This document shows positions 1 through 64,000 of a stretch of 64,000 bases of DNA, piece after piece. The stretch's first letter is position 1, and each line of letters opens with the position of its first letter. The position numbers were made by a program, and so were the translations under genes. Origin of the DNA: Amycolatopsis bartoniae (GTDB taxonomy: Bacteria > Actinomycetota > Actinomycetes > Mycobacteriales > Pseudonocardiaceae); NCBI RefSeq assembly GCF_014191255.1, contig NZ_JACHWH010000001.1, positions 1,426,001 to 1,490,000 on the forward strand, in the 5' to 3' direction. The notes below the pieces were generated by a model. The model worked only from the letters and a program-made list of their open reading frames with translations. It was not told the origin of the DNA and searched no databases.

Positions 1-1
1 G

Positions 2-181
2 TTCGGCGGGATCGGTTCGGTGCTCGGCACGGTCATCGGGGTGTTCATCCCGGCCGTCCTGAAGAAGGGCTTCAACATCACGCAGGTGCCGGACTTCTGG
101 CAGATGATCGCGGTCGGCGCGGTGCTCATCGCGGCTGTGTGGTTCGACCAGCGCCGCCGTCGGCAGCGCAACTCCCGGTAA
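2..181 (+). CDS. Sugar ABC transporter permease, C-terminal end (partial)
   Basis: Only the last 59 residues are in the window; the start lies to the left. They form a Gly-rich turn (FGGIGSVLGT), a hydrophobic helix, the conserved KKGFNI segment, a last membrane helix (MIAVGAVLIAAVWFD) and a basic cytoplasmic tail (RRRRQR). This end is typical of RbsC-type permeases of ribose, xylose or rhamnose importers, which move the sugar across the membrane. The binding-protein gene begins 22 bp downstream on the same strand, so the two belong to one transporter operon. The actual sugar cannot be told. Confidence 0.85.
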   Translation, partial: FGGIGSVLGTVIGVFIPAVLKKGFNITQVPDFWQMIAVGAVLIAAVWFDQRRRRQRNSR

Positions 182-203
182 CTACAACGAAGTAGAGGTC
201 AGC

Positions 204-1181
204 ATGAAGAAGGTGCTCACGGCGGGAACGGCCGTCGCGGCCGCGGTCCTGCTCGCGGCATGCGGCTCGGGACAGGTCGGCGGCGGGTCCGGCGGCGCGG
301 TGCAGAACAACAAGCAGCTCGCGCTGATCCCCGGTGTGCAGGCGGAACCGTTCTACATCTCGATGCAGTGCGGCGCGGAGGCCGAAGCGAAGAAGCTCGG
401 TTACACGATCACCACGCAGGCGCCGCAGAAGTTCGACGCGGCGCTGCAGACGGAGAAGGTCAACGCGCTCGGCTCCAACCCGCCGGCCGCGCTGCTCATC
501 GCGCCGACCGACGACACCGCGATGCTCGCGCCCATCCAGCAGGTCGCCAACCGGGGCACGAAGATCGTGCAGGTGGACACCTCGTTGAAGGACTCCAGCA
601 TCGCCGTGTCCTCGATCTCGTCGAACAACACCGAGGGCGGGCAGCTCGCCGCCAAGACGCTGGCCGACCTGGTGGGCACCAAGTCCGGTTCGGTGCTCGT
701 GCTCGACACCATCGCGGGCACGTCCACCACGGCGGCCCGCGTGCAGGGCTTCTCCGACGAGCTGAAGAACCACCCGAACCTCAAGTCGATCGGCGTCCAG
801 TTCACGCAGAACGAGCCGGAGCAGGCGGCGGCGAAGGTCACCGCGGCGCTGGCGTCCACTCCGGACCTGATCGGCATCTTCGCCACCAACCTCAACACCG
901 GTGAGGGCGCGGCGACCGGTCTGCGCAACGCGGGCAAGATCGGTCAGGTCAACCTGGTCGGCTTCGACGCCAGTCCGTCCGAAGTGGACGGTCTGCGCAA
1001 CGGCGAGTACCAGGCGCTCATCGCGCAGGACCCGGCGATGATCGGCCAGCAGGGCGTGGACCAAGCCGTCGCGGCGCTGGAGAACAAGCCGGTGACGAAG
1101 ACCCTCACCGCGCCGCTGCACTCCATCACCAAGACCAACATGGACGCGAACTCGCAGTATTTTTATAAGCAGCAGTGCTGA
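204..1181 (+). CDS. Sugar ABC transporter substrate-binding lipoprotein (RbsB-like)
   Basis: This 325-residue exported lipoprotein should capture a sugar outside the membrane for the permease encoded just upstream. The N-terminus is a lipoprotein signal: MKK, a hydrophobic Ala/Val stretch and the lipobox LAAC, with lipidation expected at Cys20. The mature part has the periplasmic-binding-protein type 1 layout: an IPGV...PFY opening, IAPTD, a central VQVDTS hinge strand, SNNTEGG and VGFDASP. Its length is normal for the family. A Shine-Dalgarno-like AGAGG precedes the ATG by five bases. A strong hairpin follows the stop. The ligand (ribose, xylose or another pentose or deoxysugar) is not determined. 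Confidence 0.92.
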   Translation: MKKVLTAGTAVAAAVLLAACGSGQVGGGSGGAVQNNKQLALIPGVQAEPFYISMQCGAEAEAKKLGYTITTQAPQKFDAALQTEKVNALGSNPPAALLIAPTDDTAMLAPIQQVANRGTKIVQVDTSLKDSSIAVSSISSNNTEGGQLAAKTLADLVGTKSGSVLVLDTIAGTSTTAARVQGFSDELKNHPNLKSIGVQFTQNEPEQAAAKVTAALASTPDLIGIFATNLNTGEGAATGLRNAGKIGQVNLVGFDASPSEVDGLRNGEYQALIAQDPAMIGQQGVDQAVAALENKPVTKTLTAPLHSITKTNMDANSQYFYKQQC

Positions 1182-1186
1182 TGCCT

Positions 1187-1223
1187 CCCGGGGGCGGGCG
1201 TGTGGTGGCCGCCCGCCCCCGGG
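1187..1223. terminator. Bidirectional hairpin terminator
   Basis: A perfect 14-bp GC-only stem (1187-1200 with 1210-1223) closes an 8-base loop. It lies between the stop of the sugar-binding protein and the stop of the converging PEP-mutase-like gene, so it can end transcription from both sides. It lacks a strong T-run, as is usual in high-GC actinobacteria. Confidence 0.8.
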
Positions 1224-1226
1224 TTC

Positions 1227-1934
1227 TCACAACTCCTTGAGCCGCCCCGCGAACCACTCGCGCATGTCCTGCCAAAGCCGGGCGCCCAGCGAGATCCGTG
1301 CGATGCCCATCGCGGCGAGATCGGTGTCGGGAATGCGATTTCCGTTGACGGCGCCGGGACTCACCGCCCGCACGAACTCCTCCAGCACGTCCGCGTCGCG
1401 AAGCAGGATCGGGTAGACGCAGTCCGCGCCCGCGGCCAGGTACGCCTTCGCGCGCTCGATCGCTTCCGGCAGCACCTGCCTGGGCTCGCCCTTGAGGAAC
1501 AGGTCCACCCGGGCGTTGATCACCAGCGCGTCCCCGGCTGCCTCGCGCACGGCGGCCAGCCACTCGGCGTGCTCGGCGACGGGGCGGAGGCGCTTGGTGG
1601 TGTGATCCGTGTCCTCCAGGTTGCAGCCCACCGCACCAGTTTCCAGCAGCCGTTCCACCAGCTCGGCGGGCGGCAGGCCGTAACCGGCCTCGGCGTCGAC
1701 GGTCACCGGGACCGACACCGCCCGCGCGATCCGGGCCGCCGCCTGGAACATCTCCCCGGCCGGCGCCTGCTCGCCGTCCGCGTACCCGAGCGAAGCCGCC
1801 ACGGCGAGCGAACTCGTGGCCACCACGGGAAAACCGGCCTCCTCGACCAGCCGCGCGGTGGCCGCGTCCCAGACGTTCGGCAGGAGCAGCGGGTGGCCCG
1901 GCACGTGGAGCGCCCGCAGCGTCGCGGCGGTCAC
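1227..1934 (-). CDS. Isocitrate lyase / PEP mutase family protein
   Basis: This is a 235-residue TIM-barrel enzyme of the PEP mutase/isocitrate lyase superfamily, which makes or breaks C-C or P-C bonds of small oxo-acids. Visible signatures are PNVWDAATARLVEEAG near the N-terminus, the Mg-binding DAEAGYG, NLED, NARVD and the late LGARLW. The KKCGH catalytic loop of true isocitrate lyase is absent, so it is a short PEP-mutase-like member of unknown substrate. The GTG start overlaps the stop of the upstream AhpD-like gene (GTGA). An upstream in-frame extension is not protein-like and is left out. The two genes are probably translationally coupled and may be controlled by the divergent MocR regulator. 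Confidence 0.85.
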   Translation of the reverse strand: MTAATLRALHVPGHPLLLPNVWDAATARLVEEAGFPVVATSSLAVAASLGYADGEQAPAGEMFQAAARIARAVSVPVTVDAEAGYGLPPAELVERLLETGAVGCNLEDTDHTTKRLRPVAEHAEWLAAVREAAGDALVINARVDLFLKGEPRQVLPEAIERAKAYLAAGADCVYPILLRDADVLEEFVRAVSPGAVNGNRIPDTDLAAMGIARISLGARLWQDMREWFAGRLKEL

Positions 1935-2386
1935 CGCGGCACCGGGGTGCGGCTGGTGACGTTGAGCCGGTTGAAGGCGTTCATCAGGGTGACGGCCCAG
2001 GCGACGGCGGCGTACTGCTGCTCGCTCAGCGCCGCGGTGGCCTGCTCGTAGACGTCGTCCGGCACGTCCTGCGTCTCGGACAGCTTCGTCATCGCGTCGG
2101 TCAGGGCGAGTGCCGCCCGCTCCTGCTCGGTGTACACGTCGGCCTCGCGCCACGCGCTGAGCAGGTAGACGCGCGCTTCGGTCTCCCCGAGTTTGCGGGC
2201 GTCCTTCACGTGCATGTCGAGGCAGAAGGCGCAACCGTTGAGCTGCGAGGCCCGGATCTTGCACAGTTCCAGGACCAGCGGGTCGAGCCCCGCGTCGGCG
2301 GCCAGCTTCTTGACCGAGTTGTTGAGTTCCACCAACTGCTTCTGCAGGTCGGGCTGGCTGCGGCTGAGAGGGATTCGCTTGCTCAT
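1931..2386 (-). CDS. Carboxymuconolactone decarboxylase / AhpD-like alkylhydroperoxidase
   Basis: This 151-residue all-helical protein belongs to the AhpD/CMD fold. The signature CAFCLDMH (C-x2-C-x3-H) with a following KDARKLGE is the thiol peroxidase motif of AhpD-like proteins, which reduce peroxides through a Cys pair. The start is the ATG of MSKRIPL; the extra N-terminal reading frame upstream runs into the divergent regulator's promoter. Its stop overlaps the start of the PEP-mutase-like gene. It is divergent from the MocR-type gene (46 bp apart), with shared operator-like repeats between them, so co-regulation with that gene is likely. A specific substrate cannot be assigned. Confidence 0.87.
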   Translation of the reverse strand: MSKRIPLSRSQPDLQKQLVELNNSVKKLAADAGLDPLVLELCKIRASQLNGCAFCLDMHVKDARKLGETEARVYLLSAWREADVYTEQERAALALTDAMTKLSETQDVPDDVYEQATAALSEQQYAAVAWAVTLMNAFNRLNVTSRTPVPR

Positions 2387-2403
2387 GGCTCCGACGCTAT
2401 CCC

Positions 2404-2455
2404 GAACTGGCCCACGAGTATGGTCCAGTTCCGTGGCGGATTCGTGGTCCAGTTC
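2404..2455. promoter_or_regulatory. MocR-type operator: one inverted and one direct repeat
   Basis: GAACTGGCCC (2404-2413) faces GGTCCAGTTC (2422-2431) as an inverted repeat with one mismatch and an 8-base gap. The same 10-mer GGTCCAGTTC recurs at 2446-2455, exactly 24 bp further on. MocR regulators such as PdxR and GabR commonly bind paired repeats in the space between themselves and a divergent target. The last copy lies inside the first codons of the regulator. Confidence 0.65.
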
Positions 2456-3794
2456 CTGGGACGTGCACCTCGACTGGCATCCCGGCAGCGGACGGCAGGG
2501 GCTCGCCGACGCGCTGCGCCGGGCGATCCGGGAGGGTCGCCTGTCGCCGGGCGCGGTGGTCCCATCGACGCGGGCGCTGGCGAAGGACCTCGGCGTCGCA
2601 CGGGGCACCGTCACACGGGTGTACGCCGACCTGACGGCCGAGGGCTACCTGCGCACGAGCCAGGGCGCGCCGACCCGCGTCGCCGCGGTCACTCCGGCAG
2701 CACCGGCGAAGGAGGGGCCGCGGGCCGCGCCGTGGGTACCGAAGCTGCGCTGGGACCTCTACCCCGGTCGCCCGGACCTGTCGTCCTTTCCGCGTGACGC
2801 CTGGATTTCCGCGACACGTCGGGTGTTGCAGTCCTCACCGGCGAGCGTGTTCGACTACGGCGACGTGCGGGGCCCGGCGGTGCTGCGGGAGGCGCTGGCG
2901 CGGTACCTGTCCCGCAGCCGCGGGGTGCTCGCCGAGCCCGAGCGGATCGTGGTGTGCGGCGGCTTCAGCCACGCGCTGACCGTGCTCGCCCACGTCCTGC
3001 CCGGCGAACTGGCCTTCGAGGACCCGTCGCTGCCGGAGTTCCGCGACCTGGCGGCGCGGTGCGGCATGCGGGTGACCGGCGTACCGGTGGACGAAGCCGG
3101 CCTACGGGTGTCCGAACTGGACAGTCCGACGGTCGTGGTGACCCCGGCGCACCAGTACCCGCTGGGCACCACGCTCGCCCCGGAGCGCCGGACCGCGCTG
3201 GCCCGCTGGGCCACCGAAGGCGGGCTCGTGATCGAGGACGACTACGACGGCGAGTTCCGCTTCGATCGACAACCGGTCGGTGCACTGCAAGCATTGTCGC
3301 CGGAGAGGATTGTCTACACGGGGACAGTCAGCAAAACGCTCGCGCCCGCGGTCCGGATCGGCTGGCTGGTGCTCCCGCGCGCCCTCGTCGAACCGGCGCG
3401 GGCCGCGCTGGCGACCACCGGCTGGCGCCCGCCCGTGCTGGACCACCTGGTGCTGGCGGAGATGCTGAACTCCGGCGCGTACGACCGGCACGTGCGGCAG
3501 CGGCGAATCGGGTACAGAAATCGGCGCGACCGATTGTTGACAATCCTACCTGAGGACTTTCGACCAGTAGGAATTTCCGCAGGTCTACACCTCCTCCTGA
3601 TGCTGCCGGCAGGAGTCCGCGAGGACGAGGTGGTGCGGGCGGCGACGCGCGAGTCCGTGGCGGTCGACTTCCTGGGGCGGCACTGGATCGCCGAGGGCGA
3701 CCACCCGCAGGGTCTCGTGCTCGGTTACGCGACGCCCGCGGAGCACGCGTTCGGGCCCGCGATCGACGCGCTGATGCGGGCTCTTACGCCGTGA
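2433..3794 (+). CDS. MocR/GntR-family transcription regulator with aminotransferase domain
   Basis: This 453-residue protein has an N-terminal GntR winged helix (about residues 10-75; LADALRRAIREGRLSPG, VPSTRALAKDLGVARGTVTRVYADL) and a C-terminal type I aminotransferase fold. PLP-binding features are visible: EDDYDGEFR and GTVSKTLAPAVRIGW, whose Lys would carry the Schiff base. MocR proteins usually sense PLP-linked amines or amino acids and control a neighbouring gene. I place the start at the GTG at 2433 because VADSWSSS then leads into VHLDWHP, the usual MocR opening. The likely target is the divergent AhpD/PEP-mutase-like pair, and three copies of a 10-bp repeat lie in and next to the gap. 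Confidence 0.88.
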   Translation: MADSWSSSWDVHLDWHPGSGRQGLADALRRAIREGRLSPGAVVPSTRALAKDLGVARGTVTRVYADLTAEGYLRTSQGAPTRVAAVTPAAPAKEGPRAAPWVPKLRWDLYPGRPDLSSFPRDAWISATRRVLQSSPASVFDYGDVRGPAVLREALARYLSRSRGVLAEPERIVVCGGFSHALTVLAHVLPGELAFEDPSLPEFRDLAARCGMRVTGVPVDEAGLRVSELDSPTVVVTPAHQYPLGTTLAPERRTALARWATEGGLVIEDDYDGEFRFDRQPVGALQALSPERIVYTGTVSKTLAPAVRIGWLVLPRALVEPARAALATTGWRPPVLDHLVLAEMLNSGAYDRHVRQRRIGYRNRRDRLLTILPEDFRPVGISAGLHLLLMLPAGVREDEVVRAATRESVAVDFLGRHWIAEGDHPQGLVLGYATPAEHAFGPAIDALMRALTP

Positions 3795-3840
3795 GCTGAT
3801 CCGGCCCCGTTCGCGGGCGCCGGGTTCTAGCTTGGGGCAC

Positions 3841-4503
3841 ATGGAAATCACACCGCGGTTGAGCATGCTGAAGGTCAACGGCTGGCAGGTGTACCGCTGG
3901 CAGGACGGCGACCGGACGACGTTGATCGACACGGGTGCCCCGGGCGGTGCCGACGAGCTGACGTTCCCCGGCCTGACGCAGATCGTGCTGACGCACTGGC
4001 ACACGGATCACGTCGGCGCGGCACCGGAACTGCGGACACGGACGGGCGCGCGCGTGTCGGCAGGTGCGGCGGACGCGGCGGTGCTGCGTGGTCTGACGCC
4101 CCCGCAGGAGCCGGTGCTGGAGGACTGGGAGCGGCCGCTCCTGGAGCGGGCCTCGGCGGGTCTGCCGCGGACGCTGCCGCCGATGGAGATCGACGAGGAC
4201 CTGGCGGAGGGCCAACGGCTCGACATCGGCGCGGGCGCGGAAGTCCTGTCGGTGCCGGGGCACACGGACGGCAGCATCGCGGTCCACCTGCCCACCGAAC
4301 GGATCCTGTTCACCGGCGACGCCGTCGCGCACTCCGAGGGCCGGGTCATCCTGGGCGTGTTCAACACGGACCGCAAACGCGCCATCGAGTCGTTCCACCG
4401 CCTCGCGGACCTCGACGTGGACACGGTATGCTTCGGCCACGGCGACCCGATCGTCGGCGGCGCCGGCAAGCGGCTGCGCGAGGCGGCCGAAGCCTATTCC
4501 TGA
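3841..4503 (+). CDS. MBL-fold metallo-hydrolase
   Basis: The 220-residue product is a metallo-beta-lactamase-fold hydrolase. The metal motif THWHTDHVG (HxHxDH) lies near residue 58. VPGHTDGS supplies a later His, FTGDAVAH the bridging Asp and CFGHGDPI the last His, so the dinuclear Zn site looks complete. Such proteins hydrolyse thioesters, lactones or similar bonds; the substrate is not evident. The start is the ATG of MEITPRL. The last 10 bp overlap the end of the converging NAD kinase gene. Confidence 0.87.
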   Translation: MEITPRLSMLKVNGWQVYRWQDGDRTTLIDTGAPGGADELTFPGLTQIVLTHWHTDHVGAAPELRTRTGARVSAGAADAAVLRGLTPPQEPVLEDWERPLLERASAGLPRTLPPMEIDEDLAEGQRLDIGAGAEVLSVPGHTDGSIAVHLPTERILFTGDAVAHSEGRVILGVFNTDRKRAIESFHRLADLDVDTVCFGHGDPIVGGAGKRLREAAEAYS

Positions 4504-5549
4504 GCAGGCCCCGGGTGCGCGAGATCGTCGGGCACCGGCTCGTTCGGCGCGTACGCCGGTGCCTGCCCGTCCGCCAGCGCGGCCGCCGAATCCGTCAGGC
4601 CGAACCGGTCCCGCACCTTGCCGAGGAAGTCCGGCTCCGCCAACCGCACCAGCTTCGAGCGCTTCTGCGCGCCGTAGACGCTGATCCAGTCCCCCGGGTT
4701 GAGCACGCCCCGCAGCTGCCCGTCGACGCTCACCGCCACCTGACCGGAGTGCTCCAGCACCAGGATCCCCACCCGCTGCGAACAGTCCAGCACCACGCTC
4801 CGGTTGAACACCATGTGCGCGGCCACCGGCGTGAACACCAGCGCGTCCAGCCGCGGCGACACGATCGGCCCGCCCGCGGCGAAGCTGTACGCCGTCGAAC
4901 CGGTCGACGACGCGACGATCAACGCGTCCGCGCTGTAGGACGCGAACAGCTTCCCGCCCACGTACACCGCCAGGCTCGCCTGCCGGTCCCGCGCCAGCTT
5001 CTCCGCCACGATGTCGTTGAGCGCCAGCACGTCCAGCGGCACGCCCCAGCCGGCCTCGCTCTTCATCCCCGGCCGCACGTGCGGCGGCGGCAACGTCGGC
5101 CCGCGCCCGTATCGCAGCATCGCCTCGATGCCCGGGGGGATCTCCAGCGGCCGGGACGCACGCATCGTCAGCGTCATCCGCGGGTCCACCGTCATCTCGC
5201 CGCGCTGCACGGCGTCGAGCGCGGACCGCACGTCGTCGGTGCGCACCTCGGTCAGGAACCCGACCCGCCCGACGTTGACGCCCAGCACGAGCGCGTCGAT
5301 CGGGCCGGCTATCCGCACCCCGCGCAGGAACGTGCCGTCCCCGCCGACGGTGACGATCAGGTCCGGGTTCCCGGCCCGCGCCGCCTCCTCGCGTGCGTTG
5401 AGCCGGTGGCCGTCGTGGTCGTCCCACACGTCGATGTCGACGCACGGGATGCCGTGCTCCGCAGCCCACTTGCGCACTTCCTGGGCCGCTGCGAGGGCCG
5501 CCTCCTTGCCGCCGTGAACGACCAGTCCGACCCGCTCGACAGGCACCAT
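4494..5549 (-). CDS. NAD(+)/NADH kinase family protein
   Basis: NAD kinases phosphorylate NAD to NADP with ATP or polyphosphate. The 351-residue protein has the catalytic GGDGTFLRG, the VNVGRVGFLTE strand, an ALND position where ALNE is usual, and SSTGSTAYSFAAGGPI. It is longer than the usual ~300 residues: there is an insert around PPGIEAMLRYGRG and a roughly 50-residue acidic/Pro tail. Because of these differences it could be a second NAD kinase rather than the housekeeping copy. It ends within the converging MBL gene and starts 5 bp after the stop of meaB on the same strand, suggesting one transcript with meaB and the thiolase. Confidence 0.82.
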   Translation of the reverse strand: MVPVERVGLVVHGGKEAALAAAQEVRKWAAEHGIPCVDIDVWDDHDGHRLNAREEAARAGNPDLIVTVGGDGTFLRGVRIAGPIDALVLGVNVGRVGFLTEVRTDDVRSALDAVQRGEMTVDPRMTLTMRASRPLEIPPGIEAMLRYGRGPTLPPPHVRPGMKSEAGWGVPLDVLALNDIVAEKLARDRQASLAVYVGGKLFASYSADALIVASSTGSTAYSFAAGGPIVSPRLDALVFTPVAAHMVFNRSVVLDCSQRVGILVLEHSGQVAVSVDGQLRGVLNPGDWISVYGAQKRSKLVRLAEPDFLGKVRDRFGLTDSAAALADGQAPAYAPNEPVPDDLAHPGPAQE

Positions 5550-5554
5550 GCTCC

Positions 5555-6514
5555 CTATTGTCCAGGCTTCAGCTCGGCGAGCAGCGCATCGGCCGCCGCG
5601 TACGGGTCCAGCGCCCGCTCCACGACCCGTTCGGCCAACCCGTTCAGGTGACCACCGCCGTGCAGGTCCGCCAGCTCGGCGCGCAGCCGCCGCACCGCGA
5701 TCGCTTCGACCTCGCTCGCCGCCCGCCGCGTCCGGCGGCGCACCAGCTCACCCCGTGTCTCCAGCCACTCCCGGTGCTCGTCCAGCGCGCGCACCAGCTC
5801 CTCGGCGCCCTCGCCGCGCGACGCCACCGTTCGCACGATCGGCTGCCGCCAGCTCTCGCCGCGGACCTCCCGGCGCCCGTACGCGATCAGCTGTTTGAGG
5901 TCCCGCGCGACGACGTCGGCGCCGTCCCGGTCGGCCTTGTTCACCACGAACACGTCCGCGATCTCGAGCACCCCGGCCTTCGCCGCCTGCACTCCGTCGC
6001 CGAGCCCCGGCGCGAGCAGCACGACCGTGGTGTCCGCCAGCCCAACGACGTCCACTTCGGACTGTCCAACCCCGACGGTTTCGATCAGCACGACGTCGAA
6101 ACCCGCCGCGTCGAGCACCCGGACGGCCTGCGGCGTCGCCCACGCGAGCCCGCCGAGGTGCCCGCGCGTGGCCATCGAGCGGATGAACACGCCGGGATCG
6201 GTCGCGTGCTCGGTCATCCGGATCCGGTCGCCGAGCAGGGCACCGCCGGAGAACGGCGACGACGGGTCGATCGCCAGCACGCCGACCCGCTGCCCCGCCT
6301 TGCGCAACGCCGTCACCAGCACCGACGTCGAAGTCGACTTGCCGACTCCCGGCGGTCCGGTCAGCCCGATGACGCGCGCGTGCCCGGTGTACGGCGTGAG
6401 CGCGGCCGCGATCTCGCGCAGCTTCGGAGAAGCGTCCTCGACCAGCGAGATCAGCTTCGCGACCGCGCGCGGCTGCCTTTCCCGCGCGCGGTCGACCAGT
6501 TCGGCAACGTCCAA
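5555..6514 (-). CDS. meaB: Methylmalonyl-CoA mutase-associated GTPase MeaB
   Basis: MeaB is a G3E-type GTPase that protects methylmalonyl-CoA mutase and gates loading of its adenosylcobalamin. The 319-residue sequence shows Walker A GLTGPPGVGKST, DPSSPFSGGALLGDR, ETVGVGQSEVDV and VNKADRDGAD, the family's signature blocks. No ATG fits; the only reasonable start is a TTG (MDVAEL), 3 bp after the stop of the thiolase gene. The neighbourhood of epimerase, thiolase and MeaB points to propionyl-CoA/methylmalonyl-CoA metabolism. The mutase genes themselves are not in the window. Confidence 0.93.
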   Translation of the reverse strand: MDVAELVDRARERQPRAVAKLISLVEDASPKLREIAAALTPYTGHARVIGLTGPPGVGKSTSTSVLVTALRKAGQRVGVLAIDPSSPFSGGALLGDRIRMTEHATDPGVFIRSMATRGHLGGLAWATPQAVRVLDAAGFDVVLIETVGVGQSEVDVVGLADTTVVLLAPGLGDGVQAAKAGVLEIADVFVVNKADRDGADVVARDLKQLIAYGRREVRGESWRQPIVRTVASRGEGAEELVRALDEHREWLETRGELVRRRTRRAASEVEAIAVRRLRAELADLHGGGHLNGLAERVVERALDPYAAADALLAELKPGQ

Positions 6515-6517
6515 GGA

Positions 6518-7705
6518 CTAGGCCGACGGCACCCGGAGCAGCAGCGCGTCACCCTGGCCGCCACCACCGCACAGCGCCGCGGCGCCGAGACCGCCACCGC
6601 GCCGGCGCAGCTCGTGCACGAGGTGCACGGCGAGCCGGGCACCGGAGGCACCGATCGGGTGGCCGAGCGCGATCGCCCCGCCGTTGACGTTGACCTTCTC
6701 CGGGTCCAGCCCCAGCTTCTCGCTCGACACCAGGCCGACCGCGGCGAACGCCTCGTTGATCTCCACCAGGTCCAGCGCGCCCACGTCCAGCTTCGCCTTC
6801 GCCAGCGCGGCCTTGATCGCGTTCGACGGCTGCTCGTGCAGGCTCGCGTCCGGCCCGGCCACGACACCGTGCGCGCCGATCTCGGCCAGCGGCGTGATGC
6901 CCAGTTCCTCGGCCTTCTCACGGCTCGCCACGACGACCGCCGCCGCACCGTCGGAGATCTGTGACGCCGAGCCCGCGGTGATCGTGCCGTCCGCGGCGAA
7001 CGCCGGGCGGAGCTTCGCCAGCCCCTCGGCGGTGGTGTCCGCGCGCACGCCCTCGTCGGTGTCGAACAGCACCGGCTCGCCCTTGCGCTGCGGGATCGAG
7101 ACGGGGGCGATCTCTTCCTTGAACAGGCCGTTCGCGATCGCGGCGGCGGCGCGCTGGTGCGAGCGGGCGGAGAACTCGTCCTGCTGCTCGCGGGTGACGC
7201 CGTAGCGCGAGTTGTACTTCTCCGTCGAGGCACCCATCGCGACCTGGTCGAAGGCACAGAACAGGCCGTCGTGCGCCATGTGGTCCACGAGCGTGGTGTC
7301 CCCGTACTTGAACCCGGACCGCGACTTGGGCAGCAGGTGTGGCGCCTGCGTCATCGACTCCTGCCCGCCGGCGACGACCAGGTCGAACTCGCCGGCGCGG
7401 ATCAGCTGGTCGGCCAGCGCGATCGCGTCGAGGCCGGACAGGCACACCTTGTTGATGGTCAGCGCGGGCACGTCCATCGGGATGCCCGCCGCGACCGCCG
7501 CCTGCCGGGCCGGGATCTGGCCCGCGCCCGCGGTCAGCACCTGGCCCATGATCGTGTACTGCACGGCCTCCGGCGCGACACCGGCCCGTTCGAGCGCCGC
7601 CTTGATCGCCACGCCACCCAGCTGCGCGCCCGAAAAGTCCTTCAGGGACCCCAGCAGTCGACCGATCGGGGTGCGGGCGGCACCCAGGATCACCGAACCG
7701 GACAA
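6518..7705 (-). CDS. Acetyl-CoA C-acetyltransferase (thiolase II)
   Basis: The enzyme condenses two acetyl-CoA to acetoacetyl-CoA or runs the reverse thiolysis. All thiolase residues are visible in the 395-residue protein: nucleophile Cys in [11 protein letters not shown], the NEAFA block, [10 protein letters not shown] with the catalytic His, and the second Cys in CGGGGQGDA. The start is a TTG at 7705: GGAGG sits five bases upstream and [15 protein letters not shown] follows as in other thiolases. The long frame extension upstream lacks homology. The next gene on this strand, meaB, begins 3 bp after the stop. The epimerase gene is divergent, 118 bp away. Confidence 0.94.
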
Positions 7706-7823
7706 GGCAGCCTCCAAAACGCGAACGACAGCGGTCGATTCGACGATACCGGCCGGGAGCGCGCAGTACAGGTGTGAGTCGCCGCACGCCAACCGCCGCC
7801 GTCGCACCCCTATGCTCGCCCTT

Positions 7824-8261
7824 ATGAATGAGGCGCTCAAACCGCTCGTGACGACCGTCGACCACGTCGGCATCGCGGTGCCGGACCTCGACGCCGCCAT
7901 CGCGTTCTACGCGGAGAACTTCGGGTTGCGGGCCACGCACACCGAGGAGAACGAGGAGCAGGGCGTGCGCGAGGCGATGCTGCACGCGCCCGGCGACGAG
8001 TCCGGGCCCGCGGTCCAGCTGCTCGCGCCGCTGCGGCCGGACTCCACGATCGCGAAGTTCCTCGACAACAAGGGCCCGGGCCTGCAGCAGGTCGCATACC
8101 GGGTGACGGACGTCGAGGCCGCGGCGGACGCGTTGCGCGCCAAGGGTTTGCGCCTGCTCTACGAGAAGGCCAAGCGCGGCACCGCGGGCAGCCGGGTCAA
8201 CTTCGTGCACCCGAAGGACGCCGGTGGTGTCCTCGTGGAGCTCGTCGAACCGGCTAGGTGA
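7824..8261 (+). CDS. mce: Methylmalonyl-CoA epimerase
   Basis: This 145-residue glyoxalase/VOC-fold enzyme interconverts (S)- and (R)-methylmalonyl-CoA on the propionate route. The family pattern is clear: [18 protein letters not shown] with the metal His, [11 protein letters not shown] with the second, and [19 protein letters not shown] with the last His and Glu. The start is the ATG of MNEALKP; an ATG 12 bp upstream is possible. It is divergent from the thiolase-meaB transcript, a gene order kept in many actinomycetes. Its end overlaps the converging TetR gene by 8 bp. Confidence 0.94.
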
Positions 8262-8826
8262 CCGGCCGCGCCATCAGCGCGTCGGCGATGAAGTTCAGCT
8301 CCCGTTCCATCAGGTCGGCAGGCTCGTCGCCGTGGCGCGCCACGGAGTGCCGGTAGCTCACGGCGAGCGCGAGCAGCCCGGCCGCGCTGTCGACGTCCTC
8401 GACCGCCACGCCGCCCTCGCCCGCCGCGAGGATGACAGCCCGCACCTGCCGCACCAGCTGCTGGAACCGCTCGTGGAGCGCGTCGCGCACCGCGCGGTGC
8501 GTGTCGGCTTCGCGCCACAGCAGGTGCGACAGCATGCGGGAGCGGGCGAGCCGGGCGTCCAGCTCACGCACCAGACGCCGCAGGCTCTCCGCGATGTCCC
8601 CCGGCACCACCACCAGCGCGGGTTCGAGCTGCTCGTCGGGCAGTCGCTTGATCAGCGCGCCCAGCAGGTCGGACTTGCGCCGGAAGTAGTAGTGCACCAG
8701 ACCTTTCGGCACGTTGGCGCGGTCCGCGATGCGCGACGTGGGGGTGGCGTCGAAACCCGATTCGGCGAACAGCTCCTCCGCCGCGGCGAGGATCCGCTCC
8801 TTCGCCGGGGGCTCTTCCGTACTCAG
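8254..8826 (-). CDS. TetR/AcrR-family regulator
   Basis: This 190-residue repressor-like protein has an N-terminal TetR helix-turn-helix (ERILAAAEELFAESGFDATPTSRIADRANVPKGLVHYYF) over residues 8-52 and a variable helical ligand domain. No ATG, GTG or TTG fits the start. The protein most naturally begins at a CTG that overlaps the stop of the upstream SPW gene (CTGA), with GGCGGG just before it, so the start is tentative. The two genes look coupled. The ligand and target are unknown; a self-regulated pair with the SPW membrane protein is plausible. Confidence 0.85.
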   Translation of the reverse strand: MSTEEPPAKERILAAAEELFAESGFDATPTSRIADRANVPKGLVHYYFRRKSDLLGALIKRLPDEQLEPALVVVPGDIAESLRRLVRELDARLARSRMLSHLLWREADTHRAVRDALHERFQQLVRQVRAVILAAGEGGVAVEDVDSAAGLLALAVSYRHSVARHGDEPADLMERELNFIADALMARPVT

Positions 8827-9194
8827 TGCTGACCCGCCGTCCTGCCGTGCGCGGCGTTCGCGACCGGCAGCGCCGCGGCGCCGACGATCAGGGTCAGCCC
8901 ACCGAGGATCCACGCGGACCACGAAGCGGCCGTGAGGTCGGTGTAGCCCATCACCCACGGGGAGATGAAGAGCAGCGCCCCGAGCACCACCTGCAGGCCC
9001 TCGCCGTAGATCAGCCCCGGCATCGCGAGCGACAGCAGGCCGTCGAGGGCGATGAGGGCGCCCATCACGACCAACGACCACATCGCGGCGTTGTCGGTGT
9101 TCACCCACAGGAACGACAGCACCGCCACCACACCCAGGACGACCTCGGCCCAGTCGTGCGGACGGGTCCAGGCACGTGTCGACATCTCAGTCAT
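8823..9194 (-). CDS. SPW-repeat membrane protein
   Basis: The 123-residue product has four predicted membrane helices and the SPW motif ISPWVMGYTD in the third quarter, plus a first-half partner VLSFLWVNTDNA. SPW proteins are small membrane proteins of unknown function, common in actinobacteria. AGGAGGT at 9202-9208 fixes the ATG at 9194 (MTEMSTRAW). The stop overlaps the likely CTG start of the TetR gene downstream. It is divergent from the FilP-like gene. Confidence 0.85.
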   Translation of the reverse strand: MTEMSTRAWTRPHDWAEVVLGVVAVLSFLWVNTDNAAMWSLVVMGALIALDGLLSLAMPGLIYGEGLQVVLGALLFISPWVMGYTDLTAASWSAWILGGLTLIVGAAALPVANAAHGRTAGQH

Positions 9195-9333
9195 GGATTC
9201 CACCTCCTGCGGAAAGCGTCCTTATGCTTTTCCACTTCCCATGGTGCGCCTTGATTGGCCGGCCGGTCAAGATTGCTCGCAGGCCCGCTGGGGCACACGG
9301 CGCCGAGATCGGTGACGCCACTAGTCTCTCGGT

Positions 9334-10440
9334 ATGAGCCTTGGCGAGGAACGGGAGCTTGTACCGCTGGGCGCCGGCTTCGATCTGGCGAAACGCGGCT
9401 ACGACCGGCACCAGGTGGACGAGCACCTGGAGCGGCTCGACGGCGACCTCAAGATGCTCGCCGCCGACCGGGACGCCGCCATCTCGCAGGCCGGTGACCT
9501 GGCGCGGCAGCTGGAGCAGGCCCGCGGGGAGATCGACAACCTCCGCGGCCAGGTCGAGCGGCTGGGCCAGCCTCCGACGACCGTCGAGGGCCTGTCCGAG
9601 CGCCTGCAGCGGATGCTCCGGCTCGCACAGGACGAAGCCGCCGACACCCGCGCCCGTGCGGAGGCCGAGGCCGGGCACATCCGGGCCAAGGCCGAGGCCG
9701 ACGCCAGCGCGATGCGCGCCCGCTACGAGCAGCTGCTGTCCGAGCTCGACGCCCGCCGCAAGGAGATGGAGGCCGAGCACCGCAAGGTCCTCGAGGACGC
9801 GCGCGCCGAGGCCGAGGCGATCACGCAGAAGGCCAAGGAGGAGCGCGACCGCCTCGACGCCGAGGCCGAGCAGCACCGCACCAAGGTCGAAGAGGACTTC
9901 GAGATCGCCATGGCCGCCCGCCGCACGGAGGCCATGCGCGTGCTCGCCGAGCAGGAGGCCGCCAGCAAGGCCGAGGCCGAGCGCCGCGTCCGGGAGGCGA
10001 CCGAGGAGGCCGCCGCGATCCGCGCGAAGGTCGCGGAGGAGGAAAAGGCGGCCAACGCCGAGATCGAGCGCCGCCGTCGCGAGTCGCTCGAGGACGCCAA
10101 CCGCCGCAAGCAGGCGTCGATCACCGAGGCGAACGCGCGCGTCGCCGAGGCCACCGACGAGGCGCAGCGCCGGGTTCGCGAGGCGACCGAGGAGGCGAAC
10201 AAGCGGATCAACGCCGCGGCCGACCGCGTCGAGGCCCTCCGTTCGCTGCGCGCCGGGATCGCCGAGCAGGTCAAGGCCGCGAGGGCGGTGCTCCACGAGG
10301 CGTCCGCGGTCCTCGGTGACGGGGCTCCGGCCGAGCCGGTGCCCGACGAGCAGCCCACCCGGCCGGCCACGCCGCGGCCTGCTCCGGCCCCGAAGAGCAC
10401 TCCCCGGGACGGGGCTGCGAGCAAACCGACTGGCGAGTAA
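9334..10440 (+). CDS. FilP-like / DivIVA-related coiled-coil cytoskeletal protein
   Basis: The 368-residue protein opens with FDLAKRGYDRHQVDEHL, the short DivIVA-type head also seen in FilP, and then runs as an almost unbroken coiled coil rich in Ala, Glu and Arg (about residues 35-320), ending in a Pro-rich tail. In Streptomyces FilP forms intermediate-filament-like structures that stiffen hyphae and work with DivIVA at the tip. As I recall, the Streptomyces filP gene lies close to mce, a thiolase and meaB, the same neighbours as here, which supports the call. It could also be another DivIVA-domain protein. The universal stress gene follows 43 bp downstream. Confidence 0.78.
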   Translation: MSLGEERELVPLGAGFDLAKRGYDRHQVDEHLERLDGDLKMLAADRDAAISQAGDLARQLEQARGEIDNLRGQVERLGQPPTTVEGLSERLQRMLRLAQDEAADTRARAEAEAGHIRAKAEADASAMRARYEQLLSELDARRKEMEAEHRKVLEDARAEAEAITQKAKEERDRLDAEAEQHRTKVEEDFEIAMAARRTEAMRVLAEQEAASKAEAERRVREATEEAAAIRAKVAEEEKAANAEIERRRRESLEDANRRKQASITEANARVAEATDEAQRRVREATEEANKRINAAADRVEALRSLRAGIAEQVKAARAVLHEASAVLGDGAPAEPVPDEQPTRPATPRPAPAPKSTPRDGAASKPTGE

Positions 10441-10483
10441 CCTTCACAGCCACGCGGTTGCGCGCACTGGCGGAGGGACTCGC

Positions 10484-10933
10484 ATGGCGGCTTACACCAC
10501 TGTTGTCGTTGGTACGGACGGCTCGGACTCGTCCTTTCGCGCGGTCGACCGGGCCGCGGCGGTGTCGGCGGACTCGGGTGCGCAGCTCGTGATCGTCTGC
10601 GCCTACTACCCGGCGAGGCAGGGCGACGTCGAGAAGGCGCAGGACGTGCTCCGCGACGAGGCGTACCAGGTGGTCGGTTCCGCGCCCGCGGAGGACACGC
10701 TGCAGGACGCGCGGGACCGGGCGGTCAGGGCCGGTGCGACGAAGATCGACACGGTGGCGGTGGTCGGTGAGCCGGTCGAGACGTTGCGGAAGGTCGTGTC
10801 GGAGCGGTCGGCGGACCTGCTGGTGGTCGGCAACCGCGGGTTGAACACGCTGACCGGGCGGATCCTCGGCTCGGTGCCCTCGGAGGCGGCGCGCAAGTCC
10901 GGGGTGGACGTGCTGATCGTGCACACGACCTGA
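10484..10933 (+). CDS. Universal stress protein (UspA family)
   Basis: This 149-residue single-domain Usp begins TTVVVGTDGSDSS with the first nucleotide-binding Asp and ends VVGNRGLNTLTGRILGS, matching the G-2x-G-9x-G-S/T loop of ATP-binding members. Such proteins help survival under energy or redox stress, but the partner here is unknown. The ATG has GGAGGG five bases upstream. The cyclase gene begins 9 bp after its stop, so the two probably share a transcript. Confidence 0.92.
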   Translation: MAAYTTVVVGTDGSDSSFRAVDRAAAVSADSGAQLVIVCAYYPARQGDVEKAQDVLRDEAYQVVGSAPAEDTLQDARDRAVRAGATKIDTVAVVGEPVETLRKVVSERSADLLVVGNRGLNTLTGRILGSVPSEAARKSGVDVLIVHTT

Positions 10934-10942
10934 CGGGTTTTC

Positions 10943-11896
10943 GTGGACGAGGAACGGCTGGAACGCATCCTGCTCGGTGGGGAGCGCCGGTACACGCGGC
11001 TCGAGGTCGCGGAGAAGACGGGCGTGCCGATCGAGCGCGCGACGCGGCTGTGGCGTGCGCTGGGTTTCGCGACGGTCGCGGACGACGACGTGGTGTTCAC
11101 CGAAGCCGACGTGGAGGCGGTGCGCCTGGCCGACCAGCTGATCTCGTCGGGTTGGCTGGACCCGCGCCTCGAAGCGACGGTGACGAGGGCGCTGGGCCAG
11201 CACCTGTCGCGGCTGGCGGAGTGGCAGGTGTCCATGTTGTGGACGCTGATCAGGGAGAACGAGGAGCTGGGCCGGGACGAGAAGCAGGTGGCGTTGCTGG
11301 TGGAGCGCCTGGTGCCCGAGTTGCAGCGGGTGCAGGACTTCGTGTGGCGGCGGCACTTGGCGGCCTTCGCGGGGCGCGCGCTGGCGTCGCCGGCGGAGAA
11401 CCTGGAGGCGCGCACGGAGGTCGCGGGTTTCGTCGACATGGTCGGCTACACGCGGTTGACGAGGCGCATCGGCGAGGCGGAGCTGAACGACATCCTGGAG
11501 CGCTTCGAGGCACTGGCGACCGAGGTGGTGGCCGAACACCACGGCCGGATAGTGAAGATGATCGGCGACGAGGTCCTGTTCGTCGCCGACGCGCCCGCGG
11601 ACGCCGCCGAGATCGCCCTGACGCTGACGGAACGCACGAGCGCGGACGAGACGCTGCCGGACGTCCGCGCGGGCATGGCGTCGGGCCGGATCCTGAGCCG
11701 GTTCGGGGATGTCTACGGGTCGGTGGTCAACCTGGCCAGCCGCCTGACGTCGGTCGCCCGCCCGGGCACGATCCTGATCGACAAGGAACTGGCGCGCGCC
11801 CTCGCGACGACGCACCGGTACTCGATCCGCCCCCGCAGGGCGACCGCGGTGCGCGGCTACGCCCGCCTACGCTCCTTCGCCCTCCGCCGAGGCTGA
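10943..11896 (+). CDS. Class III adenylate/guanylate cyclase with N-terminal regulatory domain
   Basis: The 317-residue protein joins an N-terminal helical regulatory domain (about residues 1-155) to a class III cyclase catalytic domain. Catalytic residues are complete: metal Asp in VDMVGYT and in IGDEVLF, a Lys in VKMIGD for base choice, and SVVNLASR with the transition-state Asn and Arg. The layout resembles mycobacterial Rv1264/Rv2212, in which the N-terminal domain senses pH or fatty acids. I infer cAMP production from the Lys. The start is the GTG at 10943. The stop lies inside the first unit of the 43-bp repeat tract. Confidence 0.87.
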   Translation: MDEERLERILLGGERRYTRLEVAEKTGVPIERATRLWRALGFATVADDDVVFTEADVEAVRLADQLISSGWLDPRLEATVTRALGQHLSRLAEWQVSMLWTLIRENEELGRDEKQVALLVERLVPELQRVQDFVWRRHLAAFAGRALASPAENLEARTEVAGFVDMVGYTRLTRRIGEAELNDILERFEALATEVVAEHHGRIVKMIGDEVLFVADAPADAAEIALTLTERTSADETLPDVRAGMASGRILSRFGDVYGSVVNLASRLTSVARPGTILIDKELARALATTHRYSIRPRRATAVRGYARLRSFALRRG

Positions 11897-12050
11897 CCGG
11901 CCAGGTGACAGCGGCCGGGCCGGGCGCCACCGCACCTGATCGGCCGGGTGACGGCGGCTGGGCCGGGCCACCGCACCTGATCGGCCCGGGTGACGGCGAC
12001 TGGGCCAGGCGCCACCGAGGCTGACCGGCCGGGTGACAGCGGCTACGCCG
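11893..12050. repeat. Degenerate tandem repeat, ~43-bp unit, 3.6 copies
   Basis: Units start at 11893, 11936, 11977 and 12021 (43, 41 and 44 bp long) and share CTGAYCGGCCNGGTGACRGCGRC and a following GGGC-rich block. The first unit carries the stop codon of the cyclase gene. The variation between units is mostly substitutions and single-base indels, so the tract is old. Confidence 0.75.
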
Positions 12051-12641
12051 CATCCCGCCGCGCACTCGCCTGGCCGCCGCGCGCCCCACTCCATCGTCAA
12101 GCCATCTCGCTCAGCCGCGGGCCACCCCCACCGCGGACCCCGCCGCGCACCCTCGGCCCAGGCCACCCCGGCTCATCCCGGCCCGCCCCGCGCGGCCGGT
12201 TCCCAAGCCACGCAACTCACGCCCGGCCATACCACCGAGGACCCACCACGCACCCCTCCGTTCCGGTGCGGTCGGCTCACCCCAGCCGCGCCCACGCATC
12301 CACTCCCAGGCCACTCGGCTCACCCTGACGCGCCCACGCATCGCCCCCGCCCCAGACCGCTCCGCTCACCCCGGCCGCACCCACACACTCCGCCGCCCCA
12401 GGCCGCACCCACGCAGCTCCGGCCGCTCGGCTCACCCGGCCGCCCCCACACATCCACTCCCCCCGGGCCGCTCCGCTCCCCCCTCGGCCGCACCCACGCC
12501 TCCACCCCGCTCCCGGCCACTCGGCTCACCAGGAGTCACACCACCAAGCCACCTGCCGCGTGCCGTCCACCGCGTACACCGCCCGCGACCAGCGGCCACA
12601 GCACCGGCGGCCGGTCGCGTTCAGCCGCGAGGCGAGCCGGG
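12051..12641. other. 590-bp low-complexity intergenic stretch
   Basis: No convincing gene lies here: the open frames have no homology, no good ribosome site and the wrong codon bias. The DNA is dominated by degenerate, C-rich phrases such as CGGCTCACCC, CGGCCGCACCCACGC and CCACTCGGCTCACC repeated with variations. It separates the cyclase gene from the converging proA. It looks like decayed repeat DNA continuing from the 43-bp tract to its left. Confidence 0.6.
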
Positions 12642-13877
12642 TCAGGCGGGCAGGACCGCGTACTGCCGGACGTACAGGTCGGTGTAGGTGACGGGACCGC
12701 GGGGGCCCGGCACGCGGTCCAGGTTGATGCCCGTCTCGGGAACGGCCAGCAGCTTGAAACCGTCGAGGAGGCGGGTCGGTGCGTTCCAGAAGACGCCCGT
12801 GCCCGTGTAGCCGTCGAAGAACGCCTCGGCGGCGGCAGTGTCCTCGGTCGCGATGCCCGCGGCCAGCCCGGACGTCTGCTCGTTCGCGATGCGCACGGCC
12901 TCGGCCAGGTCCGCGACCTGCGCGACCGTCACCGTGGCCTCCTTGTCGGAGTCCAGCGCCCACTCGTAACCGATCGCGTGCTCGTGCGGCGGCAGCGAGG
13001 GCGACACCTTCCGCTCCGCGAGCGCGTCCGAGATCACCGGCCACAGCCGCTCGTACACCGCCGCGTGGATCAGCAGCAGGTTCAGCCGGTTGCACACCCC
13101 GAGCCGGTCCAGGCTGCCGAACACCAGCGAGCGCACCTTGTCCGCGTCCGCCGCCTCGTCGACGTAGAGCACACCACCACCGTCGGCGTGGGCGAGGGTG
13201 CGCACGCCGTGCACGGCCGCTTCCGTGGCGAGCGCGCGCGTGCTGTCCCCGCTGCCGCGCAGGATCACCAGCGGCACGAGGCTCGGCAGCTGCACGAGCG
13301 CCGACGCCGCCTCACGTTCGACGCGCGGCACCAGCTGGACGACGTTCGAGTCGATGCCCGCCTCGGCCAGCCCGGGCGCGATCACCACGTCCAGCAGTCG
13401 CTGCGCGGAACCCAGCGCCGCCGACCCCGTCCGCAGCACCCCGGCGTTGCGCGACTTCACCAGCTGCGAGGCGACATCGACCGTGACGTTCGGCCGCGCC
13501 TCGTAGTTCGCGCCGATGACCCCCACCGGACGTCGCCGCTCCACCAGCCGCAGCCCACCGTCCAGTGTGGACACCGGAACCGAGCGCTCCTGGTGCGGCG
13601 CGCCGGCCAGCAACCGGAGCTGCTCGGCCATGCCGGTCAGCCGCTCCTCGGTGATGGTCAGGCGGTCGAGCAGCCCCGCGCTCATACCCTCCTCGCGGGC
13701 CTTCGCGACGTCGGCGCGGTTGGCTTCGAGCACCGCTTCGCGCCCCTCGAGCAGCAGGCGCGCCATCGCCGTCAGCGCGGCGTCGATCGCCTCGTCCGGT
13801 GCGGTGGCCAGCGACGGAGCCGCTGCTTTCGCCGCCCGCGCGCATTCCTCGACTGCCTTGGCCACCTCGTCCGACAC
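12642..13877 (-). CDS. proA: Glutamate-5-semialdehyde dehydrogenase (gamma-glutamyl phosphate reductase)
   Basis: ProA reduces gamma-glutamyl phosphate with NADPH to glutamate semialdehyde, the second step of proline synthesis. The 411-residue protein is an aldehyde-dehydrogenase-fold enzyme with PVGVIGANYEARPNVT, the segment ILRGSGDS, HADGGGVLYVD and the active Cys in LGVCNRLN. Its length is normal. The start is the GTG at 13877, preceded by AGGAAGG. ProB is not adjacent in the window. The M50 protease gene upstream is on the same strand 53 bp away. Confidence 0.93.
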   Translation of the reverse strand: MSDEVAKAVEECARAAKAAAPSLATAPDEAIDAALTAMARLLLEGREAVLEANRADVAKAREEGMSAGLLDRLTITEERLTGMAEQLRLLAGAPHQERSVPVSTLDGGLRLVERRRPVGVIGANYEARPNVTVDVASQLVKSRNAGVLRTGSAALGSAQRLLDVVIAPGLAEAGIDSNVVQLVPRVEREAASALVQLPSLVPLVILRGSGDSTRALATEAAVHGVRTLAHADGGGVLYVDEAADADKVRSLVFGSLDRLGVCNRLNLLLIHAAVYERLWPVISDALAERKVSPSLPPHEHAIGYEWALDSDKEATVTVAQVADLAEAVRIANEQTSGLAAGIATEDTAAAEAFFDGYTGTGVFWNAPTRLLDGFKLLAVPETGINLDRVPGPRGPVTYTDLYVRQYAVLPA

Positions 13878-13930
13878 AGCGCACCTTCCTTTCGCCGCTT
13901 TCGCGCGCTCCAGTGTGCCGTACGGGCAGC

Positions 13931-14662
13931 TCAGGACTGCAGCGCGGGCTCCAGCAGCCACGCCCCGCCGACCACGAGGCACGTGAGCGTGATCACGACC
14001 AGGATCAGCACCCACAGCACCGCGGGCACGCCAGTGAGCCGGGCGAGCTGGTCCACGTCGGAGTCGCGGGCCGCGCCGCGACGCCGTTTCGCCTGCAGCT
14101 CGAACACCGGCCGGAGACCGCCGAGCAGCAGGAACCAGGTGATGACGTACATGACCCACGCCTGGACCTCGGGTCCGGCGACCAACGCGACCACCGCGAG
14201 CCCGGCCGCGGTGAGGACGACGGAGAGCACGCCGTAGGCGTTGCGCACCATCACCAGCACGCCGAGCAGCAGCACCGCGGCGACCCCGAGCAGCACCGTG
14301 ATCCGGTTCGCGGCGAGCAGCCCCGCGAACCCGAGCCCCAGCACGGCCGGGGCGGGATAGCCCGCCAGGGACGTCAGCACCATGCCCGGCCCGGTCGGAC
14401 GACCGCGGGACACCGTCACTCCAGAGGTGTCGGAGTGCAGCTGAATCCCCTGCAGGCGCCGCCCGGCGAGCACCGCCACGAGTGCGTGCCCGGCCTCGTG
14501 CACGATGGTCACGAGGTTCCGCGCAAGCCGCCACGGCGCCCCGGAGAGCACCAGGAGCAGCGCGAGACCGCCCGTCACCAACGGCACCCACACCGTCGGG
14601 TCCGGTTGCGCGCCGAAGATCCCCGTCGGCGAAACGACATCGCCTGTGTCCGCGAGTTGCAC
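13931..14662 (-). CDS. M50-family membrane metallopeptidase
   Basis: This 243-residue integral membrane protein has about six hydrophobic helices and the zinc motif HEAGHA (HExxH) at about residue 55. The family includes site-2-type proteases, which cut inside the membrane and often act on signalling proteins. This is the short M50B-like actinobacterial type without PDZ. The extra metal ligand that should lie near the C-terminal half is not obvious. The start is a GTG. It lies upstream of proA on the same strand; no functional link is evident. Confidence 0.82.
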   Translation of the reverse strand: MQLADTGDVVSPTGIFGAQPDPTVWVPLVTGGLALLLVLSGAPWRLARNLVTIVHEAGHALVAVLAGRRLQGIQLHSDTSGVTVSRGRPTGPGMVLTSLAGYPAPAVLGLGFAGLLAANRITVLLGVAAVLLLGVLVMVRNAYGVLSVVLTAAGLAVVALVAGPEVQAWVMYVITWFLLLGGLRPVFELQAKRRRGAARDSDVDQLARLTGVPAVLWVLILVVITLTCLVVGGAWLLEPALQS

Positions 14663-14940
14663 GCGCGCAGCTCACCACATCGGTTGTCTACGTACTGTTA
14701 CCACCCCCGTCCGTTTCACAGGTCTTGTCATTCGTTGCCCAGCTCCAGCCGCGACGCGGCGCGCCGGAGTACCGGTGGTGCTGATGCGGGGCGCCTCCGC
14801 GGCAGCATCACCATTCCCGACAGCGTGATCAGCTCATCCCGTGGTCAGGGACGAGCGAGCCGCGGTCCAGCGGTGGGCTGCCTCTGGTGCAGCCCAACCA
14901 CAACGCGGCCGTCCCGTGCCGGAGATTGTCAGGACTCGGA

Positions 14941-15843
14941 TCAGCTCGTGCGGGCCTCCCGGTGGGTGCGGAGGAGCAACGCGACCCAGCTCCGGTACGG
15001 CTTCCATTGCCCGGCCACCGCGGCCAGCTCCGCCGCTGTCGCGTCCGGCATCTTGTACAGCTCGCGCATCTCCTCGTGCAGGCGCGTCTCGTTGGCCGGG
15101 AACAGATCCGGTTGCCCGGCACCGCGGATGAGGATCAGCTCCGCCGAAAACGGCCCGATGCCCGGCAGGCGCTGGAGCCGGCGTAGGGCGTTCTCGGGGT
15201 CGAGAGCCCGCAACTCCTCCGCGTCGAGCAGTCCCTCGCTCGCCGCTCGCGCGACGGACCGCAGTCGTTCCCGCTTGATTTCCGGCAGCCCCAACGGCTC
15301 GTCGATCGACAGCAGTGCCTCGGGCGACGGGAACGAAGCGAGCTGCTGCCCCGCGACTTCCACCGGCTCGCCGTACCGTTGCGCGATCCGTCGCTTGATA
15401 GACGCGGCCTGGATCACCCGGATGCGCGCGGCGATCACCGCCCAGCAAGCGGCTTCGTACGGTGAATGGAACAGGACTGGCCGGAGCCCCGGATACCGGG
15501 CCTGCAGCCGGCCCACCACCGGATCCGCTTCACCCACTGCCGCGAACCCCTCGCCGGGCAGGTCCAGCGACAGGATCCGGCGGACCTGCCGCACCGCCTG
15601 CTCGGCCACATCTCCCCCTGCCTCAACGGAAATCGTGACAACTCCGGGCGCTCGTTGCCGGATCAGGACACCGGCATGCTGCCAGCTCCCTTCCACCGGG
15701 AACGCCAACCGCAACACGTCCGGCTCCCGTGCGGCATCGGCTCGCGCGGCCGGCGTGAACCCCTCCAGGAACCGCGCGGACGCGGCGAGCTCGAACGGAC
15801 CGTCGGCGCGCAGCTCGGCGGGCCGGTGCAGGGTGCTGGTCAT
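14941..15843 (-). CDS. AlkA-type DNA-3-methyladenine glycosylase (HhH-GPD)
   Basis: The enzyme would remove alkylated purines from DNA at the start of base excision repair. The 300-residue sequence has the HhH-GPD core: LQRLPGIGPFSAELILIRG, followed by the catalytic Asp in GAGQPDLFP. The N-terminal half has the mixed fold of AlkA-like proteins and a PYEAACWAVIAARI helix preceding the HhH. The start is the ATG at 15843, with AGGAGG seven bases upstream; earlier in-frame codons are not supported. It stands alone between non-coding stretches. Confidence 0.85.
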   Translation of the reverse strand: MTSTLHRPAELRADGPFELAASARFLEGFTPAARADAAREPDVLRLAFPVEGSWQHAGVLIRQRAPGVVTISVEAGGDVAEQAVRQVRRILSLDLPGEGFAAVGEADPVVGRLQARYPGLRPVLFHSPYEAACWAVIAARIRVIQAASIKRRIAQRYGEPVEVAGQQLASFPSPEALLSIDEPLGLPEIKRERLRSVARAASEGLLDAEELRALDPENALRRLQRLPGIGPFSAELILIRGAGQPDLFPANETRLHEEMRELYKMPDATAAELAAVAGQWKPYRSWVALLLRTHREARTS

Positions 15844-16010
15844 CGGGTACCTCCTCGGGTCGGAACTTCGATGCGCCGACCCTAACGACGACCACCGACA
15901 ATTTTCGGAGTGATCGCCCGGCTGCCGCTCGCCTGGACGGTCGAGTTCTACGTCATGATCACACGACCGGTTGAAACCGCCGGCTTGTACATTGTGGACA
16001 GTTAGCACCG

Positions 16011-16042
16011 AGCTGAGAAATCTCAGGAAATTCTTCTCAGCT
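16011..16042. promoter_or_regulatory. Nested inverted repeats upstream of the HtrA-type protease gene
   Basis: AGCTGAGAA (16011-16019) faces TTCTCAGCT (16034-16042) perfectly across 14 bases. Inside it, CTGAGA-AA-TCTCAG (16013-16026) forms a second, competing palindrome, and TCTCAG occurs twice as a direct repeat 14 bp apart. The site ends 54 bp before the ATG. It looks like a two-component regulator site or an alternative-hairpin element; the protein that binds is unknown. Confidence 0.55.
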
Positions 16043-16096
16043 GATTTTCGGGTTACTCCACAGCTTTCTCACAACAACGCGCCCCAAGCTGAAGGC

Positions 16097-17035
16097 ATGA
16101 GCGAGAACGACTACCGGCCGGGCCACGGAGGTGGCTACCCGCCACAGCAGAGCTATCCGTACTACGCGCAGCAGCCTGCTCCCGCCGGGCAGGTCCTCGC
16201 CCCGCCCCCGCCACGCCGGAAGGGCAGGCGGATGGCGGCGCTGGTGAGCGCGACCGCCGTCGCGGCCGCCCTGGTGGGTGGTGCCGGTGGTGCGGCGATC
16301 GTGGGTCTCGAGAGCGGCTCCACGGGAACCGCGACGGGCAACACCGCCACCGCCCAGACGGTGTCCGGCAGCACCAGCACGGACGTCAGCGCGGTCGCCG
16401 CCAAGGTACTGCCCAGCGTCGTCCAGGTGAACGTGACCACCAGTCAGGGTGAAGCCATCGGTTCCGGGGTGATCCTCAGTGCCGACGGCAAGATCCTCAC
16501 CAACGCGCACGTCGTGTCCGGAGCGGTCGGCGACGTCACCATCACGCTTTCGGACGGCAGGAAGTATCAGGCGAGCGTGCTCGGCTCGGACACCACGGCC
16601 GACATCGCCGTGCTGCAGGCGCGAGGCGCCAGCGGCCTCACCGCCGCGACGCTGGGTGACTCGAGCAAGCTGCAGGTCGGCCAGGAGGTCGTCGCCATCG
16701 GCTCGCCCGGCGGACTGCAGAACACGGTCACGTCCGGCATCGTCAGCGCGCTGAACCGGCAGCTGTCCGACATCGGCACCGGTGAGGAGCAGTCGTCGCC
16801 GTTCGGGCAGACCGCCGACCGGACCAGCGATTCGCCCAGCTACACCGCCATCCAGACCGACGCGGCGATCAACCAGGGCAATTCGGGCGGCGCGCTCGTG
16901 AACATGGCGGGCGAGGTCATCGGCATCAACTCGGCGCTCTACAGCCCTTCGTCGTCGGCGGGCTCGGTCGGCATCGGCTTCGCGATCCCCATCAACGACG
17001 CGAAAACCATCGTCAGCCAGATCGAGAACGACTGA
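16097..17035 (+). CDS. Membrane-anchored S1C (HtrA-like) serine protease without PDZ domain
   Basis: This 312-residue protein has a cytoplasmic Pro/Tyr/Gln-rich head (about 40 residues), RRKGRR, one membrane helix (about residues 50-72), a Ser/Thr-rich linker and a trypsin-like domain outside the cell. The triad is visible: His in LTNAHVVSG, Asp in TADIAVLQ, Ser in QGNSGGALV. It stops right after the protease domain (AKTIVSQIEND), so the PDZ domain usual for HtrA/DegP is absent. It probably degrades damaged envelope proteins. Nested repeats upstream suggest stress control. A terminator follows. Confidence 0.87.
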   Translation: MSENDYRPGHGGGYPPQQSYPYYAQQPAPAGQVLAPPPPRRKGRRMAALVSATAVAAALVGGAGGAAIVGLESGSTGTATGNTATAQTVSGSTSTDVSAVAAKVLPSVVQVNVTTSQGEAIGSGVILSADGKILTNAHVVSGAVGDVTITLSDGRKYQASVLGSDTTADIAVLQARGASGLTAATLGDSSKLQVGQEVVAIGSPGGLQNTVTSGIVSALNRQLSDIGTGEEQSSPFGQTADRTSDSPSYTAIQTDAAINQGNSGGALVNMAGEVIGINSALYSPSSSAGSVGIGFAIPINDAKTIVSQIEND

Positions 17036-17049
17036 CGGGACGGGGGAAG

Positions 17050-17088
17050 CAGCGGAACGGGCCGTGGTCGGGGCGGCCCGTTCCGCTG
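17050..17088. terminator. Hairpin terminator after the S1C protease gene
   Basis: A 14-bp stem (CAGCGGAACGGGCC at 17050-17063 with its complement at 17075-17088) closes an 11-base loop just downstream of the protease stop. There is no T-run. Confidence 0.75.
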
Positions 17089-17130
17089 TGTCGGTCGTGG
17101 GCACGGGACGCGGCGCGTTAAGGTTTTTCG

Positions 17131-17739
17131 GTGACCGACCGTCTTGTCTGGATCGACTGCGAGATGACGGGGCTCGACCTCGCCAAGGACGCACTCATCG
17201 AAATCGCCGTGCTGGTGACCGACGCCGAGCTGAACATCCTCGGCGAAGGACTGGACCTCGTCATCCACGCGGACGACGAGCAGCTCTCCACGATGCCGGA
17301 GGTGGTCCGCGAGATGCACGCGCGATCCGGCCTCACCGAAGAGGTCCGCCGCTCCACGGTCACCCTCGAAGAGGCGGAGCAGCAGGTGCTCGCCCACGTG
17401 CGCCGGTTCGTGCCGGACCCGAGGACAGCGCCGCTCGCGGGCAACTCGATCGCCACCGACCGCGGGTTCATCGCGCGCGACATGCCGGCGCTCGACGCGC
17501 ACCTGCACTACCGCATGGTCGACGTGTCGTCGGTCAAGGAGCTCGTGCGGCGCTGGTACCCCCGGGTCTACTACGCGAAGCCGGAGAAGGGCCTCGCGCA
17601 CCGGGCGCTGGCGGACATCCGCGAGTCGATCGGCGAGCTGGACTACTACCGCCGGACCGCGTTCGTGCCCCAGCCCGGCCCGAGCAGCGAAGAAGCCCGC
17701 GCGGTGGCCGCTGACATGCGGCAACAGCACGGCGGGTAA
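17131..17739 (+). CDS. orn: Oligoribonuclease
   Basis: Orn is a 3'-5' exonuclease that finishes RNA decay by digesting 2-5 nt fragments, including pGpG. The 202-residue protein has the DEDDh residues: [11 protein letters not shown] near the N-terminus, [11 protein letters not shown], and [11 protein letters not shown]. Its length and sequence are those of a normal actinobacterial Orn with a short C-terminal tail. The start is the GTG of VTDRLVW. The tRNA-His gene follows 74 bp downstream, as in several related genomes. Confidence 0.95.
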
Positions 17740-17813
17740 CCCGGTGGGCGCCCCCGGGAGCGGCACGCTACGATATCCCGGCCGAGGTTGACCGGCTTCC
17801 GGTTCCTCGCGTG

Positions 17814-17889
17814 GTGGGTGTAGCTCAGATGGTAGAGCACCTGGTTGTGGTCCAGGATGTCGCGGGTTCGAGTCCCGTCACTCACCCCA
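17814..17889 (+). tRNA. tRNA-His (GTG)
   Basis: A complete cloverleaf: acceptor GTGGGTG pairs with CACTCAC (one G-U), the D arm is AGCTCAGATGGTAGAGC, the anticodon GTG lies in the loop of stem CCTGG/CCAGG, and the T arm has GGTTCGAGTCC. C73 is the discriminator and CCA is encoded. The base before position 1 is G (17813), the extra G-1 typical of tRNA-His. Confidence 0.97.
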
Positions 17890-18122
17890 TTGGCCCCACC
17901 GTGGTCGCCGCTGGCGCGGCTTTCCTCGGTGGGGTTCGTCATTTCACCCGGGGGGCGACCCCCCGGACCCCCACGGTGCTTGCTCCTTGCGTTGATTGGT
18001 GGGGAGCGTTGGGTGGGGACCAGCAGCCGGGGGTGTTGCGGGGCCCCTGTGTGAAGGGGGTCTGCGGGGGGTGCTAATCTTTCTTTCGTCGCCGAGGGGA
18101 ACCGGAGCGGCGAGGAAAACGA

Positions 18123-18195
<73 letters not shown>

Positions 18196-18200
18196 CAAAA

Positions 18201-18227
18201 CCCCAGGTCAACGGCCTGGGGTTTTTT
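18201..18227 (+). terminator. Intrinsic terminator of tRNA-Lys
   Basis: CCCCAGG (18201-18207) pairs with CCTGGGG (18215-18221) around a 7-base loop and is followed by six T's; four A's precede it. It is the only textbook Rho-independent terminator with a T-run that I noted in the window, placed 5 bp after the tRNA. Confidence 0.95.
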
Positions 18228-18255
18228 GCTTTCAAGATCACGTCCTACCGAAACC

Positions 18256-19163
18256 CTACTCTTTCGTCCCTGACTCCGTACCCAGCTCTTGCTGGAGCGC
18301 GTCGGCGGCGGCCGGGTTCGCGACCTTGCGACCGACGTAGACATCCTGGGTCAGCGACGGCCGTGCGTGCCCGAGCTGGTCGGCGATCTGCCGCGGGGTG
18401 AACCGGGCTTCGTCGAGGATCGTGGCGCACGTCTTGCGGAACACGTGCGAGGTGACCCAGGCGAACCCCTCGGTGCCGCGGGCGACCCGGAGGTCCCGGC
18501 GGGTGTTGCGGATCACGCCAGCCGGCGAGTGCGTCCGGGAACACGGGCACCTCGCTCCCCGGCGTCAGGTCGCAGTCCAGGGCGGCGAGACGACGGCGAC
18601 GCCGGAGCATGTCTACCGCGAACGGCGGGAGCGTCCGTACGCCACTGTCGGTCTTCGGCGGGCATCCGGCGAAGACCCTCCCCACGCACCGCGTCACCGT
18701 CCATTCGATGTCGACGGTTCCGGCGTCCAGGTCGATCTCGTCCCAGGAAACGGCCAGGGCCTCCCCGATCCGAACGCCCGTGGCGAGCATGAACCGGGTC
18801 AGGTCCGGCAGGTCCTTCCGCCGCGCGGTCGTGTCCGCCTCCAGTTGCGCCGGCCACTGCGTTCGTTCGTCGCACGCTTCGCACCGTCTTCGTCGTCGAT
18901 GCTCCCTGACGCTTGCGCACTGTCCTGAGTAGAGTGTCCACACGCGACCTGTTGACCTCTCACACCGGCAGCTCACCGAACGCCGGACGGACGTAGCTCC
19001 ACAACTGCCGCTCGTACAGCTCCAGTGAGTTCGGCGACATCTCCCCCGCGTCCTTGTTGGTCGCCGCGGTCTCAGTGGCGTCTCTGCGTTCCATGGGGCG
19101 GGGCACGCCGTCGCCTCCTGCCGTCCAGCCGGGCGTCCACGTCGTCGGGCCGGTACCGGACAC
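18256..19163 (-). pseudogene. Decayed phage/ICE-type tyrosine integrase
   Basis: Pieces of one tyrosine recombinase lie in different frames. The N-terminal core-binding part (SLELYERQLWSYVRPAFGELPV, up to about 18960) ends at a stop. The central part (RRKDLPDLTRFMLATGVRIGEAL ... PKTDSGVRTLPP, about 18840-18510) has the first catalytic Arg and the Lys. The C-terminal part (TSHVFRKTCAT, LGHARPSLTQDVY, ending at 18256) has the H-x-x-R and the Tyr. Frame breaks occur near 18510 (within GWRDP...NTRRDL) and around 18840-18960. The catalytic set is spread over broken frames, so no active enzyme is expected. It sits 60 bp from the 3' end of tRNA-Lys, the usual integration scar. Confidence 0.88.
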
Positions 19164-19357
19164 GCGGGATACGTCATGCCACGCATTTGCTCCGGTACCG
19201 CGGCCTCGTGCTCACAGTTCCCTGACCCGGAAACAGTCTGATTCTGCATGTGATCGCCACCAGAGAACTCCGCACGCTGAGAGCGACGGTGCCCCTTTCG
19301 GGCTCCGAACCCGAATACCGTCGGTGGCGTCCCGGCCACCGACGAGAGGCACCCGAG

Positions 19358-19963
19358 ATGACTGCCCACTTGCTACCCCAGCTGCGTTCGCCGGGAAGTG
19401 ACCTGACGTTCACCGATTCCGTCTACGAACAGCTTCTGCGCGATCGCATCGTGTTCCTCGGCTCCGAGGTCACCGACGAGGTCGCCAACCGCATCACCGC
19501 GCAGCTCCTGCTACTGGCGGCCGACGACCCGGAAAAGGACATCACGTTCTACATCAACTCACCGGGCGGCTCGGTCACCGCCGGCATGGCCGTCTACGAC
19601 ACCATGTGCCTCATCAAACCGGACGTGTCGACGTTCGGCCTCGGTTTCGTGGCGTCGATGGGCCAGTTCCTGCTCACCTCGGGCACGCCGGGAAAGCGTT
19701 TTCTGCTACCGAACACGCGCATCGTGATGCATCAGCCGTCAGCCGGTATCCATGGCCCCGCCACCGACATCGCCATCCAGGCCGAGGTCTTCGGCAAGAT
19801 GAAGCGCCGAATCGCGGAGATCACCGCCCGTCAGACCGGACAGCCTGTCGAACGAATCACCGCCGACGCCGACCGGGACCGCTGGTTCGACGCCGAGGAG
19901 GCGCTGGCCTACGGATTCGTCGACCAGATCGTGGGAGGCGGTGATGTGGCTCTCAGTGCATGA
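19358..19963 (+). CDS. clpP: ATP-dependent Clp protease proteolytic subunit, orphan paralogue
   Basis: ClpP forms the double-ring proteolytic chamber fed by Clp ATPases. The 201-residue protein has YINSPGGSV, the nucleophile Ser in GFVASMGQ, the His in RIVMHQPS and the Asp region DADRDRWFDAEEAL, so it should be active. There is no partner clpP or clpX next to it, unlike the housekeeping operon, and it lies beside a dead integrase; I infer a paralogue carried in by a mobile element. An inverted repeat TTCGGG-N7-CCCGAA (19297-19315) lies 42 bp upstream of the ATG and could be an operator. It overlaps the next small ORF by 4 bp. Confidence 0.9.
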   Translation: MTAHLLPQLRSPGSDLTFTDSVYEQLLRDRIVFLGSEVTDEVANRITAQLLLLAADDPEKDITFYINSPGGSVTAGMAVYDTMCLIKPDVSTFGLGFVASMGQFLLTSGTPGKRFLLPNTRIVMHQPSAGIHGPATDIAIQAEVFGKMKRRIAEITARQTGQPVERITADADRDRWFDAEEALAYGFVDQIVGGGDVALSA

Positions 19964-20136
19964 GCCAGACGTGGCGACCCCGGCACGGGAGCTGGCGACG
20001 CATCGCCCAGATGACGCAGGCCGACCCCGCTGGGCACGGGCGGATGCTGGAGCAGGCGAAGCGGACGCTCCACACCGGGGAGCTGCCTGACGACGCGGTT
20101 GACTGGGAGCAGTTCCGGACCGAGCTGGGCGTCTGA
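19960..20136 (+). CDS. 58-residue hypothetical protein coupled to clpP
   Basis: An ATG overlaps the clpP stop (ATGA), the arrangement of translationally coupled genes, and the frame stays open for 58 codons with GC-rich third positions. The product is hydrophilic: an Arg/Trp-rich head (SQTWRPRHGSWRRIAQM), then a predicted helical part with EQAKRTLHTGELPDDAVDW and FRTELGV. I do not recognise a family. It may be a small regulator or substrate adaptor of the orphan ClpP, or part of the same lost element. Confidence 0.55.
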   Translation: MSQTWRPRHGSWRRIAQMTQADPAGHGRMLEQAKRTLHTGELPDDAVDWEQFRTELGV

Positions 20137-20200
20137 CCCGCCGGCGGCCTATCGCACCGAGGACGATGGCCGGGGCCGTGACGGAGCGTGGCGGCGGAAA

Positions 20201-20234
20201 GCCGGAGAAGGCCGCCTGACCAGCCTTCTCCGGC
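20201..20234. terminator. Hairpin terminator of the ALF/toxin operon
   Basis: GCCGGAGAAGGC (20201-20212) pairs perfectly with 20223-20234 around a 10-base loop, 7 bp beyond the stop of the last leftward gene. It may also stop transcripts coming from clpP. Confidence 0.8.
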
Positions 20235-20241
20235 CGAAACC

Positions 20242-22266
20242 CTACTTCGCGCAGGCGTTCCTGCTGTCCGTCACCGCTCCGGTGGTCGAGTTCCAGGTGA
20301 TCGAGCCGTGCTGGAAGTTCGTGCAGCGGCCGGTCGGGACGGCCGTCTCGTCGGCTGTCGGGTAGCCCAGGTACGAGCGTTCCCAGTCCAGCGCCCGCCA
20401 GCGGTCCTTGATGGCGCCGTAGATGGGGTGGGCACCGTACTGGGCCGTCCAGTAGATCGAGCCGCTGCCGGCGAAATGGTTGTACCTGCCGACACCGTCC
20501 GGCGTTCCCGTCTCGTCGATCGTCGGTGCGCCGAACAGGGAGCTGTGGATGAGGTCCATCGACAGGTACTTCGCCAGGATCTGCCCCTCCGTCTCCTTCG
20601 CCCCCGTCGCGGCGGACCAGGTCAGGCGGCCGCTCGCATAGTCGCGATACCGCAGCTCACCGTCGGCCTTCTCCTCGGCCACCGGGTCGCCCACGTGCGC
20701 GCGCATCGCGTCGTCGTTGAGCCAGCGGCGCTGGATGGCCGAAGTGGCCGGGTTCTCCCCGTGCACCCGCCAGAACGTGTCGATCTCGAACAGGTTCGCC
20801 GAGTCGAAGTTGTGCGTACCGCTCCGGTCCGCGGCGTAGAGCAGCCCGTCATAGTGGCGCAGGAACCGGCCGGGCGCACCCTTCGACTCGAGCGTCACGC
20901 CGTTCTCGTCGAGACCCGCGCGACTGCACCACGTGGCGTCGGTGCGGAACCGGTCACTGCCGTCGCTGGCCGCCGTCAACACCTTCAGGTCCTGTTGCCG
21001 GAGGTACGAACCTGGCGTGGCCACCGACTCGAACGAGTGGCAGTCCGGATCCGCCAGGCCGGGGACGACCTTCCAGGTGGCATCGACCCCGTCACCCGGT
21101 TGCGGGGCCGCCTTGCCGAAGTCGATGTAGCTCTGCTTGCCGGGCGCGCTGCGCACGTAGGCACCGCGCGAACCGACGGTGTCGGCCTGCAGCGACTGCC
21201 GCAGCACGGCGTCCTGGTACTGCCCGACGCGCAGGAACCGGTCGACGTCGTCGACCGTGCCGGCCAGTGCGATGTCCGCGGCGGCGACGAGCGTCGGGTG
21301 GACCTTGCTGTTGGCGGCCTTGGTGCGCAGCTCCTGCAGGCGCTTGCGGTCGGCCTCCGCCTTCTTCTGCAGCGCGATCTCGATGTCGCGGCGGTTGGCG
21401 GCGTAGATGCCGGAGTCGATGAACGCCTTCCAGTCGGCCGGGTTGCTGCTGCGGATGGTCCGCTCGGCGGCCGCGGACACCTCGGTACCGGGCGTCGCAC
21501 GGTTCCAGATCTCGCGGATGAAGTTCTCGTCGGAGAGCACGAGCAGGCTTTCCGACGCGACGATGCCGAGCACGGCCGCCGCGTTGGCCTTGGCGTTCCG
21601 GGCCGCCAGGCGTGCCTTCTCCGCCTCGGTCGCCTGGTTGTCGGCGTCGATCGCGTCCTGCTGGTCCTGGGCGTGCGCGGTGACGATGCCGTTGAGCAGG
21701 AACTCCTTCTGCGCGGCCTCGTCCTGCCCGAACGCGGTGAGCGCGGCGGCCTTGACCTCGGGGCCGGTCGCGCGCTGCCACAGCGCGTAGACGAAGTCGC
21801 GGTAGGTCTGCACGAGCAGCTCGGGTTCGGCGATGATGCCGATCGTCGCGGCGGCGTGCTGCTTCAGCTCCCGTGCCTGCCTGGCGACTTCGGCGTCACG
21901 GATTTCGTTGGTGTTGTCGCGTTCCTTGGCCTCGTGGATACCGGTCTTGATCCACTGCGTGCACTCGAAGTCACTACCGGCGAACGCGAGTTCCGCCGAG
22001 GCGCGCACCTCGGCCCCGGTGGCCTGCCGCCACAGGGCGATCACGAAGTTGCGGTCGCTGAGCACGAGCAGGTCGTCCCCGGCGACGATCCCCAGTGCCG
22101 CGGCGGCGCGGACCTTGTCCTCCAATGTGGACTCGGGCGCGGTGGCTTGTGTGGTCACTGAAGCCGGCGCCGGAGCGGTCGCGGCCTCCGCCGGAACGCC
22201 GGCGAGCCCGGCCAGTAGAGCGACGGACGTCGCGACGACGAGGAATCCCCCAGGTCTTTTTCTCAT
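20242..22266 (-). CDS. Secreted ALF-repeat protein with AbfB and LGFP domains
   Basis: The 674-residue exported protein has a Sec signal (MRKRPGG, hydrophobic core, cleavage after PAEA), then a series of short ALF-type repeats (LWRQATGAEVRASAELAFAG, then a 'dF...Gi..A' end, repeated about four to five times; residues 40-360). Next comes an AbfB/arabinofuran-binding beta-trefoil (about residues 360-500, with GAYVRSAPGK, GSYLRQQDL, GRFLRHYDG). The end holds LGFP repeats (VGDPVAEE, LFGAPTIDE, YLGYPTADE), which bind cell-wall arabinogalactan-type glycans. It probably sits on or near the wall. It is the last gene of the leftward operon, 36 bp after the putative immunity gene. Confidence 0.85.
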   Translation of the reverse strand: MRKRPGGFLVVATSVALLAGLAGVPAEAATAPAPASVTTQATAPESTLEDKVRAAAALGIVAGDDLLVLSDRNFVIALWRQATGAEVRASAELAFAGSDFECTQWIKTGIHEAKERDNTNEIRDAEVARQARELKQHAAATIGIIAEPELLVQTYRDFVYALWQRATGPEVKAAALTAFGQDEAAQKEFLLNGIVTAHAQDQQDAIDADNQATEAEKARLAARNAKANAAAVLGIVASESLLVLSDENFIREIWNRATPGTEVSAAAERTIRSSNPADWKAFIDSGIYAANRRDIEIALQKKAEADRKRLQELRTKAANSKVHPTLVAAADIALAGTVDDVDRFLRVGQYQDAVLRQSLQADTVGSRGAYVRSAPGKQSYIDFGKAAPQPGDGVDATWKVVPGLADPDCHSFESVATPGSYLRQQDLKVLTAASDGSDRFRTDATWCSRAGLDENGVTLESKGAPGRFLRHYDGLLYAADRSGTHNFDSANLFEIDTFWRVHGENPATSAIQRRWLNDDAMRAHVGDPVAEEKADGELRYRDYASGRLTWSAATGAKETEGQILAKYLSMDLIHSSLFGAPTIDETGTPDGVGRYNHFAGSGSIYWTAQYGAHPIYGAIKDRWRALDWERSYLGYPTADETAVPTGRCTNFQHGSITWNSTTGAVTDSRNACAK

Positions 22267-22302
22267 TCCCTCTCATTTCCCCTTCGGGTCACTTCGTCGG
22301 AG

Positions 22303-22596
22303 CTAGTCCCCGACGATCCACAGATAGCCGCGGTCCCGTTCCACCGCTTCGAAGAGTTCGCGCAACCTGGCGATGTCCGGAGCCAGTTCGGGACGGCGCC
22401 CGAGAATGGCGGTGAACTCCTTGTCGATCCTCTTGAGCTGGAGAACGTTGAACATCGTGTCCGCGTGATCGGCGATGCCGGAGAGCACGTCGTCCGGCCC
22501 TGCCTCGGCCAGCACCCGCGTGAGGGAGACACCGGCCTCCCTTCCCACGTGGACACGCTCGTGCACCTGGTTCTCCCGGTACACCCCTAGTCCCAT
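22303..22596 (-). CDS. Putative immunity protein of the ALF-Hint toxin
   Basis: This 97-residue acidic protein has no signal peptide and no recognised family; it is predicted mostly helical (VSLTRVLAEAGPDDVLSGIADHAD, ELAPDIARLRELFEAVERD) with a Trp-containing end LWIVGD. AAGGAG stands six bases before the ATG. It starts 48 bp after the stop of the large gene whose C-terminus is a toxin-like domain, on the same strand, which is the standard place for the cognate immunity gene. The role is inferred from position and size, not from homology. Confidence 0.65.
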   Translation of the reverse strand: MGLGVYRENQVHERVHVGREAGVSLTRVLAEAGPDDVLSGIADHADTMFNVLQLKRIDKEFTAILGRRPELAPDIARLRELFEAVERDRGYLWIVGD

Positions 22597-22644
22597 TTCT
22601 CGCTCCTTCCGGTTCGGCGCGCCCGGATCGTAGCCCGGGTCCGG

Positions 22645-25600
22645 CTAGCCGGGCGGCAGAACCGGCTTCGGAATGGGATACATCGACATGATGCCGCCGT
22701 ACTTGTCCTGGACCAGCATGTACCAGTTCGTGGGCAGACCACCCGCGTCCTGGGAAAGCCTGCCGACCGGGCTCCCGTTGTCCACCAGCCGTTCGAAGTT
22801 GCCGTTCGCGTTCGGGCCGCGGCAGGGGCACGCGTTTGCCTTGTCCACCAATGCGTCGAGGTCGACACCCGCGTCGAAGACGCTCTTGTCGCTCGTGACG
22901 AGTGACCCACCGGGCATGTGCACGTCGCGTACCTTCTTCTCCGAGGCGTTGTCGAGCATCGCGTCGATGCAGTTGGTGTTGTGCACCAACACCGCGACGG
23001 AAGACGCCGAAGCCGGACCGGCGTGCACGTAATACGTGTGAACGCCTTCGACGGAGAGGTTGAAGACTTCGCGGGTCTCGGTCCACGTACGCGTGACTAC
23101 GACCTCGACGTCCCGTCCTTCCGGCGTTCGCAGGTGCTGTCCCGGGTGGAGATCGCCGGCTTCGCGCCAGCGCCGCTCGTCCGTCACCCAGAACGGATGC
23201 GCCTCCGTCGCTTCGATCGTCCCGGTCGCGTCACCCGCAGCTCCGTCGACATCGACGGTCACCGCGACGAGGTACTTGACGCCGAACCCGCGGATCACCT
23301 GCAGGACGGAATGTGCTCCGGTGCGCCCGCCGGCCGGATCCGTGGCCACGACGGCGTCGCCGACCGTGATGCCGCCGATCGCTCGCCACGTCCCGTCGGC
23401 CATCAGCACCGGCGTGTCCGGCGTGAAACTGTTGCCGCCACACGCGTTCTTGAGCTTCTGCACGAGCTCGGCGGCGCCGTCGAGCAGCTTGCGCCCGGCC
23501 GCGGAACCTTCCAGGAACTTGGTGAGCCCACCCGCGATCTTCGCGATGGCGCCGCTGACCGCGGGCAGCTTCGCGACGAGCGCGAGCAGCGAACCCACGT
23601 TGACGACCGTCCACAGGCAGGCCGCGACGTCCCCTTCACCGAAACACTTTTTGGCGTCGGTGTAGCCGATCACGTCGAGCAGCACCTGCCCGCCGTTCTC
23701 GATGATCCAGTCGATCACGCTCTGCTTGGCCGAGTCGTAGGCGGCGTGGTAGTCCGCCATGCACTTGTCGACGTCACGCGTCTGTTCCCGGCAGGCCGCG
23801 AGCAGAGCTCCGTCGTCGTTGACCGACAGGTCCGGCCCCGCGTTGCCCACTTCGTCCACAGAGGACTTCTGCTCCGCCGCCTGGCGGTCTCGTTCCGCTT
23901 GCTCCGCCCGGTCCGCCGCGTGTCCCGCGTCGATCGCCGACTGCATGGCGTTCCGGGCGGCTTCGGCCGTGGCGTCGGCGTGCTGCTGAGCTTGCGTGGC
24001 CGCCGATTCCGCTGCTGTCGCGTCGGATTCCGCCCGGCCTGCCGCGTCGCGGGCGGCCGCCGCGTCGGACTCCGCAGCCGAGGCCGCGGCTCGGGCGGCT
24101 GCCGCTTCGCCCTCCGCCGCCGAGGCGGCGCGGCCCGCGATCGCCGCGTCGTTGCTCGCCTGGTTCGCCGCCGCGCGGGCCTTCACCGCGTCGTCGTGTG
24201 CCTGCGCGTCGGCCTGGGCGGCACGGGACGCGGCGGCCCGAGCCGCGGCCCCGTCGACCGCCGCGTCGGCTGCCGCCTGCTGCGCCTCCGCCGCCGACCG
24301 CGCCGCGGCCGCCGACGAGCGCGAAGCCGCCGCGGCCGCGTCGTACGCCGGTTTGACCTCGCCCGCCGCGCGGTCCGCGGCTTCCTGTGCGAGTCTCGCG
24401 GCCTCCGTCGCCTCGTCCGCCGCCCTGGCCGCGGCCGCCGCCTGCTCCGCACCGACCGCTTTCGCCTGGTTGGCCACGAGCAGCACGAAGTCGGCGCCGA
24501 GGTCGGTGTCGCCGAACGGCGCCGTGATCGTGATCGCGGTGTTCGCCGGATCAGTGATCGCCTGGGACGACGCACGGGCCGCCACCGACGCCTGCACCGC
24601 GAGACCGGCCTGCGTCGCCGCCGACACCGACTCCGCCGCGGCCGCGTCGGCCTCCGCGCGTGTCCGATCGGCCGCGCGGACCGCCTGCACGGCCTCCGAC
24701 GCCGCCTGCTCGGCCAGCGCAACGGCGTTGCGGGCCGCTTCCGCCGCGCGCGCCTCCTCGAAAGTCGCGTCCGAGGCGGCCGAATCCGCGCGCAGCCGTG
24801 CCGCGTGCGTGGCCCGCGCCTCGGCCTCGGCCTGGTTCGCGGCCGCGTTCGCGCGTGCCGCCGCGGCTGCCGCCTGCTGGGCCGCGGCACGGGCCCGTGC
24901 CGCGTGCGCTCCGGCTTCGGTGGCCGCGGCACGTGCTCCCGCCGCCGCGCCCGTCGCGGTGTTCGCCGCACCTCGTGCGGCACCGGCCGCCGTGCGGGCG
25001 GTCGTCGCGTAGCCGCGCGCCTCGTTGGCCGCGTCCTGTGCCGGCTTCTCGTTCGTGCTGCCCCGGCTCGCGGCCGCCATGGCGTCCATCGCCGCCGAAC
25101 GGGCGTCGGCGGCACGTTGCTCGCGCTCCGCCGCGTAGGCCCTGTCTCGTGCCTGCGCCGCGTTGCGCTCTTCGTTGCGGGCGTTGGTTTCCGCCTGCGC
25201 GGCACGACCATTGGCGTCGTCCGCGCCCTGCCTCGCCACGGACGCGATCCCGGCCTGCCGGTCGGCCTCGCCCCGTGCCGAACGCGCGACCGCCGCCTGC
25301 TGGTCCGCCCTCGCCCTGGCGGACGCGGCGGCCGACCGTTCCCGCTCGGCGGTCGCCCGGGCCGCGGCAGCCGTCGCGGCTTCACGTTCCGCGGTCAGGC
25401 GCGCGGTGCGGGTGCGCTCCGCGGCCGCCCATGCCTGCGCTTCGGCGGTTTCCGCGGCCTGGCGGGCGGCTTTCGTCCGCACCGCCGCGTCCTTCGCGGC
25501 GTCCGCCTGCACACGCGCCGCGTCGGCGATCTGCGCTGCCGCACGGGCGTGTTCCTCGGCGTGCTGACGCCACTGCTTCGCCTCTTCGGCGTGCCGCTCG

Positions 25601-26802
25601 GCTTCTTCCTGCGCGTTGCGCGCCTGGTCGGTGAACGCCGTCGCGTCGATCGCGTGCTGCGCGGTCTCCGACGCCGCCACCGCGGCCTGTGCCGCACTCG
25701 CCATTCCGCGGGCCATGTCGGCCCACTGCGTGCCGTACGTCAGACCCGTCTCCACGAGGACGTTCGCCTGGACCTGTGCCGTCGCGGACGCCTGTTGCGC
25801 GTCGGTCGCCGCCTGCCGCGCGTAGCCCAGCTGGCGGGCGACCTCCTCCTTGACGCCGGTGAACGCGTCCGCCGGGTGCTGCCCGCCGGCCTTGTTCGCG
25901 GCGAGGATCTGCGCCGCCTCGCGCGCCTCGGTGCCCGCCGACACCAGCGCGTTCGCCGAACGCTCCAGTGCGCGCACGCCGTTGCCGTGCGCCACCAGCA
26001 GGGCCTGCCGCGCCTGTGCCGCCCTCGCGGCCCGCTGGGCGAGCTCGGACAGCTGCTCGGCCGCGTCGTCGCGGGCCTCCTGGTCCTTCAGGTACTGCTC
26101 GCGCGCGTCGGCGTCCGCCTTCGCCGCGACGAGGTAGCCGTGGGCGAGGAACTCCGCTATCGCCGCGTCCCCGCCGTCCAGCGCGGTCTGCGCCGCCCGC
26201 TGCACCGCCGGGCCGCCCGCACCCACGAGCAGCTGGACCCGGGACCGCAGCTGCGCCAGCCTGTCCTGTTCGCCACGAGTGGCGTCGGCATCACGCTGTT
26301 GCGCGATTTCCTTGCCGTAGGCCAGGAACAGCATGCAGTCGGAGTCCGAACCGGACAGTACGCGCTCGACCTCGGCGTTGAAGTACGGGCCGCCGGTACC
26401 TCGCAGCGCCTCGATCGCCGCCCGGTCCTGGCGGGCCTGCTCCTGTTTGCGGGCGGTGGCCCGGGCCTTGGCCTCGCTGAGCCCGCGGTTGAGGAAATCC
26501 ATGAGCGCCGCGTTGGTGCCCACCGCCAGCGCGGCCGCTGCCGCCTCCCGGACCTCCGGATCCTCCGCCAGCTCGGCGTTGTCGACCACGAGCTGCCGGA
26601 ACCGCGGATCACCCCAGTCCGGTACGCCGGTCGAACCGTCCCACTCCCGGTACGGATCCGGCGGCATGGGCCGTGCCTCGGACGGTTCCTCCGCCGCCGC
26701 AACGGATGGCGTGGACTCCGCCAGCGCGGGCGCGGGCTGGACCAGCCCGGCGAGAACCGCGAGGACCAGCAGTGCGGACAGGCATCTTCGGACGCGCGTC
26801 AA
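22645..26802 (-). CDS. Secreted polymorphic toxin: ALF repeats, coiled coil, Hint domain, C-terminal toxin
   Basis: This 1385-residue protein starts at a TTG (26802) with GGGGAG six bases upstream and a Sec signal ending PAPALAES. Residues about 60-270 hold ALF-like repeats (DPEVREAAAAALAVGTNAALMDFL is one). About 300-1020 form a very Ala-rich coiled coil. A conserved helical region follows (GGQVLLDVIGYTDAKKCF). Residues about 1121-1275 are a pretoxin Hint domain: Cys in ACGGNSF, PDTPVLMADG, EATEAHPFWV, FNLSVEGVHTYYV and the final VLVHN; these domains cut themselves and release what follows. The last 110 residues, with RDVHMPGG, a CPC pair and IMSMYPIPK, are an unassigned toxin-like domain. 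The long Ala-rich part makes strong open frames on the other strand, which I discard. Confidence 0.87.
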   Translation of the reverse strand: MTRVRRCLSALLVLAVLAGLVQPAPALAESTPSVAAAEEPSEARPMPPDPYREWDGSTGVPDWGDPRFRQLVVDNAELAEDPEVREAAAAALAVGTNAALMDFLNRGLSEAKARATARKQEQARQDRAAIEALRGTGGPYFNAEVERVLSGSDSDCMLFLAYGKEIAQQRDADATRGEQDRLAQLRSRVQLLVGAGGPAVQRAAQTALDGGDAAIAEFLAHGYLVAAKADADAREQYLKDQEARDDAAEQLSELAQRAARAAQARQALLVAHGNGVRALERSANALVSAGTEAREAAQILAANKAGGQHPADAFTGVKEEVARQLGYARQAATDAQQASATAQVQANVLVETGLTYGTQWADMARGMASAAQAAVAASETAQHAIDATAFTDQARNAQEEAERHAEEAKQWRQHAEEHARAAAQIADAARVQADAAKDAAVRTKAARQAAETAEAQAWAAAERTRTARLTAEREAATAAAARATAERERSAAASARARADQQAAVARSARGEADRQAGIASVARQGADDANGRAAQAETNARNEERNAAQARDRAYAAEREQRAADARSAAMDAMAAASRGSTNEKPAQDAANEARGYATTARTAAGAARGAANTATGAAAGARAAATEAGAHAARARAAAQQAAAAAARANAAANQAEAEARATHAARLRADSAASDATFEEARAAEAARNAVALAEQAASEAVQAVRAADRTRAEADAAAAESVSAATQAGLAVQASVAARASSQAITDPANTAITITAPFGDTDLGADFVLLVANQAKAVGAEQAAAAARAADEATEAARLAQEAADRAAGEVKPAYDAAAAASRSSAAAARSAAEAQQAAADAAVDGAAARAAASRAAQADAQAHDDAVKARAAANQASNDAAIAGRAASAAEGEAAAARAAASAAESDAAAARDAAGRAESDATAAESAATQAQQHADATAEAARNAMQSAIDAGHAADRAEQAERDRQAAEQKSSVDEVGNAGPDLSVNDDGALLAACREQTRDVDKCMADYHAAYDSAKQSVIDWIIENGGQVLLDVIGYTDAKKCFGEGDVAACLWTVVNVGSLLALVAKLPAVSGAIAKIAGGLTKFLEGSAAGRKLLDGAAELVQKLKNACGGNSFTPDTPVLMADGTWRAIGGITVGDAVVATDPAGGRTGAHSVLQVIRGFGVKYLVAVTVDVDGAAGDATGTIEATEAHPFWVTDERRWREAGDLHPGQHLRTPEGRDVEVVVTRTWTETREVFNLSVEGVHTYYVHAGPASASSVAVLVHNTNCIDAMLDNASEKKVRDVHMPGGSLVTSDKSVFDAGVDLDALVDKANACPCRGPNANGNFERLVDNGSPVGRLSQDAGGLPTNWYMLVQDKYGGIMSMYPIPKPVLPPG

Positions 26803-26857
26803 CTCGATCTCCCCAGTGTGGACGGCGAACGCGCCCACTCCGGGCGCGGGAAGAGCT

Positions 26858-27910
26858 TCAGGCGAGGACGCGTGCCTCGCCGTCGAGGGCCTGCTGCAGC
26901 AGCGCGGCCCAGTACTGCGCCTGCTGCGCGGCCTGCGCGCGCTCGGCGTCCCAATCGGACTGCGAGGTCTGGGCAGGACCGGTGATCGCGGCCCAGTTCG
27001 GCCCGCTCGCCGTGCTCGCCGCGGCGTACACCGCGGCCCAGTTTCCGGCCTGGCTGCCGGCCAGTTGCTGTGCCTCGTCCCAGTACGAGCGGGCCGGTGC
27101 CGTGTGGTCACCGACGGCCTGCCAGGCGCGGACCGCCGCGGCCCGGGCTTGTTCGGCGGACTCACCGCTCGCGTCGCGCGCGGCCTGTTCGGCCGACGCC
27201 GCGTCAGCGAGCAGCTGGGTGAGCGCGGCGCGCCAGCGCATCTCGTTGTCCGCGCCCTGCTGGCGGAAACCTTCGAGGTCGAGCCGGGCGCCGAACGCCC
27301 AGCCGTTGGCGAAGAAGTCCACCACGTCGTTGTCGGTCGCCCCGGTGCGCACGGCGTAGGCCGCGCTCACCCGCACCTGCGCACCCGGGTCGCCGACCGC
27401 CAGTCCGCGCACGAACTCCCGGTCGGCCTCGGCGATCGCGGCCGCCTGCTCGCCCTGCTGGGCGCGCACGGCGCTGTCGCGCAGCTTCGCGGCTTCGAAA
27501 CCGCCGTTGGCGAACCGTTCGCGGTCGGCGTCGTCGCGGCTGTTCACCGCGAACTGCGCGGCCGCGTGCACCTCCGGCGAGAACTCGGCGGTGAAGGCCG
27601 CCAGCACCCGCTTGGCGAAGTCCGCGTTCCGCGTCTTCCGCTGTGCCGCGAGCTGCACCGCGTAGTCGTAACCCGAAGTCAGGAACTGGTCGATCGCGGC
27701 GTCCGGCGCGCTCGACAGCAACGCCTGCCACGCCGCGATCCGCACCGTCGACCGCGGATCGTACTGCGCCAGGTAGCGCACCCAGATCGCGTCGGCGGGA
27801 GTGGACTGGACCTGTGCGTTCTCCGCCAGTGCCGGCACCGCCGGCCCGACCGGACCGAGCACGGCGACGACCCCCAGACATGCCGCACCGAAAAGCGCGC
27901 GCTTGCGCAT
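26858..27910 (-). CDS. Secreted ALF-repeat protein, first gene of the toxin operon
   Basis: The 350-residue exported protein has a Sec signal (MRKRALFGAACLGVV..., cleavage near PALA-EN) and then ALF-type repeats such as AWQALLSSAPDAAIDQFLTSGYDYAV and AFTAEFSPEVHAAAQFAVNS over its first two thirds. The rest is helical and Ala/Gln/Trp-rich (YWDEAQQLAG, NWAAVYAAAS). It has no toxin or Hint domain. It is paralogous in repeat type to the two big proteins downstream and may be a carrier or wall-linked partner. It is 55 bp upstream of the toxin gene; a good promoter lies just before it. Confidence 0.8.
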   Translation of the reverse strand: MRKRALFGAACLGVVAVLGPVGPAVPALAENAQVQSTPADAIWVRYLAQYDPRSTVRIAAWQALLSSAPDAAIDQFLTSGYDYAVQLAAQRKTRNADFAKRVLAAFTAEFSPEVHAAAQFAVNSRDDADRERFANGGFEAAKLRDSAVRAQQGEQAAAIAEADREFVRGLAVGDPGAQVRVSAAYAVRTGATDNDVVDFFANGWAFGARLDLEGFRQQGADNEMRWRAALTQLLADAASAEQAARDASGESAEQARAAAVRAWQAVGDHTAPARSYWDEAQQLAGSQAGNWAAVYAAASTASGPNWAAITGPAQTSQSDWDAERAQAAQQAQYWAALLQQALDGEARVLA

Positions 27911-27954
27911 GAACCCCTACCCCCAGTACCGCGGGCGCATGCCGCGGTAAAGCG

Positions 27955-27983
27955 AACGTAAGGGATCTCCCAAGCTTTGACAA
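27955..27983 (-). promoter_or_regulatory. Sigma-70-type promoter of the ALF/toxin operon
   Basis: On the minus strand TTGTCA (27983-27978) and TACGTT (27960-27955) are separated by 17 bp, a good match to the actinobacterial HrdB/SigA consensus. The start would be near 27948, about 38 nt before the ATG of the first ALF gene. Confidence 0.7.
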
Positions 27984-28032
27984 GGTGCAGACGGCGCAAC
28001 CCTGACCTGTCAGCCCGTGGTCTCTCCTGGGC

Positions 28033-28851
28033 TCAGGTCAGGTGGTCGAAATCGCCCCGGGCCCAGGCTATGTGCCGGTCCGCGGAACGGCGCACGACCG
28101 CGCGGGCGTCGGCGTCTATGCGGGTTTCGAAGTTGCCGTACAGGCGGTCGAAGTCGTACTGCTCGACGTGCCGGGCCACGCGTTCCACCACGGCTGGAGA
28201 CAAGGGGATCCGGTTGGGGAAGCTACGCATGAAGCTCACCGAACGCCGGTCCGGGTTCGCGAACACCGTGTCACTGCTCAACAACACGCCCCGGCCGTCG
28301 GCGCCCGCCGCCCAGTGGGCGATCGTGCTGCCCGGGAAGTGGCCGCCCGGCTGGGAAAGCGTCACGCCCGGTAGCACCTCCTCGGTGCCCGACCAGAGGC
28401 GGATCACCGGATCCCGGCGGGCGATCCACTGCGCGTCCGGCTCGGCCACCAGCACCGGCACGCCGCCGAGGCGCCTGCTCCACTCGACCTGCACGCCGAA
28501 CATGTGCGGATGACTCGCCGCGATCGCGACCACTTCGCCGAGCTCGCGCACCGCGCGCACGGCCTCGTCGTCGACGTAACCGATCGCGTCCCACAGCAGG
28601 ATGCCCGCCGGCGTGCGGAGCAGCTTGCACTGCTGCCCGATGCCCGCCTTCGGCGTGCTCGTGAGCCCGAACAGGTCCGGCTCCAGCTCGACGATCTCGG
28701 TGCGATACCCCTCGGCGGCCATCTCGCCGAGCGTGGTCCAGTGCTGCCCGTCGGCGGGCACCCACTGGCGCTCGTCGGCGCAGATGGCGCACACGTCGAC
28801 CTTCTCCGCGTGTTCCACGGCGCACGTGCGGCAGATCCAGAACGTCATCAT
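28033..28851 (-). CDS. MBL-fold hydrolase with N-terminal Cys-rich metal-binding knuckles
   Basis: The 272-residue protein begins with a small zinc-ribbon-like part (WICRTCAVEH...VCAICADE, two CxxC pairs in the first 25 residues) and continues with a degenerate metallo-beta-lactamase fold. ASHPHMFG stands where HxHxDH is expected, and GGHFPGSTI and SSDTVFAN look like later metal positions. The metal site is therefore partly altered, and activity is uncertain. Either of two adjacent ATGs could be the start; GGGAGG precedes them. It is separated from the toxin operon by 122 bp and is probably its own transcript. Confidence 0.75.
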   Translation of the reverse strand: MMTFWICRTCAVEHAEKVDVCAICADERQWVPADGQHWTTLGEMAAEGYRTEIVELEPDLFGLTSTPKAGIGQQCKLLRTPAGILLWDAIGYVDDEAVRAVRELGEVVAIAASHPHMFGVQVEWSRRLGGVPVLVAEPDAQWIARRDPVIRLWSGTEEVLPGVTLSQPGGHFPGSTIAHWAAGADGRGVLLSSDTVFANPDRRSVSFMRSFPNRIPLSPAVVERVARHVEQYDFDRLYGNFETRIDADARAVVRRSADRHIAWARGDFDHLT

Positions 28852-28886
28852 CCCTCCCCGGTCGACGCCGACTCTACCCCGGACAG

Positions 28887-28923
28887 GGCGAGGCCCGCCC
28901 CGGAAAACGGGACGGGCCTCGCC
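28887..28923. terminator. Hairpin terminator after the LCP gene
   Basis: GGCGAGGCCCG (28887-28897) pairs with CGGGCCTCGCC (28913-28923), and after a one-base mismatch CCCG and CGGG extend the stem around GAAAA. It ends the leftward sigma factor-LCP transcript. Confidence 0.75.
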
Positions 28924-28960
28924 TGGTCGGTGACCGTTCGGCGAAATGTCCTAAGAGGAC

Positions 28961-29989
28961 TCAGTTCACGCACTGGTCCGGACTCGGCGTGGCCGCCGGC
29001 AGGTCGGCCACGTACGCGCGCACCTGAGCGGGGTCGAGCCCGATCACGGCGCCGGTGCCGGGGATCATCAACTCCCCGTCGGCGACCGGGATCGTGCCCG
29101 TCTTGACGGCGTGCACGCCGCTCAGCTGGGCCGCGAACGCGAGCAGGTCCCAGCCCGGGTCGGTGCGGACGTCGGCGCGCACGATGTCGAGCAGGGACGC
29201 GAGCCGCTGCGCGTCGGTGAGCAGGTTGCCCGACAGGGCCTTGTCCACGAGGCCACGGAGGAACACCTGCAGCCGCACGACGCGGTCGAGGTCGCCCTTC
29301 GGCAGTCCGTGCCGCTGCCGGAGGAAGGCGAGCGCGGACTGGCCCTCCACCACCTGTTGCCCGGCCGGGAACGAGGCCCCCGACATCGGGTCGTGCGCCG
29401 CCGCGCGCAGGCACACCGGCACCCCGCCGACCGCGGAGCTGAGCGAGCCGAAGCTCGCCATGGGGACAATGCCGTAGTGGTCGACGTGCGTTCCGGTCAA
29501 CTGCCCCACCGTGTCGGCGAGCGTGCGGGCACCGGCCTCGTCCGCCGCCGCCTCGTCGTGGCCCTGGTTCAGCGCCGCCTGCCTGCCCGCGGCGTAGGCG
29601 CTGTTGAGCTTGCCCTTGCCGACCCCAGGAATGTCCACATAGGAGTCTCGTGGAATGGAGGCGAACGAAGCCGTGCCGTCTCGCCCGAAGTGGCCCAGCA
29701 CGACGGAATCGGCGTACCCGATGTCGTCGAGCCCGACGAGCAGTACGTTCTCCTCGGCCGCGGGAGCGGCGCCGACGACGGGCTCGCCGCGGTGCAGCGC
29801 CCGTGGCACCAGGACCACGGCGACCGCCACGACGACGACCAGCGCGGCCACGGCGACCAGGACCGGCGTCCGGCGGGAGGGAGCGCTGCGGTGCTCCAGC
29901 TGCGCCAGCACCCGGGCCGGGTCGGGCCGCCGGTCGGCCTCCTCGGTCAGCGCGGCGCGGATCAGCAGTTCGGTGCGGTCGTGGGTCAT
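28961..29989 (-). CDS. LytR-CpsA-Psr (LCP) family protein
   Basis: LCP proteins attach glycopolymers to peptidoglycan. The 342-residue protein has a cytoplasmic N-terminus (about 40 residues, MTHDRTELLIRAALTEEADRR), one membrane helix (about residues 43-63) and an LCP domain outside: LLVGLDDIGYADSVVLGH, SIPRDSYVDIPG, KLNSAYAAGR, FLRQRHGLPKGDLDRVVRLQ; the Arg and Asp residues bind polyprenyl phosphate. Its start overlaps the stop of the SigE-family sigma gene by 4 bp. The soluble head resembles that of proteins paired with SigE-type sigma factors, so it might also restrain that sigma factor; this is inference. Confidence 0.87.
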   Translation of the reverse strand: MTHDRTELLIRAALTEEADRRPDPARVLAQLEHRSAPSRRTPVLVAVAALVVVVAVAVVLVPRALHRGEPVVGAAPAAEENVLLVGLDDIGYADSVVLGHFGRDGTASFASIPRDSYVDIPGVGKGKLNSAYAAGRQAALNQGHDEAAADEAGARTLADTVGQLTGTHVDHYGIVPMASFGSLSSAVGGVPVCLRAAAHDPMSGASFPAGQQVVEGQSALAFLRQRHGLPKGDLDRVVRLQVFLRGLVDKALSGNLLTDAQRLASLLDIVRADVRTDPGWDLLAFAAQLSGVHAVKTGTIPVADGELMIPGTGAVIGLDPAQVRAYVADLPAATPSPDQCVN

Positions 29990-30492
29990 GACAGTGCCTC
30001 CGTCACGGGCAGGCGGCCGCGCTCCGCGGCGCGCAGTGCGCTCAGGGCGCGGGAGAGGTGGCTACGGACGGTGCCGGCCGAGCAACCGAGGGCCTCGGCG
30101 ATCTCGGCGTCGGTGCAGTCCTCGTAGTAGCGGAGCACGACCGCGGCCCGCTGCTTGCGTGGCAGCGCCGCGATCCGCCCGCGCATCGCGTCCCGCTCGG
30201 CGTACTGCTCCGCGTGGTCGGCCGCCGGGGCGGTGAGGGCGTCAAGCGTGCTGTGCGTGGCACTGACGTTGCGGGCCGCGCGGCGGCGCCGCCAGGACAG
30301 GTACTCGTTGGTGACCATCCGGCGCACGTAGCTCTCGGGCGCGTCCAGCGCCGCGATCCGCGTCCAGCGGTGCTGCGCGCGGAGCAGGACCTCCTGCACG
30401 ACGTCCTGCGCCAGGTGCGGATCGCACGTCAGCGCGGTGGCGTAGCGCAACAGGCGGTCCAGGCGCCCGGCCACGAATTCCTCGAAGCGCAC
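29986..30492 (-). CDS. SigE-family (ECF) RNA polymerase sigma factor
   Basis: This 168-residue ECF sigma factor has region 2 (EEFVAGRLDRLLRYATALTCDPHLAQDVVQEVLL... YVRRMVTNEYLSWRRR) and region 4 (LPRKQRAAVVLRYYEDCTDAEIAEALGCSAGTVRSHLSRAL), the pattern of the actinobacterial SigE group. The start is a GTG at 30492. It overlaps the downstream LCP gene (ATGA). The regulon is unknown; these groups often control envelope or stress genes, and the LCP gene is the most likely target. Confidence 0.9.
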   Translation of the reverse strand: MRFEEFVAGRLDRLLRYATALTCDPHLAQDVVQEVLLRAQHRWTRIAALDAPESYVRRMVTNEYLSWRRRRAARNVSATHSTLDALTAPAADHAEQYAERDAMRGRIAALPRKQRAAVVLRYYEDCTDAEIAEALGCSAGTVRSHLSRALSALRAAERGRLPVTEALS

Positions 30493-30604
30493 CGAGGCTC
30501 CCTTCGTTTCAGGATCGATGCGCCCCTACAACGCGGTGAACCCCCGCGGTTGTTGAGTCGGTGGCGAAATTCGTCCCCGCCGAAAAGCTGCCGGGCATGC
30601 TGAA

Positions 30605-30635
30605 CGGCGGGGAAGGCCATGGACCTTCCCCGCCG
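30605..30635. terminator. Hairpin terminator after the STAS gene pair
   Basis: A perfect 12-bp stem (CGGCGGGGAAGG at 30605-30616 with 30624-30635) closes a 7-base loop downstream of the leftward STAS genes and before the sigma-factor gene. Confidence 0.75.
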
Positions 30636-30655
30636 CACGCCGGCCTCGTGGCTCG

Positions 30656-31030
30656 TCAGCCGCCGAGGGCTTCGTCCCGGGTCGCGAAGACCGGAATCTC
30701 CTGGTCGAGGCCGGTCAGCTGGAGCGGCCGTGCCGTGGCGCTGCTCGCCGCGACGACCTTCAGCTCCGTGTGGTCCCCGGCCTCCTGGTGCGCGGCGACC
30801 AGCGCGGTCAGGCCGGCGGAACCGAGGAAGTCCACCCCGCCGAGGTCGACGACCAGCGTGCCGGGGCGCTCGCGCACCACGGCCAGCACCTGCTTCTCGA
30901 ACTCCGGCGCGGTCACCATGTCGATGTCGCCGGACACCGCCAGCACCGTGCCCTCACCGTGTTTCTCCACGTTGACGCGCACGCTCTGCCCGTTGGGACC
31001 GGCCTGGGATGACGGATCGGCTGAACTCAC
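30656..31030 (-). CDS. STAS-domain anti-sigma factor antagonist
   Basis: The 124-residue protein is a single STAS domain of the SpoIIAA/RsbV/BldG type. It has AVSGDIDMVTAPEFEKQ and VDLGGVDFLGSAGLTALV, where the Ser after FLG is the expected phosphorylation site. Such proteins bind anti-sigma kinases and free a sigma factor; no kinase gene is nearby. The start is a GTG at 31030. A second STAS gene lies 36 bp upstream on the same strand, so the two are likely co-transcribed. Confidence 0.9.
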   Translation of the reverse strand: MSSADPSSQAGPNGQSVRVNVEKHGEGTVLAVSGDIDMVTAPEFEKQVLAVVRERPGTLVVDLGGVDFLGSAGLTALVAAHQEAGDHTELKVVAASSATARPLQLTGLDQEIPVFATRDEALGG

Positions 31031-31066
31031 GGCGTAAATATCTCACAGGTCGGCGCGGATCTCCGA

Positions 31067-31426
31067 TCAGCCGCGCAGTGCGTGCCCCAGATCCGGGCTG
31101 AGCGGCAGGTGCGGGGCGAGTCCGGCGACTTCGACCGCGCGGTCGACGCAGCGGGAACCGCCGACCAGGCGAAGCACGAAGTCGTCGGCCTCGGCGCGCT
31201 CACGGGCGTCCAGCAGCGCGGACAGGCCCGCGGTGCCGAGGAACGTCACCCGGGAGAGGTCGACCACGACCCGGCCGGGGGCCGCCGCCCAGACCTTCTC
31301 CAGCGCCGTGGCCAGGTCGGGGACGGACGACGCGTCGACCTCACCGCGGACGTCGACGACGACGACACCGGGTTCGGGTGTGTTGGTGGTGATGTGCAGC
31401 AGCGGGGGGATGGCGGTTGCCGACAC
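31067..31426 (-). CDS. STAS-domain protein
   Basis: This 119-residue single STAS domain has DVRGEVDASSVPDLATAL and VDLSRVTFLGTAGLSALLDA. The position of the phosphorylated Ser is Thr (FLGTAG), which can still accept phosphate in some antagonists. It is probably a partner or paralogue of the downstream STAS protein in the same switch. The GTG start has GGAGG about six bases upstream. Confidence 0.87.
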   Translation of the reverse strand: MSATAIPPLLHITTNTPEPGVVVVDVRGEVDASSVPDLATALEKVWAAAPGRVVVDLSRVTFLGTAGLSALLDARERAEADDFVLRLVGGSRCVDRAVEVAGLAPHLPLSPDLGHALRG

Positions 31427-31569
31427 GCGGCACCTCCGTAACGGTTGGCTTCGCCTGGTCGCCTGCCCTCGGGCGGTGCATTCCGGGCACGAACGGCGGC
31501 TGTGTGCTCAACCTGTACTGCCCCCTGTCTACACGGGGGAACGACCGTTGTCACCCGGCCCGGACGCGC

Positions 31570-31604
31570 GAAAGCCCGCCGGCGCGTAACGTCGGCGGGC
31601 TTTC
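31570..31604. terminator. Terminator of the whiB-like gene
   Basis: A perfect 12-bp stem (GAAAGCCCGCCG at 31570-31581 with 31593-31604) closes an 11-base loop just beyond the leftward WhiB stop, before the STAS genes. Confidence 0.8.
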
Positions 31605-31615
31605 GGCGACGGAGC

Positions 31616-31870
31616 TCAGGCGGCTTCGGCGCGCGTGCGGCGGAACAGCTTCCGCCGCTCGGCGTCGGTGGTGCCGCCGAAGATCCCGTGGTCCAGGCCG
31701 GTGTCCAGGGCGTACTGGAGACACTCGGCACGAACCGGACAGCGTGCGCACACGGCTTTCGCCTGTGCGACCTGCCGGGCACCCGGGCCCATGGCGGACA
31801 CGGGAAAGAACAGCTCGGGGTCCTCGTCCCGGCAGGCGGCACGCTCCTGCCAACTGCTCTGGTAGGTCAT
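31616..31870 (-). CDS. WhiB-family iron-sulfur transcription regulator
   Basis: The 84-residue protein has four Cys ligands for a [4Fe-4S] cluster (AACRDEDPELFFP, then AKAVCARCPVRAECLQYAL), the GIFGG turn where GVWGG is usual, and a basic DNA-binding tail (DAERRKLFRRTR). WhiB proteins act with the primary sigma factor in development, redox and antibiotic responses. AGGAGG lies nine bases before the ATG at 31870. A SigR/SigH-type promoter matches 88 bp upstream, which suggests induction by thiol stress. The exact WhiB subclass cannot be fixed from this alone. Confidence 0.93.
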   Translation of the reverse strand: MTYQSSWQERAACRDEDPELFFPVSAMGPGARQVAQAKAVCARCPVRAECLQYALDTGLDHGIFGGTTDAERRKLFRRTRAEAA

Positions 31871-31964
31871 TTCCTGCCGCCTCCTTTCGTGGCGTGTACG
31901 AGGCATGGCTCCGCCGCTCCTGCTGAGGGTGGAAATTGCACGAGACGCGCGAACCAGCCGCACA

Positions 31965-31994
31965 CTCAACACGCGCTGGTCGGATTTGATTCCC
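31965..31994 (-). promoter_or_regulatory. SigR/SigH-type promoter of the whiB-like gene
   Basis: On the minus strand GGGAAT (31994-31989) and GTTGAG (31970-31965) are 18 bp apart, matching the SigR/SigH (thiol-oxidative stress) consensus GGAAT-N18-GTT. The start would be near 31958, giving an 88-nt leader before WhiB. Confidence 0.65.
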
Positions 31995-32070
31995 GACCTT
32001 GAGTTGTGGTGTTCCGCACTAGGCGGTACCCACCGTGGTGGAGATCCAACCAAATCAAAATCTTCTGGTT

Positions 32071-32110
32071 GACAATCCTCACAGCCGACAATCCGACTGG
32101 CCTACAATCC
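32071..32110 (+). promoter_or_regulatory. Three 8-bp direct repeats, 16-bp period, upstream of the HxlR gene
   Basis: GACAATCC at 32071, GACAATCC at 32087 and TACAATCC at 32103 are spaced exactly 16 bp apart, 50-90 bp before the HxlR start. HxlR-family repressors bind direct or imperfect repeats at their own promoters. A TTGACA at 32069-32074 overlaps the first copy. Confidence 0.6.
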
Positions 32111-32159
32111 ACTCCTCCACGTGCTAAGTTGGATTTCAGAACGAGGAGGAGGTCGGGCC

Positions 32160-32597
32160 ATGGCGGCACGGAAGTGCTCGATCGCCAACGCACTGGCGGT
32201 GATCGGCGAGCGGTGGAGCCTGCTCGCGTTGCGCGAGGTGTCGCTGGGGCAGCGCCGGTTCGACCAGATCGCGGCCAACACCGGAGCCAGCCGGGACATC
32301 CTGGCGGCCCGGCTGCGCAAGCTCGTGGAGCACGGGGTGCTGCGCAAGGAGCAGTACGAGGAGCATCCGCCGCGCTACGAGTACGTGCTCACCGAGGCCG
32401 GGCGGGAGCTGCAGCCGATCCTGCACGGGCTGATGCAGTGGGGTGACCGCTACGTCACGGAGGGTCCCGCTCCGACGGTCTGGGAGCACGCCTGCGGCGC
32501 CGAACTGCACACGACGACGGTGTGCGCCCACTGCGGGCAGCCCGTCCAGCCCGGGGAGTCGAAGCTCGTCCGGCTCGGCGGCGTGCCGCAGGGCTGA
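32160..32597 (+). CDS. HxlR-family winged-helix regulator
   Basis: This 145-residue protein begins with ARKCSIANALAVIGERWSLLALREV, the HxlR signature with a sensing Cys, followed by a winged helix (FDQIAANTGASRDILAARLRKLVEHGVL, YEYVLTEAGREL). The C-terminal end VCAHCGQPV holds a CxxC that may bind metal. HxlR proteins often respond to aldehydes or quinones. GAGGAGGAGG lies about seven bases before the ATG. It converges on the acetoacetate-decarboxylase-like gene with a single base between the stops. Confidence 0.9.
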   Translation: MAARKCSIANALAVIGERWSLLALREVSLGQRRFDQIAANTGASRDILAARLRKLVEHGVLRKEQYEEHPPRYEYVLTEAGRELQPILHGLMQWGDRYVTEGPAPTVWEHACGAELHTTTVCAHCGQPVQPGESKLVRLGGVPQG

Positions 32598-32598
32598 G

Positions 32599-33225
32599 TC
32601 AGCGGCGGCGTGGGCCGAAGCGCAACTGGAAGTTCCGGGCCGCCACGGTGAGGAACGGCCGGTACGCGCTGAGCCACTTCAGGCCGCCGCCCGTGCGCCA
32701 CGTGCCCATCGCCAGGTGGATCGTGCCCCGGGCGCGGATGGGTGTGCGTGCGAGCGCGCCGCCCAGCTCCTGCAACACCGTCCCCCGTACCGGGAAGGGC
32801 AGCTTGAGCCCACGGGAAAGCCCGGCGACCCGGGCGTCCGCGAGCACCGTGCCGTCGCTCGCCGTGCCCGTGAACGACGGCTCGTGGCTCAGCGAGAACT
32901 CCGCCAGCTCCTTGGGAATCCCCCACAGCTCACGGCCACCCGCCCGCGAGGCGGGGCTGTCCACCCAGATGTCCGTGATCGTCAGCCCGACGCGGACGCC
33001 CTGGCGCACCACGACCGCCGCCAGCAGCTCGTGGTACGGCAGCAGGCCGCCGGGCAGGTAGTCCACGAACGCGGTGCCCACGACGGCCCTGCCGAACACG
33101 CTCACCGGCCGCACGCCCTCGGGCAGCGGCGGCAGCGCGGACACCGGCACGAGCCACGCCGACACGTACCCGTGCCCCCGCAGGTCCCAGGGCTCGGCTG
33201 GATAGTCCACTGTGGAATCCCTCAC
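32599..33225 (-). CDS. Acetoacetate decarboxylase family protein
   Basis: The 208-residue protein belongs to the acetoacetate decarboxylase-like fold: GVRPVSVFGRAVVGTAFVDYLPGG, ITDIWVDSPASRAGGRELWGIPKELAEF and the Lys in GIPKE that can form a Schiff base in true decarboxylases. It may act on a keto acid or keto ester made by the oxidases upstream. The GTG start overlaps the GMC oxidase stop (GTGA). It ends the three-gene operon with the flavin monooxygenase and GMC oxidase. Confidence 0.82.
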   Translation of the reverse strand: MRDSTVDYPAEPWDLRGHGYVSAWLVPVSALPPLPEGVRPVSVFGRAVVGTAFVDYLPGGLLPYHELLAAVVVRQGVRVGLTITDIWVDSPASRAGGRELWGIPKELAEFSLSHEPSFTGTASDGTVLADARVAGLSRGLKLPFPVRGTVLQELGGALARTPIRARGTIHLAMGTWRTGGGLKWLSAYRPFLTVAARNFQLRFGPRRR

Positions 33226-34898
33226 TTCGGGCTGATCGGCAGGCGCAGTGCACCAGGCGCGGCCTCGGGCACCACCGGGTTCTTCGGCTCGACGGGTTCC
33301 AGGCGCACGTACTCCGCGCCTTGGGGCGGCCGCCGGTCCGGCTCTCCCTTGTTGGGCCACAACGCCATCGCCCGCTCGGCCTGCGCGGTGATCGTCAGCG
33401 CGGGGTTCACGCCGAGGTTCGCCGAGATCGTCGAGCCGTCCACGACGTGCAGGCCCTCGTAGCCGTAGAGCCGCTGGTACGGGTCGACCACGCCGGTCGC
33501 CGGGGAGTCGCCGATCGCGCAGCCGCCGATGAAGTGCCCGGTCAGCGGGATGTTCGCGAAGTCGGGCCACGCCCCGCCCGGGATGCCGTCGATCCTGGCC
33601 GCCACCCGCCGGGTCGCCTCGTGCCCCGCCGGGATCCACACCGGGTTCGGCTCGCCGTCGCCCTGCCGCGTGGTCATCCGGCGCCCGAACAGCCCGCGCT
33701 TCGTGTACGTCGTGAGCGAGTTGTCCAGGCTCTGCATGACCAGCAGCGCGATCGTGCGCTCCGACCAGTGCCGCGGGTCGAACAGCTTGCGCAGGTCACG
33801 CCGGTTGCGCGCCAGCTCCCGCAGCCCGAGCCGCCACCGCGCCCGGCCCTCCTGCGCGTCGACGAGCACCGTCATCAGCAGGCCCATCAGGTTGCTGCCG
33901 TGGCCGTAGCGCACCGGTTCGATGTGGGTGTGCTCGTCCGGGTGCATCGAGGAGGTGATCGACACGCCGTCGGAGTAGTCGACGTCCGCGTTCCTCGCCT
34001 TGGCGGCGAGCACGGCCTCGGAGTTCGTCCGCGACAGCATCCCCAGCCGTCCGGAGATCCGCGGCAGGCTGCCACGGTCACGCAGGCGGTGCAGCAGCCG
34101 CTGCGTGCCGAGCGCCGCGGCCGAGAAGATCACCTGCTCGGCGGTGAACCGGCGCTTGGCGCGGCCGCCCGTGCGCCGGGCCGAGATCTCGTAGCCGCCG
34201 CCGGGCAGCGGCCGCACGTCGGTGACCGTGGTCAGCGCGTGCACCTGCGCCCCGGCGCGTTCCGCGAGGTGGAGGTAGTTCTTGACCAGCGTGTTCTTCG
34301 CGCCGTGGCGGCAGCCGGTCATGCACGCGCCGCAGTGCGAGCACCCGTTCCGGTCCGGGCCGAGGCCGCCGAAGAACGGGTCCGCCACGCGCTCACCCGG
34401 TTCGCCGCCGAAGAACACGCCGACCTGCGCGGGCCGGTAGGTGTCGCCGACGCCCATTTCCTCCGCGACCGCCCGCAGCACGTGGTCGGACGGGCTCGTG
34501 CGCGGGTACCGCGTGACGCCGAGCATGCGCTTGGCCTGGTCGTAGTACGGCGCGAGCTCGGCGCGCCAGTCGGTGATGTGGCCCCACTGCCGGTCGCGGA
34601 AAAAGGCTTCTGGCGGCTCGTACAGGGTGTTCGCGTAGACCAGCGAGCCGCCGCCGACGCCCGCACCGCTCAGCACGAGGACGTCGCGCAGCAGCGTGAT
34701 CCGCTGGATGCCGGTGCACCCCGCGTACGGCGCGAACAGGTAGTCCCGCAGGTGCCAGGACGTCTTCGCGAAGTCGGCGTCGGCGAACCGGCGGCCCGCC
34801 TCCAGGACGCCCACCCGGTAACCCTTCTCCGTCAGCCGCAGCGCGCTGACGCTGCCGCCGAAACCGGAGCCGATGACCACCACGTCGTAGTCGAACAC
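33222..34898 (-). CDS. GMC-family flavoprotein oxidoreductase (cholesterol-oxidase-like)
   Basis: This 558-residue FAD enzyme begins YDVVVIGSGFGGSVSALRL (dinucleotide-binding fold), then LSGAGVGGGSLVYANTLY, a Cys cluster CSHCGACMTGCRHG, and ends with GLHVVDGSTISANLGVNPALTITAQAERA, the GMC C-terminal block with the catalytic Asn region. The pattern matches the ChoD-like group of alcohol/sterol oxidases. The start is a GTG three bases after the stop of the flavin monooxygenase. A substrate is not fixed: sterol, alkyl alcohol or a hydroxylated product of the partner enzyme. Confidence 0.85.
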   Translation of the reverse strand: MFDYDVVVIGSGFGGSVSALRLTEKGYRVGVLEAGRRFADADFAKTSWHLRDYLFAPYAGCTGIQRITLLRDVLVLSGAGVGGGSLVYANTLYEPPEAFFRDRQWGHITDWRAELAPYYDQAKRMLGVTRYPRTSPSDHVLRAVAEEMGVGDTYRPAQVGVFFGGEPGERVADPFFGGLGPDRNGCSHCGACMTGCRHGAKNTLVKNYLHLAERAGAQVHALTTVTDVRPLPGGGYEISARRTGGRAKRRFTAEQVIFSAAALGTQRLLHRLRDRGSLPRISGRLGMLSRTNSEAVLAAKARNADVDYSDGVSITSSMHPDEHTHIEPVRYGHGSNLMGLLMTVLVDAQEGRARWRLGLRELARNRRDLRKLFDPRHWSERTIALLVMQSLDNSLTTYTKRGLFGRRMTTRQGDGEPNPVWIPAGHEATRRVAARIDGIPGGAWPDFANIPLTGHFIGGCAIGDSPATGVVDPYQRLYGYEGLHVVDGSTISANLGVNPALTITAQAERAMALWPNKGEPDRRPPQGAEYVRLEPVEPKNPVVPEAAPGALRLPISPK

Positions 34899-34900
34899 GC

Positions 34901-36391
34901 TCAGGCCGCCTTCACTGTCTTCTTCGGGGAAACCTCGCGGTAGGCCGTCAGGTCGGCCTTCGCGGTCCGGCGGTGGTACTCCCACACCAGCCCGGGCCAG
35001 TTGGTCGAGATGCGGCCGTCGTCCTCGCGGTACCAGCTGCGGCAGCCGCTCCACACGCTGGCCTGCAGGCGTTGCTGGACCTCGGTGTCGAACCGTTCCG
35101 CGACGTCCCGTCGAATGTCCAAACAGGACGCCCGACCGGCCGTGATCTCCCGCAGGAGCTGCAGGACGTAGCGGCACTGGTGCTCCATCATGTAGATGAT
35201 CGAGTTGCCGCCGAGGTTCGTGTTCGGCCCGTAGATCAGGAACATGTTCGGGAAGCCCGGCACGCTGATGCCGAGGTAGGCGTGCGCGCCACCGGCCCAC
35301 TCCTCGCTCAGCTCGCGGCCGCCGACCCCGCACACGCGCATCGGCGCGAGGAACTCCGTGGCCTTGAAGCCGGTGCCGTAGATCAGCACGTCCGCCTGGT
35401 GCAGCCCGGTTTCCGTGCGCACGCCGTCCGGGGTGACGCCGGTGATCCGGTCGGTGACGACCTCCACATTGGACTGCGCGAGCGTGGGGTACCAGTCGTT
35501 GGAGAACAGCACGCGCTTGCAGCCGATGCGGTAGCCGGGCTCGAGCCGCTCCCGCAGGCGGCGGTCGGACACGTGCCGCCGCAGGTTGTAACGGAACAGC
35601 AGCTCGACGAGCTTGCCCAGCGGCTGGACCGAGGTGAACGCGGAGGTCAGCAGCTCGCCGATGCTCCACGTGCCGAGCCGCCCCGCCTGCTGCACCTGCG
35701 GCAGCAGCCGGTAGACGCGGTGGTGCCAGCGGGTGTACGCGCGGTCCGGCTTCGGGATGACGTAGGGTGCCGAGCGCTGGAACACCGTCAGCTTCGCGAC
35801 CTTCGGCTGGATCCGGGGCACGAACTGGATCGCGCTCGCGCCGGTGCCGATGACCGCGACGCGCTTACCGGTGAGATCGACGTCGTGGTTCCACTCGGCC
35901 GAGTGAAAGGCTTCGCCACGGAAGGTGTCGAGGCCGGGCAGGTCGGGCAGCGCGGGCCGGGACAGCTGGCCGGTGGCGGGCACGAGCACGTCGGCCTCGA
36001 CCACCCCGTTGGGTGTGTGCAGGCGCCACTTGCGGGTGACCTCGTCGAACTCCGCGCCGCTGACCTCGGTGTTCAGCCGGACGTGGTCGAGTACGCCCTC
36101 GGCCTCGGCGGTGCGGCGGAGGTAGGCGAGGATGTCCGGCTGCTCGGAGTAGCGGCGTGGCCAGGTGCGGTTCGGCGCGAAGGAGTACGAGTACAGCGGC
36201 GAGGGCACGTCGCACGCCGCGCCGGGGTAGGTGTTCTCCCGCCAGACCCCGCCGATGTCACCGGCTTTCTCGAACACCGTGAAGTCGGTGAACCCCGCCC
36301 GTTTCAGCGTGATGGCCATGCCGAGGCCACCGAAACCGGCCCCGATGACGGCCACCTTCAGCGGGTGAGCGGACTTCGGCGTCTGTGTCAC
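34901..36391 (-). CDS. Baeyer-Villiger-type flavin monooxygenase
   Basis: This 496-residue class B flavoprotein monooxygenase inserts oxygen into a ketone to give an ester or lactone. It has the FAD Rossmann motif GAGFGGLGMAI, NTYPGAACDVPSPLYSYSF, the fingerprint FRGEAFHSAEW (FxGxxxHxxxW), the NADPH Rossmann motif GTGASAIQF and the late YGTGFKA and GPNTNLG blocks. The start is the GTG at 36391 (VTQTPKSAHP). It is the first gene of an operon with a GMC oxidase and an acetoacetate-decarboxylase-like gene, and is divergent from an AraC regulator, like mymA with VirS in mycobacteria. Confidence 0.9.
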   Translation of the reverse strand: MTQTPKSAHPLKVAVIGAGFGGLGMAITLKRAGFTDFTVFEKAGDIGGVWRENTYPGAACDVPSPLYSYSFAPNRTWPRRYSEQPDILAYLRRTAEAEGVLDHVRLNTEVSGAEFDEVTRKWRLHTPNGVVEADVLVPATGQLSRPALPDLPGLDTFRGEAFHSAEWNHDVDLTGKRVAVIGTGASAIQFVPRIQPKVAKLTVFQRSAPYVIPKPDRAYTRWHHRVYRLLPQVQQAGRLGTWSIGELLTSAFTSVQPLGKLVELLFRYNLRRHVSDRRLRERLEPGYRIGCKRVLFSNDWYPTLAQSNVEVVTDRITGVTPDGVRTETGLHQADVLIYGTGFKATEFLAPMRVCGVGGRELSEEWAGGAHAYLGISVPGFPNMFLIYGPNTNLGGNSIIYMMEHQCRYVLQLLREITAGRASCLDIRRDVAERFDTEVQQRLQASVWSGCRSWYREDDGRISTNWPGLVWEYHRRTAKADLTAYREVSPKKTVKAA

Positions 36392-36462
36392 GTTGAGAAA
36401 GGTAAGCGCCCTTCTGGCACCCGGCCAAGACAACAGCGGACAACCGATCCATAATTTCGGCC

Positions 36463-37488
36463 ATGAGCCAGCTGGTCGACCCCGTCGTGCGGCACTGGGA
36501 CTTCCCCCGCGGTATCGCGAGCGTGTGCCTGCTGGCGCGGTTCGCCGGCGAGCACGGCCTCACCACGGACGAGGTACTGGCGGGCAGCGGCCTGACCCCG
36601 GCCCGGCTCGCGGACGCCACCGCGGAGGTCGACGCCCGCCAGGAGCTGCGCGTGGTGCGCAACCTGGCCACCGCGCTGCCCGACGCCGGGCTCGCGGTGG
36701 GCCGGGAGTACCACGCGACCGCGTTCGGCATCTTCGGCTTCGCGTTCATGAGCAGCCCCACGATGCGGGACGCGGTGAACCTGGCGCTGCGTTACCTCGA
36801 CCTGAGCTTCGCGTTCAGCATGCCGCGGGCGCGCGTGGAGGACGATCGCGCACGGATGGAGCTCGACGACTCGTCGCTGCCCGCGGACGTCGCCCGGTTC
36901 CTCGTCGAGCGGGACCTGTCGGCGATCCACACGATGCTCGTCGACCTGCTGCCCTCCGGGCCACCGATGCTGTCGCTCGAACTCCGGCATCCCGAACCGT
37001 CCACAGTGGACGAGTACGAGGAGCAGTTCGGACTGCGCCCGCGGTTCGGCGGCAGCGCCAACGTCGCGTTCTTCGACGCCACGTTCCTCGACGAGCCGTT
37101 GCCACTGGCCAACCCGCAGACCGTCGCGTTGTGCGAGGCGCAGTGCCGGGAGCTGGTTTCGCAGCGGCGCCGCCGCGCCGGCATCGCGCACGAGGTCCGC
37201 GAGCGGCTGACCCGGTTCGGCGCACTCGCCGAGGGGATGCCGGGCGTCGCGCGCGAGCTGGGCATGAGCACGCGGACGTTGCGCCGCAAGCTGGAGGAGT
37301 CCGGCACGAGCTTCCGCGACCTGCTCGACGAGGTGCGCGAGGCGCTCGCGGAGGAGATGTTGACCACCGGCGCGCTCTCGATCGAGGACGTCGCGATCCG
37401 GCTGGGGTACGCGGAGGCGTCCAGCTTCATCCACGCCTTCAAACGGTGGAAGGGCACCACCCCCGCCGCGTACCTGCGCGGGATTTGA
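36463..37488 (+). CDS. AraC-family regulator, VirS-like
   Basis: The 341-residue protein has the N-terminal arabinose-binding-like domain of the VirS/OruR group (about residues 20-190; GIASVCLLARFAGEHGLTTDEVL) and a C-terminal AraC HTH (about 245-341; VARELGMSTRTLRRKLEESGTSF, IEDVAIRLGYAEASSFIHAFKRWKGTTPAAY). It is divergent from the flavin monooxygenase operon, 71 bp away, and is the likely activator of it. The SDR gene follows 34 bp downstream. Confidence 0.88.
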   Translation: MSQLVDPVVRHWDFPRGIASVCLLARFAGEHGLTTDEVLAGSGLTPARLADATAEVDARQELRVVRNLATALPDAGLAVGREYHATAFGIFGFAFMSSPTMRDAVNLALRYLDLSFAFSMPRARVEDDRARMELDDSSLPADVARFLVERDLSAIHTMLVDLLPSGPPMLSLELRHPEPSTVDEYEEQFGLRPRFGGSANVAFFDATFLDEPLPLANPQTVALCEAQCRELVSQRRRRAGIAHEVRERLTRFGALAEGMPGVARELGMSTRTLRRKLEESGTSFRDLLDEVREALAEEMLTTGALSIEDVAIRLGYAEASSFIHAFKRWKGTTPAAYLRGI

Positions 37489-37522
37489 CCTGGAGCGCGG
37501 TCCAGCTCCTAGCGTCGGTCCC

Positions 37523-38509
37523 ATGACCACCGCACAGCACAAGATCGGCTCCGGCTTCGGCGCGGAGACCACCGCCACCGACGTCCTGCGGGGCGTCGAC
37601 CTGTCCGACAAGCTCGCCGTCGTCACCGGCGGCTACTCGGGGCTGGGCCTCGAAACCACCCGGGCGCTGGCCGCCGCCGGGGCACACGTCGTCGTGCCCG
37701 CGCGCCGCCCGGACGCGGCGAAGGCGGCGCTCGGCGGGCTCGCCGAGGTCGACGAGCTGGACCTCGCGGACCTCGGCAGCGTGCGCGGGTTCGCCGACCG
37801 GTTCCTGGACTCGGGACGGCAGATCGACATCGTGATCACGAGCGCGGCCGTGATGGCCTGCCCGGAGACCCGCGTCGGGCCGGGCTGGGAGGCGCAGTTC
37901 GCGACCAACCACCTCGGCCACTTCGCCCTGGTCAACCGGCTCTGGCCGGTGATCCGGCCGGACGCGCGCGTGGTGTCGGTGTCCTCGCGCGGGCACCACT
38001 TCTCCGGTATCCGCTGGGATGACCCGTGGTTCCAGACCGGCTACGACAAGTGGCAGGCCTACGGGCAGGCGAAGACCGCGAACGCCCTGTTCGCCGTGCA
38101 CCTCGACCGGCTGAGCGACGGTGCGCGGGCCTTCTCGGTGCACCCGGGCAGCATCATGACGCCGTTGCAGCGGCACCTCTCCCGCGAGGAGCAGATCGCC
38201 AACGGCTGGATCGACGAGGACGGCAACCCGCTCGGCGCCTACTTCAAGACGCCGGAACAGGGCGCGGCGACGCAGGTGTGGTGCGCGACCTCGCCGCGGC
38301 TCGCCGGAATGGGCGGGGTGTACTGCGAGGACTGCGACATCGCCGAGCCCGCGCCCGCCGACGACCTGCCGTCGGGCGGCGACCGACCGCCGGTGCGGCT
38401 GGGCGTGCGCGACTACGCCGTCGACCCGGCGCAGGCCGAGCGGCTGTGGGCGTTCTCGGCGGAACTGACCGGGGTGAACGCGTTCGCCTCCAGCCGCGGC
38501 CAGTCCTGA
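37523..38509 (+). CDS. Short-chain dehydrogenase/reductase
   Basis: This 328-residue SDR has the cofactor motif TGGYSGLGLE, NNxx replaced by TSAAV (ITSAAVMACP), a VVSVSS strand and the active site YGQAK (Tyr-x3-Lys). A longer C-terminus with YCEDCDIAEPAPADD is like protochlorophyllide-reductase-type or retinol-dehydrogenase-type SDRs. It could oxidise an alcohol from the monooxygenase/GMC pathway. It is 34 bp downstream of the VirS-like gene on the same strand. Confidence 0.85.
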   Translation: MTTAQHKIGSGFGAETTATDVLRGVDLSDKLAVVTGGYSGLGLETTRALAAAGAHVVVPARRPDAAKAALGGLAEVDELDLADLGSVRGFADRFLDSGRQIDIVITSAAVMACPETRVGPGWEAQFATNHLGHFALVNRLWPVIRPDARVVSVSSRGHHFSGIRWDDPWFQTGYDKWQAYGQAKTANALFAVHLDRLSDGARAFSVHPGSIMTPLQRHLSREEQIANGWIDEDGNPLGAYFKTPEQGAATQVWCATSPRLAGMGGVYCEDCDIAEPAPADDLPSGGDRPPVRLGVRDYAVDPAQAERLWAFSAELTGVNAFASSRGQS

Positions 38510-38722
38510 GTAGACAGCCACCTCCGACGGCCCGGCCGGGCCCGCCCCACCCGAGAAGGACCCCTGATCGGGCCGGTGCCGCGCGCACGTATGCTTTCGG
38601 TTGCGTCAAGCAGCTGGCGCCGAAGCTTGGGCAAAGCACGGACGGCGCGAAGGTGGCGAAAGCTTGATGTCAGGTCTTTTTGTGGTACCCGCACGTGGAT
38701 CGGCGCGGTCGACCCTGCGCGG

Positions 38723-39475
38723 ATGAACACCTCCCCCGATCGGCCGGAACCACTGCTCCGACTGGACGAGGTCGCGGCCGCGTTAGCAGGACTGCGGACG
38801 GAAATCTCCGAGGAGGAACCACTCCAGGCCGTGTTGCAACGGCTCGCCGAGACAGCGGTGAAGGGCATCGCCGACGCGGACGCGGTGAGCGTGACACTGC
38901 TCGAGGACGACGGCGCGCGCACCGCGGCGACCACCGAGGAAGCCGTGATCGACATCGACCGCGACCAGTACACCACCGGTCGCGGCCCGGCGTTGCACTC
39001 CGCCCGCACCCGCCAACCGGTGCGGGCCGCGGTCCGCGAGGACGAGGAGCGCTGGCCGGAGTTCGTCAAGGCCGCGCAGGACAGCGGGGTGCAGGCGTAC
39101 CTGTCGGTGCCCCTGCTCCTCGACGGTGCCAGCGAGAACGACGACGAGCTGCTCGGCGCGCTCAACGTGTACAGCAGGACGGCGTCGGCGTTCGACCCCT
39201 TCGACGAGCGGCTCATGCAGCTGTTCACGGGGGCGGCGTCGGCGGCGATCAGCAACGCCCGGCGCTGGCACCACGCGCGCCAGCGCGTGCGGCACCTGGA
39301 GATCGCGCTCACCTCGCGAGCGGAGATCGACCAGGCCAAGGGCGTGCTGATGGCCGTGCACGGCATCACCGCCGACGAGGCGTTCGCGCGCCTCGTGGAG
39401 CAGTCGCAGCGGCAGAACACCAAGCTGCGTGAGGTCGCGCACGAGCTGCTGCAGTCGGTGCGCCGCCGCGGCTGA
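38723..39475 (+). CDS. GAF-ANTAR antitermination regulator
   Basis: This 250-residue protein has a GAF sensor (about residues 25-180, GPALHSARTRQPVRA, YLSVPLLLDG) and a C-terminal ANTAR RNA-binding domain (about 185-245; RAEIDQAKGVLMAVHGITADEAFARL). ANTAR proteins bind two-hairpin RNA targets and prevent early termination; the target here is unknown. The ATG at 38723 is the best start, although no clear ribosome site precedes it. The FUSC gene begins 2 bp after its stop. Confidence 0.87.
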   Translation: MNTSPDRPEPLLRLDEVAAALAGLRTEISEEEPLQAVLQRLAETAVKGIADADAVSVTLLEDDGARTAATTEEAVIDIDRDQYTTGRGPALHSARTRQPVRAAVREDEERWPEFVKAAQDSGVQAYLSVPLLLDGASENDDELLGALNVYSRTASAFDPFDERLMQLFTGAASAAISNARRWHHARQRVRHLEIALTSRAEIDQAKGVLMAVHGITADEAFARLVEQSQRQNTKLREVAHELLQSVRRRG

Positions 39476-39477
39476 GC

Positions 39478-40629
39478 ATGAGGCCCGGGCGCACCGGGTA
39501 CCGCTGGAGGGTGAACCGCGTACTCCACTCCCTGCGTGCGCCCGGCGACTGGCTGTTGCGTGCCCTGCGCGTGCCCGGCCGCGAGCGGGAAGCCTTGGTA
39601 CAGGCCGGAAAGATGGCGCTCGCCGCGGTGCTGGCCTGGCTCGCGGCGCGCGTCCTCCTGCCGTCGCCGCAGTCGTTCATCGCGCCCTACGCCGCGGTGT
39701 TCCTGATGGCCGAGACGGTCTACCGGTCGTTCACCAACGCGGCGCAGCAGCTCGTCACGCTGATGTTCGGGCTCGTGCTCGCCTACCTGGGCGCGACGCT
39801 GATCCCGGTGCCGCTGCTCGCCATGGGCGTCACGGTGTTCCTCGGCGTCCTCATCGGCCAGTGGCACCGACTGGGCAGCAGCGGCATCTGGGTCGCCGTC
39901 GTCAGCCTGCTGATGATCGCGGGCGGCACCGCGAACTCCGGGGTCTACCTGCTGGAACGGCTCGGGGAGACGGTGCTCGGCGCGGTCGCCGGGGTGGTGG
40001 TGAACATGGTGGTCCTGCCGCCGGTGCACCTGCGGCACACCCGGGAGGCCGGGGTCGTGCTCGCCGGGGAGATCCGGGAGCTGCTGGGCTCGATCGCGGA
40101 CGACCTCCGCGAGGACTGGGACGTCGAGACGGCCCGGTCGTGGCTGCGGCGCGCCCGCACGCTCGACCACACCGTGCGGCGCGCCGACGAGGCGATGATC
40201 GCAGGCCGCGAGAGCACCCGCTTCAACCTGCGCTGGCAGCTCCTCGCGCGCCGCAACCGGTCGCCGCTGACGTCGGCCATGGCGGAGTCGATCACCACGC
40301 TGGCCGAGGTTTCCGCGCAGGTGCAGCGGATCGCGGAGGCACTGGTGACCGAGGAACCGATGGACCCGGCGTTCACGCAGCGTTTCGCCGACCTGCTCGA
40401 ACGGCTTTCGCAAGCGGTTGCGTGCTACGAGGAGTCACTGGACCAGCGCGTCGAGGCACTGCCTGAGCGCCTCGACGCCCTCCACGCGAAGCAGCGCGAA
40501 CTGGCCCAGTGGGTCTGGGAGGGACGCACCCTGTCCACCGAGGCCCGGCAGACCGAGGACGCGCTACTGCTGGCCGTGTCCCGCGCGCTGCGCGTGCTCA
40601 CCGGCACGGACCCGGCGATGCGCCAGTAG
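39478..40629 (+). CDS. FUSC-family aromatic acid exporter-like membrane protein
   Basis: The 383-residue protein has six or so membrane helices in its first half (LVQAGKMALAAVLAWLAARVLLPS, FIAPYAAVFLMAETVYRSF, LVTLMFGLVLAYLGATLI ...) and a helical cytoplasmic second half, the layout of FUSC/ArAE proteins that export aromatic acids or related compounds. The start is the ATG two bases after the ANTAR gene stop; a GTG 33 bp on is possible. Its 3' end overlaps the end of the converging GT9 gene by 66 bp. Confidence 0.83.
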   Translation: MRPGRTGYRWRVNRVLHSLRAPGDWLLRALRVPGREREALVQAGKMALAAVLAWLAARVLLPSPQSFIAPYAAVFLMAETVYRSFTNAAQQLVTLMFGLVLAYLGATLIPVPLLAMGVTVFLGVLIGQWHRLGSSGIWVAVVSLLMIAGGTANSGVYLLERLGETVLGAVAGVVVNMVVLPPVHLRHTREAGVVLAGEIRELLGSIADDLREDWDVETARSWLRRARTLDHTVRRADEAMIAGRESTRFNLRWQLLARRNRSPLTSAMAESITTLAEVSAQVQRIAEALVTEEPMDPAFTQRFADLLERLSQAVACYEESLDQRVEALPERLDALHAKQRELAQWVWEGRTLSTEARQTEDALLLAVSRALRVLTGTDPAMRQ

Positions 40630-41718
40630 CTCGCGGGTCTCTTTGAGGACCGCGTCCACCTCGACCGACGCGACGAACGAGTCGTCGTGCTCGCAGCGCG
40701 GCAGGTCCTCGCGGGTCACGTCGACCCCGCACACCGGGCAGTTCGTGGTCCACGAGATCAGCACGCGGTCCTGCCAGCGGCCCAGCGGCCCGGCGTTGAT
40801 CACGTTGCCCATCCAGTAGATCCCGACCGCCGGCGCGCCGACCGCACGCGCGAGGTGCCGCGGGCCGCTGTCGTTGCCGACGAACACGCCGCAACTGGCC
40901 AGCACACCACACAGGGCGGACATCGACAGCGAGGTCATCGGCCGGACCTGCTCGCTCGCGTCGCCCACCCGCTTGCGCGACAGCGCCGTGACCCGGTCCA
41001 CCAGCTCCTGCTCGTCGGGCGAACCGATCACCGCGACGCCCGCGCCGTCGGCCACCACGGCGGCGATGACCTCGGCGAACTTCTCCGCGGGCCAGCGGCG
41101 GCGCGGGTCGGTCGCGCTCGGGTGCACGACGACGAGCGGCCGCGGCAGGCCGAACAGGTGCTCCTCGGCGGCGACCAGGTCCTGTTCCCGCACGGTCACC
41201 GACGGCTCCAGCGCGACGGGCGCCGCACCGGCGAGCCCGACCACCTCCAGCGCACGGACGACCTCGTGCTGGTAGTAGCGGAACGGCACCCAGCGGTCCA
41301 GCTCCACCGCGTCCTCGGTGCGCGAGCCGACGGTGTAGCGCGGTTTGAGCCGCTGCACGAACGGGTTCGACCACCGGCCGCCGCCGTGCACCTGCACCGC
41401 GAGGTCGACCGGGCCGACGCTGTCGAAGAACTCACGCTGCTCGGCCTCGTCGAACGGTTTCCCCTTCGGCTCGTGCACGCCGCGCGCGGGCGGCAGCTGC
41501 AGGACCTGGTGGATCGGGGACGGGCGGTCCGCGAACAGCTCGGCGTGCATCCGCGTGCCGAGCAGCACGAGCTCGGCGTCGGGGTAGGCCGCCTTCAACG
41601 ACTGGATCGCGGGCACCGCGAACAGCAGGTCGCCCAGTCCGCCGCCACGCAGCACCGCGATCCGGCGCACGTCGGGCCAGGGTTCGAGGACCGGTCCCAC
41701 CGCGGGTGTGTTCGTCAC
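40564..41718 (-). CDS. Family 9 glycosyltransferase (heptosyltransferase-like)
   Basis: GT9 enzymes transfer ADP-heptose. The 384-residue protein has RRIAVLRGGGLGDLLFAVPAIQSL at the N-terminus, VHPSATDPRRRWPAEKFAEV and GVFVGNDSGPRHLARAVGAPAVGIY, the family's donor-binding site. The product may be a heptosylated wall glycan or glycolipid; actinobacteria lack LPS. The GTG start has AAGGAGG four bases upstream. It is divergent from hldE, which supplies ADP-heptose. Its last 66 bp overlap the FUSC gene on the other strand. Confidence 0.87.
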   Translation of the reverse strand: MTNTPAVGPVLEPWPDVRRIAVLRGGGLGDLLFAVPAIQSLKAAYPDAELVLLGTRMHAELFADRPSPIHQVLQLPPARGVHEPKGKPFDEAEQREFFDSVGPVDLAVQVHGGGRWSNPFVQRLKPRYTVGSRTEDAVELDRWVPFRYYQHEVVRALEVVGLAGAAPVALEPSVTVREQDLVAAEEHLFGLPRPLVVVHPSATDPRRRWPAEKFAEVIAAVVADGAGVAVIGSPDEQELVDRVTALSRKRVGDASEQVRPMTSLSMSALCGVLASCGVFVGNDSGPRHLARAVGAPAVGIYWMGNVINAGPLGRWQDRVLISWTTNCPVCGVDVTREDLPRCEHDDSFVASVEVDAVLKETRELLAHRRVRAGEHAQRAGHGQQ

Positions 41719-41832
41719 GTCGCCTCCTTCTCGCGCAGGAAGAGGTGCCCGTTGTCGCGGCGGGCAAACGGCAGAAGTTTGACCTTCGCGTATTCGGGCA
41801 CGTTCTCCGACGAGAAGGAGTGGAGGTCGCAC

Positions 41833-43308
41833 ATGACAGCCATCACGGCTGACCTGGTCGAACGGCTATCGCAGCACACCCCGAAGGTCGTCGTCGTCGG
41901 TGACGCGATCCTCGACGTGTGGTTGTCCGGGCACAGCGACCGGTTGTGCCGCGAGGCGCCGGCGCCGGTCGTCGACGTGGGCAGCCGCGCGCTTTCCGCC
42001 GGCGGCGCGGCGAACACGGCGGTCAACCTCGCGGCCATGGGCGCCCAGGTGCGGTTCGTGAGCCTCGTCGGCGACGACGACTCCGGCCGTGAGCTCCGCG
42101 AACTGCTCGCCACGCAGAATGTTGACACGCAACATGTCGTGCTGTCCTCTGGTCGACGGACCGTCAGCAAGCATCGCGTCGTCGCCGACGACCAGGTGCT
42201 GGTGCGATTCGACGAAGGCGACGCCGAGGACGCGGACGGCGAGCTCGGGCAGCAGATCGCGGCGGCGGTCGAACTGGCCGTCGAGGACGCGGACGCGCTG
42301 TTGATCTGCGACTACGGCAATGGGCTTTTCGGCCCCGCGGTGCGGGAAGTTCTGGCGAAGGTGCGCGAAGCGGTGCCGCTGGTGGTCGTCGACGCCCACG
42401 ACTGCGCGCGCTGGCGCGGAATCACGCCGGACCTCGTGACACCGAACGCGGGCGAAGCCGCCCAGCTGTTGGGCGCGGCCTTGCCGGAGAACGGAAAACG
42501 GGCCGAGCTGTTCGAGCGGCGCCGCGCGGAACTCTTCGAGGCCACGGGCGCGAAGGCCGTCGTCGTCACGCTCGACCGCGACGGCGCGCTGCTCCTCGCT
42601 CCCGACACCCCGGGTTACCGCACGTGGGCCGATCCCGTGCCGGAGAGCCAGGCCAGCGGTGCCGGGGACACGTTCGTCGCCGCGCTTTCGCTGGGGGCGG
42701 CGGCTTCGCTGCCGCTCACCGCGTGCCTGGAACTGGCCCAGGCCGCGGCGTGCGTGGTGGTGCACAAGAACGGCACCTCGGTGTGCACGTGGACGGAACT
42801 GTCGGTGGCGCTGACGCGCGACGCCGCGCTGGAGCCCGAGGAGCTCGCGGAACTCGTCGCGCGGCACCACGAAGCCGGGCAGACGGTGGTGTTCACCAAC
42901 GGCTGCTTCGACGTGCTGCACCGCGGGCACATCACGTACCTCAACGAAGCCAAGCGCCAGGGCGACGTGCTGGTCGTCGCGGTCAACTCCGACGACAGCG
43001 TGCGGCGGCTCAAGGGTCCGGACCGGCCGGTGAACACCGCGCAGGACCGGGCGGCCGTGCTGTCCGCGCTCAGCTGCGTCGACTACGTGACCGTGTTCGA
43101 CGAGGACACCCCGATCAACCTGCTCCGCCGGCTGCGGCCCGAGCTGTACGTCAAGGGCGGGGACTACACCGAGAACATGCTGAAGGAGGCGCCGGTCGTG
43201 CGGTCCTACGGCGGCGAGGTCCGGGCACTGGGCTACGTGCCCGAGCAGTCCACCACTTCGGTGATCGAAAAGATCCGCACTGGATCGGCGGTCGGGGAGG
43301 AGGCGTGA
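41833..43308 (+). CDS. hldE: Bifunctional heptose-7-phosphate kinase / heptose-1-phosphate adenylyltransferase
   Basis: HldE makes ADP-D-glycero-D-manno-heptose in two steps. The 491-residue fusion has a ribokinase-like domain (about residues 1-330; GGAANTAVNLAAMGA, the GAGDTFVAAL anion hole and Asp) and a cytidylyltransferase-like domain (about 355-485; FTNGCFDVLHRGHITYL with HxGH, then VNSDDSVRRLKGPDRP). Both are intact. The ATG at 41833 has GGAGG six bases upstream. It overlaps the next glycosyltransferase gene (GTGA), so the two are coupled. Confidence 0.93.
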   Translation: MTAITADLVERLSQHTPKVVVVGDAILDVWLSGHSDRLCREAPAPVVDVGSRALSAGGAANTAVNLAAMGAQVRFVSLVGDDDSGRELRELLATQNVDTQHVVLSSGRRTVSKHRVVADDQVLVRFDEGDAEDADGELGQQIAAAVELAVEDADALLICDYGNGLFGPAVREVLAKVREAVPLVVVDAHDCARWRGITPDLVTPNAGEAAQLLGAALPENGKRAELFERRRAELFEATGAKAVVVTLDRDGALLLAPDTPGYRTWADPVPESQASGAGDTFVAALSLGAAASLPLTACLELAQAAACVVVHKNGTSVCTWTELSVALTRDAALEPEELAELVARHHEAGQTVVFTNGCFDVLHRGHITYLNEAKRQGDVLVVAVNSDDSVRRLKGPDRPVNTAQDRAAVLSALSCVDYVTVFDEDTPINLLRRLRPELYVKGGDYTENMLKEAPVVRSYGGEVRALGYVPEQSTTSVIEKIRTGSAVGEEA

Positions 43309-44108
43309 CGGCACTGGAGGTGCTCGTTCCGACCTGCGACCGGCCGACCGAGTTCGCCGTCACGCTGTCCGGGCTGGCGGCGCAGGAGTTCGCGGACTTC
43401 GCGGTGATCGTGAGCGACCAGTCCGACGGCGCGCCCAGCTGGGACACGCCGGCGGCGCGGGCGATGATCCGGATGCTCGAACGGCGCGGGCACAGCGTGA
43501 CGCTGAGCCGCAACCTGCCGCGGCGCGGGCTGGCGCAGCAACGTGGGCACCTGCTTTCGCTGGCCACGGCGCCGTACGTGCTCTTCCTCGACGACGACGT
43601 GTGGCTCGAACCCGGCACGCTGGAGCGGATGCACTCGGCGATCACCGAGCTGGAGTGCGGTTTCGTCGGTAATGCCGTGCAGGGTCTGTCCTATCTGGAC
43701 GATCACCGGCCACACGAGCTGGCGCCGTACGAGGAGTGGGCGGGACGGCCGGAACCCGAGCAGGTGTCGCGGGACAGCCCGGCGTGGAACCGGTGGACCC
43801 TGCACAACGCCGCGAACCCGACGCACCTGTCCGACCGCGTCGCGAACCGTCCGAAGTGGACGGCGTACAAGGTGGCGTGGGTCGGCGGTTGTGTGTTGTA
43901 CGACCGGGAGATGCTGGAGTCGGTCGGGGGTTTCGACTTCTGGGCGGAGATCCCGGAGACGCACTGCGGCGAGGACGTGCTGGCGCAGCTTCGGGTGATG
44001 GCGAAGTACGGCGGCGCCGGTATCCTGCCCACGGGAGCGGTCCACCTGGAATCTCCCACGACAGTGCCCGATCGCACACTCCAAGCGTATGAGGCGGTGG
44101 TTCCGTGA
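43305..44108 (+). CDS. Family 2 glycosyltransferase
   Basis: This 267-residue GT-A enzyme begins LEVLVPTCDRPTEFAVTLSGL and has the DXD metal motif in LFLDDDVWLEPG, and later WVGGCVLYDREML and GEDVLAQLRVM with the base. It lacks membrane helices. The GTG start overlaps the hldE stop and GGGGAGGAGG precedes it. The next gene overlaps its end by 4 bp. Together with GT9 and HldE it forms a glycan assembly unit; the sugar it uses is unknown. Confidence 0.88.
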   Translation: MTALEVLVPTCDRPTEFAVTLSGLAAQEFADFAVIVSDQSDGAPSWDTPAARAMIRMLERRGHSVTLSRNLPRRGLAQQRGHLLSLATAPYVLFLDDDVWLEPGTLERMHSAITELECGFVGNAVQGLSYLDDHRPHELAPYEEWAGRPEPEQVSRDSPAWNRWTLHNAANPTHLSDRVANRPKWTAYKVAWVGGCVLYDREMLESVGGFDFWAEIPETHCGEDVLAQLRVMAKYGGAGILPTGAVHLESPTTVPDRTLQAYEAVVP

Positions 44109-44812
44109 GCCCCCTTTCCCAGGAGCGGCTGAGGAAGCGTGACAGGTTTCTCGACCAGGCCGTACGGGAAATGTGGAAGTACGACGAACGACTGCGTGGG
44201 CTCGACGTCGAGGTCCGGTTCGACCGGGGCGTCGCGCACCTGACCGGCGAGGTGGACTCGACGGCGCAGCTGCGCACCGCGCGCGACCTGGTGGGGCGGC
44301 TCGACGGCGTGCTCGGGGTGTGGGACCGGGTGCGCGTCGACGGGCGGGACCCGGTGGTGCTGGATTTGGGCTGCGGGGCGCAGAAGCAGTATCCGGGAAA
44401 CTTCGGCGTGGACCTCTACCGCACGCCGGAGGTGGACGTGCTGGCCGATGTGTCGAGCGGCCTGCCGTTCGCGGACGCGTCGGTGGACAGGGTGTTCCTC
44501 GTGCACATCCTGGAGCACCTGATCGACTTCCTGCCGCTGGTGGACGAGGTGCACCGGATCCTGCGGCCGGACGGTGTCGCGTTCGTGCTGTCGCCGTGGT
44601 GGCAGTACGTGAACGCCGTCGCGGACCCGACGCACGTGCGGATGCTGGACGTGCAGACCATCAAGGGCATCTGCCGCCGCCCCGGCTCGCGCCGCCTGTG
44701 GTACCCACTGCACGCGGCCTGCGACGGCGCCAGCATCTTCGCGGAGCTGCAACCACTTGCGGACGAGTCGGAGTACCCCGACGAGGCGGAGCTGTCGCGG
44801 TTCTTTGATTGA
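44105..44812 (+). CDS. BON-domain / SAM methyltransferase fusion
   Basis: The 235-residue protein has an N-terminal BON-like domain (about residues 25-78; DVEVRFDRGVAHLTGEVDST, ARDLVGRLDGVLGVWDRVRV) fused to a class I methyltransferase (VVLDLGCGAQKQYPG with the SAM loop, VDVLADVSSGLPFADASVD, HILEHLIDFLP, LRPDGVAFVL). BON domains usually bind membranes or lipid-linked sugars in secreted proteins, so a soluble fusion is unusual. I infer that it methylates the sugar chain made by the GT2 and GT9 proteins. It overlaps GT2 (GTGA). No signal peptide is seen. Confidence 0.8.
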   Translation: MSPLSQERLRKRDRFLDQAVREMWKYDERLRGLDVEVRFDRGVAHLTGEVDSTAQLRTARDLVGRLDGVLGVWDRVRVDGRDPVVLDLGCGAQKQYPGNFGVDLYRTPEVDVLADVSSGLPFADASVDRVFLVHILEHLIDFLPLVDEVHRILRPDGVAFVLSPWWQYVNAVADPTHVRMLDVQTIKGICRRPGSRRLWYPLHAACDGASIFAELQPLADESEYPDEAELSRFFD

Positions 44813-44829
44813 AGGGCGGACGGGCGGGT

Positions 44830-45175
44830 CGCCCCGGGAATGAATGGTGGACCGCGAGGCCCCCCGGATTGGATGGCGGACCGGAGGGGCACCCCGTCAC
44901 TGGATCGGGACCGCGGGAGTCGACGCGCTACCAAATCGCCGACCACGAGCATCGTCCTGCCACTGGATCGCGAACCGGAGAGTCACCCCGCCATCGGATC
45001 GCCGACCACGAGAGACACCCGCGACCAAGCCGCGAATCGGTAAGTCCACCAGCCACCGGATCGCCGACCGGTAAGTCACCCGCCACCGGATCGCTGGCGC
45101 GAGAATCACCCGCCACTGGATAGGCCCCGCGAGAGTCGAGCCGGGCGACTGAATTGCGGACCTGGCGAGTCACCC
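44830..45175. repeat. Degenerate tandem repeat, ~31-bp unit, about ten copies
   Basis: Units near 44863, 44896, 44925, 44955, 44987, 45019, 45050, 45080, 45110 and 45140 share GCCACYGGATCGCCGACC followed by GCGAGAGTCACC, with substitutions and 1-3 base indels. Spacing is 29-33 bp and there is no clear coding frame. The tract fills most of the gap between the methyltransferase gene and the DUF4383 gene. The lack of exact repeats and of unique spacers rules out CRISPR. Confidence 0.75.
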
Positions 45176-45209
45176 CGGCGGCCGGGGATTGCCTGGGGCG
45201 ACTTTCCGC

Positions 45210-45280
45210 TTGTCAACAATCAGCGCCGTGGCTTGTACGAGCTGCGCATTGTCGTATTGTCCTCGCCGCTGATTGTCAAC
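45210..45280. repeat. Inverted repeat CAATCAGCG with two TTGTCAAC copies
   Basis: CAATCAGCG (45217-45225) faces CGCTGATTG (45267-45275), and TTGTCAAC occurs at 45210 and again at 45273. The site lies between the 31-bp tract and the stop of the DUF4383 gene. It may be a terminator-like or protein-binding site. Confidence 0.5.
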
Positions 45281-45300
45281 ATGCCGAGCCTTCGGTGGAG

Positions 45301-45750
45301 CTAAGCGCGCTGCTCGCGGGAGCGCTCCACCACGGTCCCCAGCACGCCCAGCGCGACCATGCCCACCGCGAGTCCGAAGTGGAGCCAGTCGTCCGCGCCG
45401 TTGACCGGCAGGAAGTTCATCGCGCTGTGGTTGTCGATCACCAGGCCGTACACGCACACCAGCAGGTAGATGAACCCGCCGATCACCAGGTACCCGCGCG
45501 ACCCGCCGGGGCCCCGCGCGAGCACGAGGCCCGCGATGCCGAACACCAGGTGCACCAGGTTGTGCAGGATCGACACGTTGAAGACGCCGAGCAGGAGCGC
45601 CCCGGAGTGGTGGCCGCCGAAGGTGAGCTGGTCGTAGTGCGTCGTGATACCGGGGATGAAGCCCAGGATGCCCGCGAGCAGGAAGACCACGCCCACCACG
45701 AGCGCGAAGGTCTGGACGGGCCTGCGGGTCTTCGTCGTCGTATGCGTCAT
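45301..45750 (-). CDS. DUF4383 four-helix membrane protein
   Basis: This 149-residue protein has four hydrophobic helices and the motifs HNLVHLVFGIAGLVL and NGADDWLHFGLAVGM, typical of the actinobacterial DUF4383 family of unknown function. The start is the ATG of MTHTTTK (45750). It is divergent from the NUDIX gene 50 bp away. Confidence 0.85.
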   Translation of the reverse strand: MTHTTTKTRRPVQTFALVVGVVFLLAGILGFIPGITTHYDQLTFGGHHSGALLLGVFNVSILHNLVHLVFGIAGLVLARGPGGSRGYLVIGGFIYLLVCVYGLVIDNHSAMNFLPVNGADDWLHFGLAVGMVALGVLGTVVERSREQRA

Positions 45751-45800
45751 GCGCCCGATATACCCAGGCGTGTGCGGCCGATGCACTACAGTTTTCCGCT

Positions 45801-46187
45801 GTGATCGACAAAATCGCCTGGTTGCGGGTGGAGTCGGGGCGGGTCCTCACGGCCCGCTCGCACGGCAAGGACGTGTACTACCTGCCCGGCGGCAAACGCG
45901 AAACCGGGGAGAGCGATGTCGACACGCTGGTGCGGGAGGTCCGCGAGGAGCTGTCGGTGGCGATCGTGCCGGAGAGCGCGGTGCACGCCGGCACGTTCGA
46001 AGCACAGGCCGACGGCAAGGCCACGACAGTCCGGATGACCTGCTACTCCGCCGACTACACGGGAGAACTGGCGCCGAGCAGCGAGATCGCCGAGCTGCGC
46101 TGGCTCACGCACGCCGACCGCGACCAGGTCTCCGCCGCCACCCGGACGATCATGGACGACCTGCACCGGCGCGGGCAGCTGCGCTGA
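45801..46187 (+). CDS. NUDIX hydrolase
   Basis: NUDIX enzymes cleave nucleoside diphosphates linked to another group. The 128-residue protein has the NUDIX box GGKRETGESDVDTLVREVREEL (residues about 33-54), the full metal pattern Gx5Ex7REUxEE. The substrate cannot be read. The start is the GTG at 45801, shortly after the start of the divergent DUF4383 gene. Confidence 0.9.
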   Translation: MIDKIAWLRVESGRVLTARSHGKDVYYLPGGKRETGESDVDTLVREVREELSVAIVPESAVHAGTFEAQADGKATTVRMTCYSADYTGELAPSSEIAELRWLTHADRDQVSAATRTIMDDLHRRGQLR

Positions 46188-46470
46188 GCCCCGCCAGCTC
46201 ACGCACACCGATCGCAACCACGTCTCCCCGACGACCTACATCAGCCCGGGCGCCCACCAGCGCCTTGCCCCCAGCACCGCAGCGGAATTCCGCGTGGCAG
46301 CTCCCATCCGGCGCCGCGCCCGCTCGCACCCGCCGACCTGCACCAGCTCAATCCCACCCGCCGCACGTCGAAGTTCCGCACGGCCGGCTCGCGCCGGGCA
46401 CCCACGCCCGTCGGCCCACACTGAGCCCCGCCGCGCTTCGGCCACGTCAACCGCGCCTACGCCTCCAACA
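46188..46470 (-). repeat. Eroded partial copy of the 3' end of the adjacent GT4 gene
   Basis: This non-coding stretch repeats parts of the end of the glycosyltransferase gene next to it. ACCCGCCGCACGTCGAAGTT at 46356 recurs at 46553 within the gene (encoding RNFDVRRVG), and GACGACC...CATCAGCCCGGGC at 46230 recurs at 46488. The offsets differ (197 and 258 bp), so indels have built up since the duplication. No intact frame remains, so this is decayed DNA, not a gene. Confidence 0.65.
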
Positions 46471-47532
46471 TCACCAAGACGACCCCCGACGACCGGCATC
46501 AGCCCGGGCACCTGCACTGAACTCCGCCAGCGCCTCCGCCACCTGGACCCCCACCCGCCGCACGTCGAAGTTTCGGGTGGCCAGCTCGCGTCCGTCGCCG
46601 GCGAGCTTCGTCCGCAGGCCGGCGTCCGTGACCAGCCTCTCCAGTCCGCTCGCCAGCGCGCCGGCGTCGTCGGGTGGCACGATCGTCGCGGCGCCGGCGA
46701 GCGCGTCGACCGCGTCGCCGACCGCTGTGGTCAGGCACGGCACGCCGTGCGCCAGCGCGGTGAGCAGGGCTCCCGGTGGCACCTCCTGCCGCGCGGGGGC
46801 GCAGAACACGTCCAGCCGCCGCAGCAGCGGCACCGCGTCCGCGACCGGGCCGACGAACCGCACCGGAAGTCCTCGCGCGCGGTCGATCAGCGCCGCGCGC
46901 TCAGGTCCGTCGCCCGCGATGAGCACCTGCAGCGCCCGCCCGCGGCGGACGAGCGCGGCGACGGCCTGGATCAGCAGGTCCAGCCCCTGTTCCGGCACCA
47001 GCGGAGCGACCGCGCCGACGACGACCGGTGTCCGGCTGCGCAGCGGCACCGGCGTCGCCGGGATCTCCACGCCAGGGCGGATGCGACGGATCCGGTGCGC
47101 GGGCACGCCCAGTTCCTGCAATGTCAACAATAGGGAACGCAGCGGCGCGAACCCGCCGATCAGCCGATTGTAGACATCCCAACTGTCGACAAGAGGCAAG
47201 TTGCCGGAGTGCAAGGTCACCACCGTCGGTGCCACCGACTCCGCGGCCCGCAGCACCGCCTCGTTCCCGCGCACGTCCGGCAGGTCGACGTGCACGACGT
47301 CCGGTGCCAGTTCGGCGAGCACGGCCTGCATGTCCGGCGCCCACGACCGGCCGCGCGCCGACGGCACCACCCGCACCTGCGATCCGCCGCCGAAGAACCC
47401 GGCGACCTCGCGGCTCACCACCAGGCTGGGCCGAACCGATGGAGGCAGGAACCGCAGCAACCGCGCCAGGTGTGCCTCGGGAGCGCCGAAGGAGTCCGAA
47501 TCGACCACGAAAGCCGTATGGAGAGGTGCCAC
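46471..47532 (-). CDS. Family 4 glycosyltransferase
   Basis: The 353-residue GT-B enzyme has HTAFVVDSDSFGAPEAHLARLL at the start, VVHVDLPDVRGNEAVL, RIRPGVEIPATP, GAVAPLVPEQGLDLLIQAV, IAGDGPERAAL and a late PARQEVPPGALLTALAHGVP, where the EX7E motif is expected. An exact sugar cannot be named. The start is the GTG of MAPLHTAF. Its 3' end is partly duplicated downstream. It is on the opposite strand from the putative membrane gene to its right. Confidence 0.83.
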   Translation of the reverse strand: MAPLHTAFVVDSDSFGAPEAHLARLLRFLPPSVRPSLVVSREVAGFFGGGSQVRVVPSARGRSWAPDMQAVLAELAPDVVHVDLPDVRGNEAVLRAAESVAPTVVTLHSGNLPLVDSWDVYNRLIGGFAPLRSLLLTLQELGVPAHRIRRIRPGVEIPATPVPLRSRTPVVVGAVAPLVPEQGLDLLIQAVAALVRRGRALQVLIAGDGPERAALIDRARGLPVRFVGPVADAVPLLRRLDVFCAPARQEVPPGALLTALAHGVPCLTTAVGDAVDALAGAATIVPPDDAGALASGLERLVTDAGLRTKLAGDGRELATRNFDVRRVGVQVAEALAEFSAGARADAGRRGSSW

Positions 47533-47572
47533 GGCGAAACGGGTACCCGCCGCCCGAAGGAGCTACGTGTGC

Positions 47573-47597
47573 GGTTCGACACGGGAACCAGGGGTAA
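47573..47597 (+). promoter_or_regulatory. Possible SigB/SigF-type promoter
   Basis: GGTT (47573-47576), 15 bp, then GGGTAA (47592-47597), a near-match to GNNT-N14-16-GGGTAY. The transcript start would fall at or next to the ATG at 47606, giving a leaderless mRNA. Confidence 0.4.
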
Positions 47598-47605
47598 CCG
47601 AACGC

Positions 47606-48067
47606 ATGTTGTCTTCCATCCTGCGGGGCATGGCGGCCGGTGCGGCCGGGACCACCGCGCTCAACGCGGTCACCTACCTCGACATGGTGTGGCGCGGCCG
47701 CCCGGCCAGCAGCACTCCGGAGAAGACCGTCGAAACGCTTTCGGAGAAGACCGGTCTCCCCGTTCCCGGCGAAGGGGAACAACGCGAGAACCGCGTCTCC
47801 GGCCTCGGCCCGCTGATGGGCCTGTTCACCGGAGTCGGCGTCGGCGCGCTGTACGGGGCTCTTCGCGGCCTGGGCTGGCGGCCCTCGATGCCCGTCGCCG
47901 GCCTGCTCACGGGTGCCGCGGCGATGGTCGGTTCGAGCGCGCCCATGACGCTGCTCGGCATCACCGATCCGAGGGAGTGGAAGCCGGCGGACTGGGCGAG
48001 CGACGCCGTTCCCCATCTCGCCTACGGCCTGGTCACCGCCGGTACCTACGCCGCCACCACCTGCTGA
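47606..48067 (+). CDS. Small membrane-associated protein of unknown function
   Basis: This 153-residue protein has a first hydrophobic Gly/Ala-rich helix (SSILRGMAAGAAGTTALNAVTYLDMVW), a middle helix (GLGPLMGLFTGVGVGALYGAL) and a third (MPVAGLLTGAAAMVGSSAPM), ending HLAYGLVTAGTYAAT. I do not recognise a named family, although similar proteins are common in actinobacteria. A SigB-type promoter candidate lies immediately upstream. The next small gene starts 65 bp downstream. Confidence 0.7.
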   Translation: MLSSILRGMAAGAAGTTALNAVTYLDMVWRGRPASSTPEKTVETLSEKTGLPVPGEGEQRENRVSGLGPLMGLFTGVGVGALYGALRGLGWRPSMPVAGLLTGAAAMVGSSAPMTLLGITDPREWKPADWASDAVPHLAYGLVTAGTYAATTC

Positions 48068-48072
48068 GACGC

Positions 48073-48098
48073 GTTTCAGCACTCACTCGAACGGGTAT
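48073..48098 (+). promoter_or_regulatory. SigB/SigF-type promoter
   Basis: GTTT (48073-48076), 16 bp, GGGTAT (48093-48098): a full match to the actinobacterial stress-sigma consensus GTTT-N15-17-GGGTAY. It would drive the 52-residue gene that follows, with a start near 48106. Confidence 0.7.
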
Positions 48099-48132
48099 CT
48101 ATTTCTCCGGTCGCGACCCGGGAGGTAGGAGT

Positions 48133-48291
48133 ATGGCCAGGCACCGTTTCGAGGACAACGACAACGACGAGAAGTGGGGCGGCCCCGAACTCGCCGAGAA
48201 GGTCGACCACGAGCCGCAACGGCACAACGAAGACCGCAGGTCCCGCAGACGCCAGCCCGAAGAAGAGCCGAGCCATCCGCAGCAGGGGTGA
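48133..48291 (+). CDS. 52-residue hydrophilic stress-type protein
   Basis: The ATG at 48133 has GGAGG nine bases upstream, and a full stress-sigma promoter lies 35 bp before it, so this small frame is very likely a gene. The product is charged and probably disordered (HRFEDNDNDEKWGGPE, RRSRRRQPEEEPSHPQ), with no signal or hydrophobic part. No family is recognised. A terminator follows directly. Confidence 0.65.
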   Translation: MARHRFEDNDNDEKWGGPELAEKVDHEPQRHNEDRRSRRRQPEEEPSHPQQG

Positions 48292-48301
48292 AACGGCCGG
48301 A

Positions 48302-48339
48302 GGCGGCGTGACCGGAGGGGGCACAACGGTCACGCCGCC
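48302..48339. terminator. Hairpin terminator
   Basis: A perfect 12-bp stem (GGCGGCGTGACC at 48302-48313 with 48328-48339) closes a 14-base loop just after the stop of the small stress gene and before the PfkB gene's promoter. Confidence 0.8.
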
Positions 48340-48458
48340 GGCAGGGCCACCACAGGCCCGCCCGGCCAGGCGGGGCGATGACCATGGCGTGTGACGGCGG
48401 ATTTACCGTCAGAACCGCACAGTTCCAGCTACCCGGGCGCCGTCGTGGGCAAACCTGT

Positions 48459-48485
48459 GTTTCGCACGGCGACCACCGGGGGTAC
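48459..48485 (+). promoter_or_regulatory. SigB/SigF-type promoter of the PfkB-family kinase gene
   Basis: GTTT (48459-48462), 17 bp, then GGGTAC (48480-48485). The transcript start would be about three bases before the ATG at 48495, so the mRNA would be leaderless or nearly so. Confidence 0.6.
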
Positions 48486-48494
48486 CGCCTTTCC

Positions 48495-49394
48495 ATGAGT
48501 GTTGTCGTGCTGGGACAGGTTGCCCGTGATCTCGTGCTTCGCGTGCCGGAGGTGTCCGGAGCCGGGGAGTCCGCGACCGTCCGGGAACGACTCGAAATGC
48601 TCGGCGGCAAGGGGGCGAACCAGGCCGTCGCACTGGCGCAGCTGGGAGTGGACGTCTCGCTCGTGGGCGTGGTCGGCGACGATCGGACCGGGGAATGCCT
48701 TGTGGCGCAGGCCGGAAGCGACGGGATCGACGTCTCCCACGTGGTGCGCCGCTCCGGCACCGAGACCGCGTTGCTGGTCGACGTCCTCGAAAACTCGGGC
48801 CAGTGGCGCTACCTCGAACACGTTCCCGGCCCGACGCTCGTGTCCGAGCGGGACGTGTTCGCCGCCTCGGAGAAGATCCGGCGGGCGCGTGCCGTGCTCA
48901 TCCAGCTGCAGGAACCGCCGGAGACCGCGTTGCAGGCGGCCCGGATCGCGCGGACCGCGGGCGTCCGCGTCATCCTCGACGGTGCCCCCAGCGGGCTGAA
49001 GACGGAACTGCTGGCGTGCGCCGACGTGTTGCGCGCCGACCGGCGTGAGGCGGAAATGCTGGCGGGCAAGGAGATCCGGTCGGTGGAGGACGCCGTGGCG
49101 GCCGGCCGAACGCTCGTCGACCGGGGGCCTTCGCTGGTGGTGCTCGACGCGGCCGGAGAGGGCAACGTGTTCGTGACGCGTTCCGGGCACGAGTTCCTGC
49201 CGCTGCCCGACGTGGAGGTGGTCGACACCACCGGCGGCGGCGACGCGCTCATCGCCGCGCTCACGTTCGCGCTGGTGACGGGAGAGCCGGTGCCGGTGGC
49301 CGCCCGGATGGCTGTCGCGGCGTCGGCCAGGACGGTGCAGCACGCGGGTGGTCGCCCACAGTTGTCCCGGGCCGCACTCTCCGAATACGTCTGA
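48495..49394 (+). CDS. PfkB/ribokinase-family carbohydrate kinase
   Basis: The 299-residue protein phosphorylates a sugar or nucleoside. It has EMLGGKGANQAVALAQLGVDVSLVG at the substrate site, ILDGAPSG, and the anion hole TTGGGDALIAALTFAL, in which the catalytic Asp follows GGG. The most likely substrate is ribose, but fructose-type kinases look alike. The start is the ATG at 48495 with no ribosome site, matching the leaderless promoter. It may be part of the stress-sigma group. Confidence 0.85.
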   Translation: MSVVVLGQVARDLVLRVPEVSGAGESATVRERLEMLGGKGANQAVALAQLGVDVSLVGVVGDDRTGECLVAQAGSDGIDVSHVVRRSGTETALLVDVLENSGQWRYLEHVPGPTLVSERDVFAASEKIRRARAVLIQLQEPPETALQAARIARTAGVRVILDGAPSGLKTELLACADVLRADRREAEMLAGKEIRSVEDAVAAGRTLVDRGPSLVVLDAAGEGNVFVTRSGHEFLPLPDVEVVDTTGGGDALIAALTFALVTGEPVPVAARMAVAASARTVQHAGGRPQLSRAALSEYV

Positions 49395-49433
49395 TCGAGT
49401 GTTTGCCACGTCACATTAGGGGCATCCCCGATC

Positions 49434-49631
49434 ATGCTGACGTCTGCCTCCACAGGCACCCCGAGGACCGCGCCGCGGCTGCGCATCCCACCCGACCAGA
49501 CGGCGCCCCCGGTGCCCTGCGAGCAGTGCGGCTACACGGCGCTGCACGTGGGCCGCGTGGTGGACGCCAACGACCGGGTCCTGGCCACCGTGCTCGTCTG
49601 TACCCGCTGCAACGCCCGCACGCCGTTCTAG
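49434..49631 (+). CDS. 65-residue zinc-ribbon protein
   Basis: The product has CEQCGYTALHVGRVV and VLVCTRCNARTPF: two CxxC pairs about 27 residues apart, a compact zinc ribbon. There is a disordered Thr/Pro-rich head. Function is unknown; such proteins often bind nucleic acid or partners. It begins 39 bp after the kinase stop; a GTTT-N15-GGGCAT sequence at 49401-49425 resembles the stress promoters nearby. Its end overlaps the converging next gene by 4 bp. Confidence 0.65.
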   Translation: MLTSASTGTPRTAPRLRIPPDQTAPPVPCEQCGYTALHVGRVVDANDRVLATVLVCTRCNARTPF

Positions 49632-50005
49632 GCCATCAGCTCCCGGCTGGCGACTTCGGCCGCGCCGAGCTCCTGGCTCAGCTGCATCGTGAGGTTCTGC
49701 GCCCGCGCCAAGGCCGACGCCGCGTCGAACACCGAGCGCGTGATCGCGTCGAACTCGCGCTGCGGGAGGTCGCCGGCGCACATCCGCCGCTCCAGCCACG
49801 CCCCCAGTTCCGGCAGGCTGCGGCCGACGTTCTCCGTCAGCAGGCGCAGCGACGCGAGCACCTCGGACACCTCCGCCGCGCTGCCGAGCCCGCCCCCGCC
49901 ATCCAGGCCCGAAGCCTGCCGGTAGAGGTTGCGCGTCGCTTCCTGAGCGCGCGCGGCGAACGTGGTGGCGGCGGCCTCGGTCCCGCCGTCCGGCGATGCG
50001 TCCAT
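49628..50005 (-). CDS. Hypothetical helical protein
   Basis: This 125-residue protein is acidic and Ala-rich with long predicted helices (AAEVSEVLASLRLLTENVGRSL, FDAITRSVFDAASALARAQ). There is no signal peptide and no family I recognise. The ATG at 50005 follows AAGGAA by eight bases. A SigB-type promoter on the minus strand puts the start near 50035, so an earlier in-frame codon at 50038 is unlikely. It converges on the zinc-ribbon gene. Confidence 0.65.
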   Translation of the reverse strand: MDASPDGGTEAAATTFAARAQEATRNLYRQASGLDGGGGLGSAAEVSEVLASLRLLTENVGRSLPELGAWLERRMCAGDLPQREFDAITRSVFDAASALARAQNLTMQLSQELGAAEVASRELMA

Positions 50006-50041
50006 GTCGAAGTTCCTTCGTCGGCGAGGGTTCTTCAAGCC

Positions 50042-50066
50042 GTACCCCCGGCCGTGACGGCCAAAC
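50042..50066 (-). promoter_or_regulatory. SigB/SigF-type promoter
   Basis: On the minus strand GTTT (50066-50063), 15 bp, then GGGTAC (50047-50042), a full match to the stress-sigma consensus. It would drive the helical hypothetical gene starting at 50005. On the plus strand, GTTT-N15-GGGAAC in the same gap is a weaker candidate for the divergent gene. Confidence 0.65.
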
Positions 50067-50130
50067 GAAGTTTCGCCGGAATCTCGCCGGGAACCCGCCG
50101 GGCAAGAACCCCCGGCGCGATGGATTTCCC

Positions 50131-50568
50131 ATGACTCCCAGCGAACTCCAGCGCGACGTCCGGCAGCTCGCGGACCGGCTCGTCGCGGTCGTCACCGACT
50201 CCGATCATCGTGCGCTCTCCGCGCTCGTGCTCCGGCTGCTGTCCCCGCAGTCCCCGGACCGGCGGCTGTTTCCACCGCTGCTGGCGGAACTCACCGCCGA
50301 GACCGCCGAGCACATCCGCGCGCTGGCCGGCCCAGGGTGCTCCGAGGACTTCTTCACCGTCGACCTCTTCGGGGACGACGAAGCCGGTGTCGAGGTGGAC
50401 GAACTGGCGCCGCCGCTGCGCGCGACGCTGCGGGCCGTACTCGCCGAACTGCACGACGACTCCGAGAACGCCTTGGTGCAACTGGATTTCGTGGCGCAGG
50501 ACCCCAACCCGCTCGGCCGCCTCGACGCGCTGCTGCACCTCGCCACGTGGGTGAGCGAGCTGCGCTGA
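50131..50568 (+). CDS. Hypothetical acidic helical protein
   Basis: This 145-residue protein has a Leu/Ala-rich helical pattern (LQRDVRQLADRLVAVVTDSDHRAL, LPPLLAELTAETAEHIRAL) and an acidic middle. No domain is recognised. The ATG at 50131 follows the divergent stress promoter region. The gap to the divergent gene is 125 bp. It precedes the GH13 enzyme gene by 43 bp on the same strand, but a functional link is not clear. Confidence 0.65.
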   Translation: MTPSELQRDVRQLADRLVAVVTDSDHRALSALVLRLLSPQSPDRRLFPPLLAELTAETAEHIRALAGPGCSEDFFTVDLFGDDEAGVEVDELAPPLRATLRAVLAELHDDSENALVQLDFVAQDPNPLGRLDALLHLATWVSELR

Positions 50569-50611
50569 ACCCGTACTCTCGGAACCGGAACCGAACGGAA
50601 GGGGACGGTAC

Positions 50612-52171
50612 GTGAGCACCCGGTGGTGGCGCGACGCGGCCATCTACCAGATCTACATCCGGAGCCTGACCGACGGCAGCGGCGACGGGATCGGCGACCT
50701 CGCCGGGATCCGGAAACGCCTGCCGTACCTACGAGATCTCGGCGTCGACGCCGTGTGGATCACCCCGTGGTACCCCTCGCCGTTGGCGGACGGCGGGTAC
50801 GACGTGGCCGACTACCGCGACATCGACCCGCTGTTCGGCACCCTCGCCGAAGCCGAGGCGCTGATCGCCGAAGCACACGAGCTGGGGCTGCGGCTGATCG
50901 TCGACCTGGTGCCCAACCACACCTCCGTGCGGCACCGGTGGTTCCGCGCCGCGCTCGAAGCGGGGCCGGGCTCACCCGAACGGCAGCGGTACATCTTCCG
51001 CCAGGGCAAGGCTCCCGGCGTGCCGCCCAACGACTGGCGCAGCGTGTTCGGCGGCCCGGCGTGGACGCAGGTGCCCGACGGCGAGTGGTACCTGCACCTG
51101 TTCGACGCCTCGCAGCCGGACCTGAACTGGGACCTGCCGGAGGTGCGCGCGGAGTTCGAAGACGTGCTGCGGTTCTGGCTGGACCGCGGCGTGGACGGGT
51201 TTCGCATCGACGTCGCGCACGGCCTGGTCAAGCACCCCGAGCTGCCGGACCTTGGCGTGGATCACGAGAACCTGGTCGAGCCGCCGGACCGGACCAACCA
51301 CCCGCACTGGGACCGCGACGAGGTGCACGAGATCTACCGCTCGTGGCGCCGGGTCACGGAGTCCTACGGCGAGGACCGGATCTTCGTCGCGGAGGCGTGG
51401 GTGTCGCGGCCGGACCGGCTGGCGAACTACGTCCGGCCGGACGAGCTGCACACGGCGTTCAACTTCGACTTCCTGCGCTGTGCCTGGGATCCCGGTGCGC
51501 TGCGCGAGGTGATCGATTCGAGCATCGCCGCGGTGAGCGCCGTCGGTGCGCCGACCACGTGGGTACTGTCCAATCACGACGTCGTGCGGCACGTGACCCG
51601 TTATGGGGATGGGGATCTCGAACTCGGCAGGCGCCGGGCGCGGGCCGCGCTGCTGCTCATGCACGCGCTGCCGGGCAGCGTCTACCACTACCAGGGCGAG
51701 GAACTGGGGCTCGAAGAGGTGCTGGACCTGCCGGAGGAGGTGCTGCAGGACCCGACATGGGAACGGTCAGGGCACACCAGGCGTGGCCGGGACGGCCGCC
51801 GGGTTCCCTTGCCGTGGCAGGGAAACGAGCCGCCGTTCGGCTTCGGGCCGGGCGGCTCCTGGCTGCCGCAGCCGGAGCACTGGCGTGCGCTCACCGTAGC
51901 GGCGCAGGAGGCCGACGAGAACTCGATGCTGCACCTCTACCGCGAGGCGCTGCACCTGAGGCGCGACCACCCGGCGCTCGGTGACGGCGAACTGTCCTGG
52001 TTGGACTCTCCGGAGGACGTGCTGCTGTTCCGCCGCGAGCCGGGCCTGGTGTGCGCGGTGAACCTCGGCACCAGCCCGTTCCCGTTGCCGCCACACGAGC
52101 GGGTCCTGTTGTCGAGCGAACCACTGCCGAACGGCAAACTCCCGACCGACGCGGCGGTGTGGCTGGCCTAA
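50612..52171 (+). CDS. GH13 alpha-glucosidase / alpha-amylase family enzyme
   Basis: GH13 enzymes cleave or transfer alpha-glucosyl bonds. The 519-residue (beta/alpha)8 enzyme has the conserved regions: DLVPNHTS, GFRIDVAHGL (nucleophile Asp), VAEAWVSRPD (acid Glu) and LSNHDVVRHVTRYG (third Asp). This arrangement resembles oligo-1,6-glucosidase/alpha-glucosidase, acting on short oligosaccharides inside the cell, because there is no signal peptide. The start is the GTG of MSTRWWRDAAIYQIY. Its stop overlaps the end of the converging copper-binding gene by 4 bp. Confidence 0.92.
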   Translation: MSTRWWRDAAIYQIYIRSLTDGSGDGIGDLAGIRKRLPYLRDLGVDAVWITPWYPSPLADGGYDVADYRDIDPLFGTLAEAEALIAEAHELGLRLIVDLVPNHTSVRHRWFRAALEAGPGSPERQRYIFRQGKAPGVPPNDWRSVFGGPAWTQVPDGEWYLHLFDASQPDLNWDLPEVRAEFEDVLRFWLDRGVDGFRIDVAHGLVKHPELPDLGVDHENLVEPPDRTNHPHWDRDEVHEIYRSWRRVTESYGEDRIFVAEAWVSRPDRLANYVRPDELHTAFNFDFLRCAWDPGALREVIDSSIAAVSAVGAPTTWVLSNHDVVRHVTRYGDGDLELGRRRARAALLLMHALPGSVYHYQGEELGLEEVLDLPEEVLQDPTWERSGHTRRGRDGRRVPLPWQGNEPPFGFGPGGSWLPQPEHWRALTVAAQEADENSMLHLYREALHLRRDHPALGDGELSWLDSPEDVLLFRREPGLVCAVNLGTSPFPLPPHERVLLSSEPLPNGKLPTDAAVWLA

Positions 52172-52572
52172 CCCAGGTGCTGCCGCAGCTGCTGGCAGGC
52201 GTCCTCGCAGCTGCGGCACGCCTCGGCGCATTCCGCGCAGTGCCGGTGGTGCTCGGCGTGCCGCTCGCACTCCTCCGCGCACGCCCGGCACGCCTGCTCG
52301 CACACCGCGAGCAGCTGCCGCGTCACGCCGAGCGCGTCGCCGCGGCGGGACAGGATCCGCACGGTCACCTCGCACACGTCGGCGCAGTCGAGGTCGGTGC
52401 GGATGCAGTCGCGCATCGCCGCGGGGTCGGACTCCGCCAGGCACGCGTCCGCGCAGGCCGTGCACGCCTGGGCGCACGTCAGGCACTCCTGGATGGCCGC
52501 CGCGATGGCCTCGGGGTCGACGCCGCCAAGGTCGGCGGGGTGGCTTTCGAGCATCGCCAGTGCTTTCGTCAT
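52168..52572 (-). CDS. Four-helix-bundle copper-binding protein (DUF326-like), Cys-rich
   Basis: The 134-residue protein is rich in paired Cys (ECLTCAQACTACADACLAES, CEQACRACAEECERH, HCAECAEACRSCEDAC), the pattern of the DUF326/Csp-type cytosolic four-helix copper-storage family. It would bind Cu(I) inside the cell. The start is the ATG at 52572. A SigB-type promoter on the minus strand places the transcript start within 3-5 bases of the ATG, so the mRNA would be leaderless. It is divergent from the helicase gene. Confidence 0.85.
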   Translation of the reverse strand: MTKALAMLESHPADLGGVDPEAIAAAIQECLTCAQACTACADACLAESDPAAMRDCIRTDLDCADVCEVTVRILSRRGDALGVTRQLLAVCEQACRACAEECERHAEHHRHCAECAEACRSCEDACQQLRQHLG

Positions 52573-52581
52573 GCCTCGCGC

Positions 52582-52606
52582 GTACCCCCGCGGGGGTGGG
52601 AGAAAC
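52582..52606 (-). promoter_or_regulatory. SigB/SigF-type promoter of the copper-binding gene
   Basis: On the minus strand GTTT (52606-52603), 15 bp, GGGTAC (52587-52582): a full consensus match 10 bp from the ATG, giving a leaderless mRNA. Confidence 0.65.
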
Positions 52607-52643
52607 CACGTTTCCCCCGCTACCACCAGGGAATCTCCCGACG

Positions 52644-54254
52644 GTGTCCGCACGCGACGAGCTGCAAGCAGCAGCGAAGAAGAACTTCGGCTGGGACCAG
52701 CTGCTCCCCGACCAGCGCAAGGCGATGGAGCAGCTGCTCGACGGCCGTGACGTGCTCGTCGTGATGCCCACGGGCTCCGGCAAGTCCGCGATCTACCAGG
52801 TGCCCGCGCTGCTGCGCCCGGGGCCGACGCTGGTGGTGTCGCCGCTGACCGCGTTGCAACGCGACCAGGTCACGCAGATCGCCGAGAGCGACGCACCGGA
52901 GGCGGTGGCGGTGAATTCCGCCCAGCCGAACCGCGAAAGCAAGGACGCCTGGGAGTCGATCAGAGAAGGCGACGCCGAGTACCTGTTCCTCTCCCCCGAA
53001 CAGCTGGCGAAGGAAGAGGTGCTGCGGCGGCTCGACGAGATCCGGCCGAGCCTGTTCGTCGTCGACGAGGCGCACTGCGTTTCCGCGTGGGGACACGACT
53101 TCCGACCCGACTACCTGCGGCTGAGCCCGGTGATCGAGCGCCTCGGGCACCCGCCGGTGCTCGCGCTGACCGCCACCGCCGGCGGCCCGGTGCGCGAGGA
53201 CATCGTGACGCACCTGGGCATGCACGACCCGGTGCAGGTGATCACCGGCTTCGACCGGCCGAACCTCTACCTGGCCGCCCAGTGGTTCGCCACCGACGAG
53301 GAGAAGCAGCAGGCCATCCTGGACTGGGTCGCGGAGGAGCCGAAGCCCGGCCTCGTCTACACCGCCACCCGTAAGGACGCCGAGCGCTACGCCGAAGCCA
53401 TCGGCCCGTCCGCCGCCGCCTACCACGCGGGCATGAAGGCCGGTGACCGCAAGGAAGTGCACGAACGGTTCCTCGCCGACGAAGTCGAGGTGGTGGTCGC
53501 CACGTCGGCGTTCGGCATGGGCATCGACAAGCCGAACGTCCGCTTCGTCGCGCACGCCTCGATCCCGGAGTCGCTCGACTCGTACTACCAGCAGATCGGC
53601 CGCGCCGGGCGTGACGGCGAACCCGCGCGGGCGATGCTGTTCTATCGCCCCGAAGACCTTGGCTTGCAACGGTTTCTGACCGCCCGCCGGCTGGACGAGG
53701 AGGGCGTGCGCGAGGTCGCCGACGCGGTGCGCGACCACGACGGGCCGATGACGCCGCACGACGTCGACGACGAGGTGGACCAGTCCCACCGGCGCGCGAT
53801 GAACAACCTGAACCTGCTGGAACAGGCCGACGTCGTCGAGGTACGCGACGGCGAGTTCGACTACCGCGACGACGCGCCCGAGGACCCGGCGGAAGAGGTC
53901 GCCGAGGTCGCGGAGAAGCAGAAGCAACTGGACCGGACGCGGCTGGAGGTCATGCGCCAGTACGCGGAAACCCAGTCGTGCCGCCGCCAGTTCCTGCTCG
54001 GCTACTTCGGAGAGACGCTCGAAGAACCGTGCGGGCACTGCGACACGTGTGACGCGGGCACGGCCGCCGAACAGGCGCAGTTCGCCGACGCGGAGTTCCC
54101 GCCGGACTCGAAGGTCCGCCACCGTGAGTGGGGGCCGGGGCGCGTCGTTCACCGGGAAGCGGACCGCCTGACGGTGTTGTTCGACGACGGCGGTTACCGC
54201 ACGCTGTCACTCAAGGCCGTCGAGGAGGAGGACCTGCTGACGCAGGAAGGTTGA
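52644..54254 (+). CDS. RecQ-type ATP-dependent DNA helicase
   Basis: This 536-residue superfamily 2 helicase has all motifs: Walker A in MPTGSGKSAIYQ, the DEAH box VVDEAHCVSAWGHDFRPDY (with the RecQ aromatic-rich loop), ALTATA, the motif V/VI region ATSAFGMGIDKPNV and QQIGRAGRDG. A RecQ zinc-like site may be present in RRQFLLGYFGE...CGHCDTCD. A C-terminal domain (residues about 480-536) ends FDDGGYRTLSL. It would unwind structured or recombining DNA. The GTG at 52644 is the likely start; it is divergent from the copper-binding gene by 71 bp. Confidence 0.9.
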   Translation: MSARDELQAAAKKNFGWDQLLPDQRKAMEQLLDGRDVLVVMPTGSGKSAIYQVPALLRPGPTLVVSPLTALQRDQVTQIAESDAPEAVAVNSAQPNRESKDAWESIREGDAEYLFLSPEQLAKEEVLRRLDEIRPSLFVVDEAHCVSAWGHDFRPDYLRLSPVIERLGHPPVLALTATAGGPVREDIVTHLGMHDPVQVITGFDRPNLYLAAQWFATDEEKQQAILDWVAEEPKPGLVYTATRKDAERYAEAIGPSAAAYHAGMKAGDRKEVHERFLADEVEVVVATSAFGMGIDKPNVRFVAHASIPESLDSYYQQIGRAGRDGEPARAMLFYRPEDLGLQRFLTARRLDEEGVREVADAVRDHDGPMTPHDVDDEVDQSHRRAMNNLNLLEQADVVEVRDGEFDYRDDAPEDPAEEVAEVAEKQKQLDRTRLEVMRQYAETQSCRRQFLLGYFGETLEEPCGHCDTCDAGTAAEQAQFADAEFPPDSKVRHREWGPGRVVHREADRLTVLFDDGGYRTLSLKAVEEEDLLTQEG

Positions 54255-54275
54255 GCGCGCCGGCCCGGCCGTGGG

Positions 54276-55847
54276 TTAAGGCGCGTACGCCCCGAGGCCG
54301 AACAGCTCGAACAACCGCTGCCGTGTGCCGTCGCGGGCCGTGAGCACGCGGCGGGTGCGCGGGCGGCCGCCGGTGGACGGGTAGCGCAGCACCGTCTCCC
54401 CGATGCCCGCCAGCTGGTCCAGCAGTTCGCGCACGGACAGGTCGAGCCCCGCGCGGTCGGCCTCCCGCCGCATGACGTGGGTGACCGCCGTCGCGAGCAC
54501 GCTCACCAGCGAGTGCACGGCGATGCGGTGCTCGCTCCAGTCCCACCGCGGCGCGGGCGCGGCGACGAACGGACCGTTGAGCATCCGGACCGTCGAGTCG
54601 AGGTGGTAGCGCGCCCGGTACGCGGTGACGACGTCGACGACCGGCCAGTCGTGGTCGGTCACCAGCAGCTGCTTGCCGAAGAACTCCTCGTCGAGCCGGG
54701 CGCGGGCGGCCTCGTCGATGCGGTACTCCAGCCGCAGCTCACCCGGGGTACCGCCGCTGAGCCGGGCACTCAGCACGCGGTCCACCCACCGCACCCGCGT
54801 GATCCGCGCGATGTCGGTGAGCAGCTGTTCGCGCGGCCGCCGGTTGGTGCCCGCGGCCAGCGCGAGCGCCAGCCCGTCGAGTTGCCGCGTCGCGCTGCTC
54901 AGCGCCTGCGCGAACCCCCGCGCCTGCGTCGCGTGCAACCGGGCGGAGTGCGTCAGCACGACCCGCCGCCGCGTGCCGAACACCTGCGTCCGCGTGTCGA
55001 GCGCGGTGAGACCCGGGAACCGCTCCACCGGCCTGCGGCTCGAAGCGGGCCGCGCCAGCAGGTCCGGGAAGTCCGCGAGCGGGAGCGCCCCGACGAAGTG
55101 CAGTCCGGAGTCGAGGTCGAGCTGCGCGTGCTGGCCGGTGTCGAACACGACCGTCACCTCACCCGCCTGCCGCGTGCCGAGCCGGTCGACCGCCACGCCG
55201 AACGGCTCCACCCCCGGCCCGCCCCGCAGGTACACCCGCGAAACGAGCGGGATCGCGCCGTCCAGCGTCACGAGCGCGCTGAGCCCGGCGAGCGTCGCGT
55301 CGGCGGTGTCGGACTCGGCGTACATCGCGAAGTTCGGCACGTCCAGGGCCAGCGTGACGGCCTCGCGGGGAATCCTCGCTGCGACAGCGTCTTCGATACG
55401 CTCCAGCTGCTGCGGCGTGAGCCGCCGGGTCACGCGCCAGAACTCTTCGTCCCGCACCGCGTCGGCCGGCAGGCGCGGTCGCACGAAGCGGGCCGCCGCC
55501 GCGCCCTTCCACCACTCCGCGAGCGGCAGGCACGACGCGGTCGCCCGGTGCAGGACGGCCAGCACGAGGTACGTGGCGACCTGCGCCCGGCGCGGGGTCA
55601 GCACCTCCTCGATCGCCTGCCGCACCTGGAGCCGCTCCAGGGTGGACCAGACCGCAGCGACGTCACCGAACGCGAGGTGCCGCGTCGATTCGGGCATTCC
55701 GCCCCCACCGTCGAGTGCCGCGGCCACGTCCTCGGCGGAACCGAGGTAGCGCTGCGAGACGATGCGGGGCTTGCCGTCCACCCGTTCGGACTCCGCGAGG
55801 TAGTAGTAGGTCCGCCCGTTGATCCGCTTGCCCACGATCGACGCCAC
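54276..55847 (-). CDS. IS1634/IS4-type transposase-like protein, probably immobile
   Basis: This 523-residue protein has the transposase layout: an N-terminal SERVDGKPRIVSQRYLGS, a helical DNA-binding part and an RNase H-like catalytic domain. The first Asp is in ALDVPNFAMY and the second in VVFDTGQHAQLDL. The third, normally Glu in an IExxFR helix, is Asp here (YHLDSTVRMLNGP), and the usual following Lys is missing. No terminal inverted repeats or target duplications are visible around it. The frame is intact and of full length, so it may be domesticated or a recent variant. It is not next to the integrase remnant. Confidence 0.75.
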   Translation of the reverse strand: MASIVGKRINGRTYYYLAESERVDGKPRIVSQRYLGSAEDVAAALDGGGGMPESTRHLAFGDVAAVWSTLERLQVRQAIEEVLTPRRAQVATYLVLAVLHRATASCLPLAEWWKGAAAARFVRPRLPADAVRDEEFWRVTRRLTPQQLERIEDAVAARIPREAVTLALDVPNFAMYAESDTADATLAGLSALVTLDGAIPLVSRVYLRGGPGVEPFGVAVDRLGTRQAGEVTVVFDTGQHAQLDLDSGLHFVGALPLADFPDLLARPASSRRPVERFPGLTALDTRTQVFGTRRRVVLTHSARLHATQARGFAQALSSATRQLDGLALALAAGTNRRPREQLLTDIARITRVRWVDRVLSARLSGGTPGELRLEYRIDEAARARLDEEFFGKQLLVTDHDWPVVDVVTAYRARYHLDSTVRMLNGPFVAAPAPRWDWSEHRIAVHSLVSVLATAVTHVMRREADRAGLDLSVRELLDQLAGIGETVLRYPSTGGRPRTRRVLTARDGTRQRLFELFGLGAYAP

Positions 55848-55992
55848 ACTTTAGGTAATACCGCTCCGCGCGCCCGCCGGCAACGCGAGCAGCGGCACTG
55901 AGCTGCGGAAACCTCCCGCCCGCGACGGCGCCCGGAAGAGATCACCGAAGCGGTCGTGGAGTTGCTTCGCCCGGCGGATCTACGTTGGCGTC

Positions 55993-58581
55993 ATGGCTTC
56001 TCCCGAACCGCAGGACCGCCCCACCGCCTCCGCGATGCGCCGGGCCCTCGCCCGCGCGCGGGACGGCAAGACGCTCGACCTCGCCGAGACGACCGTGCTG
56101 CTGCACGCCCGGGACGAAGACCTGGCGACGCTGTCCGGGTACGCGTCGCGGGTCCGCGACGCCGGGCTCGCCGCGGTCGGCCGCGAGGGGATCATCACCT
56201 ACAGCCGCAAGGTGTTCATCCCGCTGACCCGGCTGTGCCGGGACCGGTGCGGCTACTGCACTTTCGCCACCGTCCCGGGCAAGGTGGACGCTCCGTTCCT
56301 GTCCCCGGACGAGGTGCTGAAGATCGCGCGCGATGGCGCCGCGATGGGCTGCAAGGAAGCCCTGTTCACCCTCGGCGACCGGCCGGAGGACCGCTGGAAG
56401 GCCGCCCGCGAGTGGCTCGACGCGCACGGCTACGACGACACGCTCTCGTACGTGCGGGCGATGGCGATCCTGGTGCTGGAGGAGACCGGGCTGCTGCCGC
56501 ACCTCAACCCGGGTGTCATGACGTGGCAGGACCTGCAGCGCCTCAAGCCCGTCGCGCCGTCGATGGGCATGATGCTGGAGACCACCGCGACCCGGTTGTG
56601 GAGCGAGCGCGGCGGCCCGCACTACGGCTCGCCCGACAAGGACCCGGCCGTGCGGCTGCGCGTGCTCGAAGACGCCGGGCGCAGCTCGGTCCCGTTCACC
56701 ACCGGCATCCTCATCGGGATCGGGGAGAACTACTCCGAGCGCGCGGACGCGTTGTTCGCGATCCGCAAGGCGGCGCGGACGTACGGCGGCATCCAGGAAG
56801 TCATCGTGCAGAACTTCCGCGCGAAGCCGGACACGAAGATGCGCGCCACGCCCGACGCTGACCTGCAGGAGCTGGCGGCGACGATCGCCGTGGCGCGGCT
56901 GGTGTTCGGGCCGAAGATGCGGCTGCAGGCGCCGCCGAACCTGATCGGCAGCCAGTACGAGCTGATGGTCAAGGCGGGGATCGACGACTGGGGCGGGGTG
57001 TCGCCGCTGACGCCGGACCACGTCAACCCCGAGCGCGCGTGGCCGCAGATCGACGAGCTGGCCCGGCAGACCTCCGCCGCCGGGTACGAGCTGCGGGAGC
57101 GGCTCACCATCTACCCGGAGTACGTCCTCGCCGGGGAGCCGTGGCTGGACCCGCGGGTGGCCGGGCACGTGGCGGCGCTCGCGGACCCGGAGACGGGTCT
57201 GGCGAAGGACGTCAACCCCGAGGGCAGGCCGTGGCAGGAGCCGGACGGCGGCTGGCAGCAGCAGGGCCGGACCGAGCTGCACGTCGAGGTCGACACCGTG
57301 GGCCGCACGGGCGACCGGCGCAGCGACTTCGACTCGGTGTACGGCGACTGGAACGAGCTGGCCAAGCAGGTGCCGGGCGCACCGGCACGGATGGACTCCG
57401 ATATCGCGGCAGCCTTGCGGCGCGCGGAAAAGGACCCCTCCGGACTGTCTGATGAGGACGCTCTGGCGCTGCTGCACGCGGACGGCGCGGAGCTGGACGC
57501 GCTCGCGGAGCTGGCCGACGGCCTGCGCCGGGACGCGGTCGGCGACGACGTGACGTTCGTGGTGACGCGGAACATCAACTTCACCAACGTCTGCTACACC
57601 GGCTGCCGGTTCTGCGCGTTCGCGCAGCGGCGGACGGACGCCGACGCGTACACGCTTTCGCTGTCGCAGGTCGGCGACCGCGTCGACCAGGCGTGGGAGG
57701 CCGGGGCGACGGAGATCTGCATGCAGGGCGGGATCCATCCGGACATGCCCGGCACGGCGTACTTCGACCTGGCGGCCGAGGTGAAGCGGCGGCAGCCGGA
57801 CATCCACCTGCACTCGTACAGCCCGATGGAGGTCGTCAACGGCGCGTCGCGGACCAATCTGTCCATTCGGGACTGGCTGACGCGCGCCCACGAGTCCGGT
57901 GTGGACTCCCTGCCGGGCACCGCGGCGGAGATCCTCGACGACGACGTGCGGTGGGTGCTGACGAAGGGCAAGCTGCCGACGTCGAGCTGGGTCGAGGTGA
58001 TCAGCACCGCGCACTCGCTGGGCATCCCGACGACGTCGACGATGATGTACGGCCACGTCGACACGCCGGCGCACTGGGTGGGGCACATCAAGCTGATCGC
58101 GCAACTGCAGCGCCAGTCGCTCGAACGCAACGGGCGGCGGGGGTTCACGGAGTTCGTGCTGCTGCCGTTCATCCACCAGAACGCGCCGATCTACCTCGCG
58201 GGACTCGCGCGCCCGGGCACCACGGTGCGGGAGAACCGGGCGGTGCACGCGCTGGCGCGGATCCTGCTGCACGGGCTGATCGACAACATCCAGTGCTCGT
58301 GGGTGAAGCTCGGCGAGGACACGTGCCGGGCGGTGCTGCGGGGCGGGGTGAACGACCTCGGCGGCACGCTGATGGAGGAGACCATCAGCCGTATGGCGGG
58401 CGCGAACAACGGCTCGTACAAGACGATCAGTGAGCTGGAGGCCATGGTCGAGCCGCTGGGCCGCCCACTCGTGCAGCGAACGACGTCGTACGGCCGCCCC
58501 TCGCCGGAGCGCGTCGCGGCGGCGCGCCTGAGCGACGGTGTCGCCCAGGCGGTGCGCAACCCGCTGCCGCTCCTCACCTGA
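55993..58581 (+). CDS. fbiC: 7,8-didemethyl-8-hydroxy-5-deazariboflavin (FO) synthase
   Basis: FbiC couples tyrosine and 5-amino-6-ribitylaminouracil to FO, the chromophore of coenzyme F420. The 862-residue protein is the CofG-CofH fusion found in actinobacteria. It has two radical-SAM domains with CRDRCGYC (residues about 81-88) and CYTGCRFC (about residue 540), each binding a [4Fe-4S] cluster. The linker around [13 protein letters not shown] joins the two halves. The ATG at 55993 is the normal start. It is alone on its strand; kynureninase converges from the right. Confidence 0.95.
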
Positions 58582-58743
58582 GCCACCCCCGGCCGGTCAC
58601 CCTCCGTGCACGCGAACAACAGGGTCCTTCGGCCCTGGTGGACGGGACCGGCTTCGGCGAAAGTAAGGACATCAGGAATTTCTCGGTCATGCCGGTCGCA
58701 CTGACCCGGGAAAGGCCGGGGCGGCGACTCCCACACCTCCCCG

Positions 58744-59916
58744 CTACCCCGGCCATCCTGATAGCACCCGAGCAGCGCGAAGCACGTCCCCGTACCGCGT
58801 GTACAACGCGGCCAGCCCGAACCGCAGAACTTCGGGCTGCCGGAAGTCGCAGATGACGTCCTGTGCCGTCAGCATGGCCAGCGCCTCCCTGGCGCCCGGC
58901 CACCTGACGGACACCTGGTTGCCCCGGCGCGCCGGGGCCCTGGGGGTCAGCACCTCCACCCCAGGCACCAGCTCGTCCAGGCAACGCAGGAAGAACTCGC
59001 CCAGCGCGAGGGCCTTCGCCCGCACCTGGCCGACAGTCACGTCCCCCCACACGTCGAGCGCCGCGTCCAGCGCGAGCATCGACAGGATGTCGGGCGTGCC
59101 CGCACGTGCCCGGCTGATTCCGGCGCGCCCGGCGTACCCCTCGTCCATCGCGAACGGGTCCGCGTGCCCGGCCCAGCCCGTCAGCGGCTGGTCGAACGCC
59201 TCCTGCCACCGCGCCGGCACGTAGCTGAACGCGGGGGCGCCCGGGCCGCCGTTGAGGAACTTGTACGTGCAGCCGACCGCCAGGTCCACGCCGGCGGCGT
59301 CCAGCTCGACCGGCACCGCGCCGACGCTGTGGCAGAGGTCCCACACCGCGAGCGCCCCGGCCGCGTGCAGTGCTTCGGTGATGCCGGTCAGGTCGTGCAG
59401 CTCCCCCGTCCGGTAGTCGACGTGGTTGACCAGCGCGAACGCCGTCCGTTCCGACACCGCCCCCGGCATCTCGCCCGGCGCGACGCGGCGGACGACGTGC
59501 CCGGTCAGCCGGGCGGCGCTGTCCGCCACGTAACCGTCGGTGGGGAACGTCGTGCCGTCCACCAGGATCTCCTGGCGCCCGGGGTTCAGCCGCGTGGCGG
59601 CGACCAGCAGCTTGAACAGGTTGACGCTCGTGGAGTCGCCCACCACCACCTGGCCGGGCGCCGAGCCGACGAGCGGTGCGATCCGGTCGCCGATCCGCTC
59701 CGGTGCGTCCCACCAGCCTTCGTCCCAAGAACGGATCAGTCGCCGGGCCCACTGCTCGCGCACGACCTCTTCGAGCCGTCTGGCTACCGAGCGTGGCGGG
59801 GCACCCAGTGAATTCCCGTCGAGGTAAGCCACTTGCGGGTCGAGGTCGAACTCCGCCCGCTTGCTCGCCAGCGGGTCGCGAGCGTCCAGCTCGGCCGCCT
59901 CCTGCCCCAACGACAT
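58744..59916 (-). CDS. kynU: Kynureninase
   Basis: This 390-residue PLP enzyme splits kynurenine to anthranilate and alanine in tryptophan breakdown. It opens with FDLDPQVAYLDGNSLGAPP, has the substrate site DSTSVNLFKLL, DLCHSVGAVPVEL and the PLP Lys in AVGCTYKFLNGGPGAP. Its length is normal. The ATG at 59916 follows AAGGAA. The other genes of the pathway (tdo2, kynB) are not in the window. It is divergent from the acyl-CoA synthetase gene. Confidence 0.92.
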   Translation of the reverse strand: MSLGQEAAELDARDPLASKRAEFDLDPQVAYLDGNSLGAPPRSVARRLEEVVREQWARRLIRSWDEGWWDAPERIGDRIAPLVGSAPGQVVVGDSTSVNLFKLLVAATRLNPGRQEILVDGTTFPTDGYVADSAARLTGHVVRRVAPGEMPGAVSERTAFALVNHVDYRTGELHDLTGITEALHAAGALAVWDLCHSVGAVPVELDAAGVDLAVGCTYKFLNGGPGAPAFSYVPARWQEAFDQPLTGWAGHADPFAMDEGYAGRAGISRARAGTPDILSMLALDAALDVWGDVTVGQVRAKALALGEFFLRCLDELVPGVEVLTPRAPARRGNQVSVRWPGAREALAMLTAQDVICDFRQPEVLRFGLAALYTRYGDVLRAARVLSGWPG

Positions 59917-60051
59917 GCAGTTCCTTCCCGTCGGCGAAAGTTGGCCGCGATTCCGGATCCTCTGGCCGCGAATCGCTACCTTCCTGTGTCCTCGCTCACA
60001 TAGAGTGGCGGCCATTCGCCGCCATCCGTGTCGCACACCAGGAGGCCAACG

Positions 60052-61884
60052 GTGACCAGCCAGTCGTCGGTCGCGGACCGGGCCAAGGGCCAGACCATCG
60101 CCAAGCTACTGCGCCGCAACGCCGGCGAGTACGGGGACCTGCCCGCGCTGACCTCGCTCGACGCCGAAGGCGAGCCGACGCTGACCTGGGCGCAGGTGCG
60201 GCACGAGGTGGCCGTGCTCTCCCGCGGCCTCGCCGACCTGGGGCTCGGCCGGGGCGACCGCATGTTGATCATGGCGCCCAGCTGCCCCGAACACCTGCTC
60301 GTGGACCTCGCCGCCGTGCACGCCGGCGCGCTCCCGTGCACCGCGTACGCCACGCTCAGCCCGGACCAGATCCGGTACGTGGCCCGGCACAGTGCGGCGC
60401 CGGTCGTGGTGCTGCACGGCGTGAACGAGCTGAAGCGGTGGGAACAGGTGCTCGACGACCTGCCCGCGCTGCGGCACGTCGTGTTGGTCGACGCCGAAGC
60501 CGCCCCGCCCGGCGACGACCGGTTCGTCAGCCTCGCGGAGGTGCGGCGCCGGGGCGAGGAGCTGCATGAGGCCGATCCGGACGCGTTCGAGCGGGCGACC
60601 GACGCCATCCAGCCGTCCGATCCGCTGGCGATGATCTACACGTCGGGCACGACGGGGCAGCCGAAGGGCGTGGTGCTCACGCACGCGAACGCCGTGCACG
60701 AGTCGTACGCGATGTGCGAGGTGCACGGCATGACCGGGCCCGTCACGAACATCGCGTACCTGCCGCTGGCGCACATCGCCGAGCGGGAGGTGTCGATCTA
60801 CCTGCCGATCACGCTCGCCGGGCACGTCCACACCCTCGCCGACCCGAGCGGCATCATCGGCGCGCTCGGCCGCGTGCACCCGAAGGGCTTCTTCGCCGTG
60901 CCGCGGGTGTGGGAAAAGATGGTCGCGGGCCTGAAGAACATGCTGGCGAGCGTCCCCGAGGAGCGGCGCACGGCGTTGTTGCAGGCGAACGAGCTGTTGC
61001 AGCGGGGCTACAAGCTGCGGGACGCCGGCCGGGAGGTGCCGGCCGAGCTGGCGGAGCAGATCGCCGAGACCGACCGGACCGTGCTCGCCCCGATCCGCCA
61101 GATGCTGGGCCTCGACCAGCTGATCTTCTGCGGCAGCGGGGCGGCGGCGCTGCCGGTGGAGGTGCTGTACTTCATCGCCGGGCTGGGGGTGGAGATCCAC
61201 GAGGTGTGGGGCCTCTCGGAGACGACGGGTGCGGTCACGTCGAACTCCGCCGCGGCCTTCCGTGCGGGCACCGTCGGCCGGGCGGTGGGGGACACCGAGA
61301 TCAAGGTCGCCGAGGACGGCGAGCTGCTGGTCCGCGGTTCGCTGGTGTTCGCCGGCTACCTGCGGGAGGACGGCAGCGTGCAGCCCGCCGTCGACGACGA
61401 AGGCTGGTACGCGACGGGCGACATCGGCACGATCGACGAGGACGGCTTCGTCCGGATCACCGACCGCAAGAAGGAACTGATCATCACCTCGGGCGGCAAG
61501 AACATCGCGCCCACCCGCATCGAGGGCCTACTCAAGGAGCACCCGCTGGTCGGCCAGGCGGTGGCGATCGGCAACGACCGCCCCTACGTCACCGCGTTGA
61601 TCGTCCTGGACGACGAAATCCTGCCCGGCTGGGCGGCGGCGCAGGGCATCGAGTTCACGGACGTCGCCACGATGGCGGGCCACCCGGCCGTCCGCGAGGA
61701 GATCGAGCGCGCGGTGAAGTCGGCGAACAGCAGGTTGGCAAGGGTGGAGCAGATCAAGCGGTACCAGGTGATCAGCACCCCATGGACCCCGGAGTCGGGT
61801 GAGCTGACCCCCACGCTGAAGCTCAAGCGCCGGATCATCAACGACAAGTACGACAAGGAGATTGAAGCCTTGTACGCGGGCTGA
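60052..61884 (+). CDS. Long-chain acyl-CoA synthetase (AMP-dependent, FadD15-like)
   Basis: This 610-residue ANL enzyme activates fatty acids through an acyl-AMP to acyl-CoA. It shows the P-loop-like YTSGTTGQPKGVVLTH, YLPLAHIAEREVS, WGLSETTGAVTSN, and the hinge/Lys region ITDRKKELIITSGGKNIAPT. It closely follows the layout of the mycobacterial FadD15 type, and I infer a long-chain substrate. AGGAGG lies six bases before the GTG at 60052. The 3' end is followed by 470 bp of repeats and a structured element. Confidence 0.9.
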   Translation: MTSQSSVADRAKGQTIAKLLRRNAGEYGDLPALTSLDAEGEPTLTWAQVRHEVAVLSRGLADLGLGRGDRMLIMAPSCPEHLLVDLAAVHAGALPCTAYATLSPDQIRYVARHSAAPVVVLHGVNELKRWEQVLDDLPALRHVVLVDAEAAPPGDDRFVSLAEVRRRGEELHEADPDAFERATDAIQPSDPLAMIYTSGTTGQPKGVVLTHANAVHESYAMCEVHGMTGPVTNIAYLPLAHIAEREVSIYLPITLAGHVHTLADPSGIIGALGRVHPKGFFAVPRVWEKMVAGLKNMLASVPEERRTALLQANELLQRGYKLRDAGREVPAELAEQIAETDRTVLAPIRQMLGLDQLIFCGSGAAALPVEVLYFIAGLGVEIHEVWGLSETTGAVTSNSAAAFRAGTVGRAVGDTEIKVAEDGELLVRGSLVFAGYLREDGSVQPAVDDEGWYATGDIGTIDEDGFVRITDRKKELIITSGGKNIAPTRIEGLLKEHPLVGQAVAIGNDRPYVTALIVLDDEILPGWAAAQGIEFTDVATMAGHPAVREEIERAVKSANSRLARVEQIKRYQVISTPWTPESGELTPTLKLKRRIINDKYDKEIEALYAG

Positions 61885-62018
61885 CAAGGGGCAGATCGGC
61901 AAGTCGGATTGTCAACAACAAGACAATCGGAAACCAGGCGGATCCGACAACCGGACGACTGGACAACTGGACAACCCGGCACCTGAACAACCCGGCGCTC
62001 CGACAACCCGGCACCCCG

Positions 62019-62074
62019 CACCCGGCACCCGGCACCCGGCACCCGGCACCCGGCACCCGGCACCCGGCACCCGG
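62019..62074. repeat. Perfect 8 x 7-bp tandem repeat (CACCCGG)
   Basis: Eight identical CACCCGG units follow one another with no change, preceded by imperfect units CACCCCG and phrases of GACAACCCGGCAC (61940-62015). It is in the gap between the acyl-CoA synthetase stop and the structured element. Exact tandem copies of this length are prone to slippage, so copy number may vary between strains. Nothing suggests it is coding. Confidence 0.9.
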
Positions 62075-62185
62075 ACAACCCAACCATCGGACGCCCAACA
62101 ACCCCCAAGCCCCCAACACCCCGCAACGACACAAGGAAAAAGGCCCTCCGCCCGGTCCTCCCCCGTCCCCGATACAAAGCCGTCA

Positions 62186-62276
62186 TTAACGGTCGGCGCG
62201 CCGTGTCAAGGGTGAGGCGAAGCCTCATCGCGAAGCGACGCCGAAGGCGCCCTTGACGCGGCGTGACGACCGTTAA
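62186..62276. repeat. 91-nt four-way-junction element with three C(GAA)G hairpins
   Basis: A 10-bp perfect outer stem (TTAACGGTCG 62186-62195 with 62267-62276) is followed by a 3x3 internal loop (GCG/TGA) and a 14-bp stem (62199-62212 with 62250-62263; one G-U as RNA). Inside it three hairpins follow without spacers: TGAGGC-GAA-GCCTCA (62213-62227), TCGC-GAA-GCGA (62228-62238) and CGCC-GAA-GGCG (62239-62249). Every loop is the triplet GAA closed by C-G, a very stable mini-hairpin in DNA. It fits between the 7-bp tandem repeat and the SDR gene stop. It could be a mobile repeat (REP/MITE-like), a protein or recombination site, or a structured RNA. A terminator role for the SDR gene is possible but does not explain the form. 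Confidence 0.9.
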
Positions 62277-62355
62277 ACAATTAGCGATCGGGGCGGAAGA
62301 GGGCCGATGGTGACCACCACCTCCCGCGCGCAGCGCGGCCCCCCACACCGCCCCC

Positions 62356-63270
62356 TCAAGCACTCCGCAACGGCGACGACGTCGACTCCGTCCATTTCCG
62401 CAGCCGGGGCGGCACCCGCTTCTCCAGCCCGTACGGCTCCAGGTGCGCGCTGAACACCTCGTCGAACGCGCGCCGCACCGTCTCCGTGTCCCAGGTCTGC
62501 CGCTCCAGGATCGGCGCCTTCAGATACGGCTGGCCGATGATGTGCAGCTGCGGGCCGTTGCACCGCACCAGCTGTCCCGTGATGCCTTCCGCGTCGTCGG
62601 AGAGCAGGAACAGCACGAGGGGCGCGATGCGGGACGGCGTGCGGTCCGGCGGGCAGTTCCGCAGGGAGCGCTCCGACTTCCAGACCATCCGCGTGTGGGC
62701 GAGCGGGCAGACGGCGTTGACGCGGATGCCGACCTCCTCCAGGTCCAGTGCCCACGAATACGTCAGCGACGCGACCGCACCCTTGCTCGCCGAGTACACG
62801 CCGAGTTTCCGCTGCCCCAACGAGGCACCCGACGAAATGTTGACAATCGCACCGCCGGTGCCCTGGGCGACCATCTCCTTGATCGCCGCGATGCCGGTGT
62901 ACATCACCCCCAGGACGTTGACCTCCACCAGCTCGCGGATCTGCTCGGGCTCCTCCTGCCACGGCAGCGCCTCGTAGTTCAACGCCGCGTTGTTGACGAG
63001 ACCGTCGATGGAGCCGAACTCGTCGACGCACAACCGGACCAGTTCCGCGGCCTGGGCTGGATCGGTCACGGTGTGCGAGCTCGCCACGGCGCGGCCGCCG
63101 TGCTCCCGGATGTTGGCGGCGGTTCGTTCCGCCGGTTCGGCGTCGACGTCGTTGACGACCACCTTCGCCCCCGCCTGGGCGAGGTGCACGGCGAACGCCT
63201 CACCCAGCCCGCGGCCGGCTCCTGTCACCACCACGGCGCGGTCCCGCAGGCCCGCCAACTGCATGTTCAT
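62356..63270 (-). CDS. Short-chain dehydrogenase/reductase
   Basis: This 304-residue SDR has TGAGRGLGEAFAVHLAQAG, NDVDAEP, VNNAALNYEALP, NISSGASLG and the active site YSASK (Tyr-x3-Lys). It resembles the hydroxysteroid or 3-oxoacyl type with a longer C-terminal arm. The start is at the ATG of MNMQL (63270), with GGAG eight bases before it; a second ATG lies 6 bp later. The structured element lies 79 bp beyond its stop. Confidence 0.87.
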   Translation of the reverse strand: MNMQLAGLRDRAVVVTGAGRGLGEAFAVHLAQAGAKVVVNDVDAEPAERTAANIREHGGRAVASSHTVTDPAQAAELVRLCVDEFGSIDGLVNNAALNYEALPWQEEPEQIRELVEVNVLGVMYTGIAAIKEMVAQGTGGAIVNISSGASLGQRKLGVYSASKGAVASLTYSWALDLEEVGIRVNAVCPLAHTRMVWKSERSLRNCPPDRTPSRIAPLVLFLLSDDAEGITGQLVRCNGPQLHIIGQPYLKAPILERQTWDTETVRRAFDEVFSAHLEPYGLEKRVPPRLRKWTESTSSPLRSA

Positions 63271-63676
63271 GTTCCTCGCTCCCCACTGGCCAGCCCCGAC
63301 GCAGCCCGTTCCGCGGGCTCCCACTGACCCTGGTACCAGTGTTCGCCGCCACCACTCGGACGACACCTGGACGACGACGAGCGGTCTGCCCACTGCGCCG
63401 AACGAGTGAGCGATGACCAGCGGCGCATACTCTCCGACCGGTCAGCGCGCCGGATCGGGTGCTCCGTTCGTCGTAATCCGAAGGTCGGTGATTACGCCCG
63501 GTTGGCGCCAATGGCGGATACCGTCTTGCTGTGACTGTTCGCCTCCGGGCTGTAAGCGGCATACTGGCCGTGGTCTTTCCTGTCCCTTGGGTGAGTGCCC
63601 GGTTCCCGCACCCCACGGCGGACGACAAACTGTGTGAACGTTGTAGCGTTCACCCGATCAGGGGGGAGCTGGCAGG
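63271..63676. other. 406-bp intergenic region with palindromes
   Basis: No convincing gene is seen; the longest open frames have poor codon use. CTGGTACCAG (63329-63338), itself within CACTG-N10-CAGTG, may be an operator of the leftward SDR gene. TTGGCGCCAA (63502-63511) is another perfect 10-bp palindrome. GTGAACG-N6-CGTTCAC lies upstream of the MFS gene. Confidence 0.6.
63634..63653. promoter_or_regulatory. Operator-like inverted repeat before the MFS gene
   Basis: GTGAACG (63634-63640) faces CGTTCAC (63647-63653) perfectly across 6 bases. It is 23 bp upstream of the ATG at 63677. Palindromes of this size near efflux genes are often TetR- or ArsR-type repressor sites; the regulator is not visible. 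Confidence 0.55.
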
Positions 63677-64000
63677 ATGGTGAGGGCCCACGCCAGGCCA
63701 CGCATGAGCTCCGTGCTGGCCAACCGGGAGTTCCGCACCGTCTGGCTGGCCGAAGCTCAGTCCACCATCGGGGACCAGCTCACGATCGTCGCGCTGGCGT
63801 TGCTGGTCTACCACCGCACGGGCTCGGCGCTGCTGTCGGCCATGGCCTACGCCCTCACGTTCCTGCCCGCGCTCGCCGGCGGCCTCGGCCTCGCCCAGCT
63901 CGCCGACCGCTACCCCCGCCGCACCGTACTGGCCGCCTCGGCCGCGATTCAGGCCGTCCTCGTGGGCGTGATGGCCGTGCCCGGCATGCCGCTGGTGCCG
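63677..64000 (+). CDS. MFS transporter, N-terminal part (partial)
   Basis: The first 108 residues are in the window: after a basic head, LANREFRTVWLAEAQSTIGDQLTIVALALLVY is a first helix pair, then GSALLSAMAYALTFLPALAGGLGLAQLADRYPRR with the MFS A-type loop (G-x3-D-R-x2-R-R) and a third helix. This matches drug/metabolite exporters of the MFS enterobactin (EntS-like) type. GGGGGAG lies 9 bp before the ATG at 63677; a later ATG at 63704 is possible. The upstream inverted repeat may control it. Confidence 0.85.
   Translation, partial: MVRAHARPRMSSVLANREFRTVWLAEAQSTIGDQLTIVALALLVYHRTGSALLSAMAYALTFLPALAGGLGLAQLADRYPRRTVLAASAAIQAVLVGVMAVPGMPLVP

What the first reader, a model, noticed from the sequence alone, without database searches (positions are those of the whole stretch)
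62186..62276. 91-nt four-way-junction element with three consecutive C(GAA)G hairpins
Read directly: a 10-bp outer stem, a 14-bp inner stem and, without any gap, three hairpins each with a GAA loop closed by C-G. The three hairpin stems (6, 4 and 4 bp) are different sequences with one loop, so the structure, not the sequence, looks selected. C(GAA)G mini-hairpins are known to be exceptionally stable in single-stranded DNA, so a role as folded ssDNA (mobile repeat, recombination or replication site) is as likely as a structured RNA. I have no name for it.
Basis: partly seen in the sequence, partly recalled or inferred. Interest (0 to 1): 0.8.

Follow-up and report, generated by a model that had tools for sequence, protein, structure and literature searches.

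The report
Dispersed cloverleaf DNA repeat of actinomycetes
The sequence is one of about forty scattered copies of a cloverleaf-shaped DNA element whose fold is kept across many actinobacteria and also occurs singly in some of their plasmids and conjugative-element-like regions, so it is probably a mobile or replication-related folded-DNA site that could not be matched to a named family.

Summary
The fold is real: 10-bp outer stem, 16-pair inner stem, three gapless C(GAA)G hairpins (z -6.4 RNA, -7.6 DNA). It is the core of a ~220-nt repeat with 36 places found by model and 5 more split by IS110. At the same gene pair, 0 of 18 congeneric genomes carry it. Over 59 copies, 345 cells change on both sides of a pair against 119 shuffled. 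Loops are GNA or GNNA in 44 of 46 parsed cases, as in stable ssDNA minihairpins and streptomycete telomeres. The family spans many actinomycete genera, sits once per record in ten plasmids, and lies near ICE-type genes at 10 of 20 low-copy loci. In Actinomadura and two genomes of the window's family it borders DUF222-HNH genes, but co-occurrence by genome is weak (p=0.06), and this genome has no DUF222 and no Y1 transposase. Best reading: a REP-like mobile DNA element derived from a folded-ssDNA cis site of actinomycete mobile elements; the mobiliser is unproven. No Rfam match; ten paper searches listed no description.

The parts
62117..62338 (+). whole copy of the dispersed repeat ('module 1'), edges approximate
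   Evidence: alignment of 30 own-genome copies with 130-nt flanks; left edge CACCCCGCAACGA and right edge CGCGCGCAGCGCGG recur in many of them; outer flanks also pair
62186..62276 (+). cloverleaf core (the finding)
   Evidence: R1 match 108.1 bits at G000:C1:1488180-1488292
62186..62195 (+). outer stem, 5' arm TTAACGGTCG
62267..62276 (+). outer stem, 3' arm CGACCGTTAA
62197..62212 (+). inner stem, 5' arm ending in the conserved GTCAAGGG
62250..62265 (+). inner stem, 3' arm beginning with the conserved CCCTTGAC
62213..62227 (+). hairpin 1, 6 bp, loop GAA; length and sequence vary between copies
62228..62238 (+). hairpin 2, 4 bp, loop GAA
62239..62249 (+). hairpin 3, 4 bp, loop GAA; at this loop 5 other copies are split by an IS110-family element
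62325..62337 (+). further C(GCA)G hairpin near the right edge (CGCGC-GCA-GCGCG)
   Evidence: read directly; similar GCA or GAA hairpins in other copies, seen by eye
60028..61884 (+). upstream gene (AMP-dependent ligase-like, 618 aa), convergent neighbour
   Evidence: orthologue beside the SDR gene in relatives; function named by inspection only
62356..63393 (-). downstream gene (SDR-like), convergent neighbour; its stop is 18 nt from the repeat edge; start uncertain
   Evidence: function named by inspection only

Best explanation
It is a non-autonomous, REP-like mobile element that acts as DNA. When its locus is single-stranded (replication, rolling-circle copying, conjugation), one strand folds into a cloverleaf whose arms end in GNA loops, and a replication or recombination enzyme recognises that fold. 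The same fold occurs once per record in plasmids and once to three times in many genomes, often near ICE-type genes, where I infer that it is a single-strand initiation or processing site; in this lineage it has multiplied between genes. Shown: the fold, its compensatory evolution, the copy number, the lineage-specific site, the loop signature, the plasmid, ICE-like and repeat contexts. Inferred: that the ssDNA form is the active one, that it is an origin-type site in ICEs, and that copies move by a DNA route. The mobilising enzyme in this genome is not known.
For: 36 distinct model matches in the genome, the best copy pair 98% identical. 0 of 18 other genus genomes carry it at the same gene pair (both genes visible in 17 of 18). 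Patchy in the genus: R1 rows (antisense readings included) 44 in G007, 24 in G008, 18 in G006, 6 in G015, 2 in G002, none in G001, G003, G005, G014. Covariation 345 cells vs 118.8 shuffled, 0/500; slid structures at most 117. Loops: 76 of 78 GAA/GCA in the 26 own copies parsed, of 35 loci given; in the 23 parsed of 28 single-copy and plasmid loci, 39 of 46 GNA and 5 of 46 GNNA. GAA, GGA, GTA are the commonest loops of streptomycete telomere hairpins (PMC8743542 passages). Plasmids: 10 records, one place each; R1 recovers 9 of 9 fetched plasmid-collection loci, 7 of those ten records plus 2. A recurrent small protein or an integrase within 4 kb at 10 of 20 low-copy loci; FtsK/SpoIIIE, integrase, GntR and NUDIX domains at loci of these groups. 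At the 9 unique loci where the small gene lies within 4 kb it is always on the same side and strand.
Against: No target-site duplication seen by eye at 11 paired elements in other genomes, and no clean empty site at close identity was available. No strand bias along contig C1 (14 of 23 plus, p=0.40; the origin's place is unknown, so this is crude). At the other 10 of 20 low-copy loci neither cluster was found; 9 proteins from 7 of these 10 had metabolic, regulatory or undefined domains. Actinomycete ICEs are described as transferring dsDNA (PMC3218068 passages), so an ssDNA step would lie in replication. The G and A of loops 2 and 3 were fixed by my search pattern, and the model was trained largely on those hits. 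5 of 28 loci were not parsed. Convergent placement also fits a terminator.
Confidence: 0.5

Rival explanations
1. DUF222-HNH (13E12-type) proteins mobilise the cloverleaf, as RAYT transposases are thought to mobilise REPs: the ParB-like domain binds the palindrome and the HNH domain cuts. Copies without the gene, as here, are non-autonomous relics.
Confidence: 0.2
2. A bidirectional transcription terminator or 3'-end stabilising RNA hairpin for convergent genes, spread by duplication.
For: 28 of 43 own loci lie between convergent genes; with 3 module-2-only and 2 IS-neighbour loci dropped, 23 of 36 resolved, against 8 of 40 adjacent pairs in the window, p=0.00015. Very stable in RNA.
Against: No T run beside the stems. 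Relatives with the same convergent pair have no such element. Elsewhere placement is less biased: 19 of 49 convergent. Plasmid and ICE-like copies and the GNA/GNNA loop rule are not explained.
Confidence: 0.15
3. The cloverleaf is chiefly a landing site that other mobile elements exploit; its own spread is by gene conversion or ordinary duplication.
For: 5 of 6 copies of an IS110-family element sit at the same place of hairpin 3; IS110-family elements of other bacteria insert in REPs (PMC1525189 passages).
Against: The sixth IS110 copy is at a site that shares the hairpin-3 letters but shows no cloverleaf in its flanks, so the IS probably reads sequence; this explains the IS, not the spread or covariation of the repeat.
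Confidence: 0.1

Closest known systems
REP / BIME (REPIN) elements with RAYT (TnpA_REP)
   Same: High-copy extragenic palindromes; inverted copies around a gene in some genomes, as described for RAYTs (PMC2817692 passages); targets of IS110 elements (PMC1525189 passages).
   Different: No Y1 transposase in this genome; no GT(A/G)G head in the window copy (GTCA precedes the stem); a three-hairpin cloverleaf of about 90-220 nt; the gene beside it elsewhere is DUF222-HNH.
Streptomycete telomere palindromes
   Same: Hairpins with GAA/GGA/GTA loops whose stems vary (PMC8743542 passages).
   Different: Interstitial and dispersed, not at a replicon end; one conserved cloverleaf instead of a series of palindromes.
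Single-strand origins (sso) of rolling-circle plasmids and ICEs, e.g. ICEBs1 sso1
   Same: Three stem-loops; structure said to matter in addition to or instead of sequence; orientation-specific (PMC4595007 passages).
   Different: No functional test here; no known sso sequence was compared; also occurs as a multi-copy chromosomal repeat.
REP13E12 / 13E12 repeat (DUF222-HNH) genes
   Same: Multi-copy DUF222-HNH genes; the papers seen call REP13E12 repetitive and without defined function (passages).
   Different: This genome has the cloverleaf without the gene; most of 30 top-scoring DUF222 loci lack the cloverleaf. REP13E12 itself was not examined for a cloverleaf.
MITEs
   Same: Short, non-coding, dispersed, mostly intergenic.
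   Different: No TSD seen and no parent transposon with matching ends found in this genome.

Membership tests
REP/RAYT system | high-copy extragenic palindrome | tested here: met
REP/RAYT system | Y1 (PF01797) REP-associated transposase in the genome | tested here: not met
   0 matches; control rings in 5 of 14 genomes
REP/RAYT system | GT(A/G)G head 5' of the palindrome | tested here: not met
   GTCA at 62182-62185, window copy only; head as given in PMC2817692
Known structured RNA (Rfam 15) | match at gathering score | tested here: not met
   only two tRNAs in the window; six related loci gave nothing at E<0.1
Streptomycete-type telomere | GNA-loop hairpins | tested here: met
   with PMC8743542
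Streptomycete-type telomere | location at a linear replicon end | tested here: not met
   about 1 Mb or more from either end of contig C1, 1488186 of 2510122
Single-strand origin | stem-loops, one copy per element, fixed orientation | tested here: inconclusive
   one place per plasmid record; fixed side and strand to a small gene at 9 unique loci; not true of the dispersed copies
Single-strand origin | promotes second-strand synthesis | not testable with these tools
   needs a plasmid stability or ssDNA assay
MITE | target-site duplication and parent transposon | tested here: inconclusive
   no evident TSD by eye at 11 paired elements in other genomes; own edges are only approximate
DUF222-HNH element end | DUF222 gene in the same genome | tested here: not met
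   0 matches in G000
DUF222-HNH protein as ParB-like HTH | ParB/Noc-like fold of the N-terminal half | tested here: inconclusive

The most novel reading that the evidence does not exclude
A single folded-ssDNA module, a GNA-capped cloverleaf, is shared by actinomycete ICEs, plasmids, DUF222-HNH elements and chromosomal repeats, and serves as a common initiation or recombination site recognised by structure. It would be a DNA counterpart of structured RNAs, with a ParB-like HNH nuclease as one of its dedicated partners.
Probability: 0.25. Interest if true: 0.88.

Novelty: new variant of a known kind. Interest (0 to 1): 0.66.

Why it matters
A fold kept by compensatory change across many actinomycete genera, with loops that follow the ssDNA GNA rule, is a candidate case of selection on single-stranded DNA structure outside telomeres. 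It gives a concrete, testable substrate for DUF222-HNH proteins (13E12 repeats), which are frequent in this family (96 of 150 genomes) and whose REP13E12 loci are said to lack a defined function (PMC13061034 passage), and a possible marker for replication sites of actinomycete ICEs. It also shows an IS110 element using a repeat's invariant hairpin as its target, as known for REPs in other bacteria.

Tried and rejected
Y1/RAYT partner: searched, absent. Rfam: nothing. IMG/VR contigs: 0 exact matches to a 29-base pattern; phage records: no match at E<=1e-5. I first took the three long copies with a gene inside (L089-L091) for autonomous versions; the gene is an IS110-family transposase inserted at hairpin 3, so that was dropped. 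DUF222 as general mobiliser was weakened by the genome-wide co-occurrence test. Recurrent neighbours in the own genome: apart from IS110, one four-locus and several two-locus clusters, not followed. The small protein common near low-copy cloverleafs has no Pfam match (3 members) and no NCBIfam match (2 members). A PDB sequence search with one DUF222 protein gave no match; absence of a family in the fold lists is not evidence. The loop count double-counted strands and was replaced; still holds some minus-strand reads in the relatives and pattern sets, so only its own-genome line is quoted. Ten paper searches showed no listing that describes such a cloverleaf or DUF222 genes flanked by one; only CC-licensed PMC papers are held, so this is not proof of absence. 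Papers were seen as listings or passages only; none was read whole.

Full report
Observation. The 91-nt fold at 62186-62276 is as described, except that the inner stem has 14 Watson-Crick and 2 wobble pairs. It lies between a ligase-like gene ending at 61884 and a convergent SDR-like gene whose stop is at 62356. Rfam has no match there.

A repeat family in this genome. BLAST of the core gives 43 rows at 40 places. A covariance model built from 59 aligned relatives (model R1) finds 36 distinct places; the other 24 of its 60 rows are antisense readings of the same places. Five further copies are split by an IS110-family element. The shared sequence is longer than the finding, about 62117-62338. 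In about half of the 30 first copies it is followed by a second structured module of about 245 nt, found near full length at 22 places; the window copy has only the first module. Both modules occur together in one fetched copy each of two congeneric genomes, while a third fetched copy has only the first.

Location. A simple GC3 gene caller places 28 of 43 loci between convergent genes, 7 in minus-minus, 5 in plus-plus, 1 in divergent pairs and 2 unresolved. The 43 include 3 loci with module 2 only and 2 where the IS gene itself counts as neighbour; without these it is 23 of 36 resolved, against 8 of 40 adjacent pairs in the window (p=0.00015).

Lineage-specific site. The ligase gene was sought in the genus; 18 other genomes were held. 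Both neighbour genes are visible in 17 of 18 (in one a contig ends; another has extra sequence between the genes). None of the 18 has a BLAST match in the gap or an R1 match in the locus. BLAST with the core over 61 relatives, own genome included, matched 24. The genus is probably Amycolatopsis: contig lengths of the congeneric genome G007 equal those of Amycolatopsis sp. GM8 (inference).

Covariation. In alignment A1 of 59 copies from many genera, 88.4% of cells pair, 345 cells have changes on both sides (shuffled mean 118.8, 0 of 500 as high) and the covariation score is 0.379 (shuffled 0.124); slid structures reach at most 117 cells. Hairpins 2 and 3 hardly vary, but the genome pattern fixed most of their letters, so that is partly my selection.

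Loops. In the 26 own copies that could be parsed, of 35 loci given, 76 of 78 loops are GAA or GCA and 2 are TT. Of 28 single-copy and plasmid loci, found by the model or by BLAST, 23 could be parsed: hairpin 2 is GNA in 18, GNNA in 3 and other in 2; hairpin 3 GNA in 21 and GNNA in 2. The model was trained on GNA-rich copies, so this set is not free of bias. GNA triloops are the class called extraordinarily stable DNA minihairpins (a title in a reference list). In streptomycete telomeres GAA, GGA and GTA are the commonest loops although stems differ (PMC8743542, passages). I take this as the best evidence that the folded strand is DNA.

Distribution. In the family, 69 of 150 genomes have R1 matches at E<=1e-8, many with one to three rows. 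Ten plasmid records (Streptomyces 7, Rhodococcus 2, Kocuria 1) each hold one place. R1 confirms nine of nine fetched plasmid-collection loci: seven of those ten records and two found with an Actinomadura element, a Nocardia and a Mycobacterium. No phage record matched, nor any IMG/VR contig by exact pattern.

Single-copy loci. Of 20 low-copy loci fetched, 7 have a recurrent small protein and 3 a recurrent integrase or integrase fragment within 4 kb. Over all sets compared the small protein occurs at 12 loci, 10 after removing two that are the same records; where it lies within 4 kb (9 unique loci) it is always on the 3' side in plus orientation. Domains at loci of these groups are FtsK/SpoIIIE, phage integrase, GntR-UTRA and NUDIX, kinds of genes named for actinomycete ICEs in PMC3218068 (passages). 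The other 10 of 20 loci lack both clusters; 9 proteins from 7 of them, and one from L343, had metabolic, regulatory or undefined domains. I infer that the cloverleaf is a cis site of such elements, perhaps a single-strand origin; ICEBs1 sso1 also has three predicted stem-loops and works in one orientation (PMC4595007, passages). No function was tested.

DUF222-HNH link. In Actinomadura, cloverleafs in inverted orientation flank DUF222 genes. The inverted repeats align over 182-224 columns at 96.9-100% identity in seven Actinomadura loci and over 175-187 columns at 73-86% in four G024 loci, with no duplication outside them that I could see. 22 of the 80 listed pattern loci hold a DUF222 ORF: 19 Actinomadura, 2 Labedaea, 1 Herbihabitans. 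DUF222 lies beside the cloverleaf at 5 of 5 fetched G024 loci (chosen partly as pairs), 9 of 10 G026, 0 of 4 G027 and 0 of 1 G020 loci. In G026, 11 of the 14 DUF222 genes listed have the cloverleaf 133-148 nt upstream of the domain, divergently oriented (coordinates, whose list is cut, so 3 are unresolved). DUF222 groups of 22-23% identity there share the cloverleaf region at 90-96% identity over 136-199 nt, and in the larger group similarity stops within 48 nt of each copy's ORF end. A tree of 40 DUF222 proteins needs 3 changes of the 'linked' label, 2 forced by well-supported branches, with long-branch warnings. An AlphaFold model (pLDDT 88.5, pTM 0.66) resembles ParB/Noc DNA-binding domains at residues 19-152 and HNH domains of IscB and McrA at the C-terminus, with middling Z and no Foldseek match at E<=0.001. 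Against a general role: no DUF222 here, weak co-occurrence (50 both, 19 cloverleaf only, 46 DUF222 only, 35 neither; p=0.06), five genomes with 7 or more model rows but no DUF222, and the cloverleaf at only 2 clear and 2 weak cases of 30 top-scoring DUF222 loci.

IS110. The genome has 6 copies of one IS110-family element. Five are in hairpin 3 of cloverleafs at the same position, one of them differing by one base; the sixth is at a site with the same adjoining letters, whose flanks show no cloverleaf when read and folded. So the IS probably reads the sequence of hairpin 3. REP-directed IS110 elements are known (PMC1525189, passages); a bridge-RNA paper on IS110 was seen as a listing (PMC11208160).

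Verdict. The finding is real and more general than its reader could see. I file it as a new variant of the extragenic palindromic repeat kind, not as a REP, because two defining features of REPs were tested and not met. What moves it in this genome and which enzyme recognises the fold remain open.

Noticed in passing
62024-62072: Seven perfect 7-bp tandem repeats (GGCACCC) lie some 45 nt upstream of the element's left edge.
   Followed up: no
L016:1674-1920 (and 22 near-full places in G000): Second structured module of about 245 nt with long nested stems whose arms seem to covary by eye, often downstream of the cloverleaf; no copy was seen in the window.
   Followed up: partly
G000:C8:188822, C2:782249, C1:2160723, C1:1247186, C2:279504, C1:2417386: Six near-identical IS110-family copies, five in hairpin 3 of cloverleafs.
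   Followed up: yes
   Followed up: partly
   Followed up: partly
model md0749e1d5fe8, residues 19-152: DUF222 N-terminal half resembles the ParB/Noc/KorB DNA-binding domain.
   Followed up: partly
L332, L333, L334, L336, L344: Low-copy cloverleafs beside the same neighbour gene family, three of them with an integrase and three with a dCTP-deaminase-like gene (named by inspection), as at an integration hot spot.
   Followed up: no
17814-17886 and 18123-18195: Two tRNA genes, the only Rfam matches in the window.
   Followed up: no
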